From positions 186,001 through 250,000 of the forward strand of contig CAJQUW010016185.1 in NCBI GenBank assembly GCA_907163375.1: DNA of 64,000 nucleotides, given 5' to 3'. This document shows, one piece after another, positions 1 to 64,000 of the stretch. Position numbers and translations under genes: made by a program. Each line of letters starts with the position of its first letter. Within the stretch, counting starts at the first letter, position 1. The DNA comes from Prostheceraeus crozeri. Taxonomy: Eukaryota > Platyhelminthes > Polycladida > Euryleptidae. Under the pieces are notes generated by a model. It was not told the origin of the DNA. It searched no databases and was given only the letters and a program-made list of their open reading frames with translations.

Positions 1-147
1 AATTTCTTTTGTCCACAGATATCAATATGTTCACTGAGTTTGAGTTGTCTATAATTTGGTTGGTTAATTTGTGGTTTATGAATTCGAGTTAAATTATAGA
101 CAACTCAAACTCAGTGAACATATTGATATCTGTGGACAAAAGAAATT
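1..147. repeat. Perfect hairpin, 57-bp arms
   Basis: Bases 1-57 are the exact reverse complement of 91-147, with a 33-base spacer. It may be a small palindromic MITE or the end of a larger fold-back element cut by the window edge. No coding sequence lies within. A small-RNA hairpin is possible but nothing specifically supports it. Confidence 0.85.
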
Positions 148-1114
148 TACAATCCTTCCATTCTATAAAATGCACAAAAATAATCCCATAGCACGCAAAT
201 GCAAGGGATGATATTTCATCGACGTCTTTTCTCCCAAGCTAAACCAACTCTGATATCTTTGACCTATATGCACATTTTAAATAGTGAACATTTACCATCT
301 TATGTCATCTGTTACACTATTAAATGCACCTGAAGAGTAATAGAAAGCGCTCGTGCTATAGTTAAAAGTTTTGCATATTTTGAGAATTGATAATTTATTT
401 ATATTTTACCGAATATTGAGTTGATCCATTGTTGTTGATAGTTGTATATATATATATATATATATATATATAAGAGTAATTTTTCTTAGGTGTATTAACT
501 GTGCCTAAATGTTGTTTTCAAAAGATTATTGCCGCCCAGTCAAAGATTGCAAAGTATGTTAAAAACTTAAAAAAATTCAAAGTTGCTTACGGAGGGGTCG
601 CTGGCAACACCAGCGCAAATTCTAAATATTTTTTGCCATAATAAAGACTTCATTTTTCATGGATAATGGCTGGTAGAATTACTAACGGCATAGCGCATTG
701 GCATTTTTGTTCGTGCATCAAGTGAACCTAGAGATAATGATTGGACCTTACGTTGCAGTATTTGGCGCTTGATTGTATAATAGGCCAAATGCATGCATTC
801 CAACAACTGATTATATTCGCACGACGCAAGATGACAAGATAGCCTCCCACTCATTACGGCTACTCAAGATTAAGGTGCTGTCCCTGTAACAAGCATGTAC
901 ATGTACATACATTATTTTGATGTTTAACCACTATTACATGAATGAAATAAAATACACAAATACAGTAGTCGCAAAAAAGGCAGTATGGGTCATCCGCTTC
1001 AAAGTTGCCTTACTAAGTGGCGTGGTAGATTACTGACGTCCGTCGATTTTAAGCTAATTAGCATCGTTTTTCGCAATTCTTCAGACCAAACGTAATTTAA
1101 TTTGCAAACGAAAG
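148..1114. other. Non-coding stretch with (TA)n microsatellite
   Basis: No supported gene. A run of about 14 TA dinucleotides lies at 444-472. Short open frames on both strands have no recognisable domains. Confidence 0.6.
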
Positions 1115-1116
1115 TA

Positions 1117-2892
1117 CAGACCCGCTCAAAAGTCTTGACCCACCCTTAGTTTTCTCGTTTTCTTTTCTTAGTGTCTCTCGCACGGGTAACTGATCACATG
1201 TACATGAATCAGTTTGCTTGTAATTGAAAGCAAACATCATGCTTTGAACAAAATGCTCAAAATATTTACGAAAGTTGCAAAATATCGGGAGAATAAGACT
1301 TTGTTGCCGTACAAACCTGATATCATGTTCAGTATCTTTTTTAGACTTCCCCTCCAAATTATGGATTTCCGATGTTGTAACCTGCATCATGCGCTTCAAT
1401 TATATTTACAGTGGTTCCAAATGTCCTCTTTTCGCATCACTAAATAATTGGCTATGGTTGCTATAGACGACGATTAGCGATTGGTTGGTCAAAACATCAG
1501 TTTTTGGTTGGTCGCTCAATAATGTCATGCGAGTACAATGACACACATTTCCTCTGATGCTGTTTGCAATGCCAGGACGATACACAACTCCGCCTGATAT
1601 TGCTGTTATTAAAGCACTTTCGAGGGAAGGACTAAGCAACAGAGAAATATCAAAACGTGTCAAGAAAAGTAGAAGGACTGTGGATCGTGTAGCTTGCAAG
1701 ATGAAGAAAGGACAACCCTGTGAACCACTTCATAAGTCGGGAAGGCCAACAAAGCTGACAGTTCGAGCTAAACGAAGATTGAAGAGCATGGTCCTGAAAG
1801 ATCGCCGAGTAACGTCTACGGAAATGGCATCAAATCTGACCAAAGTAGGAGTTCACGCGAGTCCTCAGACTGTTCGGCGTGCCCTGTGCCAAATGGGATA
1901 CGTTGCTAGACGTCCAAAGCGAAAACCTCTGTTGACCAAGGGGATGATGCTTGCGCGCCTTACTTGGGCAAGGAAATACTCATCTTGGACCGAAGATCAG
2001 TGGAAGCGAGTGGTATGGTCGGACGAGTCAAAATTTAACCTCTTTCGTTCAGATGGACGACAGTTTGTAAGGCGAAGACGCGGAGAGGCTTATCATCCGG
2101 ACTGTGTGCAATCAACAGTAAAATTCCCCGGAAGCACCATGGTATGGGGCTGCTTTAGCTGGTACGGAATGGGAAGACTGCAAATTTGTGAAGGATCGGT
2201 CAATCAGGAAAGCTACATGCAGATTTTGAATACAAGCTTGCTGCCTTCAATATCCACTCTGACGACGCTTCATGGATATTCACGAGAAGACTTTCAACAA
2301 TATCTTTCAACAAGACTCTGCCCCAGCACACACAGCACGAAAGGTGAGTCTACAAGGTATTGATACTTTTAGATTTGCCAATTTCATTGTCTTAATCTCA
2401 TTTTGTTTTCAGGTTAAAGCATTTCTCGCCCTGAAGAACATCCGCGTAATGGACTGGCCCGGAAATTCATCAGACTTTAATCCAATTGAAGAGCTGTGGA
2501 AGCAATTTGGGGATTTAGCAATGAAGAAAAACCCAAGAACGAAGCAAGAGTTGATTGCCTCCCTTGTTCGGGTATGGTACCATGAAATGGATCAAAAAGA
2601 ACTTGCGCGCAAGCTCGTGGAAAGCATGCCGAGACGATGCAAAGTCGTAATTCAGGCACGTGGCGGAGTGACTAAGTATTGATTAGTACCTTCTTCGCTT
2701 TCTTGATATCTTGTGTGAAATATTCTTGTATTGACGCAAATTTTGTAACAAAGTATACAAGGAACATGATTGTTTTCAATAAGTGACACAATTAATTGCA
2801 TTGGAATGATCTATCATTCACAAAGTGAATGTAGCAAAATAATCGGGCAAAAATGAGGGTGGGTCAAGACTTTTGAGCGGGAGATACCACTG
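1117..2892 (+). mobile_element. Tc1-like DNA transposon (DD34E) with TA duplication
   Basis: The left end (TA at 1115-1116, then CAGACCCGCTCAAAAG) and the right end (TA at 2893-2894, preceded on the other strand by CAGTGGTATCTCCCGC) share the inverted sequence CCCGCTCAAAAGTCTTGACC. The left TIR lacks about 8 bases just inside CAG that are present on the right. The element is about 1.78 kb, usual for Tc1, and carries one transposase gene interrupted by a short intron and a frameshift. Confidence 0.92.
1557..2682 (+). pseudogene. Tc1-family transposase, frameshifted, with a 69-nt intron
   Basis: Cut-and-paste transposase. The N-terminal part has a paired helix-turn-helix with a GRP linker (KSGRPTKL), followed by the DDE domain. 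First catalytic Asp is in VVWSDESKFNLF; second is in FQQDSAPAHTA, about base 2315; Glu is in SDFNPIEELW. The first two lie in different frames: a frame change near 2265-2285 separates ORF 1557-2363 from ORF 2272-2682. Bases 2344-2412 are a GTGAGT...TTTTCAG intron of 69 nt that stays open in frame. Removing it gives exactly 34 residues between the second Asp and the Glu, the Tc1 spacing. The frameshift probably inactivates this copy. Confidence 0.9.
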
Positions 2893-2894
2893 TA

Positions 2895-2984
2895 CATACC
2901 TTATTTACTAGACGAGTTCAGGTTATATTTTTCAAAGGGGAATATTTATAATAAGAATATTTTTCAGAATACATTATTATAATA
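2895..2984. other. Short spacer between transposons
   Basis: Ninety bases of AT-rich DNA separate the Tc1-like element from the next element's TA target. Nothing is visible in it. Confidence 0.6.
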
Positions 2985-4715
2985 CAGTGTGATTCAAAAG
3001 TCGGTGCAAAAAGTAAACGGCGATATCTTAGTGATTATTTAAGATATCAACCTAACTTTTTCATCTTTAAGTTGTCAAAGGAATGGGATTTGATAATCTA
3101 TTTGTTACATTAGCACACTAATTCATTCCGTTGCTGAAAATTTCAGAAGTTTTCGCTATCATTTATATGCTTTATAGTTGCTCGAACTATTCACTGCATC
3201 GTACTTGCAATCTCTGTTTGCTGACTCAGTGCATAAGTATCCAGTTCATAGATATCCAACATTTAAACATACAAACTGATGTTCAAGTTCATAGATAACC
3301 AACATTTGAACGCAAAACTGATGTTAACAAAGACACAGGCATCATTCGCTATGGTTTTTCAAACGCGAAAAGAGCTGTTAAAACTTTATCATCAGAATGG
3401 TGAGAATGTGACTTTTTGTATTCGAGCTTATAACCGCTTGCATAATGTTAAGAAATGTCGATTTTCTTATAATGCCATCAAAAAGTTGATAGCACGGTTT
3501 GATGAAACTGGGTCTGTCATGGACCGACCTATCACTGGAAGACCTTCAGTCCTTCAGAATTGCATTGAAGATGTGAATCTGACTCTTCGACATCATCAAA
3601 CTCGACAGTCCTCTTGGTGCAACATCGACTCGTCGCATCTCTGATGAAATTGAATTATCACAATCGAGTGTATGGAGAATCTTACGTCATCATCTTCGTT
3701 TACACCCCTACAAGCTTCAACTCTGTCAAGCAATTTCTGAGACAGATAAGATATCCAGACTTGAATTCTCAGACCACATAAGATCTCTGTCACCGACTCA
3801 ACTAGGAAATATTCTGTGGACCGACGAAGCAATATTCCGACTCGATGGTGTCGTAAATAGACAATTGCATAGTGTGGGGAACAGAGAGGCCACACCCAGT
3901 TTCATAGAGTCTCCATGCCAATCAAGTCAGTGTCTGGATGGGATTCTCCAAAGAACTTAAGCTGGCCCCTTATTTCTTTGAAGGGACAGTCACAGGTGAC
4001 AGTACCTTAAAATGCTCCATACTCATGTCATTCCACAACTTCAGTCTTCGGACAAGATGAATGATATAACCTTCCAGCAAGATGGGGCGCCACCTCATTT
4101 CGCCAAGAAAGTTTCTGAATTCCTAAAGGAAGTGTTTGGTGACCGTGTAATTGCACGTGGATTTCCCACCAGGTGGCCACCCAGGTCTCCGGATCCTTCC
4201 CCATTAGATTTTTACTTGTGGGGTACACTGAAAAACAGGGTATACCATCATGGAAGGCCAGGCTCCATGGAAGACTTGAAGAGCCGCATTACGAACGAAG
4301 TTGCCTTCTTGAATCAGTCAGAACTGATAAATGCTATCTCAGACGTTCTTTACCGAGCGGAATTGCTGGTTGAGGTAAATGGTGATGTTTTTGAGTTTTC
4401 AAAATGAATCTTTGTTTTCTTAATATGATCTTATTTCAAAATAGCTTGTAATTATCTAAAAAACTTTGGAAGAGAAAAACATAGTGGGAATAAAAAAAAA
4501 TTGAATTAATACATTAATACAAAATAATAATTAGTGTGCTAATGAACAAAAACTGAATTAATAAATTCAGTTAAAAAATAGTTAGTGTGCTAATGTAACA
4601 AATAGATTATCAAATCCCATTCCTTTGACAACTTAAAGAAAAAATTAGGTCGGTATCTTAAATAATCACTGAGATATCGCCGTTTACTTTTTGCACCGAC
4701 TTTTGAATCACCCTG
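2985..4715 (+). mobile_element. DD41D IS630-Tc1-mariner element with long TIRs
   Basis: TA at 2983-2984 and 4716-4717 flank inverted repeats beginning CAGTGTGATTCAAAAG (left) and CAGGGTGATTCAAAAG (right, read inward). The TIRs extend about 137 bp (2985-3121 and about 4580-4715) with few differences, long for this superfamily. A second copy of the TIR's inner end (TTAGTGTGCTAATG) occurs near 4531. Inside is a broken transposase. Confidence 0.9.
3279..4407 (+). pseudogene. DD41D-type mariner-superfamily transposase, broken
   Basis: Three pieces in different frames form one transposase: an N-terminal helix-turn-helix region (3279 to about 3610), a middle piece with the first catalytic Asp (WTDEAIFRLDG, near 3820), and a C-terminal piece (4012-4407) with FQQDGAPPHF and RSPDPSPLDFYLWG. 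Forty-one residues lie between the second Asp and the Asp of PLDFYLWG, placing it in the DD41D group (rosa-like) rather than Tc1 or classic mariner. Frame changes near 3610 and internal stops around 3960-3990 make it inactive. The start is uncertain; the first Met of the open frame is at 3279. Confidence 0.85.
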
Positions 4716-4717
4716 TA

Positions 4718-5200
4718 TATATATTAAAATTATTTTTCAGAGAGGTGATTTATTTCGGAGATTGTGTTTTATATATCAATTATTGAAGCATATACCGTAT
4801 GTCACATAATAAGAAAAGTTAAGAAAAAACAGTTTAAACACGCCTGACGTCGGAAATGGATTGAGGGATTAAAAAAAGTTATTTTGTGGAATATGAATAA
4901 TAATCTTTAGCAGGACACTAAATGTGAAAGATCATTAAATATTCGTTGAATCAGCTGCCTTTTGATAGAAAGTGAACGCATTCATGAACCTACGGATTGG
5001 AGAACATCCTCAGTCCTCATTAGGACGACTTTAATTAACTTTTTAAAAAACTAAGAATTATATCCTGTTATAAATTAATTATGGGATGTTCTTCATCATT
5101 TCATGAGAATGTAAACGTCTCAATTATACATATCTTCAAAGCGACTGTTTTGATAATTCGATTTTAGCCTACTAATTTTCGTAAAACTCCAAAAATCATC
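4718..5200. other. Non-coding stretch between transposons
   Basis: AT-rich intergenic DNA with no supported gene, repeat or RNA. Confidence 0.5.
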
Positions 5201-5202
5201 TA

Positions 5203-6615
5203 CGAGGGATGTTCAAAAAGTTCGTGCCAAAAGTGTAAATCAACATTTATTTTTGATTTCAACAATATACATGTACTGTGCCTATAATTCCATATTATTA
5301 AGAGCAGAAATATGAAAAGGAAAATCATTTTTCCACATAGTCTCCATTCTTCATTACACATTTTTCAGCTCGATGACGCCATGTTCGAAACGCACCCTCG
5401 AAGAAATCCATCGGTTTCTCGGCGAGAGCATCCTCGAAGGCCGCCTTCAATTCGCTGACATCTTTGAATCGCCTGCCTTTCAGTTGTCGTTTGATTTGTG
5501 GGAATAGATGGAAATCACACGGGGATAAATCAGGACTGTACGTGGGATGAGGCAAGATTTCAAATCCATGCTGAGAGAGGGCTGTGACACATTGACGGCT
5601 TCTGTGAGCGGGGGCATTGTCATGGTGAAAAAGGATTCCACGAGAAAGCTTTCCCCGTCTGAACCGTCTCAGAGACTGTCGCAAGTTGGAGAGGGCAGTT
5701 ATGTATCGGGATGTGGTCACTGTTTCTCCCTGATTTAGGTATTCAATGTGGATGACACCTTGTCCGTCGTAGAACACAATGGCCATTACTTTGGTTCTGA
5801 TGGACTTCTGCATCAAAGGCTTTATCGGAGGAGATGTTCCTTTGACTCGCCATTCCATGCTCATTTGCTTGGTGGCCGGATCGTAACCGTATAGCCATGT
5901 TTCATCACCGGTTACAATTCTCGAAACGAACTCTTCCGGATTGCGGTCGAACATGTTTATCAGGTGATTGCATAGCTCGATTCTTGTCTCGCGATGTAGC
6001 GAAGTCAATAGCCGCGGCACTAACTTTCGACATGTTCAGATGTTCGTGGAGAATAGTGACAACGGACCCCATACTGATTTTGGTTGCTCTGGAGATAACT
6101 CGAGTAGTGATCTTAGGATCCTCACTGACCATGTGCTCCACTTCATCGACTTGGTCTTGTGTCGTGGATGTTGATGGCCGACCATCTCGGTGATCATCTT
6201 CGGTTGATTCTCGACCCTCCTTGAATCGCTTGACCCACTTCCTTACAGTGCGTGGTGCCATTGCTTCATCTCCATAGACCTGCACTAGGTCCGCCGATAG
6301 CTCCTCGATGCTTTTGCCAAGCCGAACGTAGAATTTAACGACTGTTCATTGTTCCTCCATGATTGAAAATGAAAGTTAGCTGCACAATTGCATCAACAAC
6401 ATTTGACAATTGAGTTGTAAACAATTGCATCAATGATCAGCACTCATCAATCATGAAGTAAACCATGAAATCGGTGAATGAACCCTTAGCAAGTGCTACA
6501 AGGCCAATGGAGATATCTACAATTACGTCAGTACACTGCATCAATAGCGACTAACGCGAGCAACTCTTTGAATGGACTGAATTAGTCTTGGCACGAACTT
6601 TTTGAACGTCCTCCG
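5203..6615 (-). mobile_element. mariner element (DD34D), minus strand
   Basis: TA at 5201-5202 and 6616-6617 flank TIRs of about 28 bp: CGAGGGATGTTCAAAAAGTT on the left and CGGAGGACGTTCAAAAAGTT on the right (read inward). At 1.41 kb it is typical of mariner, and the transposase fills most of it on the minus strand. Confidence 0.93.
5325..6360 (-). pseudogene. mariner transposase, nonsense and frameshift
   Basis: The ATG at 6358-6360 is followed after three codons by TGA (6346-6348). The frame then runs through a helix-turn-helix region containing RTVRKWVKRFKEG and a GRPS linker. Near 6018 the frame changes, and the catalytic domain follows: VTGDETWLYGYDP, HHDNAPAHRS and YSPDLSPCDFHLF. Thirty-four residues separate the second Asp from the Asp of CDFHLF, the mariner DD34D signature. 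The C-terminus ends with the usual short tail at 5325. One stop and one frameshift suggest a fairly young dead copy. Confidence 0.93.
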
Positions 6616-6617
6616 TA

Positions 6618-7330
6618 AATGTGACAAGGACATTTTCATCACTGTTGGACATTGAATTGAACTTATATATCTATGTGTGAGTTAGCAGTGTTGGAGCATA
6701 GATTTCTGAGCGAATGGTTGATTGCATGTACATGTACATAAGAATCTATGTTGTTGTAGTAATGGAATTTATATATAATGCATGCTATTGTGTAGCTTTC
6801 TATGTATACAGGTGAATAATTTCCACAATCAAGTCGTCATATAGCAACATAATTACCTAGATATTATAGTACCTAGATTTACCTACTTTGCAAAGATATA
6901 GGTGACGGTGACTAGGCATAATAGAATTGGAAAAAGCATCTCCGGATTTCGCCTTCAGGTTTGAAGAGCTTTTTAATGGACTTGTAGTCGCTCACTTTGC
7001 TTTTGCTGTAGCAATGTCTGTTAGTGCGCTCATTGAGAGAAGCCATTTTGTTGAACGATTCCAGCTTTGATAGTGGTCATTCATGTTTCATAATGGAAAA
7101 ATGTTAATAAAAAACTTGTGAAATGACAAGATACAGATGTCAAGATATCCGTGTTTAGAGGCAATTATGAGAGATATCCGTGTACAGAGGTAATTATGGA
7201 AATTATTAACCTCTTCTGAAACATATCTATGGTACTATTTGCTAATAAGCGGTCAACAATGATGAAAAAAGCGGTCATGAAATGGCTAAGGTAATTATAA
7301 AATTTTACCGATAACTCTGATACATCCATA
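6618..7330. other. Non-coding stretch
   Basis: No gene recognised. Several stop-rich AT-rich segments only. Confidence 0.5.
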
Positions 7331-7674
7331 GACGCCTAGATATATGAAGCATACAGTCATAAGCTAGATCATAGACTATGGCGCTTCATATATCTAGGCG
7401 TCCATGATACATCACACTGGGCATAGTTCTGTATAGTACCATAGATAACCTGAACAATGTAATTATATATGCCTTTCTCGGTCATCAATGATCCAACTGT
7501 CGGTCGCTTACGCGACCTCCAGTTGGATCATTGCTGACCTCTAAATAGGCATATAAATACAACATTATAGCAGATAATGGGTGATTTATTTCGGTCATGT
7601 AGAACTTATTAACCTCAGGCCTAGCGGCCTTCGGTTAATAAGTTCAATAATGACCTCAAAATCATCCATTATCT
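7331..7674. repeat. Cluster of three adjacent palindromes
   Basis: Three hairpins lie head to tail. First: 20-bp exact arms at 7331-7350 and 7383-7402. Second: about 7470-7552, built on ATGATCCAACTG and its complement with a GGTCGC/GCGACC core. Third: about 7572-7674, with arms ending AGATAATG/CATTATCT around a GGCCTAGCGGCC-like centre. They resemble short palindromic MITEs and lie within the predicted intron of the minus-strand exon at 7936-8333. Confidence 0.8.
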
Positions 7675-7935
7675 ATTACGTATGCTAATTGTCGATGCGT
7701 GGCAGTTTGAATTTGCTGCTATTCGATATTGGTGATGCTCAACCAATTTTGATGACCGGTAGGTCTGCCTGTAGAAGACGTCCATTCGTAGTACAAGCTT
7801 CGAATGATATTGTTTTTGCTCGTACATTTCGGGCCGCAAGGTAGCTACCGCGTTACGACAAATTGGATTATTCTTTCGATTCCAAAAATCACTATCTTTC
7901 GTTAACATTTTCATTGTTGTTAAGATATTTCTTAC

Positions 7936-8333
7936 CTTCCTTTCCCCTCCTTTGAAAATCCATCATACAGAAGGCCTAACGTCTGCTTTGAAGGTGGTCT
8001 CATTAAGACATGCGAGTCTGTTCGCGTCTCAGTCGGCACGCTATCGCCAGCAGATAGGATGGCAGCTTCGTGATCAAACTTCTTCTTATGAAATGAACGC
8101 TGTTTTGCATCCGGGAGACGCGATTTGATGTCCTCGTTCATTCTAGGAGCCATTTCAATTTTCCGCTTAAAAACTGCGTACTGTTTGGAATATGATGGTC
8201 CTTCGTTTTTCTGATCGCTAGCACCACCAGACTTCTTTCTATTGAACCAAGAAAATTGTGCTTGCTGTTCTTTGAGATATCTCTCTTCAAGACATTTTTG
8301 CATTTGCGTGTCTGCCGGATAATTGCGCGCCAT
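7936..8333 (-). CDS. First coding exon, sperm/ciliary microtubule-inner-protein-like gene (SPMIP1/ATP6V1FNB-like, tentative)
   Basis: An ATG at 8331-8333 opens a 132-codon frame with a basic N-terminus (start MARNYPADTQ) and a C-terminal segment LLYDGFSKEGKGR. The Arg codon is split by a good donor, AG|GTAAGA, with the intron starting at 7935 on the minus strand. A region reading YxGxSKEGxGR followed by a Tyr-rich stretch is, as I recall, typical of small sperm-axoneme or ciliary inner-microtubule proteins related to SPMIP1/ATP6V1FNB. I infer a host gene whose later exons lie at lower coordinates; I could not find them confidently. The family name is from memory and should be checked. Confidence 0.45.
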
Positions 8334-9640
8334 AGTTAATTACACAGTATCACTCAGCCTAAATAAAATCCGCAAATCTGTAATAAAATGCCCAAACATG
8401 TGAAGTGTCAATAGATAGCAAGCACAACGTTTTATAAATAGTGCATGCAATCAAATGTCTGAAACATAAATAGTGAAAATAAAAAGGAATTTTAATTGAG
8501 AAAATTTTTGTATTAATATGCTAACAAAGCTTTTCTTCTGAGACGAAACATCCTGAAGTAGCTGGTATGATAGGTGAACAATGAAGCTAGGGCTTCATTT
8601 GCTTAGTATGCGGCACATTCCACGAGAGTTAACCGAGTTTCGAAACTCGGATTAACTCCAGACAAAAATTAGGTAAGCACTAGTGGCATCAGAAGTGGTT
8701 TCGTATTCAATTTTTTATTTATTTGCAATTTGTGTAATAACATGGTTATTGCTTATGCGTCAGTCAAACATCCAGGTTTCAAGAAATCGATACCTATTAT
8801 TCTCCGTTTAATTGCTCGTAATAATAAACACAATGGTAGAAAGAAATAACTGTGATGACTTCATCTATTATAGTCATTTCAACAAAATTTAATTCATACA
8901 CATTAAACCAAATAAAGAATTTCACACTCACAATATGATTTAATAAAATCAGTATTTCTTTGTTGCTTCCAAATAGCTATATTGCTTCAAATAAGTACAG
9001 GTAAAACTTTAATTGAATGTATAGAATTCTTGAAAATTAATAACTTAATTAACTTTATCGTTTTCGTCCCAATTCCTAACTGTCTTTTCTGTTCCGGTTT
9101 CCTTGTTAAGGAAGTCCCCAAGGTAACAAGACTTCTTGTACCGTCATGCCGATCATTTCCACGGAGTCGTCATCGTCTGCAGACTGGAGAGTTGCCACCT
9201 CCGCACTTTGGACAATGGCAACTTTGGACTCCATTGAGGGTACGAAGTCCAGAGTACCTCTTTTGGCACTACATCTTGCACGAGCCACAGAGAGTGGAGT
9301 TCTCACCGACGCCTTTCATGCAGGAGCTAAAAGGTCACTCTCCCGACTTCGCCTGCTCCTTCAAACTCTTCCCGGGAACAAAGACTTATGACTTTGCTCC
9401 GTCAATCCTCGATTTTCCATGTTGCGCATTTCCTCCATTGTTCTTCCAAGCTTCTTATTTTGAGGTTGCCGTCAGCATCAGAGCAATGTGTGAAATTGAG
9501 CTATATATATTTGACTTGATGTGTTTGTTTGTCTGCGCTAGTTGGCCAGCGATATGTAAAGATTTGAATACAAATATATTTCTTGGCTTACTAGACACGG
9601 TCTGGTTTTTTGCACAACACAACGCGAAGATAGATCCTAA
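8334..9640. other. Intergenic DNA and possible LTR of a BEL-like element
   Basis: No gene supported. A 33-bp imperfect palindrome (GAGTTAACCGAG...CTCGGATTAACTC) is at 8626-8658. The part just before the primer-binding site, perhaps from about 9400, contains a CTATATATAT box near 9500 and ends CACA, which would fit a 5' LTR, but no second LTR copy was found. An open frame at 8982-9662 has no recognisable domain. Confidence 0.4.
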
Positions 9641-9651
9641 CCGCGCACATT

Positions 9652-9668
9652 TGGTGCCATGACCAGGA
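9652..9668 (+). other. Primer-binding site of BEL/Pao-type retrotransposon
   Basis: TGGTGCCATGACCAGGA just after a CACA end resembles the primer-binding site and following bases (TGGTGCCGTGACC...) common in BEL/Pao elements. It is in the right order and orientation relative to the RNase H and integrase remnants downstream. Confidence 0.55.
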
Positions 9669-10279
9669 CTATTGCCGTCAAGTAATTGCTATGTGTCAAA
9701 GGTCAAGTATTTGATAATTTGTGACACGTTTGGTATCGTCTTGCCGAGTCAAGAAAATTTATTGTTGCGTCTATTTCTTGCGGAGACAAGAACAGCTATC
9801 GGTCATATCCTGACTGCATATCATCCTCTGCTTTGTTCATTCATACATTTTATCTGTCGGTAACAAAGTAACTGCGTGTAGAGATGGAAGATGTCTCTGT
9901 TGTAATACGTAGGCGGTCTGCGTTGAAAGGTTGAATTCGCCGGTCATTGATTCATTCGTATAAATGAACTTTGTGACTCCGACACCTACGATAAATGTGC
10001 AATTTCAGCAGAGTTTGAGTGTTTGAAAGAGAGAGCAGTCGAATTAAATTATGTTCAGCGTATAGTAGAATCGTTGCTTGAAAGTGATGATGATATTCAA
10101 GCAGACATGTTCGGGAGGCTGAGTCCATCGATTAAATAATGAAGTGTCATGTCAAAGCTAAGAAAATTTTGTCGGTTAGTGATTCTGTGAGTAATCATTC
10201 TAGTTATTATCTTCCATCTATCTACTAGGACACAAGTGAATCTCCTAAGGATGATGAAACAGATGTATCTGTTCTTGGC

Positions 10280-12050
10280 TTGAGTTGGGATACCAGTTCC
10301 GATAAGTTGTCAGTTCGATCATTTGAAGTCAATGATGGGATCGTTTCGACAAAGAGACGATTTCAAAGTCTTTTAGCATGTGTTTTCGATCAGCTAGGTC
10401 AGGTTGCTCCTTTTGATATGTGGGGAAAGATTGTTCTACAAAGACTGTGGGAGAGCGAGATTGGATGGGATGATTCTTTAGTAGGAAGCATCGACCAGCA
10501 AATACACTCATTTGCAGCCGAGATCCCTCTTCTCTCCAGTTGGGATTTGAACAGATACTTTCCGGGAATCAAGCCTGATTCATCATTCCATGTTTTTTGT
10601 GACGCATCGTTAAAGGCTTATGGAGCAGTTGTGTTTTTTGTTGGTGAGACTGCTGAAGCAAAAGTTCACGTTTGTCGTGTAATAGCCAAAAGTAGAGTTG
10701 CACCTCTAAAGAACGATCACATCACTTTGCCACGATTGGAATTACTCGCGTGTTTGATAGGAAGTCGTCTACTGAACAAAGTATTGAAAGCTATCGATAG
10801 ATCTTTTTCATCTGAAACTTCTTTCTGTTGGACGGACTCATTGATTCACTGTGGTTGGATCAGAAATGATAAGAGCTGGAAACAGTTTGTGGCCAACAGA
10901 GTTTCTGAAATTCGTTCGTTGACAGATCGATTCAGTTGGCTTCATGCTGTCAGTCGTGAAAACCAGCAAATGTGACATCGCGAGGTGCCTCTTTGACGAG
11001 ATTAAAGGATCTCGAATAGTGGCACCGTGGTCCTGGGTGGTTTCTCAATTTACTTCTTCTGCACCTAAGTTCCAGACAGATTGTTTGGATGAATTTTCTG
11101 TTCATAAAGAAGCGATGATAAAGCGATCATAAAGAAGCCAATGATGATGAAGCTCACTGGAGTCCAGCCAATTTTTCGTCTTGGGAGTGACTTCTCGTGA
11201 CAACTGCATGAATCATACGCTTTCGTCACAATTGTCTAAGGACGCCTAAGAGACATGGCGATCTTACTGTTTTTGAGTTGAGACAGGCTGAGAAGATCTG
11301 CATTTGTCAAGACCAACAGGAATCGTACAAAGCTGAATTCGAGATGTTGAAGTCTGATTTATGTACATTGTCCCAGTTAAAAGATTCGAACTTACGTAAA
11401 TTGAAAATAAGTCTGAATGATGATGACATTCTTGTCTCCTCCGGAAGATCGAGCTCGTGTCCACTGACAATACTCCATCAAAAGTCATATCTGGCTCGTC
11501 TTGTCATTCAGATCTATCATGAATCTATATGTCATGGAGGAATCTACGCGACTCTTGCTGATGTCCAACAAAAGTTCTGGGTGGTTCATGGTCGTCGAGT
11601 ATGTACACATAGATCAGTGATACATGAATGTCGAAAGTGGCGTCGTTTTGATCACAAACAGCGATCAGAAATCATACTTCCTGATTTTGACATGCTTCAC
11701 TGTGCGAGCTATTCATCTTGAATTGGTATGTAATATGACAACACAAACATTGCTGATGGCTCTTCGCAGGCTCTTTGCACTCAAGAGAACGCCTGAATAC
11801 ATTTATTCTGACAATGCGCTAAGTTTCAAATTGGCAGCCAAACAGTTGCGATTTATACAGTGGGAATTTATTCCGCCACAGCTCCATAGTTTGATGGACT
11901 GTATGAACGTTTGGTGGTATCGGTCAAGCGTGCACTAAGGCGAACTTTAGCAAACTCAGTTAAGTCTTTTCGTGAATCGGAAACTATCTTGATTGATGTC
12001 GAGTCAGCAATTAACAAGCGACCTATTTCATGTTTTTCAAACTTAATTTT
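10280..12050 (+). pseudogene. BEL/Pao polyprotein remnant: RT/RNase H and integrase
   Basis: Residues from 10280-10975 match the Pao-type region after RT (FQSLLACVFDQLGQVAPF) and RNase H (FHVFCDASLKAYGAVVFF, then CWTDSLIHCGWI). The frame breaks near 10975. At 11500-11640 there is an integrase zinc-binding-like segment (IYHESICHGGIYATLADVQQ, then C-x-x-x-CRKW), and at about 11680-11930 the integrase core (FTVRAIHLELV, YIYSDNALSFKLA). Several frameshifts and stops at 11130, 11240, 11720 and 11936 show it is dead. The last readable stretch ends near 12035 (INKRPIS). Confidence 0.85.
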
Positions 12051-12060
12051 GGTTTCTTAG

Positions 12061-12254
12061 GTTTCTTATTTTCACCATTTGTTATTTTTAAGTTAGCTTC
12101 TCGTCAGCAGATATGCCAGAAAGTTAGCTTCTCGTCAAGTCCTTGACGAACTCTCATTTTAGTTTTTAGATCGTAAAAATAAAATTGATTATAAGTTTTA
12201 ATTTATTTCCCTTCCCGTCTTAAGTTAGGTCGACAGGCCTTTATTTGTATTACC
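12061..12254. other. Spacer between two retroelement remnants
   Basis: AT-rich DNA with a short repeated phrase (TAGCTTCTCGTCA at about 12095 and 12127). No gene. Confidence 0.4.
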
Positions 12255-13537
12255 CCATTAACTGGCCTCAAAATTAATCTATCAAAATGTGAGGCATATC
12301 ATATAGTCAAAATTGCTTGGATAAGCTGAACTCGAATATCAAGAAATCAAATATTCCAGATCTAGACATCCTAGGATCTCCTATTGAAAGTAATGAATTC
12401 TGCTCTTCCTTTATTGCCAAGAAGATCAACAAAGCTGGGGAACTTCTGAACGCTTTAGCATCACTTCACAATCCCCATATTGCTCTCGCCATTCTGAGAC
12501 GTTGTTCTGGGTTCTGTCGTCTTGTCCATGTAGCAAGAACAACTCTGGTCGAACAAGCAATTGGTGCACTACGAGAATTCGACGAAAATATGAGGGGAAC
12601 GTTAGAAGAATGTACGTCAATCGAATGTACAGAGACGGCCTGGAGGCAAGCTCAACTGTCCTTGTGAAATGGAGGTCTTGGGTTGCGATCACTATAACAC
12701 CATCTCTCATCTTATTGCAATAGTACGAGTATGCTTATGCAGACTACATCAGCACAAAATTATTTGCTGAAAGCCAGGGAATATTTTAACTCACGCGTCA
12801 CACTTGCTCAGAATTTAGATATCAACAAAATCAGCGATCAAAAGATTCGACAGCATATACTCTCTGCAAAGATTGATGATGAATCCAAGCGAGCATTACT
12901 AGTTAACGCTACAGTGGCAACAACAGCACAAATGGAAAATCTCTCAGCCCCACATGCTGCAGATTAGTTAAGAGCGGTTCCATCACCTGTTCTCGGTCTA
13001 GTACAAGTGCCAAACGAGATGTCGGTAGCCTTAAAGTGGTGCCTTGGCTTGGAGCTAAGTGAGGCAATTGAATGTCCATATCACCCTTCGGTTGTTCTAG
13101 ACCCATATGGACAACATGCTCTGACATGCAACAAAGGAGGAGATGCAGTAACACGGCACAACAACATACGAAACGTCCTTTACGATTCCTGTAGACGTGC
13201 TTTACTACGACCCCAACTCGAGAGGGGGAGTAGACTATGTCAGCTTAATCCGGAAACGCGTCCAGCTGACATTTGCATACCTGATTGGTCTCTCGGCAAG
13301 CCAGCGGCCGTGGATGTGACTGTTGCGCTCAACCACACGAATATAACAGGAGCGAGCCTAACAGTCCAACATGTGACAGCCACAGCTGAGGACAGAAAGC
13401 GGAGCAATAACGCAGAAAAATGCCGCGAGTTGGGATGGGTATGTCTCCCATTCGCTCTAACTGCATATGGTGGCCTTGGAGACGAAGCCACCCATTTTAT
13501 CACTCGCCTTAGTCGCAGACTGTCGACACAAACATGA
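12255..13537 (+). pseudogene. Non-LTR retrotransposon (LINE) 3' fragment
   Basis: The fragment begins with the tail of an RT domain (GLKINLSKCE near 12260) and continues in several frames through the C-terminal region characteristic of an invertebrate LINE group: a GLGLRSL-type motif near 12675, HALTCNKGGDAVTRHNNIR near 13115, and PADICIPDWSLGKPAAVDVT near 13265, ending with a stop after SRRLSTQT at 13537. The DWSLGKPAAVDVT region looks like a restriction-like or DUF-type C-terminal domain. Stops at 12665, 12720 and 12965 and frame changes show decay. The RT catalytic core is absent (5' truncated). Confidence 0.8.
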
Positions 13538-14729
13538 GCGGCATTCAGAGATGTGACATTATCTATATGTGACAGAATCTCCATCTCAATTGTTTGGGCA
13601 AGTGCGCAAGCCATCATTAAGCGAAATGCTGTTTCTGTTGGCCGATCAGAGTTCGAACAATCGATCAGAATTTTTCCTTGGCGGCTTTCGTTTTTGCTTT
13701 ACTTCTTTCTTCTCACGATTTTTTATAGCTTTTTGTCACCTTTTAGAATATTGCTTGTTAAGTTTAATGCATATTGCTCTGTTTTGAATAAAATTGCACA
13801 TTCAACTAGCCCTTTTCGGTACCAAAAAGAATTTTCAAAGTAATTTGTCTGTGAATAGTGTAATAGAACCTAGATTGAAATTATCCTTCTTAGAATAATC
13901 ACGCATAAAGACATAGTTATTTACTTCCTGATTTGAGGAGTAATATTTGTGCTAAACAGGAGGAGCAAAGTTTCTTATTCGGTTGATATGTATAACCAAT
14001 TAATATGTTATTCATCAGTGCTCATTTAGCCTATAGACTATAAAATAACACATTGTCATTGCAACATCAAACAAAATGATACACGGTATTCACAAGGCAA
14101 TCATTAACTGCTTTCTATCAAGGTTTAATTAAAAAGCGCTGTACAATCAAAGAAAAAGGCATGCTAATTGCAGTAAAATTGAAGCTTCGTCCTACATGTC
14201 AATTTGGTGTGCTTACGCCCACTATGCGAAATCCATTATGTCTTGACTCTTGAGCCATAACTGTAGGCGTGATATGTCTCCATATCGTCTTCTACCACGT
14301 TCTATCAAGTGCTAAAAACAACTTTCAATGTATAAGTAAGTAATGTAAAATAAATACAATATAATAAAAAAATGTTTATTAAGTAAGTGATTAAGTAAGT
14401 AATGTATAATATTTGCAAGAATGTGGTTAGAAACCATAGATTTGCGTTAAAATTTTATCAAAATTTTGTTTGCCCTTACTAAGATGCTTGCTGGATCAGA
14501 ATGTGTTTAGTTTTTGTAGGTTAAGGTATATGTTACTAGAATTCATGCTCTGAAGATATATTATGCCAAAAATTATGGCGCTAGAACTATTAAGGAGCAA
14601 ATCAGTTTGAAAAACAAAGGAACAACAGTTACGAATGGCGAAAATTTCTGTAATGATCTGACTACCATTAATTCCGACCTCGACCTCGATTAAAATCTGG
14701 TTAATCGCGGTCGAGGTCAGCGAGGCCGA
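13538..14729. other. Non-coding stretch
   Basis: No gene recognised. A TTAAGTAAGTAATGTA-type phrase repeats near 14333-14405. The remaining open frames are short and compositionally AT-driven. Confidence 0.45.
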
Positions 14730-15870
14730 GGCTTTCATCCCAATGGACTACTCTGATACTTTCGAGTTCGTCAACTCGAAAAAAGATCAGGATTTTGCAG
14801 ATTCCTGACTGCAATATGATCAGCTTCGATATGAAAAAACCATTTTACAAATATCCCTGTTGACATTACGATTGACCACATTTTGAACCTTATTGACGAT
14901 GCAGACATTCCGGTCAGAAGACAGACTTTATGTGATCTTTGAAAATGGCATGCTCAAACATCCACTGCTGTTCAGTTTCAACGATCAGTTGCTTGTTCAA
15001 ACTGAGGGTCTTTCCATGCGATCCTGTCTCGACCATGGCAGCCTTTGCCATGAACTAGCATCTCGCTAAAATGATGTTGATGATCAGCCAAAGTTTTAAA
15101 AATGTCACATCGATGATATATTTGTTATTTTTGACAAGCAGTCTGACATTCCTGCTTTCTTAAAATTTCTCAGTCTGGCACTTGTAAGAGACCAAAACCG
15201 ATCTCTACACTCCTGCTTTCGTGTATGTTCCCCAACGATATCGCATGGCAGCTATGCGCTCTAGGACTTATAGGGCTCTCAGAAAAAATACTACTGCTCA
15301 AGGCTACACCGATTCTTTGGATATCATCCGTTCCCTATTTATTGAAAACGGTTATTGCTACCACTAGAGTGCAGGAGGAAATCGAAGCTAAGCATTCTGC
15401 TAGAGCTGACACATTCAAAGCAATATTGTGAATTGGAGTCTACCCTGCATTGATAAAAACAAGTCTAAATTGAATTGAAATATCAGAGACATCAGCAATA
15501 TCTTGCCTAATACTACTCGAATTCCCTATGTTCTCAGAACCAATAAATTATTTTTTCTTAAAGAGATTAAGTGAAAGTCGAAGAAAGACCGAAGGCAGCA
15601 TGCAATTTTATCTGTAAATACTGAGAAGTGGTACATAGGCAGCACAGTGTGTCACTTTATCACCAGAATGAATGAAAATCTTAACGCCTATCCTACTACC
15701 GAAGTGAATATGTACATGCACCCACCGAATAATGACGGGTTTCAAGTAGTCATTACTACCCCTTTCCAGCATTGCTCCAGTCTATATTAATGAACAATTC
15801 TGAGTTCGAAGAATTCAATGAATGAGACGAAATGCGCATCCCCTTGTCTCTCAATTTGTAAATTTTTTAG
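14730..15870 (+). pseudogene. Penelope-like retroelement remnant (RT plus GIY-YIG)
   Basis: A heavily mutated RT is readable in pieces: NIPVDITIDHIL near 14855 (the F-T-N-I-P-V-D motif of the palm), a GSCL-like segment near 15020, and RDDIFVIFDKQSD near 15110 (the catalytic DD). Downstream, WYIGSTVCHFITRMNENL near 15635 resembles a GIY-YIG endonuclease, the C-terminal domain of Penelope-like elements, followed by NNDGFQVVITTPFQHCSSLY. Order and content fit a Penelope-like element. Stops and frameshifts are numerous. Confidence 0.65.
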
Positions 15871-17546
15871 ATTTACATCTTTTCATTGTCAGCATCTGTG
15901 TCACCTTCATGTTATGCCTGGTTTCATTGTATTGTGGAACTCATATCTTTATTAATATTGGAGCTGTCCTTGTCAATGATTGTTGATATCCATGTCATCA
16001 ATTCATGCAAGTGTATATAGATAAATGCATTCCGGAGTTGGCAACGCACAATGCAGTAACTTTCCGACGCAATGGGAAATTAACGACTTGCTATGTAACT
16101 CGAGACATAGTGCACAATCTCCCATGAATTTACATGAAGCGCAATATTAAGTAAAAACAAGCACAAACAAATTTATGTGCATGCGGGTGTCTGTTTTTTC
16201 ACATGTCTTCCATCGCTGGTCAAATATTAATCATGATGCAAACGTAGGCCTATTCTACATAGGCCTTGACGAAAAATCGTTCCGCGCCATTGAAATATTT
16301 AGCATACATCATTTTTAGGGAGATAAATTCACCTTCAAAATGAAATGCAATAGACATGGGTCAAAACATCCACCTCGCATGAATTGGACGAATGAATGCA
16401 GAATTTGGAGAATGCATCGGAAACTTGTTACATCGTTCGTGAGTAAAATGACCAACAATTAGACAGAAAGTGCAGTACGTTTAGAAACTTTTCTTCGGTG
16501 TACATAATTCCATCTGTTTGGACAATGAAACTCTGCCAGATCGTGGAGACAGGACATCTGGAGAAAGAGATGGATAATGTTCCTTATTTGAGTAAATAAG
16601 TGACAATGAGCAATAAATGCTCCGCCAGATGCCTTCGGCTAAATCATATTATATTGTTTACAGCAGCAGAGCTGTCGCCTTAGAGACAATTTTAAACAAG
16701 AATTTGCATGGCTTGGAATATAGTGTGCTTGCGTCGTCCTTGCTTAAGTCTTAAAATCAGATGCACCAGGGCAATCAGTTTCTCGTCACTATAACCGAAT
16801 AACCAGGTGATCTGGCAATCATCCGGTAAGTCATCTGAATAAACCAGGATGAGCATGTTAATGAAATTAATCCATTGGATTTTCACAGAAATTGCATCCA
16901 TAGACATCGAACACTAAGCACTAACGTCCATGATGCATCAATAAATCTACATTTCATTGACAAAGTGTATTTGAAAATTTTGGTGTGTACCTGTTGTATT
17001 ACAAGAATCAAGACTTTTTGTTCACTGAAATTTTGTTGATGGGCAAGTAATAATGAAACCATCTATTAATTAATATCTATCTGCTAGATCTGTGGTCATA
17101 AATAAATTGACCATTGGACGTTAATGCTATCAGTGGTGTTAGCAATTTAGGATATAATCATCTCTTTCTAACTCAGATCATCGCATTAAACTGAGAACAT
17201 TGTGTCCATAGACATCGGATAACATTATTAGGATAATGTTATCCGATGTCTATGCATCCAACCATACATCCAACATTTTCTCTATGACTCGGAATTTCCC
17301 CAATAGACTCCCACCTTGCAAACGTCCATGAGAAGATGAGGTTGGGAGGCATTTTTGGATGGGTGGTCTACTGGCAGCCTATTACTGTAATGATGGAGCA
17401 AGGGAGTTTGACAGTAGTCTATAAGCCAAAGTTGCTGTAATAATTTTGTTTTAATATATATCAGAAAAATTTACTCCACGTTGCTATCATTCGATGTGTG
17501 ATCAGTTGGACTTTCGAGTTAAGGTTCTAGGACACTTACGAGTACA
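15871..17546. other. Upstream region of SPCS3 with small hairpin
   Basis: No coding sequence supported. A 22-bp perfect-arm hairpin (17207-17228 against 17233-17254, loop TAGG) lies about 300 bases upstream of the SPCS3 ATG. The phrase GCATCCATAGACATCG before it also occurs near 16898. No obvious TATA box is visible directly upstream of the gene. Confidence 0.5.
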
Positions 17547-20500
17547 ATGAACAGTTTTCTTTCAAGATTGAATGCAATATTTGCATTTTCATTGACTGTA
17601 ATGGCATGTTTGACATTTGGTTGTTTCTTGACAACCTGCATGAATACTCATCAGGCTGACGTGAAACTTGGTATTGGGCGTGTTTTAGTGCGTAAAGCAG
17701 CTGATTTAAGCCTTGGTCGTGTTATTAACGATCTTGGGTATGTTACTTTGGATATTGATGTAAGTTAATGTCTTGGACAATTTGTTTCAATTATCACGTT
17801 GTCTTAAGTTAAAATGAAACATTAATCTAATTTTTGCATTTTCAACTAAAATTTTCACCAATTTAGAAGAGATAGGTTCTACATGTAAAACAATGACTGA
17901 TGCTTGGTGGTAGATGCAAGATTGTTGTAAGAAGTTCATCGGGAACATGTTATTAAATAGGTGCAACGGTTTCAAGGAATTGGTACTTGCTACTCGAGAG
18001 CTAGGCTACTTTACGAATTAGTCAATTCGATTCACTAATGTGCATTGTTGCATACACAAATTCTAAAATTTCCATTAAATTTGTCGTTGAAGGTGCCGGC
18101 TCTGAACCTTTCATGTGACGAAATACTAGGCGACAGAAAAGACTGTCGCACCTTCACAAGGCCCACGTGCCGGTGTACTCCGGGCAAAATTCGCTTATGA
18201 TTTTATTGTCATGAAAGCAAATGTATACATCAGCTGTAACTTTTCTCCATATTCGACACTATGCAACTATTTGCCTGTGGAGATTTCCGCTTGTCTAATG
18301 TTCTTGATGACGTCATGTGTGATTCGGCACCACTATCTGTAGGCGTCCGTGCAGTGAATAAATAAGCCGATTTCACGAAGAAGTACAGTGAAAACCAATG
18401 GGAAAAGTCATTTATGAATCAAAACATGGACAGCAAGAATGAAGGTGAACTTTTTCATAGTTTATAAGCTTTTTCATGCGTAATTTTTGACGTGGAGAGC
18501 ATAATTTAATGATGAACATCACACAGTGAGTTCATTGTAGTTTGTTCGTGAAGCTGAATTGTGATCTGTTGGTGGAAGGCGATCTCCCCATCAACTATGT
18601 AAACATAAGGTTCATTTATAAACCCTTTTATGTCGACCTTGTATGAATTTATCGATATCACGCTGCCTGCCAAATGATAATATTTACTGCCGCACGCGGG
18701 AGGTTGCCATAGGCCATGTCATAAAAAGATTGAATTATCTCTCCCAGAAATTTAATAGAAAATTACTATTTTCTGTGTGGATACAGCTAGCCCTTTTCGC
18801 TCCTGTTTCAAAATTGGAAAAGCTTCATTTTTAAGAAATACTGTGGTTGTTTTGTTTTGCATATCTTTTTTGCTTCCTGGTTAATGTCTTGTCGCTATCG
18901 GAAAAATGTTAAGAGCAAACGCGACTTACCTCAGACAGCTGAGACCTCAGTGCTGAAGCCAGCGCTGCTTATGGCTGCCGTCCTTTGTTGTCCCTTTATT
19001 ACAGCTGACGTCATCGCCGAAAATTTTTCGACGCGCACCGAGAGAACTACGCCTCGAATTGCCAATAGACGGCGCTTAATAACTTAATTGATGCTCTAGC
19101 ATCGAAATTGACCAACTTAAAAAATTGACCGGAGCACTTTTTAAGTAAGATCAGATCTGCGGTGATACTGTACTCAAGTAAAATATTTGGGACACTTCCA
19201 CTGCTGTCGGACACATAAGGTGTCCACAGTGCGTGAAATTCACTTAAACATGCGTTTAAAATGTACGTGAATTATTCTTGAATTTTGAAAATTATTAAAA
19301 TATACTTCATTTCTCTGGAAACAAACACTTCCATCATTCGAAGTGCAGGCCTTTAAGAAAACAATTTTTTGCAAAACAGTGAATTTCAAGTTTTCGTCTC
19401 AACAATCTAAAAAACGAAATTTTGTTCAATAATGACCGTAGACCGTACATTTTATAAACATGATTTTGACTTGGGGCATGCAAGTTCATATTCAATGTAT
19501 GTTTAAAAAAATGGGCATAATAAATAGCAGCAAAGTGACAACCTTTTCTATATTTTAATAATTGAATTGAACAATTGATGATGGCATTGCTTTCTCTAGG
19601 AAGAGTAACGTAAATGAAAATCGGTCATGTCTCAAAATTCGATGTTTAGAAAAATGTACGTGACATGCCTTGTCAGATTTCGCTCAAATTGTTACAGCTT
19701 TTATTTGTGGCAATGAGACCGACAGAAATGAAGTAGCATTTTCCCTTAGCTCTCCATATTTTAGGAGGGTCACTGGTCATGTTCAAAAAATGTACCCACT
19801 TAAATAATAAACCTGTTGTATAGTGCGACAATTTACACCATCAGTCATGCTCCAAACTTAGTAATTTTCCTACCTGTCTTTGCCCATAATAACTGCTTAA
19901 ATATAATGTAGCCTAATAAGAAATTAGCTTACCATTATTCTTTATTACTTAAGTTTACTTCATCCTAGCCTGTTGAGACTTGTCTGTGCATGAAGGCAGT
20001 CCTCACATTTTGATAGTGTGACTTAGTGTTTTTAGTGTTTTTGTTAAGGTTGGCAAAGAAAAAAACGTTTACTAGCATTTGTTACTGCAACAGGCTTCGA
20101 TATCCGCTCGATATTGGTGATAGTGCGAGCAACGTAGCGAAAATTGCTTTTTTTTACTTCTGATGCCGCCCCGAATAGAAACAAGGTACCATTTTCCTGC
20201 AAAAATCTCATTCGGAGCTACACTGAGAGTAGGAACATTCTTGGGGCCCTTCGATGAAGTTAGTGAAATGTCATCGTCATCCGATTGGAGAAGGATGTCC
20301 AGCGACAGAGTTAGAGCTTTGCGACCGCTGTTCTCTAACTCCACGATCTTCATCTCTTCCGGTGTCGACGCTAGAATTCTTGAGTAGCCCTTTCTTCGAC
20401 CTGCTCTACCCTCGGTCACTTGGTAGTCTCGTTTGTGATTGCGAACCATATTTGAACAGCAAATATGAAGAGAATGAAACTGAATTACTGTAGCTTAATG

Positions 20501-23500
20501 TAATTTACAGACATCCTATTCGTAGGGTTTCACTGGGATACATGGATGAAATTCCTCCGAATTTCTGGAAATTTGGCGTGAATTTTATTGGGTCTTGAGA
20601 TTCGTCCAAAAGCGTTTTAAAACAGAAGTGGGGAGAGGTATGGTCTTCTTTCTATGCAGCTGTTGAATTTTTGAGACGTTTTGAGAAACATATAATCAAT
20701 TTTGAGATTGATAATAGCAGTCATCTTTATTTGCCTATATTATGCTTCATTTGTGAGGAATCTTCAGAATGATTCACAATGAAGCCAGAAAGACCAATAA
20801 AGAGTCAAACAAGGAAGTACAATCTCGAAGATCTTTCATTTCACATTTGCTTTTCCTTGAGTTTTTCAAAACTCACTTGGCTCTAAAGGTGTCCGATTGC
20901 ATACCGGTATTTGGATTTATTAAAAAGTTTGAGACATTGTTTGAATCATAAAAACCCAAGATTCATATGACACATCACAACCTTCTACAACTAATAGTGG
21001 AATTATCTTCGATGTTCATCAGGTCAGCTTCGACTCTTATCAAGATGTTGCCGGTAGATCGGAGTATCGAATTAAAAGATCGACGGTTGTACTTGTACAT
21101 ATGTGAAATAGCTCGAGAGTTGGTGAAAGAACTCAATGATGCCATGGGAAAAGAAAGTTTCTGCAAAGCATACCGAACAGCAATGTTAGGACTTTTGCAG
21201 TATTTGTTAGAAAAACTGCCATTGAACAACTCGTTTCTTCATCGACTGGGAGGATTAGATCCCCTGAAAAGAAAGTATGAAGGCATTCAAAACCAATTAC
21301 TGGGCATTGCCAAAGAGATACCCTATGTTATCAGAAAAGAAGAAGTGAGCAATCTGTCTTATGAAATTCGAATGTATTGCGTTGACCTGGACACCCACTT
21401 TGGTTCAGGAGAACGCTTAGACTCATTTTGGAATCATGTAGTCGTATTCGTATTGACGGCAGAAGATGGAATTATTCGATATCCCTTACTTGGCAAGCTA
21501 GTCAAGGCAGTCCTAACGGTGTTTCATGGTCCCTTAGTAGAGGAGACTTTCATTTGGGTCAATGCCATAGTTGGGAAAGGAAGGTACAGTTTTCAAACGT
21601 CCAATATCTCAACCCAATTGACTGTGAAATACCAATCGAAGTCGGACAAGCCTATGCATGAAAGTATCTCCTTGAAGCATCCGGACATGCAGCTTATAAA
21701 GAATATGCAACAATCTGACAGCGCATACACAATACATTTGAAAGCCAAGGAGCAAGAAAAATTAAAGCATCTCCAAAAGGTTCTACTCTTCAAGACGGCA
21801 AAAGAAAATGAAGAGATAAGGTTGAAGCAGCGAAAAAGAAGAAAGTTATTGGAATCTTTGGTCACAAAGAAATACGCTCTTCATGTCCGTAATCCTTCGA
21901 AACGAAGTAGGTATAGTTGAAAAGACTTTGGTGATATCAAGGGCGTATTCTCCAATTACGTGAACGTTTCATCAATGTGCTAGCTAAGTCTAAAGATCAC
22001 TACTTTGCTTGCCTGTCTTCTCTAACTCATTCCGAGAAATGGAAGTCAATAAAGCATCAGCTCAGTAGTTCCTCCAAACATTTGCCTATGACACAGGATA
22101 AAGCTGAAGAGCTCAATAATCTGTTTATGTCGAACTTTTCTCCTCTTGACATTCAATCCTTCTCAGATAACCGTCCCTATTCCCGTAATGACTCTGTTGT
22201 TCATGAATCAGAAGTATTCGACCTCATCAGGAGTTGTAAGTCAAACTCATGTGGGCCTGAAGGTCTCCCAGGATTCTTCTATCGTAATTTTGCTGAAGCT
22301 CTTACTACTCCCTTAACTATCATTCTGAACATTTGTATGCAATCCGGAATTTTCCCAAAACAATGGAAATGTGCCAATGTACTTCCCTTTCCCAAAAAAG
22401 ACAGTGATGAGTACCGCCCCATCTCTATTCTTCCTTTCCCAAGTAAAATTTTTGAAAAACTGATAAGAAATTCAGTACTTCTTCCGGCTTTGACTCAACA
22501 ACTTGACAAAAGACAGTTTGCCTATATCTCGAATGGCTTTGGCGGATGCACAAACGCACTTCTATTAATTCGGCTAACAGCTCTCCAGCACATTTCTCTT
22601 CACAAATCTAACATCGTCAGAGTTCTTGCAGTGGACTTCAGAAAGGCATTTGATTGCATAAGTCACAACTTACTTTTGGAGAATTTGATGAAAAATTTTG
22701 AATGTTCCCCTCACTTGATTTCTCTCATTAGAAGTTTCTTAAGTGATCGCCTTCAAAGAGTTTGTACTAATAGCTTTCAAACTTCGTGGAAAAACACTAC
22801 CAGTGAAGTTCCTCAGGGCTCTGTTCTTGGCCCGTTACTTTTTACTCTCTACATAAATGATCTCCCAACCTTTGAAAATATGAAGATAGTTGCTTACGCG
22901 GACGATATTGCTCTTCTTCATCTTGACTCTTTCGATTCAAATGACGCGTGCTCCTTCCAGACAGATATTGACACTTTCTCCGAATGGGCTGCCTCTAAAA
23001 GACTGGTTATCAATGCTATGAAAACTAAAACGATGTGCATGAACAGAATCTCTAGTTTTGATGTTATCACTCCTATTGTTATCCAGGATCATATAATTGA
23101 AAATGTAAATTGTTTGAAGATCCTAGGAGTATTTTTCCAGTCTGACCTCAGTTGGTCCAGTCATTTTTCAGATCTTTATGCAAAATGTTGCAGGAAGATG
23201 TCTTATAAAACGCATGAAGCTCAATCGTAACTCTGATGAAATCATTTGGCAAGTTTATGTCAGCTACGTTTACTGCCATATTGTTGCATGCTGGCCACTT
23301 ATTTGTGATCTGCCTCAAACTGACTTTCGCAAACTTGAGAGGCTTGACCGTATTGCTCGGAAGTGGGATATGCTGGATGCGTCATGCATCAAGCTAATCA
23401 AGAAAATTGCTCAACACAATGACTTCCATCCCCTCTCTCAGTATTTTGTAAAAAGAAACATTTCTCGCTCCGTGCGGCATAGCAGAATTTTACTTCCACT

Positions 23501-26500
23501 ACAGCGTCGATCAGCAATGTACAACAAAAGCTTTGTGAAATTTTCGTATGCGTCTTGATGTCGTTTTGTATCCCCTCCCCCTTACTGTCAAATACCGCTT
23601 TTGTATTGACGAAATAAAGAATTATCATCATCATCATCATTAATCTGTGATAAATAGTAATTTCGTGCACACAATTTTGTAGCCAAAGTGAGGAATAGTC
23701 TTAATTTAGTGGTTGTTTTCATTGTTGGAAATGGCATTTTCAGATTTTCATCAAATATCTTCCAGGTGATTAAGTTACCGATAATTTCGAATCATGGGCG
23801 TAGAATCTATTACACGTATAATATAAGCCCATGATTTCCCAAATTTTTAACATCTATGAAGATTCTTAAATTTGACGAAAGCCACGTCATTCTAACCACA
23901 TTTCTGTCAATTTGTGATGCGTCTCTTTTTCTCCCCAAGGTCCCCCATGCGGGCATCTTTCTGTTACTATTACATATTTGTTTTTCTGAGACATGTTTCC
24001 ATATCTCTAAAGCATGGAAAAACAAACAGCATTTATACAGCTTTTAAGCTGAGTGATAACGACCAGAGAAACATGGACAATATGCAAATGTTTTTATGTA
24101 ATGCAAATCTTTCTTGGTTTGGTGGTGAAAACTGTTATTAAAATCTATTGTTTGTGTAGTTGATAAGTTTACAAATAAATTTCTGCCAATGCCAGATCGT
24201 TACGCTAAGTGACCTATAGACGGCCATACAAGTCTCCTCAATCAGGGTTCCCAGGTATGCCAAAAATAGCTCAGATTAGGCACGTTGTGCGCTATCTCGA
24301 AAACTAAGGTACAAACCAATATTTTATTGACGCAACTTATTGACGAACTCAAAAAAATATATATTTGCGTCAATAAACTATTGGTTTGTACCTTAGTTTT
24401 CGAGATAGATTGAACGAATGTGCCCCACCGATGAGTGAGCGAATGTGCCCCATGTCGTTTGATGCAGCTCGAGTCGAAATTTCTCGCGCTCTAAGGACAA
24501 TTGTTCAAAAGTTCAACTGTGAATCATTCTACCACATCAACTTAAATTGATCTCGTGAAAAATTTGAAGATTAGCCTACGTAATGAGTCAGGAGCACAAA
24601 ACCACACGAAAATGAAAAATTTTAAAATTGAGTCCGAAAAGTTACTTTTTGACCTAACAGAAAGCATATAGCATGAAAGCCGCTAATTTTGTTGGCATGG
24701 TAGGGGATGATGGTTGATGCTAACATATCTTCATGAGAAGTAAATTCAGTCAACCATTTTCGTGTAAACTGCAATCAACGAATGTGCCCCGTTCTCCCCT
24801 ACAATTAGAAGAACCACTTGTACCTAATTATTTGGAGAATGATTGCCATTGTATCATGAATAGGCCTAGTCATCAAATTTCATCTAAAGTTGAAAGATCA
24901 ACACCGCAGCGAGTGGCTCATCCATTCCTCTGAGCATCGAAGTCGAAAGTCCTGATTTCTAGACTGCGGTCGACAATATACCATACCGGTGAGGGTCGGC
25001 GAAGAACCATGAAAGTCTGAATGAAGCCATCGCTCTTAGGAATAGTCCTTTATTGCTATGGAGCACTGTGTACTTGTACACATCTTTGTAGGGATGGTGT
25101 GATGAATCAAGAATATTTGCATGTGTGTTCATTGGGAATTTCGATGTGGCTCAATATTCTAGTAGTATTCTGGTTGATGATGCAGATGACTGCTTGCCAA
25201 TCAAATTATTCCACTTGTTTCCAGTTTTCTCATGCATGATACTGAGGCCAACATCTTTCGCTATAACTTTGTTTTCGTATAGTTCCAACATCAAGTTCAA
25301 AAAGTAGGCCCGAAAATTATGAAAATCGTGGTAGTGGTGTCAGCTAAATAAATATGCCGTCTAGCCTAGTGAACGGAAGAGAACTGAACGACTTACCTCA
25401 AAATTACAATGAACGAGGAACTGAGCGAACTGAAAAATGACCTCGTTCGATTGCAGTGGTGCTAAGTGAGTGTGTATGTGTCAGTTAGGTATTGGATGGC
25501 AGTGGGACCGAGGTGTTTTGTATTGATTTAATCTAGCCCAAGAGAATTAATGTTAGTAGAGTCACTCAAAGATGACTTGATCTGTTTTGTCAGGCGTGAT
25601 TTTTGCGTTGGTGGTAATGAGGGGGTGTGCGTCTGTCGATTTTTGTTTTCTTTCCGTGTTTTGTGAGGTGTGGGTGTAGTGAAGTGCTTGTTAAAGGCGA
25701 TCGCGATGTCACGGTTGTGGTGAAGAGGTTTGTTGAAGAAGTTGATAGTGATGTTTTTTTGGTGGTTTTCCGCCCTTCTCGTTGAGTGTGTGTATTGTTT
25801 TTCAAAGTCTACTAGTGTTTTTGTGTGGGACCTGCCGGAAGAAATTTTGCTGATCCTGATGCTTTGCTTGTATTGATTGATTTCTTTGGTGATTTCTGTG
25901 TTGTGTCTGGAGTTGTGGATCTTTTGGGTCTACACTGCGGATGCTGTTTCTTTGTTGGATGGTCTGTCTGCTGCGTATCGATAGTATGGGTGTTTTGATT
26001 TATTGGATCCTTTGTTGGATTTGTAAACGTTGATGTGTGGGATTTGCTTTGAGATTTCTTGTTCGATGTGTGCGGTGAAGTCCACCCGGTTTGCTTAGTT
26101 TAGTTAGTGAAGGTGTGTTTGAGGTTTCTTTCTTTGGCCCGTGAAGATGTGCGTGTGGTGATAACTGATCAGTGCGTGTAGGTGGTCGGATGTGAAATTG
26201 ATAAAGGTTTTTGTGTGCGACGTGCAGTGTGGCTGTTGGAAATGCACATGTCTAGAGAAGAGTTCGGTTGGCTGTGGGCCGGAGGTAGTCGTATGGGTGT
26301 GTTGGTGTTGAGTGTGGTGTAGTCGGTTGCGGCCAAGAAGTCGGCAATGTCATCTCTTCTGCTGTCGTTGATTTTTGAGAACCGTGTGGGTGAGTGTACG
26401 TTTGCGTCTGTTAGAATAAGGTTTGCTGCGTTGGTTGTGTGATAGGTAAGTGATTGATTTCTGTGTTGGTTTCTTGTGTGAATGTGTGACTGCCGTTTTG

Positions 26501-29211
26501 GGGATGTACGCGTTTGTGATGAGGAATTGTCTGTTTTATGCGAGGTGTGTTTTGTGACATTGTTGTTCTAGGTCAGTGGTTCTTAACCTTTTTGCTCGGA
26601 TTCCTCCCTAACAGTTGAAAGTATGTTTAATTCCTCCCTCTAAACTAGCAGGCCACTATTCAAGTTAAAAAAAGAAGTCAAATATAGCAGTAACAAACAT
26701 TTTCAAATGCAGACTTCAGGTAGACTATCACGAAGAATTTAAGTAGGCCTACATGCAAATGGGAAGTGCTACAAGAAATCCAACAAAAAACTAATGACTG
26801 CATTGAGCCTGATACTTGCCGCACAATTCCTGAATTCGAGGTGTCAAATTCGTGAGTTTCAATCTCAAATCACTGCGCACGCTGATGCTGAGTCGATTTC
26901 TCTTCCTAGGTATCAAATCTGATACCGCCGAGACACCGAACTCGACCAGGTACGATGTTGGAAAAGGAAGTAGTAGCGTGTGGGCATTGGCTGATAAAGT
27001 TGGGTGCTTTTCAACTGTTTCTTGAGTGAGCCATACCATTTCACCTTAATTTATGAATGGAAATGTGACGCCTCGCTTCATTAGCTCTCTCTGACCAGAA
27101 TACTATCTTCTAGTCTATCTTGTCGGTGCAACTGAGCAGGCCACAGACAAAACGTCCAGGTGATGATCTATAGCCGCGTAGTTGAATCTTCCCTAATTAA
27201 AATAATTCGAATGGAACACTTGTACACAGAGATACATGTATATTGGTAGCTTCTAAATCTGTGATCGCAATAGCTTTTAAACAGTAGCTGCATAATTAAC
27301 ATCTTGAATATTGGGAAGCGAATAACGAATACTGACGATGATAACTCACACGTGACGGTGAATTAACAAATCCTGTTAATCTCAAATACTCCTTCGAACC
27401 TCCTTCTTCCCCAAATCCTCCTTATGTACGTCATTCCTCCCCTGGCATGTTGAATTCCTCCCCTATGGAGCCACATGGCCCCCGGTTAAGAATCACTGTT
27501 CTAGGTGTTTGCATGAAGACGGGGCCTTGAGGATTTGGAATTTAATGGAGTTGTGCATGTAGGTGAGGAGACCGCCATCTTTGTTGTGTTTTCGATCTGT
27601 TCGAATGAGGGTGTAGTTGGGTATTGTTGGGTCTTCTGTTTTGGATGTGAGTTTGCTTACTTGATGTCGGCTTTGTTGATGAGCTGTGTGAGTTCTGAGA
27701 TTTTGTTTTGAATGGCGTTGATGGCTTAAGTGCTTGTATCACCTGTGGTAAGTAGCTGTCTGGAGGTGATGGGGCGGTTACTGATTGTGATGCGGGAGGA
27801 GGTAGGAGAGTGGGTGGGATGGGGATTCACAGAGGCGTTGTTGGTAGGTTTGTTTTAATTGTGTAGTGGTGGTACTTGGTCTGTGTTTTGCACAAGTCCA
27901 GTCTGTGGTGTATTGGGTGTGTGATGTTTGTACATTTGAGGTGAAGTCGATAGTTGTTTGTGATATGCACCGTATGGATGTTTGTTTCTTTGTTATTTGT
28001 CTGTTGCATGTTGTGCATGTGTATGTGAGGGTGGGACCAGGGTTGCGTTCGATGTCTCCCGCCAGGAAGATGAGGAGCATCAGCCACCACGCGGTAACAG
28101 GCGGCCGGTCCACCTAAAACCCGACGGTTCCCCGGGCCCCTTGCGAGGCAGGCGATGAGGGATGGGCTTTGCTCCCCAGGGGTAGGCGGATTGCACTCAC
28201 AGCAGCAGGCCCTATCCTTGACAATCGTCCGTTAGATCGCTGACCCATGTGGGCTAAAATTTTGGTATCTTCCAACGGCATCGACTTTTCATCATAATAT
28301 TTATATTCTATTTGATTTTATGAATGCTGGGATGATTCTCATCATCGTATGAGAGATATATTTTGTCGGCATAATAATGCCAAGGTGTAGAAATGAGATC
28401 GCACCATATTGAACTTCATTCGAATTATACGGAAACAGTCAATAATGGTTGAAAACAAAAGTTGGACGACATGTTATCTGGTTTCACAATGTATCATTTG
28501 TAGTAGCATTTCAAGGTTAATTGGTGAATTCTCTCAGTATATCGTTCGTCGATAACTGTATCTACTAATTTTTCCGAAATTCTTAGTTTTGGCATTTTCT
28601 GTATGTTCTAATGTTATAATATACTAACACACTGTCCAAAATGACAGGTCTAAAAGCAAAGGGATGAGAGAAAAATTACAATTCTCAAATCGCTCTTTGC
28701 AGCCTTTCACCGGAGTTATCGCTATAACCGTGTAGCTACCTATATATCTTACATTGAATGAAAAATTAAAAATGGTGTCATTTGTATTTGTTAATTTCAA
28801 CAGTTACCATAGGAGAAAGGCCTAGTTATAATTTAAGCAGAAACATCGATATATTAATCAGCATATATTTCTTTTCAGTCGGATCTCGAGCATGTCTTCA
28901 ATTGGAATGTCAAGCAAATGTTTCTGTATCTTACTGCCGAATACGAAACAGGTAACAACAAAATCAATCAAGTCGTGCTATGGGATAAAATAATACAGCG
29001 TGGTGAATCAGCGAAATTAAATTACAAATCAATTAACACAAAGTATTATTTCTGGGATGATGGTCTCGGACTTAAAGGCAATGATAACGTGACACTTACC
29101 TTATCTTGGAATGTGATACCGAATGCAGGACGCCTTGACATTGTTCGTGGTAAAAATGATTTTAGATTCAGCTTTCCCAAAGAGTACCTTCCCAGTAGGA
29201 TGTCCTCTTAA
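17547..29211 (+). CDS. SPCS3: Signal peptidase complex subunit 3, two coding exons
   Basis: Exon 1 (17547-17759) encodes 71 residues; exon 2 (28879-29211) encodes 110 and the stop. The donor GAT|GTAAGT and acceptor TTTTCAG|TCG are canonical and both in phase 0. The predicted 181 residues match the usual length of about 180. SPCS3 (SPC22/23) is a single-pass type II ER membrane protein and an accessory subunit of the signal peptidase complex, which removes signal peptides. The start [16 protein letters not shown], a membrane segment at about residues 12-32, and [25 protein letters not shown] in exon 2 are diagnostic. The fold seems intact with no stops or frameshifts. The intron is 11.1 kb and full of transposons, suggesting relaxed size selection. 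Confidence 0.96.
17760..20768. other. SPCS3 intron, left part
   Basis: No convincing gene. Short open frames at 18643-18834, 18857-19087 and 20072-20449 (minus) have no recognised domain. The last begins [10 protein letters not shown] and could be a transposase N-terminal scrap, but this is weak. Confidence 0.45.
20769..21920 (+). pseudogene. hAT-like transposase, C-terminal part
   Basis: A continuous frame from 20769 to 21920 is interrupted only by TAA at 20949-20951 (after ETLFES). The protein contains [19 protein letters not shown], a middle region [20 protein letters not shown], and near the end [20 protein letters not shown], which matches the hAT C-terminal dimerisation region where small hydrophobics precede an S/T-H-G-N-A-D-V-E-R-like motif. 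Here that motif is degraded to [11 protein letters not shown] long basic tail follows ([11 protein letters not shown]). The N-terminal BED finger and the catalytic Asp region were not found. I call it an old transposase remnant within the SPCS3 intron, in sense orientation. Confidence 0.6.
21935..23641 (+). mobile_element. 5'-truncated non-LTR retrotransposon with (ATC)n tail
   Basis: It begins abruptly next to the hAT remnant and ends with AATAAAGAATT followed by five ATC units at 23626-23641, a typical microsatellite 3' tail of CR1/L2/jockey-like LINEs. Truncation at the 5' end removed ORF1 and the endonuclease. Confidence 0.85.
21977..23558 (+). pseudogene. LINE reverse transcriptase
   Basis: RVT_1 domain with the expected blocks: [64 protein letters not shown], and the catalytic [12 protein letters not shown] near base 22895. 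The fold continues through [10 protein letters not shown]. The first frame stops at 23230; the C-terminal arm continues in another frame (23178-23558), so a frameshift near 23200 disables it. The open frame starts upstream without an ATG because of 5' truncation. Confidence 0.9.
24293..24407. repeat. Hairpin, 43-bp arms
   Basis: 24293-24335 pairs with 24365-24407 with about one mismatch, around a 29-base loop. Just downstream, the phrase GAATGTGCCCC repeats at about 24417, 24442 and 24781, the last followed by GTTCTCCCCTA, which resembles the end of a pogo-type TIR. This may be a nonautonomous relative. Confidence 0.75.
26574..27498 (-). mobile_element. hAT element, 925 bp, nested in the 2A LINE
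   Basis: TIRs CAGTGGTTCTTAACC (26574) and GGTTAAGAATCACTG (to 27498) are flanked by an exact 8-bp duplication TTCTAGGT at 26566-26573 and 27499-27506. The interior keeps a scrap of a hAT transposase on the minus strand. The insertion postdates the LINE. Confidence 0.95.
26791..27039 (-). pseudogene. hAT transposase C-terminal scrap (ZBED5-like group)
   Basis: The frame reads [19 protein letters not shown], then [19 protein letters not shown] and ends QAQCSH. This is the C-terminal dimerisation region of the ZBED5/SCAND3-like hAT transposases. Zinc finger and catalytic core are absent, so the copy depends on other transposase sources. Confidence 0.75.
28033..28080 (-). other. 2A-like ribosome 'stop-go' peptide
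   Basis: The minus-strand codons read [17 protein letters not shown]-[VI]-E-x-N-P-G|P is the conserved 2A motif at which ribosomes skip the Gly-Pro bond. 2A sequences at the N-terminus of ORFs are known from APE-type non-LTR retrotransposons of several invertebrates, including sea urchin, where a hydrophobic N-terminal 2A may also act as a signal sequence. Here the only ATG upstream of the motif in frame is the first codon of this stretch; a TAG lies just before the open frame. Confidence 0.85.
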
Positions 29212-30111
29212 GAAGCATATTTACGGACATGCCAGGAGATTGTAAATTGTGGCCTTCACAACAATTTGGCTCTGAGCTAATAATTGGAAGTGATACGCAT
29301 CATCATTGATTTTTTTCGTCTTTAGCCAAGGCATTTAATACCAAATCAAAATACATGTTGATTTTTTTTGAAAAAAGGTGCATTGCTGGATTATAGCTTC
29401 GATAAAAAAACTTATTTTTGAAAAGTGTGGAAAAGGAATGGCATCCTGATTATTTAAGAATGCACTTGTGATTATAAGTCTATATTAATTTTTTGAAATA
29501 AGTGTTTTCGTGTTGTTAGGGCTATGTGGTGAAAATATTGTGTACATACACGCAATTTCTCGTGATTTGTTAAATTTGATGTATACTAGTTCCATGCCAT
29601 GCGTATATTTGTTAAATTACTTTTGTAAGTGAGTCTTGTGAGTTGATGTAAAGTTGTTGGTGAAATTGTACAGGACAGTTTGTGTATATGATTTTGTATT
29701 TGTTCTGTGTTGGTATTGAAATATATGATACATTGGATGACGAATGATTTTTGTAAGATAATCTGATAGGATGTAGGCTTAATAGGCTACATGTAAATTG
29801 AAGTATTCGAAACTATGGAAAGCGGAAACTTTGACATACTAAATGTCCATCATACCTCTGTTTATGTCTCATCACTACTTTTACTTGATTTCGCCAAATT
29901 TCAATAGATAGTCAATATTCATGAAATCAAACGCGTATATAGCAAATTGACTTTTCACTTATTTAGGCCTATCGCAACACCATTGTTTTCATCTCGACGG
30001 ATGAAAAGCTCGCGTGCAATCTAACAGCTTGATTTTCATCAGGAACTCGTGCTCACATAAGCAGCCATAACTAAATAAAGCAAAAAATATTCTATTCATT
30101 AGCCTTTAGCA
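29212..30111 (+). other. Probable SPCS3 3' UTR and downstream DNA
   Basis: The stop codon of SPCS3 is followed by AT-rich DNA without coding sequence. An AATAAA at about 30075 is the clearest polyadenylation signal seen in the stretch. Transcript end is not determinable here. Confidence 0.4.
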
Positions 30112-31070
30112 CTCATCATCATCATCATCGCCAATTTGAATCCGGTTTTGTCCCCGACAAGCGAGGGTGGCCGGATCTACCTCACTGCAGCGAAATTTTT
30201 CTGACCCCTTCACGCCACCTAGACCTATTCGAGGCATCTTCTTTCTTCAGGCCGGCCTTCTTCATCTCCTCCTCTACTTGATTTCTCCACATACGCTTGG
30301 GCCGTCCTCGCTTGCGTTTTCCTTCAACTTGAAGATGAAGGGCTTTCTGCAGAACATTGTCATCTTCTCTCCTCAGCACGTGACCGTACCACCGTACCCC
30401 GCTTGCCTTCGCCAAATTCCCGATCTCTTCCTTCAAGCCCAACATGTCCATCAAGATGGTGCTGTTCTTCCTGTCCTTCAGCTTGGCTCCACACATCGCT
30501 CTTTCTGCCCTCCTCAGGATGTTCATTTCGTTTTCCCGCAAGCACCATGTTTCACTTCCGTACAGCATCACTGATCTTACACAACTACGGTAGACCATCC
30601 CTTTCAATTTCAAGGAGAATCTTCTTCCAAGCAACAGTTCACTGATTTCCCGAAATCTCATCCACCCAAGTCGCACTCGCGCCGTAACTGCAGCTTCACA
30701 TCCACCACTGGCATTGACTCTGCTACCTAAGTAACAGAAGGCTCGCACAGTTTCGATTCCTTGGCATAGCTCTTCAGTGCCCATCACATCGTCTCCACCG
30801 GACCCTAGGCATCTCTCGCACGAAAAATTCCGCGCAAGGTTGGACGTCACTTTCGCGCATCTGCCGTGAATCCAGAGCCCGCATTTTGTGCACAGCACCG
30901 AGTTCTTCATTACTCTTTTCCCACACACACCACATGGATCTCTCTTTGATTTTACTCTTTCTCCTTCTGAGCCACTCATCATCACTTTCGTTTTGCTGAT
31001 ATTTACTTTCATACCCTTTGATTCCAGCGCTTCTCTCCATTTAGCAAACTTCACTCTCAGCCCATCCCGA
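30112..31070 (-). mobile_element. LINE 3' end with (GAT)n tail, minus strand
   Basis: On the minus strand the coding region is followed by GATGATGATGATGATGAG at about 30130-30113, a LINE 3' tail. The 5' end stops abruptly near 31070 at an A-rich run. Confidence 0.8.
30182..31054 (-). pseudogene. LINE RT C-terminal region with PHD-like zinc knuckle
   Basis: A continuous 290-residue frame holds the RT thumb start (GMKVNISKTKVMMSG), then a Cys/His cluster CGVCGKRV...LCTKCGLWIHGRCAK...CERC that looks like a PHD/zinc-ribbon, then the typical LINE tail: VRAFCYLGSRVNASGGCEAAV, VMLYGSETWCLR, GVRWYGHVLRRED, GRPKRMWRNQVEEEM. The pattern is known from many invertebrate LINEs annotated as RNase H-like or RTE-like. 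The frame itself is unbroken, but the RT catalytic core is missing through 5' truncation. Confidence 0.85.
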
Positions 31071-31114
31071 GTAAAAAAAATATGCTATGCTTAATAGGTA
31101 GTTTAGTAAGTACC

Positions 31115-31385
31115 ATAGATAAACTGCCAAGTTTTATAATAACTGCCTAGTATGGCGCTGCGTAGGCCATCCATGTTTTGCTTAGTAAGCACCATACATA
31201 AACTGCCAAGTTTTATAATAATTGCCTAGTGTGGTGCTGCGTAGGCAACCAATGTTCTGCCTAGTAAGCACCGATAAACTGCCAAGTTTTATGATAATTG
31301 CTTAGTATGGTGCTGCGTAGGCTGTCAATGTTCTGCCTAACATAAACACTATAAATAAACTGCGAAGTTTAATATTAATTGCTTA
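31115..31385. repeat. Tandem repeat, ~82-bp period, 3+ copies
   Basis: Units carry ATAAACTGCCAAGTTTTAT followed by AATTGCCTAGTATGGTGCTGCGTAGGC. Copies begin near 31125, 31200, 31275 and, diverged, 31360. No coding potential. Confidence 0.8.
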
Positions 31386-31683
31386 GAATGGGACTGTTAG
31401 ACCCAGCAGGCTGTGTGTTAAATTATGACAACATCATGAGATCAGTGCGCTTCCCGCAGTTGCTGCCGATGAAATTTACAAAACAATTAATAATGAAACT
31501 TTTCATGTATTAACATAGCAACAGCTAGGACTCATGCACAATATACAAATGGATAGTGGAAAAAATTTATTCACATCAGATAAGAGCATGCATGCAGTTG
31601 CTCCAATTCTACGATGCGCTGAAATAAATCACTAGATAAAAGTAAACATTCATATAAAAGGTAAGAGAAACATACTTCCTTAA

Positions 31684-31850
31684 TTTGAGGAAAGCCCGAA
31701 AGCGAGAGATGTTGTCGACTTCCAATTTACATTGTTTTTGCGAGGCCTTTCATCACTACAAGAAGCTGTCTTCGGCTATCTTAGACTCCTAGTGACTGAA
31801 AGGCCTCGCTGAATAAAAATTAGAAGTCGAATGCATGGACTTTCCTCAAA
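31684..31850. repeat. Imperfect palindrome (MITE-like)
   Basis: TTTGAGGAAAG at 31684 mirrors CTTTCCTCAAA ending at 31850. Inner matches include TCGACTTC/GAAGTCGA and CGAGGCCTTTCA/TGAAAGGCCTCG. It looks like a small fold-back MITE. Confidence 0.7.
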
Positions 31851-34800
31851 TTTGGATAAAAATGTCTGGCCCTCTAAGTCTCTTCAGTGAAATACTTCCT
31901 TAAGTATAAAAAAGCAGTTCCAAAGTCTTTTAAAGGACCCCAAGCTGCATTACTTATAGCAGTTTCGACGTCGTCGTGGACAGTCTAGCAAGGTTTTCGT
32001 CTGGTCTAACAAATTACTCAACGCATGTAGAGAACATATTTTCACAACTTCATCAAAATTCTGATCAAAAGTTTTTGAAAAATATATAACAATTTTCAAT
32101 ATTAATAATTACAATAATGTCTATCATCTCACATGAATGCAAAATATCGACGGCACGACACATAAATATAGGAAGATGGTGTCTGCCTCGATATATTTGT
32201 TTGAATAAAATTTGGATATGTAAAGACAAAGGAGAGAAGGTAGGGTACTGCAGAAGATTATGCTCTTACGTTTTCCATAAATATATTGGAATACATTTCT
32301 GGGCCGCCTTCAAAAAATAGTGGTGAACTTTGACAGATGATACAGTGAAGAGACCATGTCAACGGTTAAAAGCTTCTTATCGAACAATGTTTGCAACAAT
32401 ATTTTAGCAGTCCGCAAGTGCACATCGAGAGGCACTGATAGTGGAAGTCTCCTTAGGAAGGCAGAGGCCACATACCTTTAACACTGAACATTGTTTTGTC
32501 AGCACTTGGTTGTTGATGAGAATCTCCTCCCAAACGTAGCGGCTTTTCGATGGGAAATATCGTCTTGTGAAGATCAGTCGCATGAGCCTCGAGCCGAACA
32601 TGGGATATCCGCATCTAAAATTGAGATAAGCAACATCAACATAGGGTTACTACACGATAAAGCTTCATTTTTTGCACAGGCACACGAAATTTGGGAACCT
32701 CCACTAACGTATTATAAAGCAGACAATTGAAGAATTAGTAATTACGGTATTAAAAAGTAGGCTACACTCAAACTCAGCAAACGGTTAAACCCTCCCTCTG
32801 CAGTTTAGAGACGAAAATCTCATCTCTCGAACTTTGAGATGACAACTCTCACCCTCGATCGCCGCTTTCTGCAAGGTTGGGCAAAAACTTGGGGTCAAAA
32901 CCCAAAATCCAAGTTTAAATAAATGAATGAAATCAAGTAGACGAAGTGCATTCTTTGTATTTTGTGCTGACATAAAGATTCTTCTATAGGCCAAAATTCC
33001 TATTGGGCCCATGAGAAGTGAGGTATTAGTGGGAAACGATTTATTATTGCAATAATTAATGTAATCAGTCGCCTAAGTACATGTATTAAGTCATAAAGTT
33101 TTCTTTTAATTTAACCAACACTGATATACTGACTAATTGAAGATCTTTGATTTAGTTATGATTGAGTTACACATTGCTCATAGCAAAGCAATTGTTTTTC
33201 ATTTTATCATTCAGAAATATAAATAGGCTTGATAAATATTATAGGTGCGCAAAGTGAATGGTTGAACATATTTAGAATGCGAAATCGGAATGATTTTAAT
33301 TTTTGGATAAATGTTGGCCATCGCAGAAAGTTAAGGGTGAGAAGATAACTGCGAAGATGCAAAATATGCGGAATATATAAAAATTCAATATGCAAAAATG
33401 CAGCAAAAGACATGTAAACTTACAGTAGATACAATATGTAGGCCTATATATGAACTTTCAATGCGCGGTAATCGTCAAGCCCAGAATGAAATAGTTAATA
33501 ATCACAAGTATTTCACTTTTGAAATATTCTGTGAATCTATTGGAAATTTGATAAAATATCAGAACTTTATGCTCTTCCTGTAGCTCTCCTAAGATTCAAA
33601 TCAAAATATTAATTTTTGTAACTTGATCTGTATATTCAGCATTAATAGAAAACCCAAGTTTTGCATCACTTACCCAAGGTCGACCCAAAACCCTAGGTCC
33701 AACCTTGCTTGCTGTCACTTCAGCACGTGTGTCAAATACAATGATTAGAACCTACCATAGGAAGCGGTCGGGGAATCAAGGGCGTTAATGTTCTTTATTG
33801 ACAAATCAGTTGTCACTTACTCAATAATATCATGAAACGATGATTAGAGCTGTAAATTTCCAATCATAGCTCTAGTTTATTTAAATCATCCTTAGTCAAA
33901 GAAAGCAAAATGACTATATTAGGCATTTTTCTTTACTGATGCAACTAGGGATTGTATTTTTAGTTATCGCTGTTCGCATGATATTTTTTGTATTTTTTTA
34001 TGACTTAAATGAAGTTAAAAAATGTGATTTCAGCATGATGGATTTATGTTTTGAGTTGATCAGACCTTTTGTCTCTTATTATCTCCTAAATTGATAAATG
34101 CAAAGGTTTCAAAGCAACTTCCACCTAAACAATCATTAGGGCTCTATACTTTGATGAAATAGGAACCATGAGATTTGTACAAATACTGAAAGATAGACCG
34201 AAATACCCTTTTGAGACTAGTACCTAATAAGGATAGCCGACATACAAGCACATGTAATTCACTTAATGCGTTCTCCAAGTGAAATGCAGCAAGTTTTAGG
34301 AAATAGAAACTGTTGTTGTACAGTATATTCGAATGTACCACACCAATCATCGCGGCAGATCGTTCTCTAAGTAACGTCCATTGTAGATCATGGTCACTCT
34401 CATGCACTGTTGTTTAGCTATAGGGTTTTTTAACGTGCAACTGGACACAATTTCGGCAGTTCTAAATTCAAATGTGCAGTTGCTTTTCTTGGTTTGTGCA
34501 GTTGAAAACTTGTAGTCAGGAAAACATGTGAATTAAAAACGTAACAGAAAGTGGAGTGGATGTCAAGATATGAATGGCAATTGCATCACTTACGTTACAG
34601 GAAACAACTATTAAGATATGACAAAGTGTATTTGCTGAAAATTGAAGTTTGCAAAACGATTGACCTTCTTGATTGCTCGTAAACTGTGAGTCTGAAATAT
34701 TACCCGTTGGTTAGGCCTTTATCGATCCAACATAGGCCATCGGCATCGGATAGCTACAGGCCACGGTACCCATTGATTGAGGTCGGATCGTCGTCTGTGG

Positions 34801-35889
34801 CCAGCGAAATTGGCCATAGCGATATCGAAACGATTTCGGTTATTTGTCAGTGATCACGGCCGTTGCAATATCGAACCGATTTCGGTCATGTATTACTTGG
34901 TATTGCCTACATTTCTTATTTGCCTACATTTTTTTACATCAAAAAGAAAGTATAGTTATATAATCAAAGTGTATTTGTATGAAAATATTGATGTCCACCA
35001 CATAGTTAAAAGCAAAGACGATACAAAGAGACTAAACTCAGTTCAAAAATGGAAACTCCCATATCTTTGATCGATAGTTTAAATATCTATCGTAATTCAC
35101 ATATTGTTCGATATCTTGATTCGGTATACCTTTTCGTTATACCGGTATACCGGCACGGGAAGAAGTGATAATTAACCTGGACGTACATTCAAAATCTATG
35201 TGAAAGCTAATAATCAATATGTTTACTGTGAATGGACTTGTCAAAATTTAACTCGTTAAACACAACTAAGGAACGAGTCATCTCTTCCACCGTACTGCTC
35301 ACCACAGACTGGAAGGAATATATATAGCAATTTATCCAACGAGTTCAGAGTACATCATTACTTCAGTACACAGAGATAAGCCGGACGAGTCAGCTCGTCC
35401 TCATTCAGAAAAAGTTAAAGTGGCTGCCAATTTTAAAGCATTGAGAGATATGAGAGTTTTCCGTCATTCTTGTTCATCGTCTTTGGTTAAAAGACGTGTT
35501 AAAATCACACATGCATGATATTAAGAAGGCATAGATGTGGTTTTCTGCTTTAGAAAACAAAGCGAAATATGTACGAAAAGTACACAACTAACCCAGTAAA
35601 AAATCTAGAGTTGGGCCAACCGCGATAAGTTGTGTCGGGACTGCGTCGATCATGTCCCGGCAAATCGATGGCGGTGCAACGGCGACGCGTTGCCGCGACT
35701 GTAGCGCAGCAGCCGTCGACCAGTAAAATTGTTCCCGGTTATTCTCATCAATTACTAACCGCAATACAAGCGTGTTTCTGATACTGAAAATAATTGAGTA
35801 TTTCTACTTGCTTTTTGATATCTATTCGAGTTTTTAAAACTATATTTGATTCCACTTGAAAATGTATTATAGTTTTTTTCACAATTATG
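31851..35889. other. Long non-coding stretch
   Basis: No gene, tRNA or clear transposon recognised across about 4 kb. The phrase CGATATCGAA(A/C)CGATTTCGGT repeats near 34820 and 34867, and GGAATATATATAGC near 35311 resembles a TATA region without an identified gene. Confidence 0.4.
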
Positions 35890-36050
35890 TTAATCGTCAC
35901 TGTTACTATCGTCACATGCACTGATTGCCTTCGATCTCCTATTCCGCCTTTGTCGCCCGCCTTCCCGGTCTGATGCCCGTTTCAGAAATTTCATAACTTC
36001 TTGCTCGATATCCGAGTCAGTCGCCCTCGGTATATGTTTCCGAACTGCCT
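35890..36050 (-). CDS. Possible terminal coding exon, minus strand
   Basis: Read on the minus strand, CTTTTTGCAG ends at 36051 and opens a 53-codon frame: AVRKHIPRATDSDIEQEV, a basic segment REGGRQRRNRRSK, and an acidic tail ending DDSNSDD before TAA at 35890. The good acceptor and biased composition suggest a last exon, perhaps of a transposon-derived or DNA-binding gene. I do not recognise the family, and no upstream exon was found. Confidence 0.35.
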
Positions 36051-36117
36051 CTGCAAAAAGAATAAAGCGTTAACTCGACGTCAAAGGAATATCATTATCA
36101 TGAATTTACATTTTAAC

Positions 36118-36365
36118 CAGGGCTGGGATCGGTTAACCGGTCATTCTTTGGGATAACCGGTTACATTTTCTCTTAGCCGGTTAAAATCGGTTACAATGTC
36201 TGATTAAAATACAATGAAAATGCACTGTAAGTGGAGGAATTCGGTCGAAACCCAAAGCGACAAGGTCTGTATTTGTCGATAAACCTTGACAACTAAATAA
36301 ATGCGAGGAATCATCATTTAACCGATTTTAACCGGTTACAAAAAAATTAACCGGTACAAGCCCTG
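36118..36365. mobile_element. hAT-type MITE, 248 bp
   Basis: Ends CAGGGCTGGGATCGGTTAAC and, inverted, CAGGGCTTGTACCGGTTAA form TIRs. Flanks ATTTTAAC (36110-36117) and ATTTCAAC (36366-36373) are an 8-bp duplication with one mismatch. Internal GGTTAACCGG-like words repeat. No coding sequence. Confidence 0.85.
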
Positions 36366-36834
36366 ATTTCAACAATTATCATTCCGAATAGGAAATTCTA
36401 CTGTTTAACCGGATCATCACTTGATGTGACAAAGCAAACTACCAACCCACGCTGCATATAGTGAATACATGTATGAGACTTATAAATACGTAACTTTTCA
36501 AAACCATAAAACTTCTTTTTTTGCACATCTCGTACCGGTATTGTAATACGTGTATAATTCTACATAATTAATAAAGCACTAAAAGTCATGGGGGCTTTGC
36601 AGTGTTGCCACTCTGTCGCAATGACGAAAACTCCGCGCGGCGGAAAAATCCGCCGATTTTTTTATATCTTATACACTAAACACGATTAAAGGGAATTGAC
36701 AGTCCTCCCACGCTATCATCATGACTTTCTTGACAGGCCATGTAACATATCATCTTGAAGTCCAAAGCTTTCCAGTAGTTTTGAGGAAAGTAGTAAGAAA
36801 ACGGCGAACACCAGATAGCGCAAGATGGCCGCCG

Positions 36835-37600
36835 TCGTGGCTGAGTCCCCCCCCTCTGGTCCGCCAGTGTCGTGATGTGCCGGCGAGGTTCCGCTGACGT
36901 CCCCCCCCCCTCTGGACCGACAGTGTGTGAGCCTCGGGTGTCTGTGTCCGACCGCCTGGTGGACTTGGGCGACCGTCTAGGTTGACCTGGGCGACCGTCT
37001 AGGTTGTCTTGGTTAAACTGTGGGATGTTTTGGTGTGTAGTGTCCAAACGAAGCCTCGGATGTGAAAACGGAGGCCAGATTCGGATTCAGCGTGAAATTC
37101 TGCATCTGTATGGTGAATTTGAAAGCAATCGGAGATAAAAATTTTTCGCTGACGTCCCCCCCCCTCTGGACAGCTTGCTTCGATCTTGGCTTCTACCCGG
37201 TGGTAAAAATTGATCGGAAAATGCTCGGATTCAAAGCGTTTTCTCGATTCAGCATCGAGAAATCGTTCAATCGTGAAATCGTGCAATTTCCGATCAATTC
37301 ATAATCGAAAAGTGAGCGATTTGTAGTCCATCGACCGATATCGGATTGTCGCCCTATTTCCGATGCTTCTCATATCGATATTTTGTCTATAAGTCGTTCA
37401 TTTGCCGATATCGAATTGTCGCCCTATTTCCGATGCTTCTCATATCGATATTATGTCTATAAGTTGTTCATTTGCCGATATCGAATTGTCGCCCTATTTC
37501 CGATGCTTCTCATATCGATATTATGTCTATAAGTCGTTCATTTGCCGATATCGAATTGTCGCCCTAGTTCCGATGCTTCTCATATCGATATCAAGTCTCA
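36835..37600 (+). repeat. Repeat block A: C-run monomer scraps and 70-bp tandem array
   Basis: Short monomer fragments with (C)8-10TCTGG (36848, 36902, 37157) lead to a junction GGCTTCTACCCGGTGG at about 37189-37204, then a 70-bp tandem array. Array units start at 37371, 37441, 37511 and 37581 with CATATCGATATT and contain CGCCCTATTTCCGATGCTTC. The same parts occur in opposite orientation at 48.2-50.3 kb. Confidence 0.8.
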
Positions 37601-39110
37601 GTGAAAAACGTACGTAACAGTGAGGTCCCATCATTGCTCATGGATATTGGGTGGGCGATCGTCATCCCACCATCAGACCATGTGGGCGTTTGATGGGATC
37701 TGACATGGAATTCCCATATCATTTGCTCATCATTTTATCATCTTATCCCACTTAAATTCATAAATGCCTAGTAATGTCTCGATGTCTAGTAATGCGATTG
37801 GTCTCTTTCCAAACTCAAAATTCATAGATTTAATTTGTATGACGGAAAATTCACTCATTCTCTCATCAATTATTCTCCTCTTCCTATTCCCAGTCTTCAT
37901 AAATCCCAACTCAGACATCCCAACTCCTTCTGCTGCTATCCCAATTTCTTTCATCTCTATCCTCCAGTTCCACGATCCTCTCCTCTCGATCCCCTTTTCT
38001 TTCACTCCGTGTCTTTTTTATTTTCCACTTAATCTTCTTCATATCCCTCTCATTTTTCTCCTTTTCCCCTTGTTCGATCTAATCTCTCTTATATTCTCAT
38101 CTATGCATTTGGATACATTCGATGCGATGTAAAAAAATGTAGTCTAAAAAAAGCGACATTATGTTTTTGCATTGCAAACTGTCACTTAAATCTCACAAGA
38201 AAGAAATTCGTATTTCACAATTAAGTCTTCAAATGAAATAAATTATCTTTTTGTGTGCTTGCGTGTTTTTCTATCAACTCTGCAGCTTTCCCTTTCCGAA
38301 TGATTTCATTACCTTGGATGACAACCTAAGTAACCAATTATAAAAGATATTCATTTTGCTTTCAGTAGTATACTTCGTATCTGAAATCTGCGCAAATGAT
38401 GTGATTTTGAAAGCTTTTACACAGACAGGTTCCGTTGCGCAATCTCCCCGCCCTTCTCGCTTTAGCAGACTAATTCCATCCCTCTCCATGCTTCGGCAGC
38501 ATTTGTCTTTGTCCGGGTTCGCCTGCCGACAGCTACAGATGGATCGATGACGCTGACTCTCACTTGCAGTCACACAAGCGAGCAACGCACATGATGATAT
38601 GTTGCTACGTCAAATATAGCAGTGATCCGGCACTAATGTTGTGGACTTTACGCACGCCACTGCTATCCTTCATCTGTCTTCAGAGACCAGCGTGTCTCAG
38701 TATTGCCTATTTTATCGTGCACAATATCAAATTTAGTGACACATGGATTAAATTATGCAACATTCGACATGGTAAAGAATTCCTTGAACGAAAGCAACCT
38801 TTCATCCGATAGCTTTAAGGAGATTGATACATCTATCAAGTGAAAATCGGGAGAAATCAGCAGAGCAGAACAATCTGTATTATCTCCATAGTCAATGTCG
38901 TTTGGTTTCTCAACTTAGTGTTTCGAGTTCAATGCTTCTCATGTTCATGTGTCGATTGCTTTCGTCGCAACATGTAAGTATCAGCATGCTAATTCATATT
39001 TTAATATGTGATTAAATGAAGTAAGAACTTTATGCATACGAGTATCGTCAAAAGAATTCATTCAGATGTTTACAATCGAAAATCCCTAGAATCATTGCTG
39101 TTATTTTCGT
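37601..39110. other. Non-coding stretch, partly CT-rich
   Basis: 37,750-38,110 is CT-rich on the plus strand and opens misleading frames on both strands. No gene supported through 39110. Confidence 0.45.
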
Positions 39111-39356
39111 AAAAGTCAAGTTGATGATTTACATCAGCTCAACATATTTCAGTAACTCAGCGCAAGGAGCAAAGGATTTCAAGAATATTCGTAAAAGTGA
39201 TTCAAAATGTACAAAGAACTCAGAAATCACGCATATAAAATAACACTATTATTTTGGATCACTACCATAAACATTCTTGTCATCCTTTGCTCCTGAAGAT
39301 AGCGCTGAGCTATTGAAATATATCAAGCTGATGTAAAATAGATCAACTTGACTTTT
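39111..39356. repeat. Fold-back repeat, 246 bp
   Basis: AAAAGTCAAGTTGAT at 39111 mirrors ATCAACTTGACTTTT ending at 39356. Further inside, CTCAGCGC/GCGCTGAG and GGAGCAAAGGAT/ATCCTTTGCTCC pair with small bulges. MITE-like and non-coding. Confidence 0.8.
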
Positions 39357-40436
39357 CCCAAAACAACACTAAAGCAGTCAATGCACCTAGAATGATTAAT
39401 TGAGGTGTAATGTGAATTTCTTTCTTTGTTCAGTTGTCATCAAGATAAGAATTATGGTCTAATGTATTTCTAATTTGAAATGCTGTGATGCAGTAGCTTA
39501 ATTGAATGCATTGTCGATCTAAATCACATATTAAGGAGAATTTTTGAAAAAGCCCAGACTCTTTCCATGTATTCCAATGGCCTATAAAATTCTGAAGGTT
39601 AAACCTATCATGCTTTACTATATCGTGATATTACAGATGTTATTCCCTAGCACATATGTTCTGTGATTTTCTTGATGATTTAACTGAAACTAATTTCACC
39701 AATTATAATGGATTGACAATTTTTTATTTTGCAATTATCAATAATAGTTTTTATGCACTCTTAACTAATTGTTAGGGGAGAGTGGGGCAAGTTGGGACAC
39801 GGGGCAAGGTGGGACACAACGATTTTCTCTGGCTGTAAAGATATTTGATATCTGAAATTTATGTCAGGAATTTCTCACAGCCATACTATTCTCTGATTGG
39901 TTATTCGATGTGACTCCATCAATCCAACCAGATGAACTAGACAAACCGTCACAGCTGCGCTGTTTTTTATAATACTACGCTTGCTTCGAGTGCATCTACA
40001 TTCCCTCAAGCCGTCTTCCTGTGCGTGACAAGTGAGTTAACCGAACTATTCATGTTTTAAGTTACGATTAGAAGTAGGGCGGAAAATATATTCACTTTAT
40101 CAGACATAGAAATACAATAGAGAACAGTTTAGTGAAATGGGGCAAGTTGGGACATTATGATTGGGGCACGTTGGGACAGACGACGTTGGTGTCCCAACTT
40201 GCCCCACCTTACGGTACTCTGAAAAATCAGCTTCAGGCTTGTGTTATTTCAACAATCTATTTATAGACAATCGTACATATGTATATACTGAATATGTATT
40301 AATATATATAAAAGTTCGTTATATACTGAACCAACGAATATGCACCGATAAGTTGAATGACTTTAACGTAGGATATATTATTCAGTTTTTATTGCTCGGT
40401 ACTTAATTCGGTACATTATTATTTTGTAGATCAAAT

Positions 40437-42649
40437 ATGGTTAGAAATTATGTTCGGAAAACAAAGCCCAAGGAATGGAAGGATCCTGATAATATTTCGA
40501 TTGCCGTGGAAGCCATCAAAAACAAACAAATGTCGCTTAGATCTGCTGCATCTACTTATGGCATACCTAAAACCACTCTAAGTCGCTTTGTTTCACAAAA
40601 TCGCATTCCAACAAATTCAGGGAGATTTTCCATAGTACTCGGAGACGATTTAGAAACTCTTTTAAGAAAATATATTTTAGAACTGAATGACAGATTCCTT
40701 GGGTTTGGTACTATTGCTCTTAGAAAATTTGCGTACGATCTTGCTATCGTCAATAAATGCCCATACCCGGAGTCATGGGACAGAGATAAAGCTGCAGGAA
40801 AGGACTGGTTATGTGGATTCATTTCACGTAGCCCGAATATTTCATTGCGTCAGCCAGAGGCAACGAGTATAGCAAGGGCAGCAGGCTTCAATGCTGTTGT
40901 TGTTAGGAAATTTTTTGATTTACTTAGGGAATTATACAGCCGCTTTAATTTTACTTCAAGCCAAATATATAATGTTGACGAGACCGGAATTTCGACTACT
41001 CAAAATCCAGGAAAGGTTTATGCTGCCAAGGGTCAGAAACAAGTGGGCAAAGTGGTCAGCCAGGATCGTGGCAAAAATGTTACTGCAGTATGCTGTGCGG
41101 GAGCCGCTGGTCAATATGTGCCTCCAATGTTTATTTTCCCACGTGTTCGTGCAAGACCAAATCTTATTGCTCACGCCCCTCCAGATTCAATAGCAGCTTA
41201 CCAACCGAACGGATGGATGACTGCTGATATATTTCTTCAATGGCTCAAGCATTTTGTTGAATTTGTACGGCCGACAGAAACCTCACCAGTTTTATTGCTT
41301 TTGGATAACCATAGCAGCCACCTGCAAGTTGAAACACTGACATTCGCCAAAGAAAATTATGTTGAAATGTTAAGCTTCCCCCCACATTGCAGTCATAAAC
41401 TGCAACCTCTTGATAGATCAGTTTATGGGCCTCTTAAAGCATGTTATAATCAGGCATGTGACGACTGGATGTCAGTCAATCCAGGGAAAGTCATATCAGA
41501 GTGGGAGGTTGCGGAAAGATTCAGGATCGCTTATGCTAGGGCGGCAACTATACAAAATGCCATGCGAGGATTCGAAACTACTGGTATTTGGCCTTTCAAT
41601 TCCCAGGTGTTTGGACCAGAAGAATTTGCCCCATCCCAGACAACTGAAAGGCCTATTGAAATCGAAATTATCAATTTGGATATCCTCGGTAAGAAATCAA
41701 ATATTATATTCATCTTAAATCTTAACATAACATTTTGATTTAGATCTGCAATTTATAATTTTGATCATTATACCTAACTCAATTATACATGTAGTTTTCT
41801 CAATAATCCTAATGGTTTTTCCTTTGATAGAAAAAACACGAGGCTTGTATTGCAGATTCGTCTTCTCAAACTGAAGAGCGAGCAGTCATGGCTGGTGGTG
41901 CAGATATCTCTTCTCAAACTGGCGAGCAAGCAGTCGTGGCTGGTGGTGCAGATATCACTTCTCAAATGGACGAGCGAGCAGACGTGGCTAGTGGTGAAGA
42001 TTCGTCTTCTCAAATTGGCGAGCGAGCAGTCGTGGCTGGTGGTGGAAATTCATCTTCTCAAACTAGCGAGCGAGCAGTCTTGGATGATGGAGATTTGTAT
42101 TCTCAAACTAGCGAGCGAGCGGTCTTGGATGGCGTTGGAGATTCGTCTTCTCAAACTAGCGAGCGAGCAGTCGTGGCTTGTGATGGAGATATTTCTTCTC
42201 AAACTGAAGAGCGAGCAGTCGTGACTTTAGACTCTTCTCAAATCGAGCAAGTGGCTAGTGTCAATTCCCTTGTATCACCAGAAATTTTACGACCGTTTCC
42301 AACAAATTCTCGAAATGTTTCAAGTAAGAAACGGAAACGAGTTGCATGTACATGGCTTACAGATCCAAGTCATATCGAATCTACATCGAGCCGTGTAGAA
42401 ACAAAAGATAAAGAAAAGAAACCGAAAAATACCGAAAAAAAGAAAGTTTCCAAACTCTCAACTAAAAAGACACGGAGAAATGCAGGCGAAAATTCTGTGC
42501 ATATGAGTGATAATTGTCCTGTGTGTGATGCTAATTATCATTTATCTGGTCTTGAGTGGTTTCTGTGTGTGGAATGTAGTCACTGGGTGTGTGAAGAGTG
42601 CTTTGGAAACGACAAATGTCGAACCTGCCTGATGAATGCTTTAACTTAG
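40437..42649 (+). CDS. pogo-type transposase with SQT repeats and C-terminal zinc finger
   Basis: Exon 1 is 40437-41688, exon 2 41856-42649, joined by CTCG|GTAAGA and TGCAG|ATT in matching phase; about 681 residues. N-terminus: psq-like helix-turn-helix (SLRSAASTYGIPKTTLSRF), then a CENP-B-type HTH region. Catalytic residues: NVDETG, LLLDNHSSH and HKLQPLDRSVYG, with 35 residues between the last two, fitting the pogo DDxD pattern. The unspliced frame would end at 41738. Exon 2 encodes about nine copies of a 17-20-residue repeat (SSQTxERAVVAGG), a basic region KKRKRV, and a Cys-rich C-terminus CPVC...CVECSHWVCEECF...CRTC. No disruptions are seen, so it may be functional. Confidence 0.85.
41856..42235 (+). 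repeat. In-frame tandem repeat in pogo transposase
   Basis: About nine units of 48-54 bases carry TCTTCTCAAACT(G)...GAGCGAGCAGTCGTGGCT. All lengths keep the reading frame, and two other plus-strand frames stay open by the same periodicity. Confidence 0.85.
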
Positions 42650-43341
42650 GGATCATGTTGAGGCAACACGTTTGTTAAATAGATTGTTTTTAGTTTTATA
42701 TGCATATTTTATTACAACTAAAGCGTTTTCAGTTTTCAAAATATGGAATTATCTCATTCGTATTTCAATGCAACGAAAGTTGCTTGAGCCTCTAATATCC
42801 TTCGACATCTAAACCAAGTAGATATGTTAAACGTTATAAAAATACATCATGATAAAATAGGTAGAAATGTTGATAAAACAATGAAATGCTACGAGCAAAT
42901 TCTGATTAATTAAGTCTTCAATTAACAAAACATATGGGGCAAGATGGGACACCACTGTCCCGACTTACCCCACGACGGGGCAAGTTGGGACAAAACTCAT
43001 TTTTTTGAAAAAGTAATCTAATGCCGAAAATATTTTAGCAGACCAATTGGCTAAGTAACATATCAAAATTTAAGATGATAGCTTTCTCTCAAACTACTTT
43101 TCAAGGCAAAAGGACCAAATTCTACTGCATACGATCCTTTCAAAGTTAAGGGTCCCAACTTGCCCCACTCTCCCCTATATAGGCCTACAATGTACATGCA
43201 CTTTCATTTATTCACAATTAATGCTAAAACATGAAAATAAATATCTTTTATTCCTCATTCAATTACGAGTACATGCCACCGGCTGTTGCCATTTTAGATT
43301 GAACAGTTTGTGCGGAGTATCTTCGAGGCTTGTGCCTGAAT

Positions 43342-43398
43342 ATGCTTGAGCATCGAGTTTGGCAGGCGGTTGTTTCTGGACTAGGAAAACCAGACAAA
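43342..43398 (+). CDS. Possible short first coding exon
   Basis: ATG at 43342 starts a 19-codon stretch (MLEHRVWQAVVSGLGKPDK) ending exactly at a consensus donor AAA|GTAAGTAAA. This is just outside the pogo element. It could be the first exon of a gene ending at 47997, but phases would need a further exon. Weak. Confidence 0.2.
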
Positions 43399-45911
43399 GT
43401 AAGTAAAACTTTCGGCTAGATTGTGTGAATTATTCTTAACTAAAACATCATGTATCAAATCAAATTTTTTCCACTCTTTTTACTGGATTTTTCATTAATT
43501 TATTTTACATTTTTTTTAAGATATGTAGGCTATACATAAATTGACTTTAGGCATGCGAAGGATGTGATTGCATCGGTAGTAGGCTTACTCAAACCAATTT
43601 TTAAATAAAAATACTATACAATAGAAAAATAATTTGATAATTAGGTAGCCTAATTTCCTTTCTCTTCAATTGTAATTACGAAGTATTTTTTTAATATTTC
43701 TGCTATTGAAATGAAAACTAAAGATGTATGCCTTCATTTATTTGCAAAATGGAAATTGCAGCAGTTAGATAACATTTTATATTATTAAATAATGTGATAA
43801 ACATTTTAATTTGCCCTAGGGTTCAGACTTAAATAATAGGACTTAATAATAGGGCTTTTTGATGGCTTCATCATTTATCCAAACATAAAAAATGTGTATT
43901 TTATGTTTCAACACCATTAAAACACATAATTCACATGATGAGAGATTTTCAAGGATATCTTGAAGAAAAATTATTCGTAGCTAGAAAATCCTAATTTTTC
44001 TAAAAAAATACCTCTGACTTTCACAAGAATAAAGAACACGAAACTTTTGACTCAACGTTGATACTGTGATGTGACATTACTCCCCAAGATTAGGTTGTTT
44101 TGATTAGCCTTGTGCATATTTTATGACATTCTACATCGCATTTTTACATGTACAGTGTATACGGTACATGTCTATTCTCGTTACCAATAATAGGTTTAAA
44201 CAATCTTGATTTTTTTTAAATGTTGTTGTTAAAGATTCTCGACAGGTTGCGTCAAAAATCTCGCATTTTTTTAATTCCTGTAAAAGCCAGAGGCTATTTC
44301 AAAAATAATAAAAAGTGCAAATGAAATATTATTTGAAACTCTCGATTCTGTGATGGCCTATGTGATCAATGATAAATGTAGGCCTATTATTTATGTTATA
44401 AATACAATTATTCAGTCATATAAATTGCATTCATATCAGGTGTTTCAATTTTAATCATGTACTGTAATTCTTGAAAAACTAAACATTGCTTTCGTACATT
44501 CCTATTCAACATTCAATTAATTGCAGGGAGGTAAAGTGCAGTTAATATTCTGAGATATCAAAAAATGCATCTATCGATATAATATTTCAAATTTACTAAC
44601 AGAAGTATCAGGTAATATTCTTTTTGTTAATTGTTAATTATAATAAAGTCTGAAAATTCAATGCAAAGTAAAAACACAGTACATTATAGATTTAAGTGAT
44701 ATAATTGCATAATTTACAATAATGATGTGATATAAATATAATTGATGATACAATGATGATGTACTAATAATCATAATATGCAATATAGTAACTAAAATAT
44801 GTTATAATCATGTTATATACACGTATGTAATGTAATTTGATAATTTCGATGATTTAATGAATATTATAGCATATCATTATTATCATTCAATATATAGCAT
44901 ATATTTGAAAATTGACACCGCACAGATCCGTCATCTGCCGACTAAGTCTCCCTGCTGTGATTGAGTAAGAAGATAGACGTGTTTGAGATTAAGATGAAGA
45001 TAAAGTTATGAAATCCTGACAAGGACGCATGGTTCGTTCTCTACAGATGTCAAGAATCATTCAAAAGTTCAGCAAAACGTGTCTAAGAATGAAGAAAAAT
45101 GTGATGCCTAAAATGATTAAACTTGATAGTAATGAGTTCATCTGCAGGAACTCGATCAGGATTCGCGTTTCGGCCCCTAAATCCTGAACGCTCAGACCTG
45201 TTTGAGTGGGGCCCTGCACATCCATCATGTACAGACTCAATGACACTGACTCTTAATGTTAATGCAAGTGAAACAGTAAATAAAATGTACGATGAAAATG
45301 AAAGAAAATTAATTATAAATAGCGGTAACTATTCAGACTGAAGAAAAATCACATAATAAATAATTAAATTGAAAATAAATAAGTAATTACGATGATAATG
45401 AACTAATAGCGGAAAAAATTCAGAATAAAGGAAAATGACATGATAAAAGATAATTGAATTGAAAATAAATATATAAATAATTACAAAATTATAATCGAAA
45501 CTGTTATGGCATTACAAGCAAGAAAGGTTTGTCACAATCGCCAAAAGGACAGTGTACGGAAGTCTGGAGTGAAGGAATCCGGAATCTTTCATACATGTAG
45601 TCATAATCGGTAGTTTATGTCAAAGTCGATAAATTTGTTGTGTTGAAGGATTTGTAATCATGCATCTTGTCATATGTTCGTTGCTTAAAGGTTTCGATCA
45701 TCATCAAAGCGTGCAGTAATTTGTTTAGCGGCATAAAGTCCGAATTTTCTCAAAATATTGTCATGTCTATGCAGTGCTCCTTCTGCGGATATTAGTAATT
45801 CCTTGCTGCTTTATCCTCTTGATCTTGGTAATCTGAAACTTTTCTTCGATTTCATGACGAAATCTTCTAATGAGGAGCAGATGCGACCATATGAGCTGAC
45901 TGCTGAAAACG
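43399..45911. other. Very AT-rich non-coding stretch
   Basis: No gene supported. Simple TATA/ATGAT-rich sequence dominates 44,540-44,900. Confidence 0.5.
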
Positions 45912-46235
45912 TTAACTCCAATTTTGTGGTGCATTCTCAGGAGATGTCAAAAGTGTTACTGGAAAGTTGAAGTCGTCCACTTTGTGATATACAGCAGTCT
46001 TAAGGCCAGTGCTGGTAACTTTTAGCTTAACGTCAAGATAATCTTTATTATCAAGTCCGCATCTGTTAGCTTCTAAGCTATCTGGATAGATACTTGGAAT
46101 AATTTTGTCCAAGCGCTTGTAATTGAAGATACATAAGTCATCGATGTATCTGGTGGTATTGGACAGTAGTCGTGCTACTCCAATCTTTTTCTGTTTTATA
46201 TTCAATGCCTTCAACTGATGAAAATGATCTATCAA
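45912..46235 (-). pseudogene. Reverse transcriptase fragment, minus strand
   Basis: The frame contains TRYIDDLCIFN (catalytic DD), IYPDSLEAN and YLDVKLKV, then VYHKVDDFNFPV. This order occurs in RTs of an invertebrate retroelement group that I associate with Penelope-like elements, though I am not sure. RT N-terminus is absent. Part of its 5' end (ATTCAATGCCTTCAACTGATGAAAA) is repeated with changes near 46982. Confidence 0.6.
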
Positions 46236-47725
46236 TATCGTTACCTGAATAGTCAGAAATTATGATTGAATTTTATGAACTACAGGAGGTGGACAATTTT
46301 CCGAATTGTTTTCATAAATAGGCAGCTCGTGTTTTTTTGCCCAGGCAGCAACCGCCAAAACACGAGCTCCCAAATGTCTGAATACTTCATAAAGAACTCG
46401 GTTTTATTGCCGGTATAGTGCTTATTTAAGCTTGGGCATCGAAGCGATGTTTTATCAAAGCCCAACAGAAGTGTCAGTGGCACTAAACGCCGGTTATTTT
46501 AATCACAACACTTTATTTTTCAGATTGGTCAATTAACTGGAGGTGTGATAAAATCATTTGGAATTTTCTTTTTCCTAGCCTGACCATAGTAAATAGTAGA
46601 TATAGTCTGATCTATAGTAAAAATGAATAGCTCAATATTTTTGAATAGAATGCATTAAATTGCTTACGAATACATTTTCAAATTTCCTATTGATGTTTAC
46701 GAAGCATAAGTAAAATCGTTTAAGTTTGCTCTAAGAATCTATAGAGTTATAGCTTATGGACTCTGGAACCACATGCAGAAGATTAAAAGTATGCGAAATG
46801 TTGATTTTGTCAGTTTTCATCATAGCAGAGGATAGCATTTATCAAAGATTAAGTATTGAAATCTTTAAATTTTCATCTTAATTAATGATTTTTCATTTCA
46901 TGGAACTTGTAAACTTGGCACGTCTTTTCATGTCACAAGGCTTGATATGGATTAAGTTAAAATGAAATTGCCTAAGCTCTATATTCAATGCCTTGAACTG
47001 ATGAAAAATGATCGATCAATCTCGTTACGATATTTACATTCTGAAACAAGTTGTAAAAAAATAGAACTCAACAATATTTCTGTTTCAGAATGCATTGAAC
47101 CTCCGATAAATAGTAGACATGAACTGGTCAGTTGCCCAATCATAAGTGAATTTTTTTAAGTCCTGTTCACTCCTGATCTGTATTAAATGTTAGTGTTTAT
47201 GTGCATGCATTCGTGCCATTGTTACTCTACATGTAGCATCGCCCTCTCAAGGCCGAAGTACTGGTTATTGCTTCTATTGTAAACTATCGACCATAAAAAT
47301 AAAACGGAGCTTGCACATCATGTCTTCTGAAAACATAAATTCGCTCCCGATCAGACTGGTCAACTGAAGTATGTATAAGTACCGGTATGTATAATGCATG
47401 TTCATCTATTTGTTTAGAAGTTCATGTCATCGCGACGAATTAACAAACATTTGTACAGTAGACCACAAAGTTTCTTTCATTACTGTCACATACGAGTACA
47501 TGTAGTTTTCCGCATGCAGCATTGTTCTTTTTATGATACAAAGCAGCGGTAGTCTATCGAAGACGCCCCTATCCGCGGGACGGGGTCGGGTAACACCAGC
47601 CAGCCCGTCGAAGACATCACTCAGCAGCAAGGCTTATCTAAATGTATTTTCTGTGTTTCCCACTGGAAACAAACATTCGTTACTCATTACCATACACTAC
47701 TAATTCCTCGCATCTTTATTTTCAG
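46236..47725. other. Non-coding stretch with retroelement echoes
   Basis: A diverged copy of the 46,201-46,250 segment lies at 46,982-47,040. A GC-richer patch at 47,560-47,620 has no recognised content. No gene supported. Confidence 0.4.
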
Positions 47726-47997
47726 ATTCCCTAAGAGAAGAGAAAATTGGGAATGAGAAGACGATTGAAGAGGTGATCGAGAAAATGTTGAAGGATGCAA
47801 CTGACCGCGGCGGAAGGAGGAGGAGGCGACAGTCCGGGTCGAACAAGTTCTCCTCGCCAAAGCCATTGCGGGTGGAAGCAATTGCCTGCCACACCAACGA
47901 GCTAGGAGTCGCACTAGAAGGACGAGATGTTCTGGAGAAGTTGAATCGAACAATTTCGCCTAAAATCACATTGGACTTGTTATCCGAACATTTTTAG
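47726..47997 (+). CDS. Probable terminal coding exon of unknown host gene
   Basis: TTTATTTTCAG|ATTCC is a strong acceptor. The following frame runs SLREEKIGNEKTIEEVIEKM, a basic RGGRRRRRQSGSNKF, and ends LNRTISPKITLDLLSEHF at TAG 47997. Charged, helical and basic in composition, clearly less AT-rich than its surroundings. No family recognised; upstream exons were not found. Confidence 0.45.
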
Positions 47998-48239
47998 TTT
48001 TAGTATAGAAATCCAGATGATTGTTGATATAGATTGTGTAGTGTGCTATTTCTAGATTTCATGTATACATTTTTTGTAATATGATGTTATTGAATGAATG
48101 CTGTCTTCGTTTTCAACAATTGTTAATTGGCCTAGCACAGGTTGTAGTTCAGGAGTAGGAAAAGCGTGTGTAGTTAGCGGTATAATTTTTATACGAGTGA
48201 TTAAGATTGTAAATTAATCGGCTTATCGTCTCAAATCCA
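47998..48239. other. Downstream of the terminal exon
   Basis: AT-rich, no coding content; possible 3' UTR. No clear polyadenylation signal. Confidence 0.35.
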
Positions 48240-48600
48240 ATAGCGAATATAGAGCGACAAAGCAGGTGGGATACCGTATATGTAGCGATTAATCGGCCAA
48301 AATCCGATATCGGAAATAGAGCGATAAAACAGGTGGATACCGTATATGTAGCGATTAATCGGCCAAAATCCGATATCGTATATAGAGCGATAAAACAGGT
48401 GGGATACCGCATATGTAGCGATTAATCGGCCAAAATCCGATATCGGAAATAGAGCGATAAAACAGGTGGGATACCGCATATGTAGCGATTAATCGGCCAA
48501 AATCCGATATCGGAAATAGAGCGACAAAACAGGTGGATACCGCATATGTAGCGATTAATCGGCCAAAATCCGATATCGGAAATAGAGCGGAATATCAGGT
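48240..48600. repeat. 67-bp tandem array, five copies (block B inner part)
   Basis: Units with TGTAGCGATTAATCGGCC start near 48281, 48347, 48414, 48481 and 48547 (66-67 bp period). They contain, inverted, the CGCTCTATTTCCGATATCGG core shared with the 70-bp array at 37.3-37.6 kb. Minus-strand frames through the array are open only because of the period. Confidence 0.85.
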
Positions 48601-48717
48601 GCAATGCCGAGACGAATTCTCGGGCATCAGCAAGACATCGATTTTATGGGAAATCGACGCCGCGATGCCGAAACGAGATTTCATGCTTCGGCCCGATGAA
48701 ATTTTTACCACCGGGTA

Positions 48718-50126
48718 GTGGACGGATTTTGTCGAGTGAGGTGTCATTTGAAAGCTAAGAGTGAGACAAATTCACTGAAACAAACGGCTTGTTCCTATCT
48801 GTCTTCGTTTACATGTGAGACGCCATTTAAGATTTTAGGTCGGAGCTCACCTGAAAAAATCCTAAGTGTCAGAGTGACTTTGTATGGGAAAAATTAAAAA
48901 TTTTCCAAAGTGTGGAATTTCGACCTGGGACCTTTACCAAAGTTTGTTTCATCAAATTTCGCTGACCCCCCCCCCTTTGTTCTAACTTTGGTTCTAGTGG
49001 TCGGATTTTGTTCGTTCGAGTTGCATTGGAAAGAGGATGAAACACTGCTCGACCGCATTTTTCGTTGCGAGTCAATCGGAGCAGCCGTTCAAAAGTTAGA
49101 GCGGTTACAAGATTTTAGGTCGGAGCTCACCTGAAAAAATCCTAAGTGTCAGAGTGACTTTGTATGGGAAAAATTAAAAATTTTCCAAAGTGTGGAATTT
49201 CGACCTGGGACCTTTACCAAAGTTTGTTTCATCAAATTTCGCTGACCCCCCCCCCCTTTGTTCTAACTTTGGTTCTAGTGGTCGGATTTTGTTCGTTCGA
49301 GTTGCATTGGAAAGAGGATGAAACACTGCTCGACCGCATTTTTCGTTGCGAGTCAATCGGAGCAGCCGTTCAAAAGTTAGAGCGGTTACAAGATTTTAGG
49401 TCGGAGCTCACCTGAAAAAATCCTAAGTGTCAGAGTGAGCTCCGACCTAAAATCTTGTAACCGCTCTAACTTTTGAACGGCTGCTCCGATTGACTCGCAA
49501 CGAAAAATGCGGTCGAGCAGTGTTTCATCCTCTTTCCAATGCAACTCGAACGAACAAAATCCGTCCACTAGAACCAAAGTTAGAACAAAGGGGGGGGGGT
49601 CAGCGAAATTTGATGAAACAAACTTTGGTAAAGGTCCCAGGTCGAAATTCCACACTTTGGAAAATTTTTAATTTTTCCCATACAAAGTCACTCTGACACT
49701 TAGGATTTTTTCAGGTGAGCTCCGACCTAAAATCTTGTAACCGCTCTAACTTTTGAACGGCTGCTCCGATTGACTCGCAACGAAAAATGCGGTCGAGCAG
49801 TGTTTCATCCTCTTTCCAATGCAACTCGAACGAACAAAATCCGACCACTAGAACCAAAGTTAGAACAAAGGGGGGGGGTCAGCGAAATTTGATGAAACAA
49901 ACTTTGGTAAAGGTCCCAGGTCGAAATTCCACACTTTGGAAAATTTTTAATTTTTCCCATACAAAGTCACTCTGACACTTAGGATTTTTTCAGGTGAGCT
50001 CCGACCTAAAATCTTAAATGGCGTCTCACATGTAAACGAAGACAGATAGGAACAAGCCGTTTGTTTCAGTGAATTTGTCTCACTCTTAGCTTTCAAATGA
50101 CACCTCACTCGACAAAATCCGTCCAC
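48718..50126. repeat. 1.4-kb near-perfect palindrome of ~280-bp monomers, TA-flanked
   Basis: Bases up to 49407 mirror those from 49439 around a 31-base centre. Each arm has two ~280-bp monomers plus a partial one, with monomer starts near 48834 and 49113 on the left and near 49439 and 49718 on the right. Each contains an 8-10-base C/G run. The ends GTGGACGG...CCGTCCAC are flanked by TA (48716-48717, 50127-50128). Without the palindrome, the flanks would read CCGGGTAGAAGCC, which is the sequence (inverted) at about 37187-37199 in block A. Open frames inside are repeat artefacts. Confidence 0.9.
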
Positions 50127-50440
50127 TAGAAGCCAAGATCGAAGCAAGCTGTCCAGAGGGGGGGGGACGTCAGCGAAATTTGATGAAAAATGTTTTGGTA
50201 AAGGTCCCAGGTCAAAATTCGGAAGCTTTAAATTTTTCAAAATTTTCACCACACTGGAGCTCCCACACTTAGGAATTTTTTCACTTGTGGCATGTTACAT
50301 GGTCATGTGCTGACACACCAACTTCCCGTGGTCATATGAGAATGGTTGAGGTGTCATATGATAGAGAATGATGAGACAAATCGTTTGCAACAAACCGCAT
50401 GTCGCTACGATGAATACTTTCGGAGATAGAGCCATTTTAA
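50127..50440. repeat. Diverged monomers next to the virus-like element's first promoter
   Basis: 50127-50285 is a diverged monomer (GAAGCCAAGATCGAAGCAAG, G-run, GTCAGCGAAATTTGATG, ACACTTAGG). 50350-50440 resembles the left-arm segment beginning GAGGTGTCATTTGAAAG, now GAGGTGTCATATGATAG. The repeats therefore abut the TATA box at 50456 and may be terminal repeats of the virus-like element. Confidence 0.6.
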
Positions 50441-50455
50441 GTTTTCTTCCGAGCA

Positions 50456-50463
50456 TATATAAA
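50456..50463 (+). promoter_or_regulatory. TATA box (TATATAAA) of the acidic coiled-coil gene
   Basis: TATATAAA followed about 25-30 bases later by TCACTTCATC, a plausible start site. A donor CGAG|GTAAGC at 50504/50505 and acceptor CACTTCAG at 51097 predict a 593-nt 5' UTR intron ahead of the ATG at 51101. Confidence 0.65.
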
Positions 50464-51100
50464 CCCCCGACAACGCAAGTCTGATCACTTCATCGAAAGA
50501 CGAGGTAAGCGACGGTCGTCGCTCTGAGCTCCCGATATCGGGTTGCAAAGGACTCTATCTTTTGAAGTAGGCAAGCTATCTTCTTACTTCAAAGTTTGTG
50601 TGATAGAGTTTGATAGTGTCTTTACTACTGATAAAATTTTTTAAAAGTAGTATGAGTAGTAAAATGCGGAATTTTTTAAAAATTCTTAATTTTCAGTTTT
50701 TTCAAAGTTTTAACATGTAGACTAAGGTTTTCAAGTATGCTGAGTTCAAATCTGCTATCAGATTTGAAATGTAACTAAGTCTAAGGCAGCTTTGAGGGGT
50801 TGGATCCCAGCTACTGATCACTACCTTTGACTCGGCGTTCCTGTTACCACTTCGGGGCAGTGACAATGATGTCTTCAGCTGTAAAGAGCGGGTATCGGGG
50901 AAGATCTCTCACTTCCCTAGTGATCAGTACAAGGCCTTCGGGCTGTCGACGGGATCTAGTGCCACTCACTACACTCAAATCTATCATTCCTCACTAAGTG
51001 TAAAATCATTCTTTTCCGTTTTTATAAACTAGGAATCAATCGTTTGCTATCAAACGTTTACGGAATTATAATCATTGTTTTCCCCTTTTCACTTCAGAAA

Positions 51101-52317
51101 ATGGTTAACTACAACAATGCAAAGACGGCTTTTAAGCTTTGCGTCTGTTCAAAGATTTTTCGTAGCGATGCCTTTAAGAAGCATTCTTGTGCACATAAGC
51201 GAATGGTAGGGGCATTCGATACTTTTGTAGCAGCCATAATGCATCTCGCCTTGTCGAGACGCTACCGGAGTGGCATGCGAAGCACAGCAGCTGCAGTCAA
51301 CCAGAGCTGACTGAGGAGGCGAAGCAAAGTCTCTTCAGCTCAGAGTTGAAAGCTCTGGAGACTCAGTGTGCTATCGAGGCTATCACGTCAGCAAAGCCTC
51401 CCTCATCTTGTGCACCAGCAAAGGCTCTCTCGCCCACCCCGATTCTAGAGACTCAGTCTGCTGTCGAGTCTATCACGTCAGCAGAGGCTCCATCTTCTAG
51501 CGTGCCAGCAAAGGCTCTCTCACCCACTCCGATTGAGTCTTCTCCGAAGTCGAGTAAATCCTCCTCCTCCTCCTCTAGCGATGAGTCGGCTACAAGTAGC
51601 AGCGACAGTGAGGAAGAGGAGGAGGATAAAGGCTCGACGAAGGTTGACCTAGTCGAGAGTGTCTACCTCGATAGCGAGGTAGAGGCGGTGAGGGACGTTG
51701 ACCTCGATAGCGAGGTGCAGCCGGCTAAGTTATCAAGCAGTGGTGGGATTGCGGCTCAATGTCGCAACTTCATTATGCGCCCACCACTGGTTGATAACTA
51801 TGACAAGCTGAAGAATGAGTTGGAGGTGTGGAAGAGGGACTGTTTCTTCTATAAAGCGAGTTCCGAGAACCTCTCGCGAGTCACTCAGGAGCTCAAGAAG
51901 ACTCAAGCTAGTCTTTTTGAGAAAGAAGGAGAGCTCGATCGCGAGAGGTTCTCGCACCTCGCTAGTAAGGCTAAAGAAGAGCAGCTCCTCATCGAGAGAG
52001 AGAGTCAGGAGAAGGAGTTAAGAAAGATGAGGGAGGAGGTGGAAGGGCTGCGAAAGCAGTTGGGGAAGGTGGTGGCGACTAATCAGGAGCTGCACCAGCA
52101 AGTGATGAGTAGCAGTACTCGACGATCAAGTCGCCTCCACATTCCCCTTGACAAGAAAGGACGTGTGCCCGCAAGACCGCTCCTCTGTGAACGTGGCAGA
52201 GACGAGATGTGTTATAGCAGGGCTAAAAAAGGTATCGAATGCCTTCACTTTACAGATATCAAAGAGAAGCGCCCACCTGCTTCCGTCAACGAGCCGGAGG
52301 CGAAGCGGCAAGCTTGA
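51101..52317 (+). CDS. Acidic Ser-rich coiled-coil protein with N-terminal Cys/His motif
   Basis: ATG 51101 lies just after an acceptor (CTTCAG|AAAATG). The first part has a zinc-finger-like CVCSKIFRSDAFKKHSCAH. The frame must then change: from about 51199 the neighbouring frame reads IRYFCSSHNASRLVETL and continues to the stop at 52317. The main part has two ~30-residue repeats ending PAKALSPTPI, a Ser tract and Asp/Glu tract, repeated YLDSEVEAV/DLDSEVQP, a long predicted coiled coil (about 51800-52110), and a basic C-terminus. The frame change may be a one-base indel, or a weak 101-nt intron (51206-51306). Function unknown; the composition suggests a regulatory or scaffold role. Confidence 0.6.
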
Positions 52318-52337
52318 GTCCCATAGTCCTTGAATTA

Positions 52338-52481
52338 TCCCGAGAATGAACCATCGGCTCTCTTAAGGGCCACCTAGGGGCAAGACATGATAGAACCTCC
52401 ACGCGGTTTGCCCTGGGCAGTCTTCGGACTGGCGAATACTATCATTAAGTTGAATCTGCTATCAGTCAACTTGAACGTTGC
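52338..52481. repeat. Partial copy of the 530-bp direct repeat
   Basis: The first 144 bases of the repeat found at 52815 and 53699, from TCCCGAGAATGAACC to AACGTTGC, with a few changes. One change creates a stop in the minus-strand frame. It ends immediately upstream of the TATA box at 52497. Confidence 0.85.
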
Positions 52482-52496
52482 GTCACATTAGAGGGG

Positions 52497-52504
52497 TATA
52501 TAAA
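52497..52504 (+). promoter_or_regulatory. TATA box (TATATAAA) with truncated gene
   Basis: TATATAAA followed by CATTTCATTTCATTG, matching the region after the polymerase gene's TATA box. It leads directly into a fragment of the coiled-coil gene's 3' end, so its own gene body seems to have been deleted. Confidence 0.55.
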
Positions 52505-52524
52505 CCACTACCTCTCATTTCATT

Positions 52525-52602
52525 TCATTGATATCAAAGAGAAGCGACCACCTGCTTCAGTCAACTCTCCGGAGGCGTTAAGCCGCAAGCTTGAGTCCTA
52601 AG
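52525..52602 (+). pseudogene. Duplicate 3' end of the coiled-coil gene
   Basis: GATATCAAAGAGAAGCG(A/C)CCACCTGCTTC to AAGCTTGAGTCC repeats 52255-52321 with several changes, including a small insertion. It is only the last 20-odd codons, placed behind a separate promoter. Probably the remains of a paralogue or a tandem duplication with internal deletion. Confidence 0.7.
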
Positions 52603-52754
52603 TGAATTGCTAGAATAGAGGAGCCCTAAGACATTTTTTTAAATTTTGCTCGGAAGATGACAGCAATCTGCTGTCAATCCAACCCGGAAAATGGCGCCTA
52701 CAACTTTTTTTTTTCCATGGTACCACATACCAGTTAGTGACAGTGCTATCAGTG

Positions 52755-53377
52755 CTACCAGTCCTTTGACTCTCTAGCTCTATTGGTCGGGTGGAGATGA
52801 ACGGGTGATGTTACTCCCGAGAATGAACCATCGGCTCTCTTAAGGGCCACCATGGGGCAAGACATGATAGAACCTCCTCGCGGTTTGCCCTGGGCAGTCT
52901 TCGGACTGGCGAATACTATCATTAAGTTGAATCTGCTATCAGTCAACTTGAACGTTGCAAATGAAGTTCGGTGTAATACTTCCTTTCGACGGGCGTTCCT
53001 GTAAAGGGCGGCGGTGAAACCCGTAGCTATGTATACCGCAAGGGACATTCGGCAATGGTCAATCTTGTTAAACCTCTCTGCGTCATGTTTGCAAGTGATT
53101 GCCTCTGTCTCAACGTAGTATGCATTCGCGCCAGGGCGACATTTAGCCAACTGTCGAAGGTTGCCTAAAACTTTCCATTGCATACGTTATGAGAGCCATG
53201 AGTTCTACCTGTCTCTATCAATGAGACGAATTGATGAATGGAATGAAAGGGAGGATACTCACGCGCCACACGCAACATAACACACTTCTCTCTTCCGTAG
53301 TCTAACAAGCTCTTTACACATGGATCGCAGTCGATTGCTATCCCTGAAGCATTCTGATTCGCTGTTGAGCAATTCAT
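52755..53377 (-). CDS. Minus-strand frames in the direct repeat, possibly a spliced gene
   Basis: On the minus strand, ATG 53377 starts a 37-residue stretch rich in Cys (MNCSTANQNASGIAIDC, CDPCVKSLLDYGREKC) reaching a donor-like GTGAGT at about 53266, with acceptor-like GACAG near 53215. A second frame, 53183-52755, encodes a 142-residue basic protein (MQWKVLGNLRQLAKCRP, later FATFKLTDSRFNLMIVFASP). I could not find a splice that joins both in one frame. The second frame is also open in copy 2 but broken in the partial copy. Unrecognised; coding status uncertain. Confidence 0.3.
52815..53344. repeat. 530-bp direct repeat, copy 1
   Basis: Nearly identical, with the same length, to 53699-54228. 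The two copies flank the small gene at 53438. The high identity suggests a recent duplication or ongoing conversion. Confidence 0.92.
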
Positions 53378-53389
53378 TGTTGAAAACCC

Positions 53390-53397
53390 TATATAAG
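53390..53397 (+). promoter_or_regulatory. TATA box (TATATAAG)
   Basis: TATATAAG lies 41-48 bases upstream of the ATG at 53438, with TCATTCAA as a plausible initiator about 25 bases downstream. The core is symmetric (TATATA), so it could also serve the minus strand. Confidence 0.65.
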
Positions 53398-53437
53398 CCA
53401 GAAGATTGTAGCGCTTCTCATTCAATTTGAAGTCACG

Positions 53438-53689
53438 ATGGAAGCCACATCTGCCGACAACATTCCCGTCTTCATCGATGAAGACAACGCCATTCCCGAG
53501 TTCGTCATCCTCGACGAGTGGGATGAGGATGAGAAGAAGGGGAAGATCAAGAGGATCATTTGGACGGATGAGGTGTGGACTCCGAATACCACTCGCATCC
53601 GAAAGGTGTCAGATGCACCAGCACGGCTTAGGCGGTATAGGGTTTATGACAACCTAACCGTCATACCCCTTGACTATTCAAGCCAATAG
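53438..53689 (+). CDS. Small acidic protein, 83 residues
   Basis: ATG 53438 follows a TATATAAG box. The protein has an acidic first half (VFIDEDNAIPEFVILDEWDE), then a mixed-charge second half (RIRKVSDAPARLRRYRV) ending DYSSQ at 53689. No known domain. It occupies the unique 354-bp island between the two 530-bp repeats, so the pair looks like a cassette with repeats as borders. Function not inferable. Confidence 0.6.
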   Translation: MEATSADNIPVFIDEDNAIPEFVILDEWDEDEKKGKIKRIIWTDEVWTPNTTRIRKVSDAPARLRRYRVYDNLTVIPLDYSSQ

Positions 53690-53698
53690 TCAACCTAA

Positions 53699-54228
53699 TC
53701 CCGAGAATGAACCATCGGCTCTCTTAAGGGCCACCATGGGGCAAGACATGATAGAACCTCCTCGCGGTTTGCCCTGGGCAGTCTTCGGACTGGCGAATAC
53801 TATCATTAAGTTGAATCTGCTATCAGTCAACTTGAACGTTGCAAATGAAGTTCGGTGTAATACTTCCTTTCGACGGGCGTTCCTGTAAAGGGCGGCGGTG
53901 AAACCCGTAGCTATGTATACCGCAAGGGACATTCGGCAATGGTCAATCTTGTTAAACCTCTCTGCGTCATGTTTGCAAGTGATTGCCTCTGTCTCAACGT
54001 AGTATGCATTCGCGCCGGGGCGACATTTAGCCAACTGTCGAAGGTTGCCTAAAAGTTTCCATTGCATACGTTATGAGAGCCATGAGTTCTACCTGTCTCT
54101 ATCAATGAGACGAATTGATGAATGGAATGAAAGGGAGGACACTCACGCGCCACACGCAACATAACACACTTCTCTCTTCCATAGTCTAACAAGCTCTTTA
54201 CACATGGATCGCAGTCGATTGCTATCCC
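53699..54228. repeat. 530-bp direct repeat, copy 2
   Basis: Matches 52815-53344 over its whole length with only a handful of single-base differences. It contains the minus-strand frame 54067-53690, which is the counterpart of 53183-52755. Confidence 0.92.
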
Positions 54229-54428
54229 AAAATCATGTAAGCTATCTTAATTTTATTTAACACTATTTCATCTACCATTATCACCCATATGAAATGTTAT
54301 AAGATTTGCAAGTTAAACTAAGCGTGCTACTATTTCCAAATGAAAAAGTATACATGGTTAAATTATTCACTAAAGCCCCATTCAAGTAAGTCAGTATGAA
54401 AGCAAAGATAATACGAAATAAACATTTA
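54229..54428. other. AT-rich spacer
   Basis: No gene. AATAAA on the minus strand near 54420 is a likely polyadenylation signal for the gene at 54429-54866. Confidence 0.4.
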
Positions 54429-54866
54429 TTATGGCATGTATTTTAAAAGGTCTTCATCGTCAATATCGTCCCAGAGTCTGACTTCACATAGATCACAAAA
54501 ACAGTTGAGCTGCTTTAAACGTTCTTCTGCAGCGTCCCTCACTTTCTCAATGTACGCCCACTCCGCCACGGTTCGCGGTTGGGAGTTAGGGGTGTACCAC
54601 TCCCATATTTGATGCAAGTGCGACTTGCTGGTCATCTCCATCACCCCTTCGGCATCATATTGTAAATATTTCCACCGTATGCCTGTTAGGTCGGGCAACT
54701 CCTCTTCATCATCCTCCGATAATGATAACTTTCGTATATTGTCCAGATTGTATGTCTTCTCCACCTTCGCCTTTCTTGGTGCATTTGGTGTAACGAGCAC
54801 CTTTGCTGATGTGCATGGAGAGGAGAACTCCAATGCGGTATTTGGTGTTGTTGGAGGACTTGTCAT
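54429..54866 (-). CDS. Small protein with Thr/Pro N-terminus and acidic patches, 145 residues
   Basis: ATG at 54866. The N-terminus is Thr/Pro/Ser-rich (MTSPPTTPNTALEF), followed by a basic stretch (APRKAKVEK), an acidic stretch (SLSEDDEEELPDLTGIRW), a helical middle with EWAYIEKVRDAAEERLKQL, two Cys pairs (NCFCDLCEV) and an acidic end (DDIDDEDLLKYMP). Possible small zinc-binding site at CFCDLC. No family recognised. Transcribed divergently from the polymerase gene, with a reverse-strand CCAAT box in the shared 245-bp region. Confidence 0.65.
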   Translation of the reverse strand: MTSPPTTPNTALEFSSPCTSAKVLVTPNAPRKAKVEKTYNLDNIRKLSLSEDDEEELPDLTGIRWKYLQYDAEGVMEMTSKSHLHQIWEWYTPNSQPRTVAEWAYIEKVRDAAEERLKQLNCFCDLCEVRLWDDIDDEDLLKYMP

Positions 54867-54979
54867 GTTGTCTTTGAAATGCTGACTTTGAATAATGATA
54901 ACTTTAACATTTTTCTAATTCTAAAGTATAAACAAGCAGCCAATCAGAATGAACATCCAATGAATGAAGAGAATGAAAG

Positions 54980-54987
54980 TATATAAG
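54980..54987 (+). promoter_or_regulatory. TATA box (TATATAAG) of the polymerase gene
   Basis: TATATAAG lies about 130 bases upstream of the ATG at 55113, followed by CATTCATGTCATTTCATTT, similar to the sequence after the box at 52497. Confidence 0.7.
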
Positions 54988-55112
54988 CAAAGTGACATTC
55001 ATGTCATTTCATTTAATCTGTGAATCATACAAGTGACGAATTCTCTACGAATTCTGCTATTATTTGACATATTAATTGAGTGTCTCTATCTTATTGACAT
55101 CATTTCATTAAA

Positions 55113-58100
55113 ATGGTAAGTTAAAGATTTCCTCTCTCATCTCCCTCAAACGTGTGACTAATAGCATCTTCCTCAATTTCAGGCATCAACTTCATCACCA
55201 ACGCCCTCTCTTCTCGAGGAAAGTTTAGAGTTATTGAGTCAAGGTAGGTTGTAACACTACACTGAGGCTTGAACAGAGATGATAGAATGATTTCTCTTTC
55301 AGGTGATGCGAGTTCCAGCTCAGAACTGTCGCGATATGGCAACGAGTGGGAATGTGCTGACTGTGGGCACATCTTCACGAGGAAATGGGATCTCACCCGA
55401 CACATCAAGCGAGGTGTTTGTCGACCTAAGCCGGCATCAATCTCCGAAGGTAGGGATGATTCTGTTAACGATGTCTCCTTTTCTTGCGATTTATGCATTC
55501 AGTCTTTCGAGACACGTTTTGAACTATCTTCGCACAGACTTCAACATACACACACGAACGATACCTACACCAACGGTACCTCCTCTATCCGACTCACTGA
55601 GGTGTCCATAAATAATTTAGTGAGGAACTACCAGATGGACTCCTCAGAAACCATTGCTAACTTTGAGGAATGGTTTCATCAAAATTCATCATTGATAGAA
55701 GCGCTCTTCAACAATTTAGACAATTTTAGGATGAAGGCGCTCATCTATCTTAAAATAAAATATGTAAAAATCGACCACCATACTGGACAAATAATAGAGA
55801 GGTTAGAGTTTCACATACCCTCCTCTCCTGCAACCGAGGTTGTAGACTATGAGTCTTGGATAAATTTTCACATCCAAGGATTAAAATTAAATATTGATAA
55901 ATTTAACGAGCGCGATAGCGGTCTCATTTTTGACGGCATTGAGTCCGCCTTATTTAAAATCAGTTTATTAGGAAATCATAGTGGTCGAGGCTCCTTTAAA
56001 CTTCCAAAAAATTTAAAAAACAAAACAGCAGTCATCAATGTCGATTGCGAATCGCAATGTTTTAAATATGCTGTCCTCTCCATTCTCCACTATAATGACA
56101 TCAATGCGAATCGAAATCGTACATATAGCTATAGGCAGTGGGAGAATGAATTAAACTTCGATGACTGTAATAGTGACGATATGAAAATTAAAGATATAGA
56201 AAAATTTGAAAAATTGAACAACATTAAAATAGTTCTCCATGTTTGGGAAAAGGGATTGAAGGGTGTGCGCTACAACTCGCGTTCGAGTTGTTATGACCAT
56301 GTTGTCAACCTTTTATTAGTAAGACAGGATGATAGTGAGGAATGGCACTACTGCGGCATTCCCAAAATCTCTCGCTTATACCACCACTTAAGAAATTCTA
56401 CCTCATCAGAGATTTATTACTGTGACAGATGCATTCGGAACTTTAGGAGTAAAAACAAATTTGAAACTCATTATGAGTGGTGTAAGCGAGGTAAACTGCA
56501 AATGGAACGCATGCCCAAAGATAAGGAGTTTTCATATAGAGAGAATGGCGATGAACTAAGTCCTCTTCGTGTCATCTATGCTGACATCGAATGTTATATC
56601 GATGATAACATCCATCGACCAGCAGCCATTTCCTGCTATGAAGTATGGCATGACCATTTCCAAAATAGAAAAAATAAAATGCACGTCTGGCAAGGTGAGG
56701 ATTGTATTTACCAATTCCTACAATTCCTCGAACAGGCTGTAAAATTTCAACAAAAGTATGATGGTGAACTCTATCGCAGATCATTGCATATGACAGCAGA
56801 TGATCAAGCAAAATTTGATAGTTGCAACGTTTGCCCCAAATGTAGGAAAACATTTGACGATGATAAGATTAAGAAAGTGCGCGACCATGACCACATCACT
56901 GGTAAATTTAGAAACGCACTCTGTTCAAAATGTAATTTTTCGCTGAGGATGAAGCGGCGTACATTACCCGTCATTTTCCATAATTTCAAGGGCTACGACA
57001 GCCATATGATAATAAAAGGAGGTTTAGGTCAAATGAAAGAGTGGAAGCTTGATGTAATAGCACAAACGAGAGAGAAGTTTATGGCCATGACAGCAAAAGT
57101 GCCTGTCGATAAAACTAAAGAAAATAAGACGGTCTATTTTGATATAAAATTTTTAGATTCCTACCAATTTATGACTGCATCACTGGCCTCTCTCGTGCAA
57201 AATCTAAAGTCTCTTCCACTAACACAAAATCTTAAGAAACAATATCCAAATCTAACCGATGAAGTCATCACACGGAAAGGAGTCTTTCCATATGCATATT
57301 TTGATGCAATTAGTAAACTCGGCGAGACTTCTCTTCCGCCCATAGATAAATTTAAAAATGATTTGACCGGCGCAGAATGTAAGACCGAAGATTATGATCA
57401 TGCACAAGATGCATGGATAAAATTTGACTGCCATACATTTGGTGAATATATGATTGCCTACCTTAAGTTAGATGTATTTTTGCTGGCTGATGTATTTCAG
57501 GAGTTTCGACGAGTGGCATTAGAAGAAGATAAGTTAGATCCCGTCCACTTTGTCAGTCTGCCAGCCATGTCATTTAAGTCTGCTTTTAAAATGACTGGTG
57601 AGACCATTCATCTCTTACAAGATCCAGAGATGTATAATTTATTTGAGCGAGGAATTCGCGGTGGTCTCACATTTGTAAATAAACATAGGTTAAAATCAAA
57701 AATAGTAGGCAATGACCAGACTCATCTGAAGTATTATGACCAAAATAATTTGTATGGTAGTTCATTATCCAAACCGCTACCTCACTCTGAGTTTAGCTGG
57801 TTAGATGATAGTGAAATTCAACATTTCTCCAACCCTTCCAACATACTAGCAATTCCAGATGAAGGTGATTGGGGATATTATTTTGAGATAGATCTAATCT
57901 ATCCAAATAATATTAAACATAAAACCGTAGATTTTCCACTCGCACCCGAATCAGGTGAAGTGAGTAAAGATATGTTTTCCGACTTTATGAAACAATTTCA
58001 TAAAGATTTAGAATCATGCGGTCAACCCGACTATAAGCCTTGCCGCAAACTTTTACTCACCCAGTATGATAAAGAAAACTATCTAGTCCACTTTAGCATC

Positions 58101-59087
58101 TTAAAATTTTATTTAGAAATGGGCATGATTTTAAAAAGAGTTCACCGCATTATTAAATTTAGACAGAAAGCCTTCCTCAAACCCTACATAGATAGTAACA
58201 GTCAGAAACGTGCACTAGCCCAAAATAATTTTGAAAAAGATTTTTATAAATATAAGAACAACAGTCTATTTGGTAAGACGATGGAGGATGTTAGAAAGCG
58301 CGTAAACTACAAACTAGTTAATGATGATCAAAAGTATCACAAATTGACCTCATCACCTCTATTCATCGATAGAGACATAATCGATGAGGATCTTGTAGGT
58401 ATTAAAATGATAAAATCTGAAGTTGAGTTGTGCAAACCCATCTATATTGGTCAAGCTGTTCTAGATTACTCCAAGCTTGAAATGTATCAACTCTTCTATA
58501 AAATACTAAAACCGTGTCCTCTCGTAAAAGAGGTTCGTTTGTTGGGTGGTGACACAGATAGTTTCTTTTTAGGTATTACCACTCAAAAAGATTTAAATTT
58601 TAATGAAGTAGGAAAATCTTTAGAAAGATATTTTGATACATCAAATTATCCTGCTAATCATCCACTATACTCCATCAAAAATAAGGCAAAACTTGGCTGC
58701 TTTAAGGATGAGACAGCAGGGAAGGAGATAGCTGAAATGATTCTCCTCCGCCCTAAAATGTATTCTATGAAATTAAAGGATAGTGATGATAGCATTAAGC
58801 GCGCTAAAGGCATATCAAGATCATTGGTCTCTAACATGAAACATAAGAATTTCAGGAAAGCCTATAGAAATAAAAATATAACGTTTGTCAATATGACAAT
58901 CTTAAAATCTAAGTCGCATGAGATCAAAACTCATACTTTTAGGAAACGGGCGCTTTCAGCATGGGAGGATAAGAGGTGCTGGCTAGAACACAACATATCT
59001 CTTCCACATGGACATCCTGACACAAACATACCACCACCCAAAAGAATTAAACTCACACTACCACATTCAGGAGACGTCTTAGCATAA
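55113..59087 (+). CDS. Protein-primed family-B DNA polymerase with zinc fingers, three exons
   Basis: Exon 1 is only the ATG (55113-55115), then GTAAGT...TTTCAG; exon 2 is 55183-55243; exon 3 is 55303-59087. All junctions are GT-AG and phases agree, so the frame is continuous (about 1,280 residues). N-terminus: two C2H2 fingers (CADCGHIFTRKWDLTRHIKR, and CDLCIQSFETRFELSSHR), a region with CFKYAVLSILHY seen in related animal polymerases, and a third finger CDRCIRNF. Then ExoI YADIECYID, an HNH/endonuclease-VII-like CPKC...RDHDHITG...CSKCN, ExoII FHNFKGYDSH, ExoIII YLKLDVFLLADVF, motif A YDQNNLYGSSLS, motif B NNSLFGKTMED and motif C GGDTDSFFLG. All catalytic acids are present. A C-terminal PPPKRIKL may be a nuclear signal. 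Likely replicates the element from terminal-protein-primed ends. Intact and probably recent. Confidence 0.9.
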
Positions 59088-59292
59088 TCATCCTTAACTT
59101 AGTATTTTGATGTTGACTTCTGTAGATAAACATTGTTGTTTTATGTATCGCATGAGATTGTTTTTTCCTTGTGAATATGTGTCCACATCTGTACATTCCC
59201 CATGTGATGACTTTTCCACTGAAAGACATTTTTCCTATCCCTGTATATTTCCACCCTTCACGAAGTAAAAAGACTTTTTGTATATAACAATG

Positions 59293-59377
59293 TTTATTGA
59301 AGTGCGCTCATGTATATATTTTCAGTGGATGTTGTATAAAGTCTATTCCTTCACATTCATGTACATATTTCAATAAA
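59293..59377. terminator. Overlapping polyadenylation signals of convergent genes
   Basis: AATAAA on the plus strand (59372-59377) serves the polymerase gene; TTTATT at 59293-59298 is AATAAA on the minus strand for the gene ending at 59393. The 3' ends of the two transcripts therefore overlap. The stretch 59280-59395 contains a diverged duplicated phrase (ATGTTGTATAAAG). Confidence 0.65.
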
Positions 59378-59392
59378 TGTTGTATAAAGACT

Positions 59393-60943
59393 TCACTTTG
59401 TTTTCCGAAACACTAACGTTATGAGGGATTTAGTATCTTTCACATGGATGCACTCTTGTAAACCATTGGTAATTTTGATAGCAATAGAGGGTATAGTTTG
59501 TTTGACGACGGGATGATAGAAAATAGATTCAAACATCTTCTCGACTATTCCATATGAAGCGTCTTTATCATGAATGAAATCACGTAAAATGTATTCTTTT
59601 TTCTCACCAACAGAAATAGGTAGAATCAAATCACTTTGAATGTAAAGGTGCTGTTCATGTTTATCAAGTGTCATTGGTGTTTCTATACCAATCGTATGCG
59701 CAGCAGCAAACACAGTTTGTAGCATTGAAAAACCAAAGAGTTTTTTCAAATTTTTACTCAATTGACATTGAATGTCATCACCCAGTCTCAGAACAACGCG
59801 TTGATTTTCAATTGAAAACGAAATGTGGTGTGTCTTTACATCATATTTACTTTTCATCACATGCTTCAACTTCTGTTGTATATAAGGATTTACTACATGA
59901 ATGAAGCTTTCAACTGTATGATATAGACGCGGCATTATATTGATAGCAACTTTAGATTCTTCATAAGACTGGTAAATTTTCTTGATGCGATCGCCATAGA
60001 TGTCCACCCACCATTCATCATTAACTGAATCAGCTTTAGTGTGATATTCATGAGAAGCATACACCACACCGCTTCCAATAATAGGTGTATAATGTCTTAC
60101 AAAATGACGCAAGGTTGGAGAGAAATAAACTGTAAGTTTGTCATTATATTTCTGAATAACCAACTTATTTTTGTCCGCCATAATTTTCTCTCCATACTTC
60201 TTACCCACAGTCTCATTCCATCGTTTTACTAACTCAATAAGTGATAAAGGTTGAACACCACGCTTTTTCAAAATGATGCGTTCTTCGCATTCTACAACAT
60301 CTTCATCAAATATTTTAAATCTATAATGAAATTTGTTGATTCGATTTGAATAAACTTTTCTAACATTTGCAGTAGCAATTGACGTTAGATGTAGTCCATG
60401 ACCAAAACCGAGATGCGGATAGAATTCACTATCCAACCTCAGCGTAAGACCTTTAGTAAAAGAATGAAAGCGGAGGAACTGTCTCCCACTCCAATGATAG
60501 ATAGTAAACTCATAAGCTTTCTGATTTTTATTCTTCATGATGGAAGTATTACCACTGTTGAATGCCTTAATAATTTTCTCATTCCCAAATGGCTCATAAG
60601 AATCTGATTTTATCTGAATCCATTCATAGTTCCACTTTCCATCTGATGTTAAATTGTATGGGAACTGAAATGCATTATTCATCGTTATTCCATCATGGGT
60701 GCGAGGAGTCAATATCATTTCTTCCAAATCATTCACATTCTGAATATTGCTATCATAGCAAATACTAGAAACGCCAACCTCCCATTCACCTTCTAAATGC
60801 AGTGGGCGATTTAATTCTACTCGATAGTCTGATGGTTTATTTTTGGGAAATTTATTCATAGAAGCATTACTGGGCAAGTAGATTAGAAACGAGTCCTTAT
60901 TTTCACTTTCCATATTATTCACATTGGAAAAATATATTAGCAT
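59393..60943 (-). CDS. WEVGV-family protein 1, possibly structural (516 residues)
   Basis: ATG at 60943 (or at 60913, ten codons on). Residues near the N-terminus read FLIYLPSNASMNKFPKNKPS, then LEGEWEVGVSSI. The same arrangement starts the neighbour downstream, so the two are paralogues. The rest is beta-rich in appearance, with GVQPLSLIELVKRWNE, RHFVRHYTPIIG and a middle region near IMPRLYHTVESFI; the counterpart also has RHFV-like and MPRI-like positions. No enzyme motif. Similar uncharacterised proteins, as I recall, occur in invertebrate genomes beside pPolB genes. Tandem large proteins next to a capsid-maturation protease suggest capsid components, but this is inference. Confidence 0.65.
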   Translation of the reverse strand: MLIYFSNVNNMESENKDSFLIYLPSNASMNKFPKNKPSDYRVELNRPLHLEGEWEVGVSSICYDSNIQNVNDLEEMILTPRTHDGITMNNAFQFPYNLTSDGKWNYEWIQIKSDSYEPFGNEKIIKAFNSGNTSIMKNKNQKAYEFTIYHWSGRQFLRFHSFTKGLTLRLDSEFYPHLGFGHGLHLTSIATANVRKVYSNRINKFHYRFKIFDEDVVECEERIILKKRGVQPLSLIELVKRWNETVGKKYGEKIMADKNKLVIQKYNDKLTVYFSPTLRHFVRHYTPIIGSGVVYASHEYHTKADSVNDEWWVDIYGDRIKKIYQSYEESKVAINIMPRLYHTVESFIHVVNPYIQQKLKHVMKSKYDVKTHHISFSIENQRVVLRLGDDIQCQLSKNLKKLFGFSMLQTVFAAAHTIGIETPMTLDKHEQHLYIQSDLILPISVGEKKEYILRDFIHDKDASYGIVEKMFESIFYHPVVKQTIPSIAIKITNGLQECIHVKDTKSLITLVFRKTK

Positions 60944-60952
60944 ACGTTTGCA

Positions 60953-62350
60953 TTAACTCTTCATTCGGAAATGGAGTGTGATACTTGTCACAGCATCTTT
61001 ATGAAAAGGAATCAACGCACCAGCATCGTCATAAATGGCAATATCAATTTGTGGGATGTAGTTTGATTTCAGCTTTGTATAATGCACTTTCTTGAAAGTA
61101 TGCTCAGATAAAATACTGCAGCTCTTTGGCTGGTATGGTATCATTGCTAGCAATGGAGCTTCAACATCTCCCACACGTACATCTTCACCAATATTGGAAT
61201 ATATCTGAAAATAGTTAATACGACGCGATAGCGACATGTCTGCGCTAGCTTTGGTTACAGTACCACTTTTAAAGATATTTTGGTCAAAACCCAAAATGTC
61301 CATTAGAGTTTTATCCATAATTAGTTCAATACCTTTTCCACTTATAGTGAGAGACAAAGTACCTTCTTTTTCAGAAAATGAAATATGTTGGTCATTAATC
61401 ACTTCATTTAAATAATCTACAACCAATTTAACTGAAGTAATGATGCGAGGCATCAGCACTCTTGTTTCATGTAAGATACCACCGAAAGGCTCTACACACT
61501 TTCTGTATAAAGATACGCTCCATTCTGTATCAAATTGATTTGACCTTTCACATGGTAAATGTTGCATATTAAATTTTCCATGAACAGCTGCAGAATGATG
61601 TCGCAAGAACTGATGAAAATCTTTTGAACAAATTAATACTAGATCATCATCATTTAATTTACTTATTGCAATATGATTAGATGATTTAATATAAGTCAAT
61701 GTTGCCACTTGTTTACCATCAACTCGAAGGAGATAATTAAATTTCTTCACTAATGTTTCAGGAGTCATGTTTGTCTTTCTTGGCTTAATCACAATCTTCT
61801 TCACCAACGTCTTCTCATTTTTTGGAATAAGATCTACATAATAAGCTTCCTCTCGATATATTAACTGTTTATGAGCACTTATGTGGTAATTAACGTTAAA
61901 ATTATCATAGCTTGTCAAGGCGTTAGCGAGGTAACCTAAATCATTTCTTAAACTTGGACTTAAACCAACAATCCAATCTTTCTCAACTACATGATGTATA
62001 TAAGTATAATCATCATTGTGTGGAGTAAATTGGGCAATATGTTTACACGCTTTATTCAAGAAATCATATATAAACTTTTTACATGATAAGAGATCTTTCT
62101 TTGGCCACTGTGGAATGTATACTCGGCAGCCCTTTTCACATTGGTAAGCAGCTGTACGTCTCATATTAATAGTCATCACCTCATGATCAAAAGTATAGAC
62201 ACAGTTGCTATAAACAAGTTGAGTGACACCCACTTCCCAATTCCCATTTAGCTGTTGTGCATGATCAATGGGAGTAGAAAAGAGTGCGGCTCGATTACTA
62301 GTAAATCTCTTTGTAGCCGCATTGCTAAGCAAAATATGATAAAACGACAT
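60953..62350 (-). CDS. WEVGV-family protein 2, possibly structural (465 residues)
   Basis: The first ATG is at 62350; the longer open frame upstream begins with TTG and is unlikely. Start: YHILLSNAATKRFTSNRAAL, then LNGNWEVGVTQLVYS, matching the paralogue. Further shared landmarks are a TPETLVKKFNYLLRVDGK block, CSKDFHQFLRHHSAAVHG, and MPRIITSVKLVVDYL near the middle. It ends nine bases before the start of the paralogue at 60943, so the two probably share a transcript or lie head to tail. Beta-rich, no signal peptide or membrane helix. Function unknown. Confidence 0.65.
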   Translation of the reverse strand: MSFYHILLSNAATKRFTSNRAALFSTPIDHAQQLNGNWEVGVTQLVYSNCVYTFDHEVMTINMRRTAAYQCEKGCRVYIPQWPKKDLLSCKKFIYDFLNKACKHIAQFTPHNDDYTYIHHVVEKDWIVGLSPSLRNDLGYLANALTSYDNFNVNYHISAHKQLIYREEAYYVDLIPKNEKTLVKKIVIKPRKTNMTPETLVKKFNYLLRVDGKQVATLTYIKSSNHIAISKLNDDDLVLICSKDFHQFLRHHSAAVHGKFNMQHLPCERSNQFDTEWSVSLYRKCVEPFGGILHETRVLMPRIITSVKLVVDYLNEVINDQHISFSEKEGTLSLTISGKGIELIMDKTLMDILGFDQNIFKSGTVTKASADMSLSRRINYFQIYSNIGEDVRVGDVEAPLLAMIPYQPKSCSILSEHTFKKVHYTKLKSNYIPQIDIAIYDDAGALIPFHKDAVTSITLHFRMKS

Positions 62351-62385
62351 TTTTATATTGCTAATCTGCAACTTTGCATAACATC
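62351..62385. promoter_or_regulatory. 35-bp divergent promoter with TTTGCAT/ATGCAAA
   Basis: Only 35 bases separate the divergent starts at 62350 (minus) and 62386 (plus). ATGCAAA on the minus strand is at 62379-62373. The same word occurs 4 bases before the ATG at 60943 (60953-60947) and 29 bases before the ATG at 62765 (62730-62736). A shared late-type promoter word is inferred. Confidence 0.4.
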
Positions 62386-62742
62386 ATGAAGACTTGGATT
62401 TTGGACTCTCTACAATATATCAGAGTTGATCGTGATGGAAACGTACATTTCAAAAATTCTCATGGTCATACATCAAGAGGAATTACATTAACATGGCGAC
62501 AATTTGTCAACCTCAATGATATCATGAGGGATTTGGAATATTTTGAAACATTAAGATTCATCTCCCTGGGTGATCAAGTTTGGCTTCAACATTACAGAAA
62601 TGAAATTCAAATCTACCATTCTCATTCCGCAAACTGTTTCTCATTTCGCAAATACAATTGGGAGAAGTATAGAAGATACATACATCGCTCCATCATGACA
62701 TTTATTCGTCGTGAGTTCATCGCCCTACTATGCAAATCTTAA
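62386..62742 (+). CDS. PC4-like small protein 1 (118 residues)
   Basis: The first ATG is at 62386; the frame upstream begins with TTG. WILDSLQYIRVDRDGNVHFK, then ITLTWRQFVNLNDIMRDLEYF, resembles the strand-strand-helix arrangement of the single-stranded-DNA-binding PC4 (Sub1/p15) fold, where a W/F-rich L-x-x-x-Q-W/F-x-x-L helix follows the beta hairpins. The second half (VWLQHYRNEIQIYHSH, then YNWEKYRRYIHRSI) is unlike PC4. A clear paralogue follows. PC4-like proteins bind ssDNA or aid transcription; role here is inferred. No catalytic residues. Confidence 0.55.
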   Translation: MKTWILDSLQYIRVDRDGNVHFKNSHGHTSRGITLTWRQFVNLNDIMRDLEYFETLRFISLGDQVWLQHYRNEIQIYHSHSANCFSFRKYNWEKYRRYIHRSIMTFIRREFIALLCKS

Positions 62743-62764
62743 TCAGACATGACTATCACGCACC

Positions 62765-63415
62765 ATGAGTTGGAAATTAGATTCCCTACAACGTATTGAA
62801 ACGGATCATGATCGAAACGTCTATTTCAAAGATTCAACTGGAAATGTGAGAAGAGAGTTTGCTTTATCTTATCGCCATTTTCAATCTCTACATCATATCA
62901 TGAAGGATTTGAAATACTTCTATATGAAAAGACATTCACGTATTGGAAATCGCATCTGGTTGCGCGTCAACAATCGGCGAATTCAACTCTATCATTCCCA
63001 ACTTCATACTAACTTCACATTTCATCAAGGTAGTTGGGAAAAGTATAAAAGGAAGGTACATCGCTCAATTTACTCATTCTTTCATCATGAAGCGCCATCG
63101 CTACACCATCGTCAACATTCTCCGTCGCTTCAGACTCTACACCAAAATCGATCTCACAACATTACACCAACAGCTTCCAAACAGCAAGTATTACCCGGGT
63201 CGTCCTCAAATGTTAGTGGTGAAGATGAACAATTCACGGAATCTTCAACTCTTCCCAAATGGGACTGTACAGATTCTCGGCGCCCTTTCTCATTCATCGG
63301 CGCAGTCAATGCGCTTAGAGCTACAAAGACTACTACGTCGGATATGGAAGAGGGAGAGGTGTGTGATGTCGAATCTGACTGTGGACAATATGGTGATCTC
63401 TACTCAATTGAGTGA
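62765..63415 (+). CDS. PC4-like small protein 2, with overlapping C-terminal extension
   Basis: ATG at 62765, 22 bases after the preceding stop. WKLDSLQRIETDHDRNVYFK, FALSYRHFQSLHHIMKDLKYF and GSWEKYKRKVHRSIYSFF align with every landmark of protein 1, so the two are tandem duplicates. Homology ends near 63085. The frame then stays open to 63415 through the TBP-like gene in another frame; that tail (Ser/Thr/His-rich) is likely a shadow, or a true overlap after loss of a stop. The real protein may be about 108 residues. Confidence 0.5.
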   Translation: MSWKLDSLQRIETDHDRNVYFKDSTGNVRREFALSYRHFQSLHHIMKDLKYFYMKRHSRIGNRIWLRVNNRRIQLYHSQLHTNFTFHQGSWEKYKRKVHRSIYSFFHHEAPSLHHRQHSPSLQTLHQNRSHNITPTASKQQVLPGSSSNVSGEDEQFTESSTLPKWDCTDSRRPFSFIGAVNALRATKTTTSDMEEGEVCDVESDCGQYGDLYSIE

Positions 63416-63631
63416 CAGTCTATCATTTTTGAAGATTCGTACCAGCAGTTACAGTTTGTGTTATGAACCCGAACTTTTTCTGCAGCTCTCATTAGTTGTT
63501 GGTTACCTGTGCATGTGGCAATCTTTCATAATAGTAAAGTGATCATTACTGGACTAAAATCTCATGTACAAGCAAATATGATCCTAGACTATCTCATTGA
63601 GTATGTACGTACCCAGCGGATTGTAAAATAA
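63087..63631 (+). CDS. TATA-binding-protein-like gene, two repeats, frame break near 63478
   Basis: ATG at 63087 overlaps the preceding frame. The first repeat has IVNILRRF, a YYPGRPQMLVVKM segment, and LQLFPNGTVQILGA, matching TBP's strand-turn-strand with a G-K/T-V at the turn. The second has LTVDNMVIS, YEPELF at about 63463-63478, then in the next frame AALIS..., VAIFHNSKVIITGLK, and a final helix ending at TAA 63631. The order, spacing and YEPELF plus VIITG motifs are those of the TBP saddle. The intercalating Phe positions of both repeats look retained. The frame shifts by one at a run of five T (63475-63479): indel, sequencing error, or slippage. Likely a promoter-binding factor of the element. 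Confidence 0.7.
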
Positions 63632-63662
63632 AAAACAATTTTTCCAACATGATGTTTTTATT
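63627..63662. terminator. Convergent polyadenylation signals overlapping both stop codons
   Basis: AATAAA at 63627-63632 overlaps the plus-strand stop (63629-63631). On the minus strand, AATAAA (63662-63657) overlaps the protease stop (63658-63660). Such tight packing is typical of compact viral genomes. Confidence 0.7.
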
Positions 63663-64000
63663 TCAAATCATGATAGAACTTACAAATCATTTTTTCATTA
63701 GAGGATGGATTACATGAAAAGTTTTGAATAACAGATGCAAATCGAGATACATGTAAACGTCTTAAGATGAAGTACAGTACAAAAGCACCACACGTTGATG
63801 AAAGTGGATGTTGTAGTATGCGTTCATTTCGCTGATATTGACGCGTATGTTTTCTCAACCACTGCTGTGTTGGTATATTTGGAGGTTGAGCAAGAGAGTC
63901 AAATAGTTCACCACGTCGGTCTTCTCCAATAAAGATCGCTTTCCAATGCTCACCGCCTAAATTCTGCGAATGAGTGTTTAGTACAATAAAGATGGGATAG
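63658..64000 (-). CDS. Adenovirus-type cysteine protease (adenain-like), partial
   Basis: Open on the minus strand from the window edge to TAA at 63658 (at least 113 codons; N-terminus outside). Motifs: GEHWKAIFIG with the catalytic His (63946-63948), ELFDS with an acid 16 residues later (63898-63900), and LQHPLSSTCGAFVLYFI with the nucleophile Cys (63790-63792) and a Gln seven residues before it. Adenain uses His, Glu/Asp, Gln and Cys in this order, with the Gln-to-Cys spacing of seven. In Polintons and adintoviruses this protease (PRO) processes capsid proteins. All visible catalytic residues are present. Confidence 0.85.
   Translation of the reverse strand, partial: YPIFIVLNTHSQNLGGEHWKAIFIGEDRRGELFDSLAQPPNIPTQQWLRKHTRQYQRNERILQHPLSSTCGAFVLYFILRRLHVSRFASVIQNFSCNPSSNEKMICKFYHDLK

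What the first reader, a model, noticed from the sequence alone, without database searches (positions are those of the whole stretch)
50285..64000. Virus-like element combining pPolB and adenain-type protease with its own TBP-like and PC4-like factors
Seen: family-B polymerase motifs, a His-Asp-Gln-Cys protease signature at the edge, a two-repeat TBP-like frame, paired PC4-like frames, and a compact two-strand layout. Established: pPolB plus adenain-like protease characterise Polintons/adintoviruses and adenoviruses. Inference: TBP-like and PC4-like genes form a self-supplied transcription module not, to my knowledge, standard in Polintons. This looks like a distinct lineage.
Basis: partly seen in the sequence, partly recalled or inferred. 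Interest (0 to 1): 0.9.

Follow-up and report, generated by a model that had tools for sequence, protein, structure and literature searches.

The report
Polinton with its own TATA-binding protein
This is a virus-like mobile element (a Polinton) in an animal genome that carries its own version of the cell's TATA-binding protein overlapped with a single-stranded-DNA-binding-type protein, which suggests that it brings its own gene-switch factor instead of relying on the host's.

Summary
The window holds most of a Polinton (Maverick) that runs past the window edge to window-equivalent 72,825; its left terminus is truncated at 48,716. Found: family-B polymerase, two penton paralogues, a C48/C5-type protease (marginal score) and, beyond the window, an rve integrase with chromodomain. 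A near-identical copy has AG...CT ends and a 6-bp target duplication.

The TBP is real (Pfam E 2.5e-13; family profile against solved TBPs E 3.6e-23), but its second repeat is frame-broken in this copy. The "PC4-like" pair fold as two-repeat PC4/Whirly/PUR-superfamily proteins, closest to Pur-alpha.

The PUR-TBP pair recurs in three element lineages of this genome (21 of 23 loci examined), with out-of-frame overlap; TBP dN/dS between lineages is 0.17-0.43. One lineage-B copy, complete by its termini, keeps polymerase, PUR and TBP, with no capsid or integrase gene detected.

The TBPs keep the inferred TFIIB-contact glutamates but have a rewritten N-lobe. Best reading: a self-supplied promoter-recognition factor working through host TFIIB/Pol II. 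New variant of a known kind; mechanism inferred.

The parts
48716..50283 (.). Left array of ~280-bp repeats, palindromic here (48716-49438 inverted to the right array, 49430-50283 direct to it); the outermost ~350 bp of the terminal repeat, present at the right end, are missing
50284..55286 (.). Region between array and polymerase, GC up to 0.49; frames 51346-52317(+) and 54429-54866(-), function not assigned
55287..59087 (+). Family-B DNA polymerase (N-terminal C2H2 fingers, internal endonuclease VII-like motif)
   Evidence: homologous to lineage-B polymerase pieces that match PF03175 below its curated cut-off
59393..60910 (-). Penton-like capsid protein 1 (505 aa)
60953..62350 (-). Penton-like protein 2, paralogue of the first (23% identity); not folded itself
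   Evidence: alignment A1
62386..62742 (+). PUR/PC4-superfamily protein 1 (118 aa)
62765..63415 (+). PUR/PC4-superfamily protein 2 with C-terminal extension that overlaps TBP out of frame from 63087
   Evidence: overlap tested on other copies
63087..63631 (+). TBP-like gene; in frame to 63542, the rest of repeat 2 continues in another frame (interrupted in this copy)
63658..64000 (-). C48/C5-type cysteine protease, C-terminal 113 of 153 aa; rest beyond the window
60947..60953 (-). ATGCAAA, 43 nt upstream of the penton 1 start
62373..62379 (-). ATGCAAA, 29 nt upstream of the penton 2 start
62730..62736 (+). ATGCAAA, 35 nt upstream of the PUR2 start
63044..63052 (+). TATAAAAGG 43 nt upstream of the TBP start (inside PUR2 codons)

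Best explanation
It is a recently amplified Polinton whose lineage carries a transcription module: a two-repeat TBP and one or two PUR/PC4-superfamily proteins. Proposed mechanism: host TBP and Pol II express the TBP gene early from its TATAAAAGG box. The element TBP then binds element promoters and recruits host TFIIB and Pol II through its conserved C-lobe. Its rewritten N-lobe changes DNA preference and/or removes host regulation. The PUR-type proteins bind or open single-stranded DNA at promoters or replication forks. Shown: gene content, predicted folds, conservation, dN/dS below 1 between lineages, overlap of the two genes. Inferred: every step of the mechanism, including that ATGCAAA is the element's core-promoter motif.
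For: TBP identity. PUR hit beside TBP in 21 of 23 element loci from three lineages (strong in lineage A, E only about 1e-4 to 1e-7 in B and C). Out-of-frame overlap of 101-112 codons, synonymous shuffles P <= 0.002 in 9 of 11 copies tested: 5 of 5 A, 3 of 3 B, 1 of 3 C. TBP dN/dS 0.17-0.43 between lineages. The C-lobe pair E.E is E in 26 of 26 and E in 25 of 26 (many rows are near-identical copies); PMC7221094 (passages) says such a glutamate pair binds TFIIB and varies in viral TBPs, whose genomes mostly hold their own TFIIB-like protein. The residue aligned with the first N-lobe intercalating Phe is Pro in 23 of 23, while the other three Phe columns stay Phe (24/24, 26/26, 26/26; column roles recalled). 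No TFIIB family hit among the element frames scanned with Pfam. ATGCAAA lies upstream of 6 of 15 gene starts, 5 of them pentons, pVI-like, PX-like and ATPase-like genes (2 of 2000 random placements reach this). TATAAA upstream of TBP in 21 of 23 start rows. Polymerase, PUR and TBP kept in a lineage-B copy where no capsid gene was found.
Against: No expression, binding or start-site data. ATGCAAA was not found upstream of the lineage C penton, protease and TBP starts or the lineage B TBP and one o136 start sampled, is not enriched in total count, and contains the octamer core recalled as a host POU-factor site. Fifteen starts were tested; the MCP-like and o204 genes were left out for lack of a clear start. 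The TBP TATA box lies in PUR codons and may be kept for coding. Protease, integrase, polymerase and several small genes lack ATGCAAA. In lineage C only 1 of 3 copies shows the long overlap continuous with PUR. A fold match to Pur-alpha shows no function, and the model rests on six sequences. The window copy's own TBP is broken.
Confidence: 0.6

Rival explanations
1. The TBP and PUR proteins serve replication rather than transcription: TBP marks or bends the terminal repeats or origins, and PUR-type proteins act as the single-strand-binding protein for the polymerase.
For: Module kept with the polymerase in a lineage-B copy without detected capsid genes; Pur-alpha binds ssDNA (PMC4764581, abstract start in search listing).
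Against: The inferred TFIIB-contact glutamates are kept, which replication would not need; known TBPs act in transcription.
Confidence: 0.2
2. The TBP acts on the host: it competes for TFIIB/Pol II or targets host promoters to redirect host transcription.
For: Same conserved TFIIB surface; an environmental relative (P0002) is only 35-37% identical to segments of the host TBP exons.
Against: Overlap with PUR and recurrence in three lineages fit an element-internal role as well; no data on host targets.
Confidence: 0.12
3. TBP and PUR are passenger genes captured by chance and now decaying.
For: The window's TBP is interrupted; 9 of 23 loci lack a single-frame TBP covering at least 165 profile positions.
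Against: dN/dS 0.17-0.43 between lineages, overlap, environmental homologues with both repeats.
Confidence: 0.05

Closest known systems
Polintons / Mavericks (Polintoviricetes)
   Same: Family-B polymerase, rve integrase with chromodomain, C48-type protease, penton, AG...CT ends and 6-bp target duplication
   Different: Adds an overlapping PUR-TBP module and duplicated pentons; one complete lineage-B copy has no detected capsid or integrase gene
Adintoviruses / meldviruses (PMC11071296, passages)
   Same: Polymerase and integrase, adenovirus-type virion genes, elaborate penton inserts; duplicate pentons are reported there
   Different: The words TATA, TBP and PC4 do not occur in that paper's main text; structural hits to adintovirus proteins are present but low in TM-score
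TBPs of large DNA viruses (PMC7221094, PMC11410667, passages)
   Same: Virus-encoded TBP-fold factor
   Different: Those are large dsDNA viruses; PMC7221094 says almost all that have a TBP-like sequence also have a TFIIB-like protein (none identified in poxviruses) and that the TFIIB-contact positions vary. Here the element is small, the pair is conserved and no TFIIB hit was found
Herpesvirus ORF24 TBP mimic (PMC12529657, PMC7498053, search listing)
   Same: Works-like comparison: a viral TBP-type factor that uses host Pol II for its own promoters
   Different: Described there as a mimic; here there is sequence homology to TBP over both repeats
Pur-alpha / PC4 / MRP (PC4-Whirly-PUR superfamily)
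   Different: No Pfam hit to these families; C-terminal extension overprinted on TBP

Membership tests
Polinton/Maverick | Family-B DNA polymerase | tested here: met
   Window frame has no PF03175 hit itself, but lineage-B pieces homologous to it (best E 2.3e-125) match PF03175 at E 1.6e-4 and 0.0043, both under the curated cut-off. Motifs A, B, C read by eye.
Polinton/Maverick | Protein-primed replication | not testable with these tools
   No biochemical data; no polymerase tree built
Polinton/Maverick | rve integrase (chromodomain) | tested here: met
   L009:2866-4086(-): rve E 9.6e-11, Chromo E 6.5e-7, both over cut-off
Polinton/Maverick | Adenain/Ulp1-type protease | tested here: met
   Peptidase_C48 E 4.4e-4 (20.6 bits, cut-off 20.7), C5 E 0.066; full 153 aa C48 E 0.001; PDB best hit ASFV S273R E 0.0074. 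All marginal.
Polinton/Maverick | Penton (single jelly-roll minor capsid protein) | tested here: met
Polinton/Maverick | Double jelly-roll major capsid protein | tested here: inconclusive
   L009:1119-2240(-) resembles Polinton MCPs from memory only; no Pfam or PDB sequence hit; not folded
Polinton/Maverick | A32/FtsK-type packaging ATPase | tested here: inconclusive
   Pox_A32 E 0.0056, under cut-off; PDB only RFC subunit at E 0.12
Polinton/Maverick | Terminal inverted repeats 5'-AG...CT-3' with 6-bp target duplication | tested here: met
   Copy on C3640: AGTAGTAAG...CTTACTACT flanked by TATGTC; lineage-B copy on C6670: AGTAGTAACC...GGTTACTACT flanked by ATCATA, 968-bp TIR at 96.6%. Window copy: right end present, left end truncated, no duplication shown.
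TATA-binding protein | Two TBP repeats with homology over both | tested here: met
   Family profile aligned over 173 positions to an archaeal TBP, E 3.6e-23; two stretches in P0002, P0008, P0012. Window copy itself: repeat 1 plus part of repeat 2 in frame.
TATA-binding protein | DNA binding and TFIIB recruitment | not testable with these tools
   Only residue conservation
PC4 (PF02229, number recalled) | Pfam PC4 domain | tested here: not met
PUR/PC4/Whirly fold | Two beta4-alpha repeats | tested here: met
Adintovirus | Adenovirus-class hexon and polymerase tree position | not tested
   No tree built; MCP not folded

The most novel reading that the evidence does not exclude
A small mobile DNA virus lineage runs an orthogonal promoter system. 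Its TBP has lost one of four intercalating phenylalanines and reads an altered core element (ATGCAAA) in lineage A, while keeping host TFIIB. A capsid-less sister lineage (16.3 kb, same AGTAGTAA termini, 6-bp target duplication, no detected integrase) survives as a satellite that keeps only polymerase, PUR-TBP and a few small genes, mobilised in trans.
Probability: 0.25. Interest if true: 0.88.

Novelty: new variant of a known kind. Interest (0 to 1): 0.76.

Why it matters
Virus-encoded TBPs were reported in large dsDNA viruses: three families, then four more, according to PMC11410667 (passages). A TBP in a ~24-kb Polinton, with no RNA polymerase or TFIIB family found among the frames scanned, suggests that a small element can own promoter recognition. 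That makes it testable how such elements time their genes with host Pol II, and it offers a natural TBP with a rewritten N-lobe. The out-of-frame overlap ties two nucleic-acid-binding genes together. The lineage without detected capsid genes asks whether Polintons have satellites.

Tried and rejected
Led nowhere: five protein or alignment scans and one pattern scan of viral contigs gave no relatives; tblastn of the polymerase against phages gave no match; PHROGs and NCBIfam added only the endonuclease VII motif and archaeal TBPs above chance; PDB sequence search gave nothing for penton or MCP and only zinc-finger or chance hits for the polymerase. Copy counts for lineage B did not complete.

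Rejected: PC4 sensu stricto; recent capture of the host TBP gene (35-37% identity between an environmental relative and host exon segments; the host exons were identified by eye); the ~500-aa frames as unknown. An rve frame in a second lineage-B copy (L051) carries an Integrase_H2C2 domain and was read as an inserted retroelement, by inference only; if it belongs to the element, lineage B has an integrase.
Full report
What was checked. The window is C13422:186001-250000 of a 2.05-Gb genome in 14,165 contigs. The genome has an exon-split TBP gene on C9306 that reads as animal-type (my reading of the sequence). Elsewhere the window holds frames of ordinary transposable elements (ten frames of 150 aa or more scanned).

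Beyond the window (L009, one 10-kb piece): the complete 153-aa protease frame, a 373-aa frame that I recall as resembling Polinton major capsid proteins (no tool support), a 141-aa basic protein (called pVI-like by position and look only), an rve integrase with chromodomain (E 9.6e-11 and 6.5e-7), an A32-like ATPase (weak, E 0.0056) and a protein X-like frame (Adeno_PX E 0.0024, under cut-off). In this copy the capsid-like frame lacks an intact start region.

Ends. Arrays of ~280-bp repeats flank the element. The right array is similar, in part weakly, to 4 of 10 right-side pieces fetched from other loci (L033, L034, L036, L038). Pieces from near-identical copies define the termini. The copy on C3640 begins AGTAGTAAG, ends CTTACTACT and is flanked by TATGTC on both sides; by its coordinates it is about 24.3 kb long. 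The window copy has the same right terminus but lacks about 350 bp at the left. A lineage-B copy on C6670 has 968-bp inverted repeats at 96.6% identity, AGTAGTAACC...GGTTACTACT ends and an ATCATA duplication, spanning about 16.3 kb. AG...CT and 6 bp are, from recall, the Polinton signature.

TBP. Pfam E 2.5e-13. The 12 homologues found all carry PF00352. The family profile aligns over both repeats to solved TBPs, best E 3.6e-23. In the window the frame breaks inside repeat 2; intact copies exist. Own-genome search gave 150 scored PF00352 matches out of 10,982 first-look candidates, including host TBP exons. A 711-bp probe over the PUR genes gave 40 scored of 615 candidates, all 40 listed at 100% (rounded) identity. 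So at least 40 near-identical copies exist, which I read as a recent burst.

Lineages. I examined 23 element loci: 5 delivered by the search (L004-L008) and 18 that I chose from the listed rows (L011-L028). By neighbours, and for 14 of them TBP identity, they are 10 lineage A (window-like), 9 lineage B, 3 lineage C, and L011 apart. PUR hits lie beside TBP in 21 of 23 (not L011 or L015); in B and C they are weak (about 1e-4 to 1e-7). Protease and MCP-like hits lie beside TBP in 9 of 10 A, 3 of 3 C and L011, and in 0 of 9 B. TBP identity is 38-43% between A and the others and 50-55% between B and C; dN/dS over between-lineage pairs is 0.17-0.43, with dS above 1, so approximate. Within-lineage ratios are noisy (0.14 to 3.78, one undefined) because few changes separate the copies.

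Overlap. The PUR2 frame runs 108 codons into TBP in lineage A, 112 in B and 101 in C. In 2000 synonymous recodings of TBP, at least as long an open frame arose with P 0 to 0.002 for L018, L012, L025, L014, L021 (A), L020, L024, L019 (B) and L005 (C). L007 (C) is open for 46 codons only (P 0.017). For L004 (C) the frame continuous with the upstream frame closes after 15 codons (P 0.06); its other frame is open for 101 codons and was not tested. Lineage C therefore rests on one copy.

Residues. With the host exons and HMMER alignments as guide, the first N-lobe intercalating Phe column is Pro in 23 of 23 sequences; the other three Phe columns are Phe in 24/24, 26/26 and 26/26; the two Asn columns are Asn in 22/22 and 26/26. 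The C-lobe E.E pair is E in 26/26 and E in 25/26 with one D (window row excluded; the column roles are recalled, and eight rows are near-identical lineage-A copies). I equate this pair with C.L3.2/C.L3.4 of PMC7221094 from its spacing, an inference. That paper (passages) says these contact TFIIB, that viral TBPs vary there, and that almost all viruses with a TBP-like sequence had a TFIIB-like protein. The N-lobe basic cluster named there was not mapped here.

Promoters. ATGCAAA lies 29-46 nt upstream of 6 of 15 gene starts: penton 1, penton 2, PUR2, pVI-like, ATPase-like, PX-like. MCP-like and o204 were not among the 15. The best 7-mer reached 6 genes in 2 of 2000 random placements; the best 6-mer and 8-mer tests give P 0.0025 and 0.0085. 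Total ATGCAAA counts are not enriched: 3 against 2.84 and 5 against 2.98 expected. The lineage C starts (penton, protease, TBP) and lineage B starts (TBP, one o136) sampled lack it. TATAAA precedes TBP in 21 of 23 start rows (counted by eye), but lies within PUR codons.

Lineage B. In the C6670 copy, complete by its termini though with a polymerase broken into several frames, only polymerase, TBP, PUR and homologues of three small genes (o136, o176, o204) were found; no hit to integrase, protease, MCP-like, ATPase-like or penton queries at E 0.01. Pieces of two further copies likewise show no penton, protease or MCP-like hit. One contains an rve frame with an H2C2 domain, read as a retroelement insertion. 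Absence could also reflect divergence or deletion.

Literature. Searches (open-licence PMC only; of these 62, 121 and 122 listed 25 of 38, 15 of 1,657 and 12 of 152 papers) showed no report of a TBP in a Polinton in the listings and passages I saw. I opened passages of PMC12220804, PMC10675990, PMC11071296, PMC11071308, PMC7221094, PMC11410667, PMC11464507 and PMC12085832; the other listed papers were not opened. [quoted passage not shown] PMC11464507 and PMC12085832 (passages) list TBPs of large viruses. Absence outside this library cannot be claimed.

Verdict. The element is an ordinary Polinton in its backbone with an unusual, recurrent and overlapping PUR-TBP module. The module is well supported; its mechanism is inferred.

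Noticed in passing
L009:6206-6616 and window 55287-59087: A 136-aa accessory protein is homologous to a stretch of the N-terminal part of lineage-B polymerase frames (E 3e-8 and 6.7e-9), suggesting duplication of a polymerase-associated domain.
   Followed up: partly
G000:C3829:151570-151938: Two further PF00352 matches over the cut-off, one with an in-frame stop, which may be a host TBP-related gene or remnant.
   Followed up: no
window 52335-53995: Three copies of a 300-bp repeat (two identical, 884 bp apart; one 63%) in the GC-richer stretch between array and polymerase.
   Followed up: no
window 48233-48589: 67-bp tandem array just outside the left end of the element.
   Followed up: no
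window 1557-42649: Tc/mariner-type, Pao and DDE_1/psq (pogo-type, by recall) transposon frames and a reverse transcriptase.
   Followed up: no
L011: A further divergent copy with penton, TBP, protease and MCP-like genes but no PUR hit; perhaps a fourth lineage.
   Followed up: no
L009:5880-6209: A 109-aa frame with a cysteine-rich, RING-like pattern, by eye.
   Followed up: no
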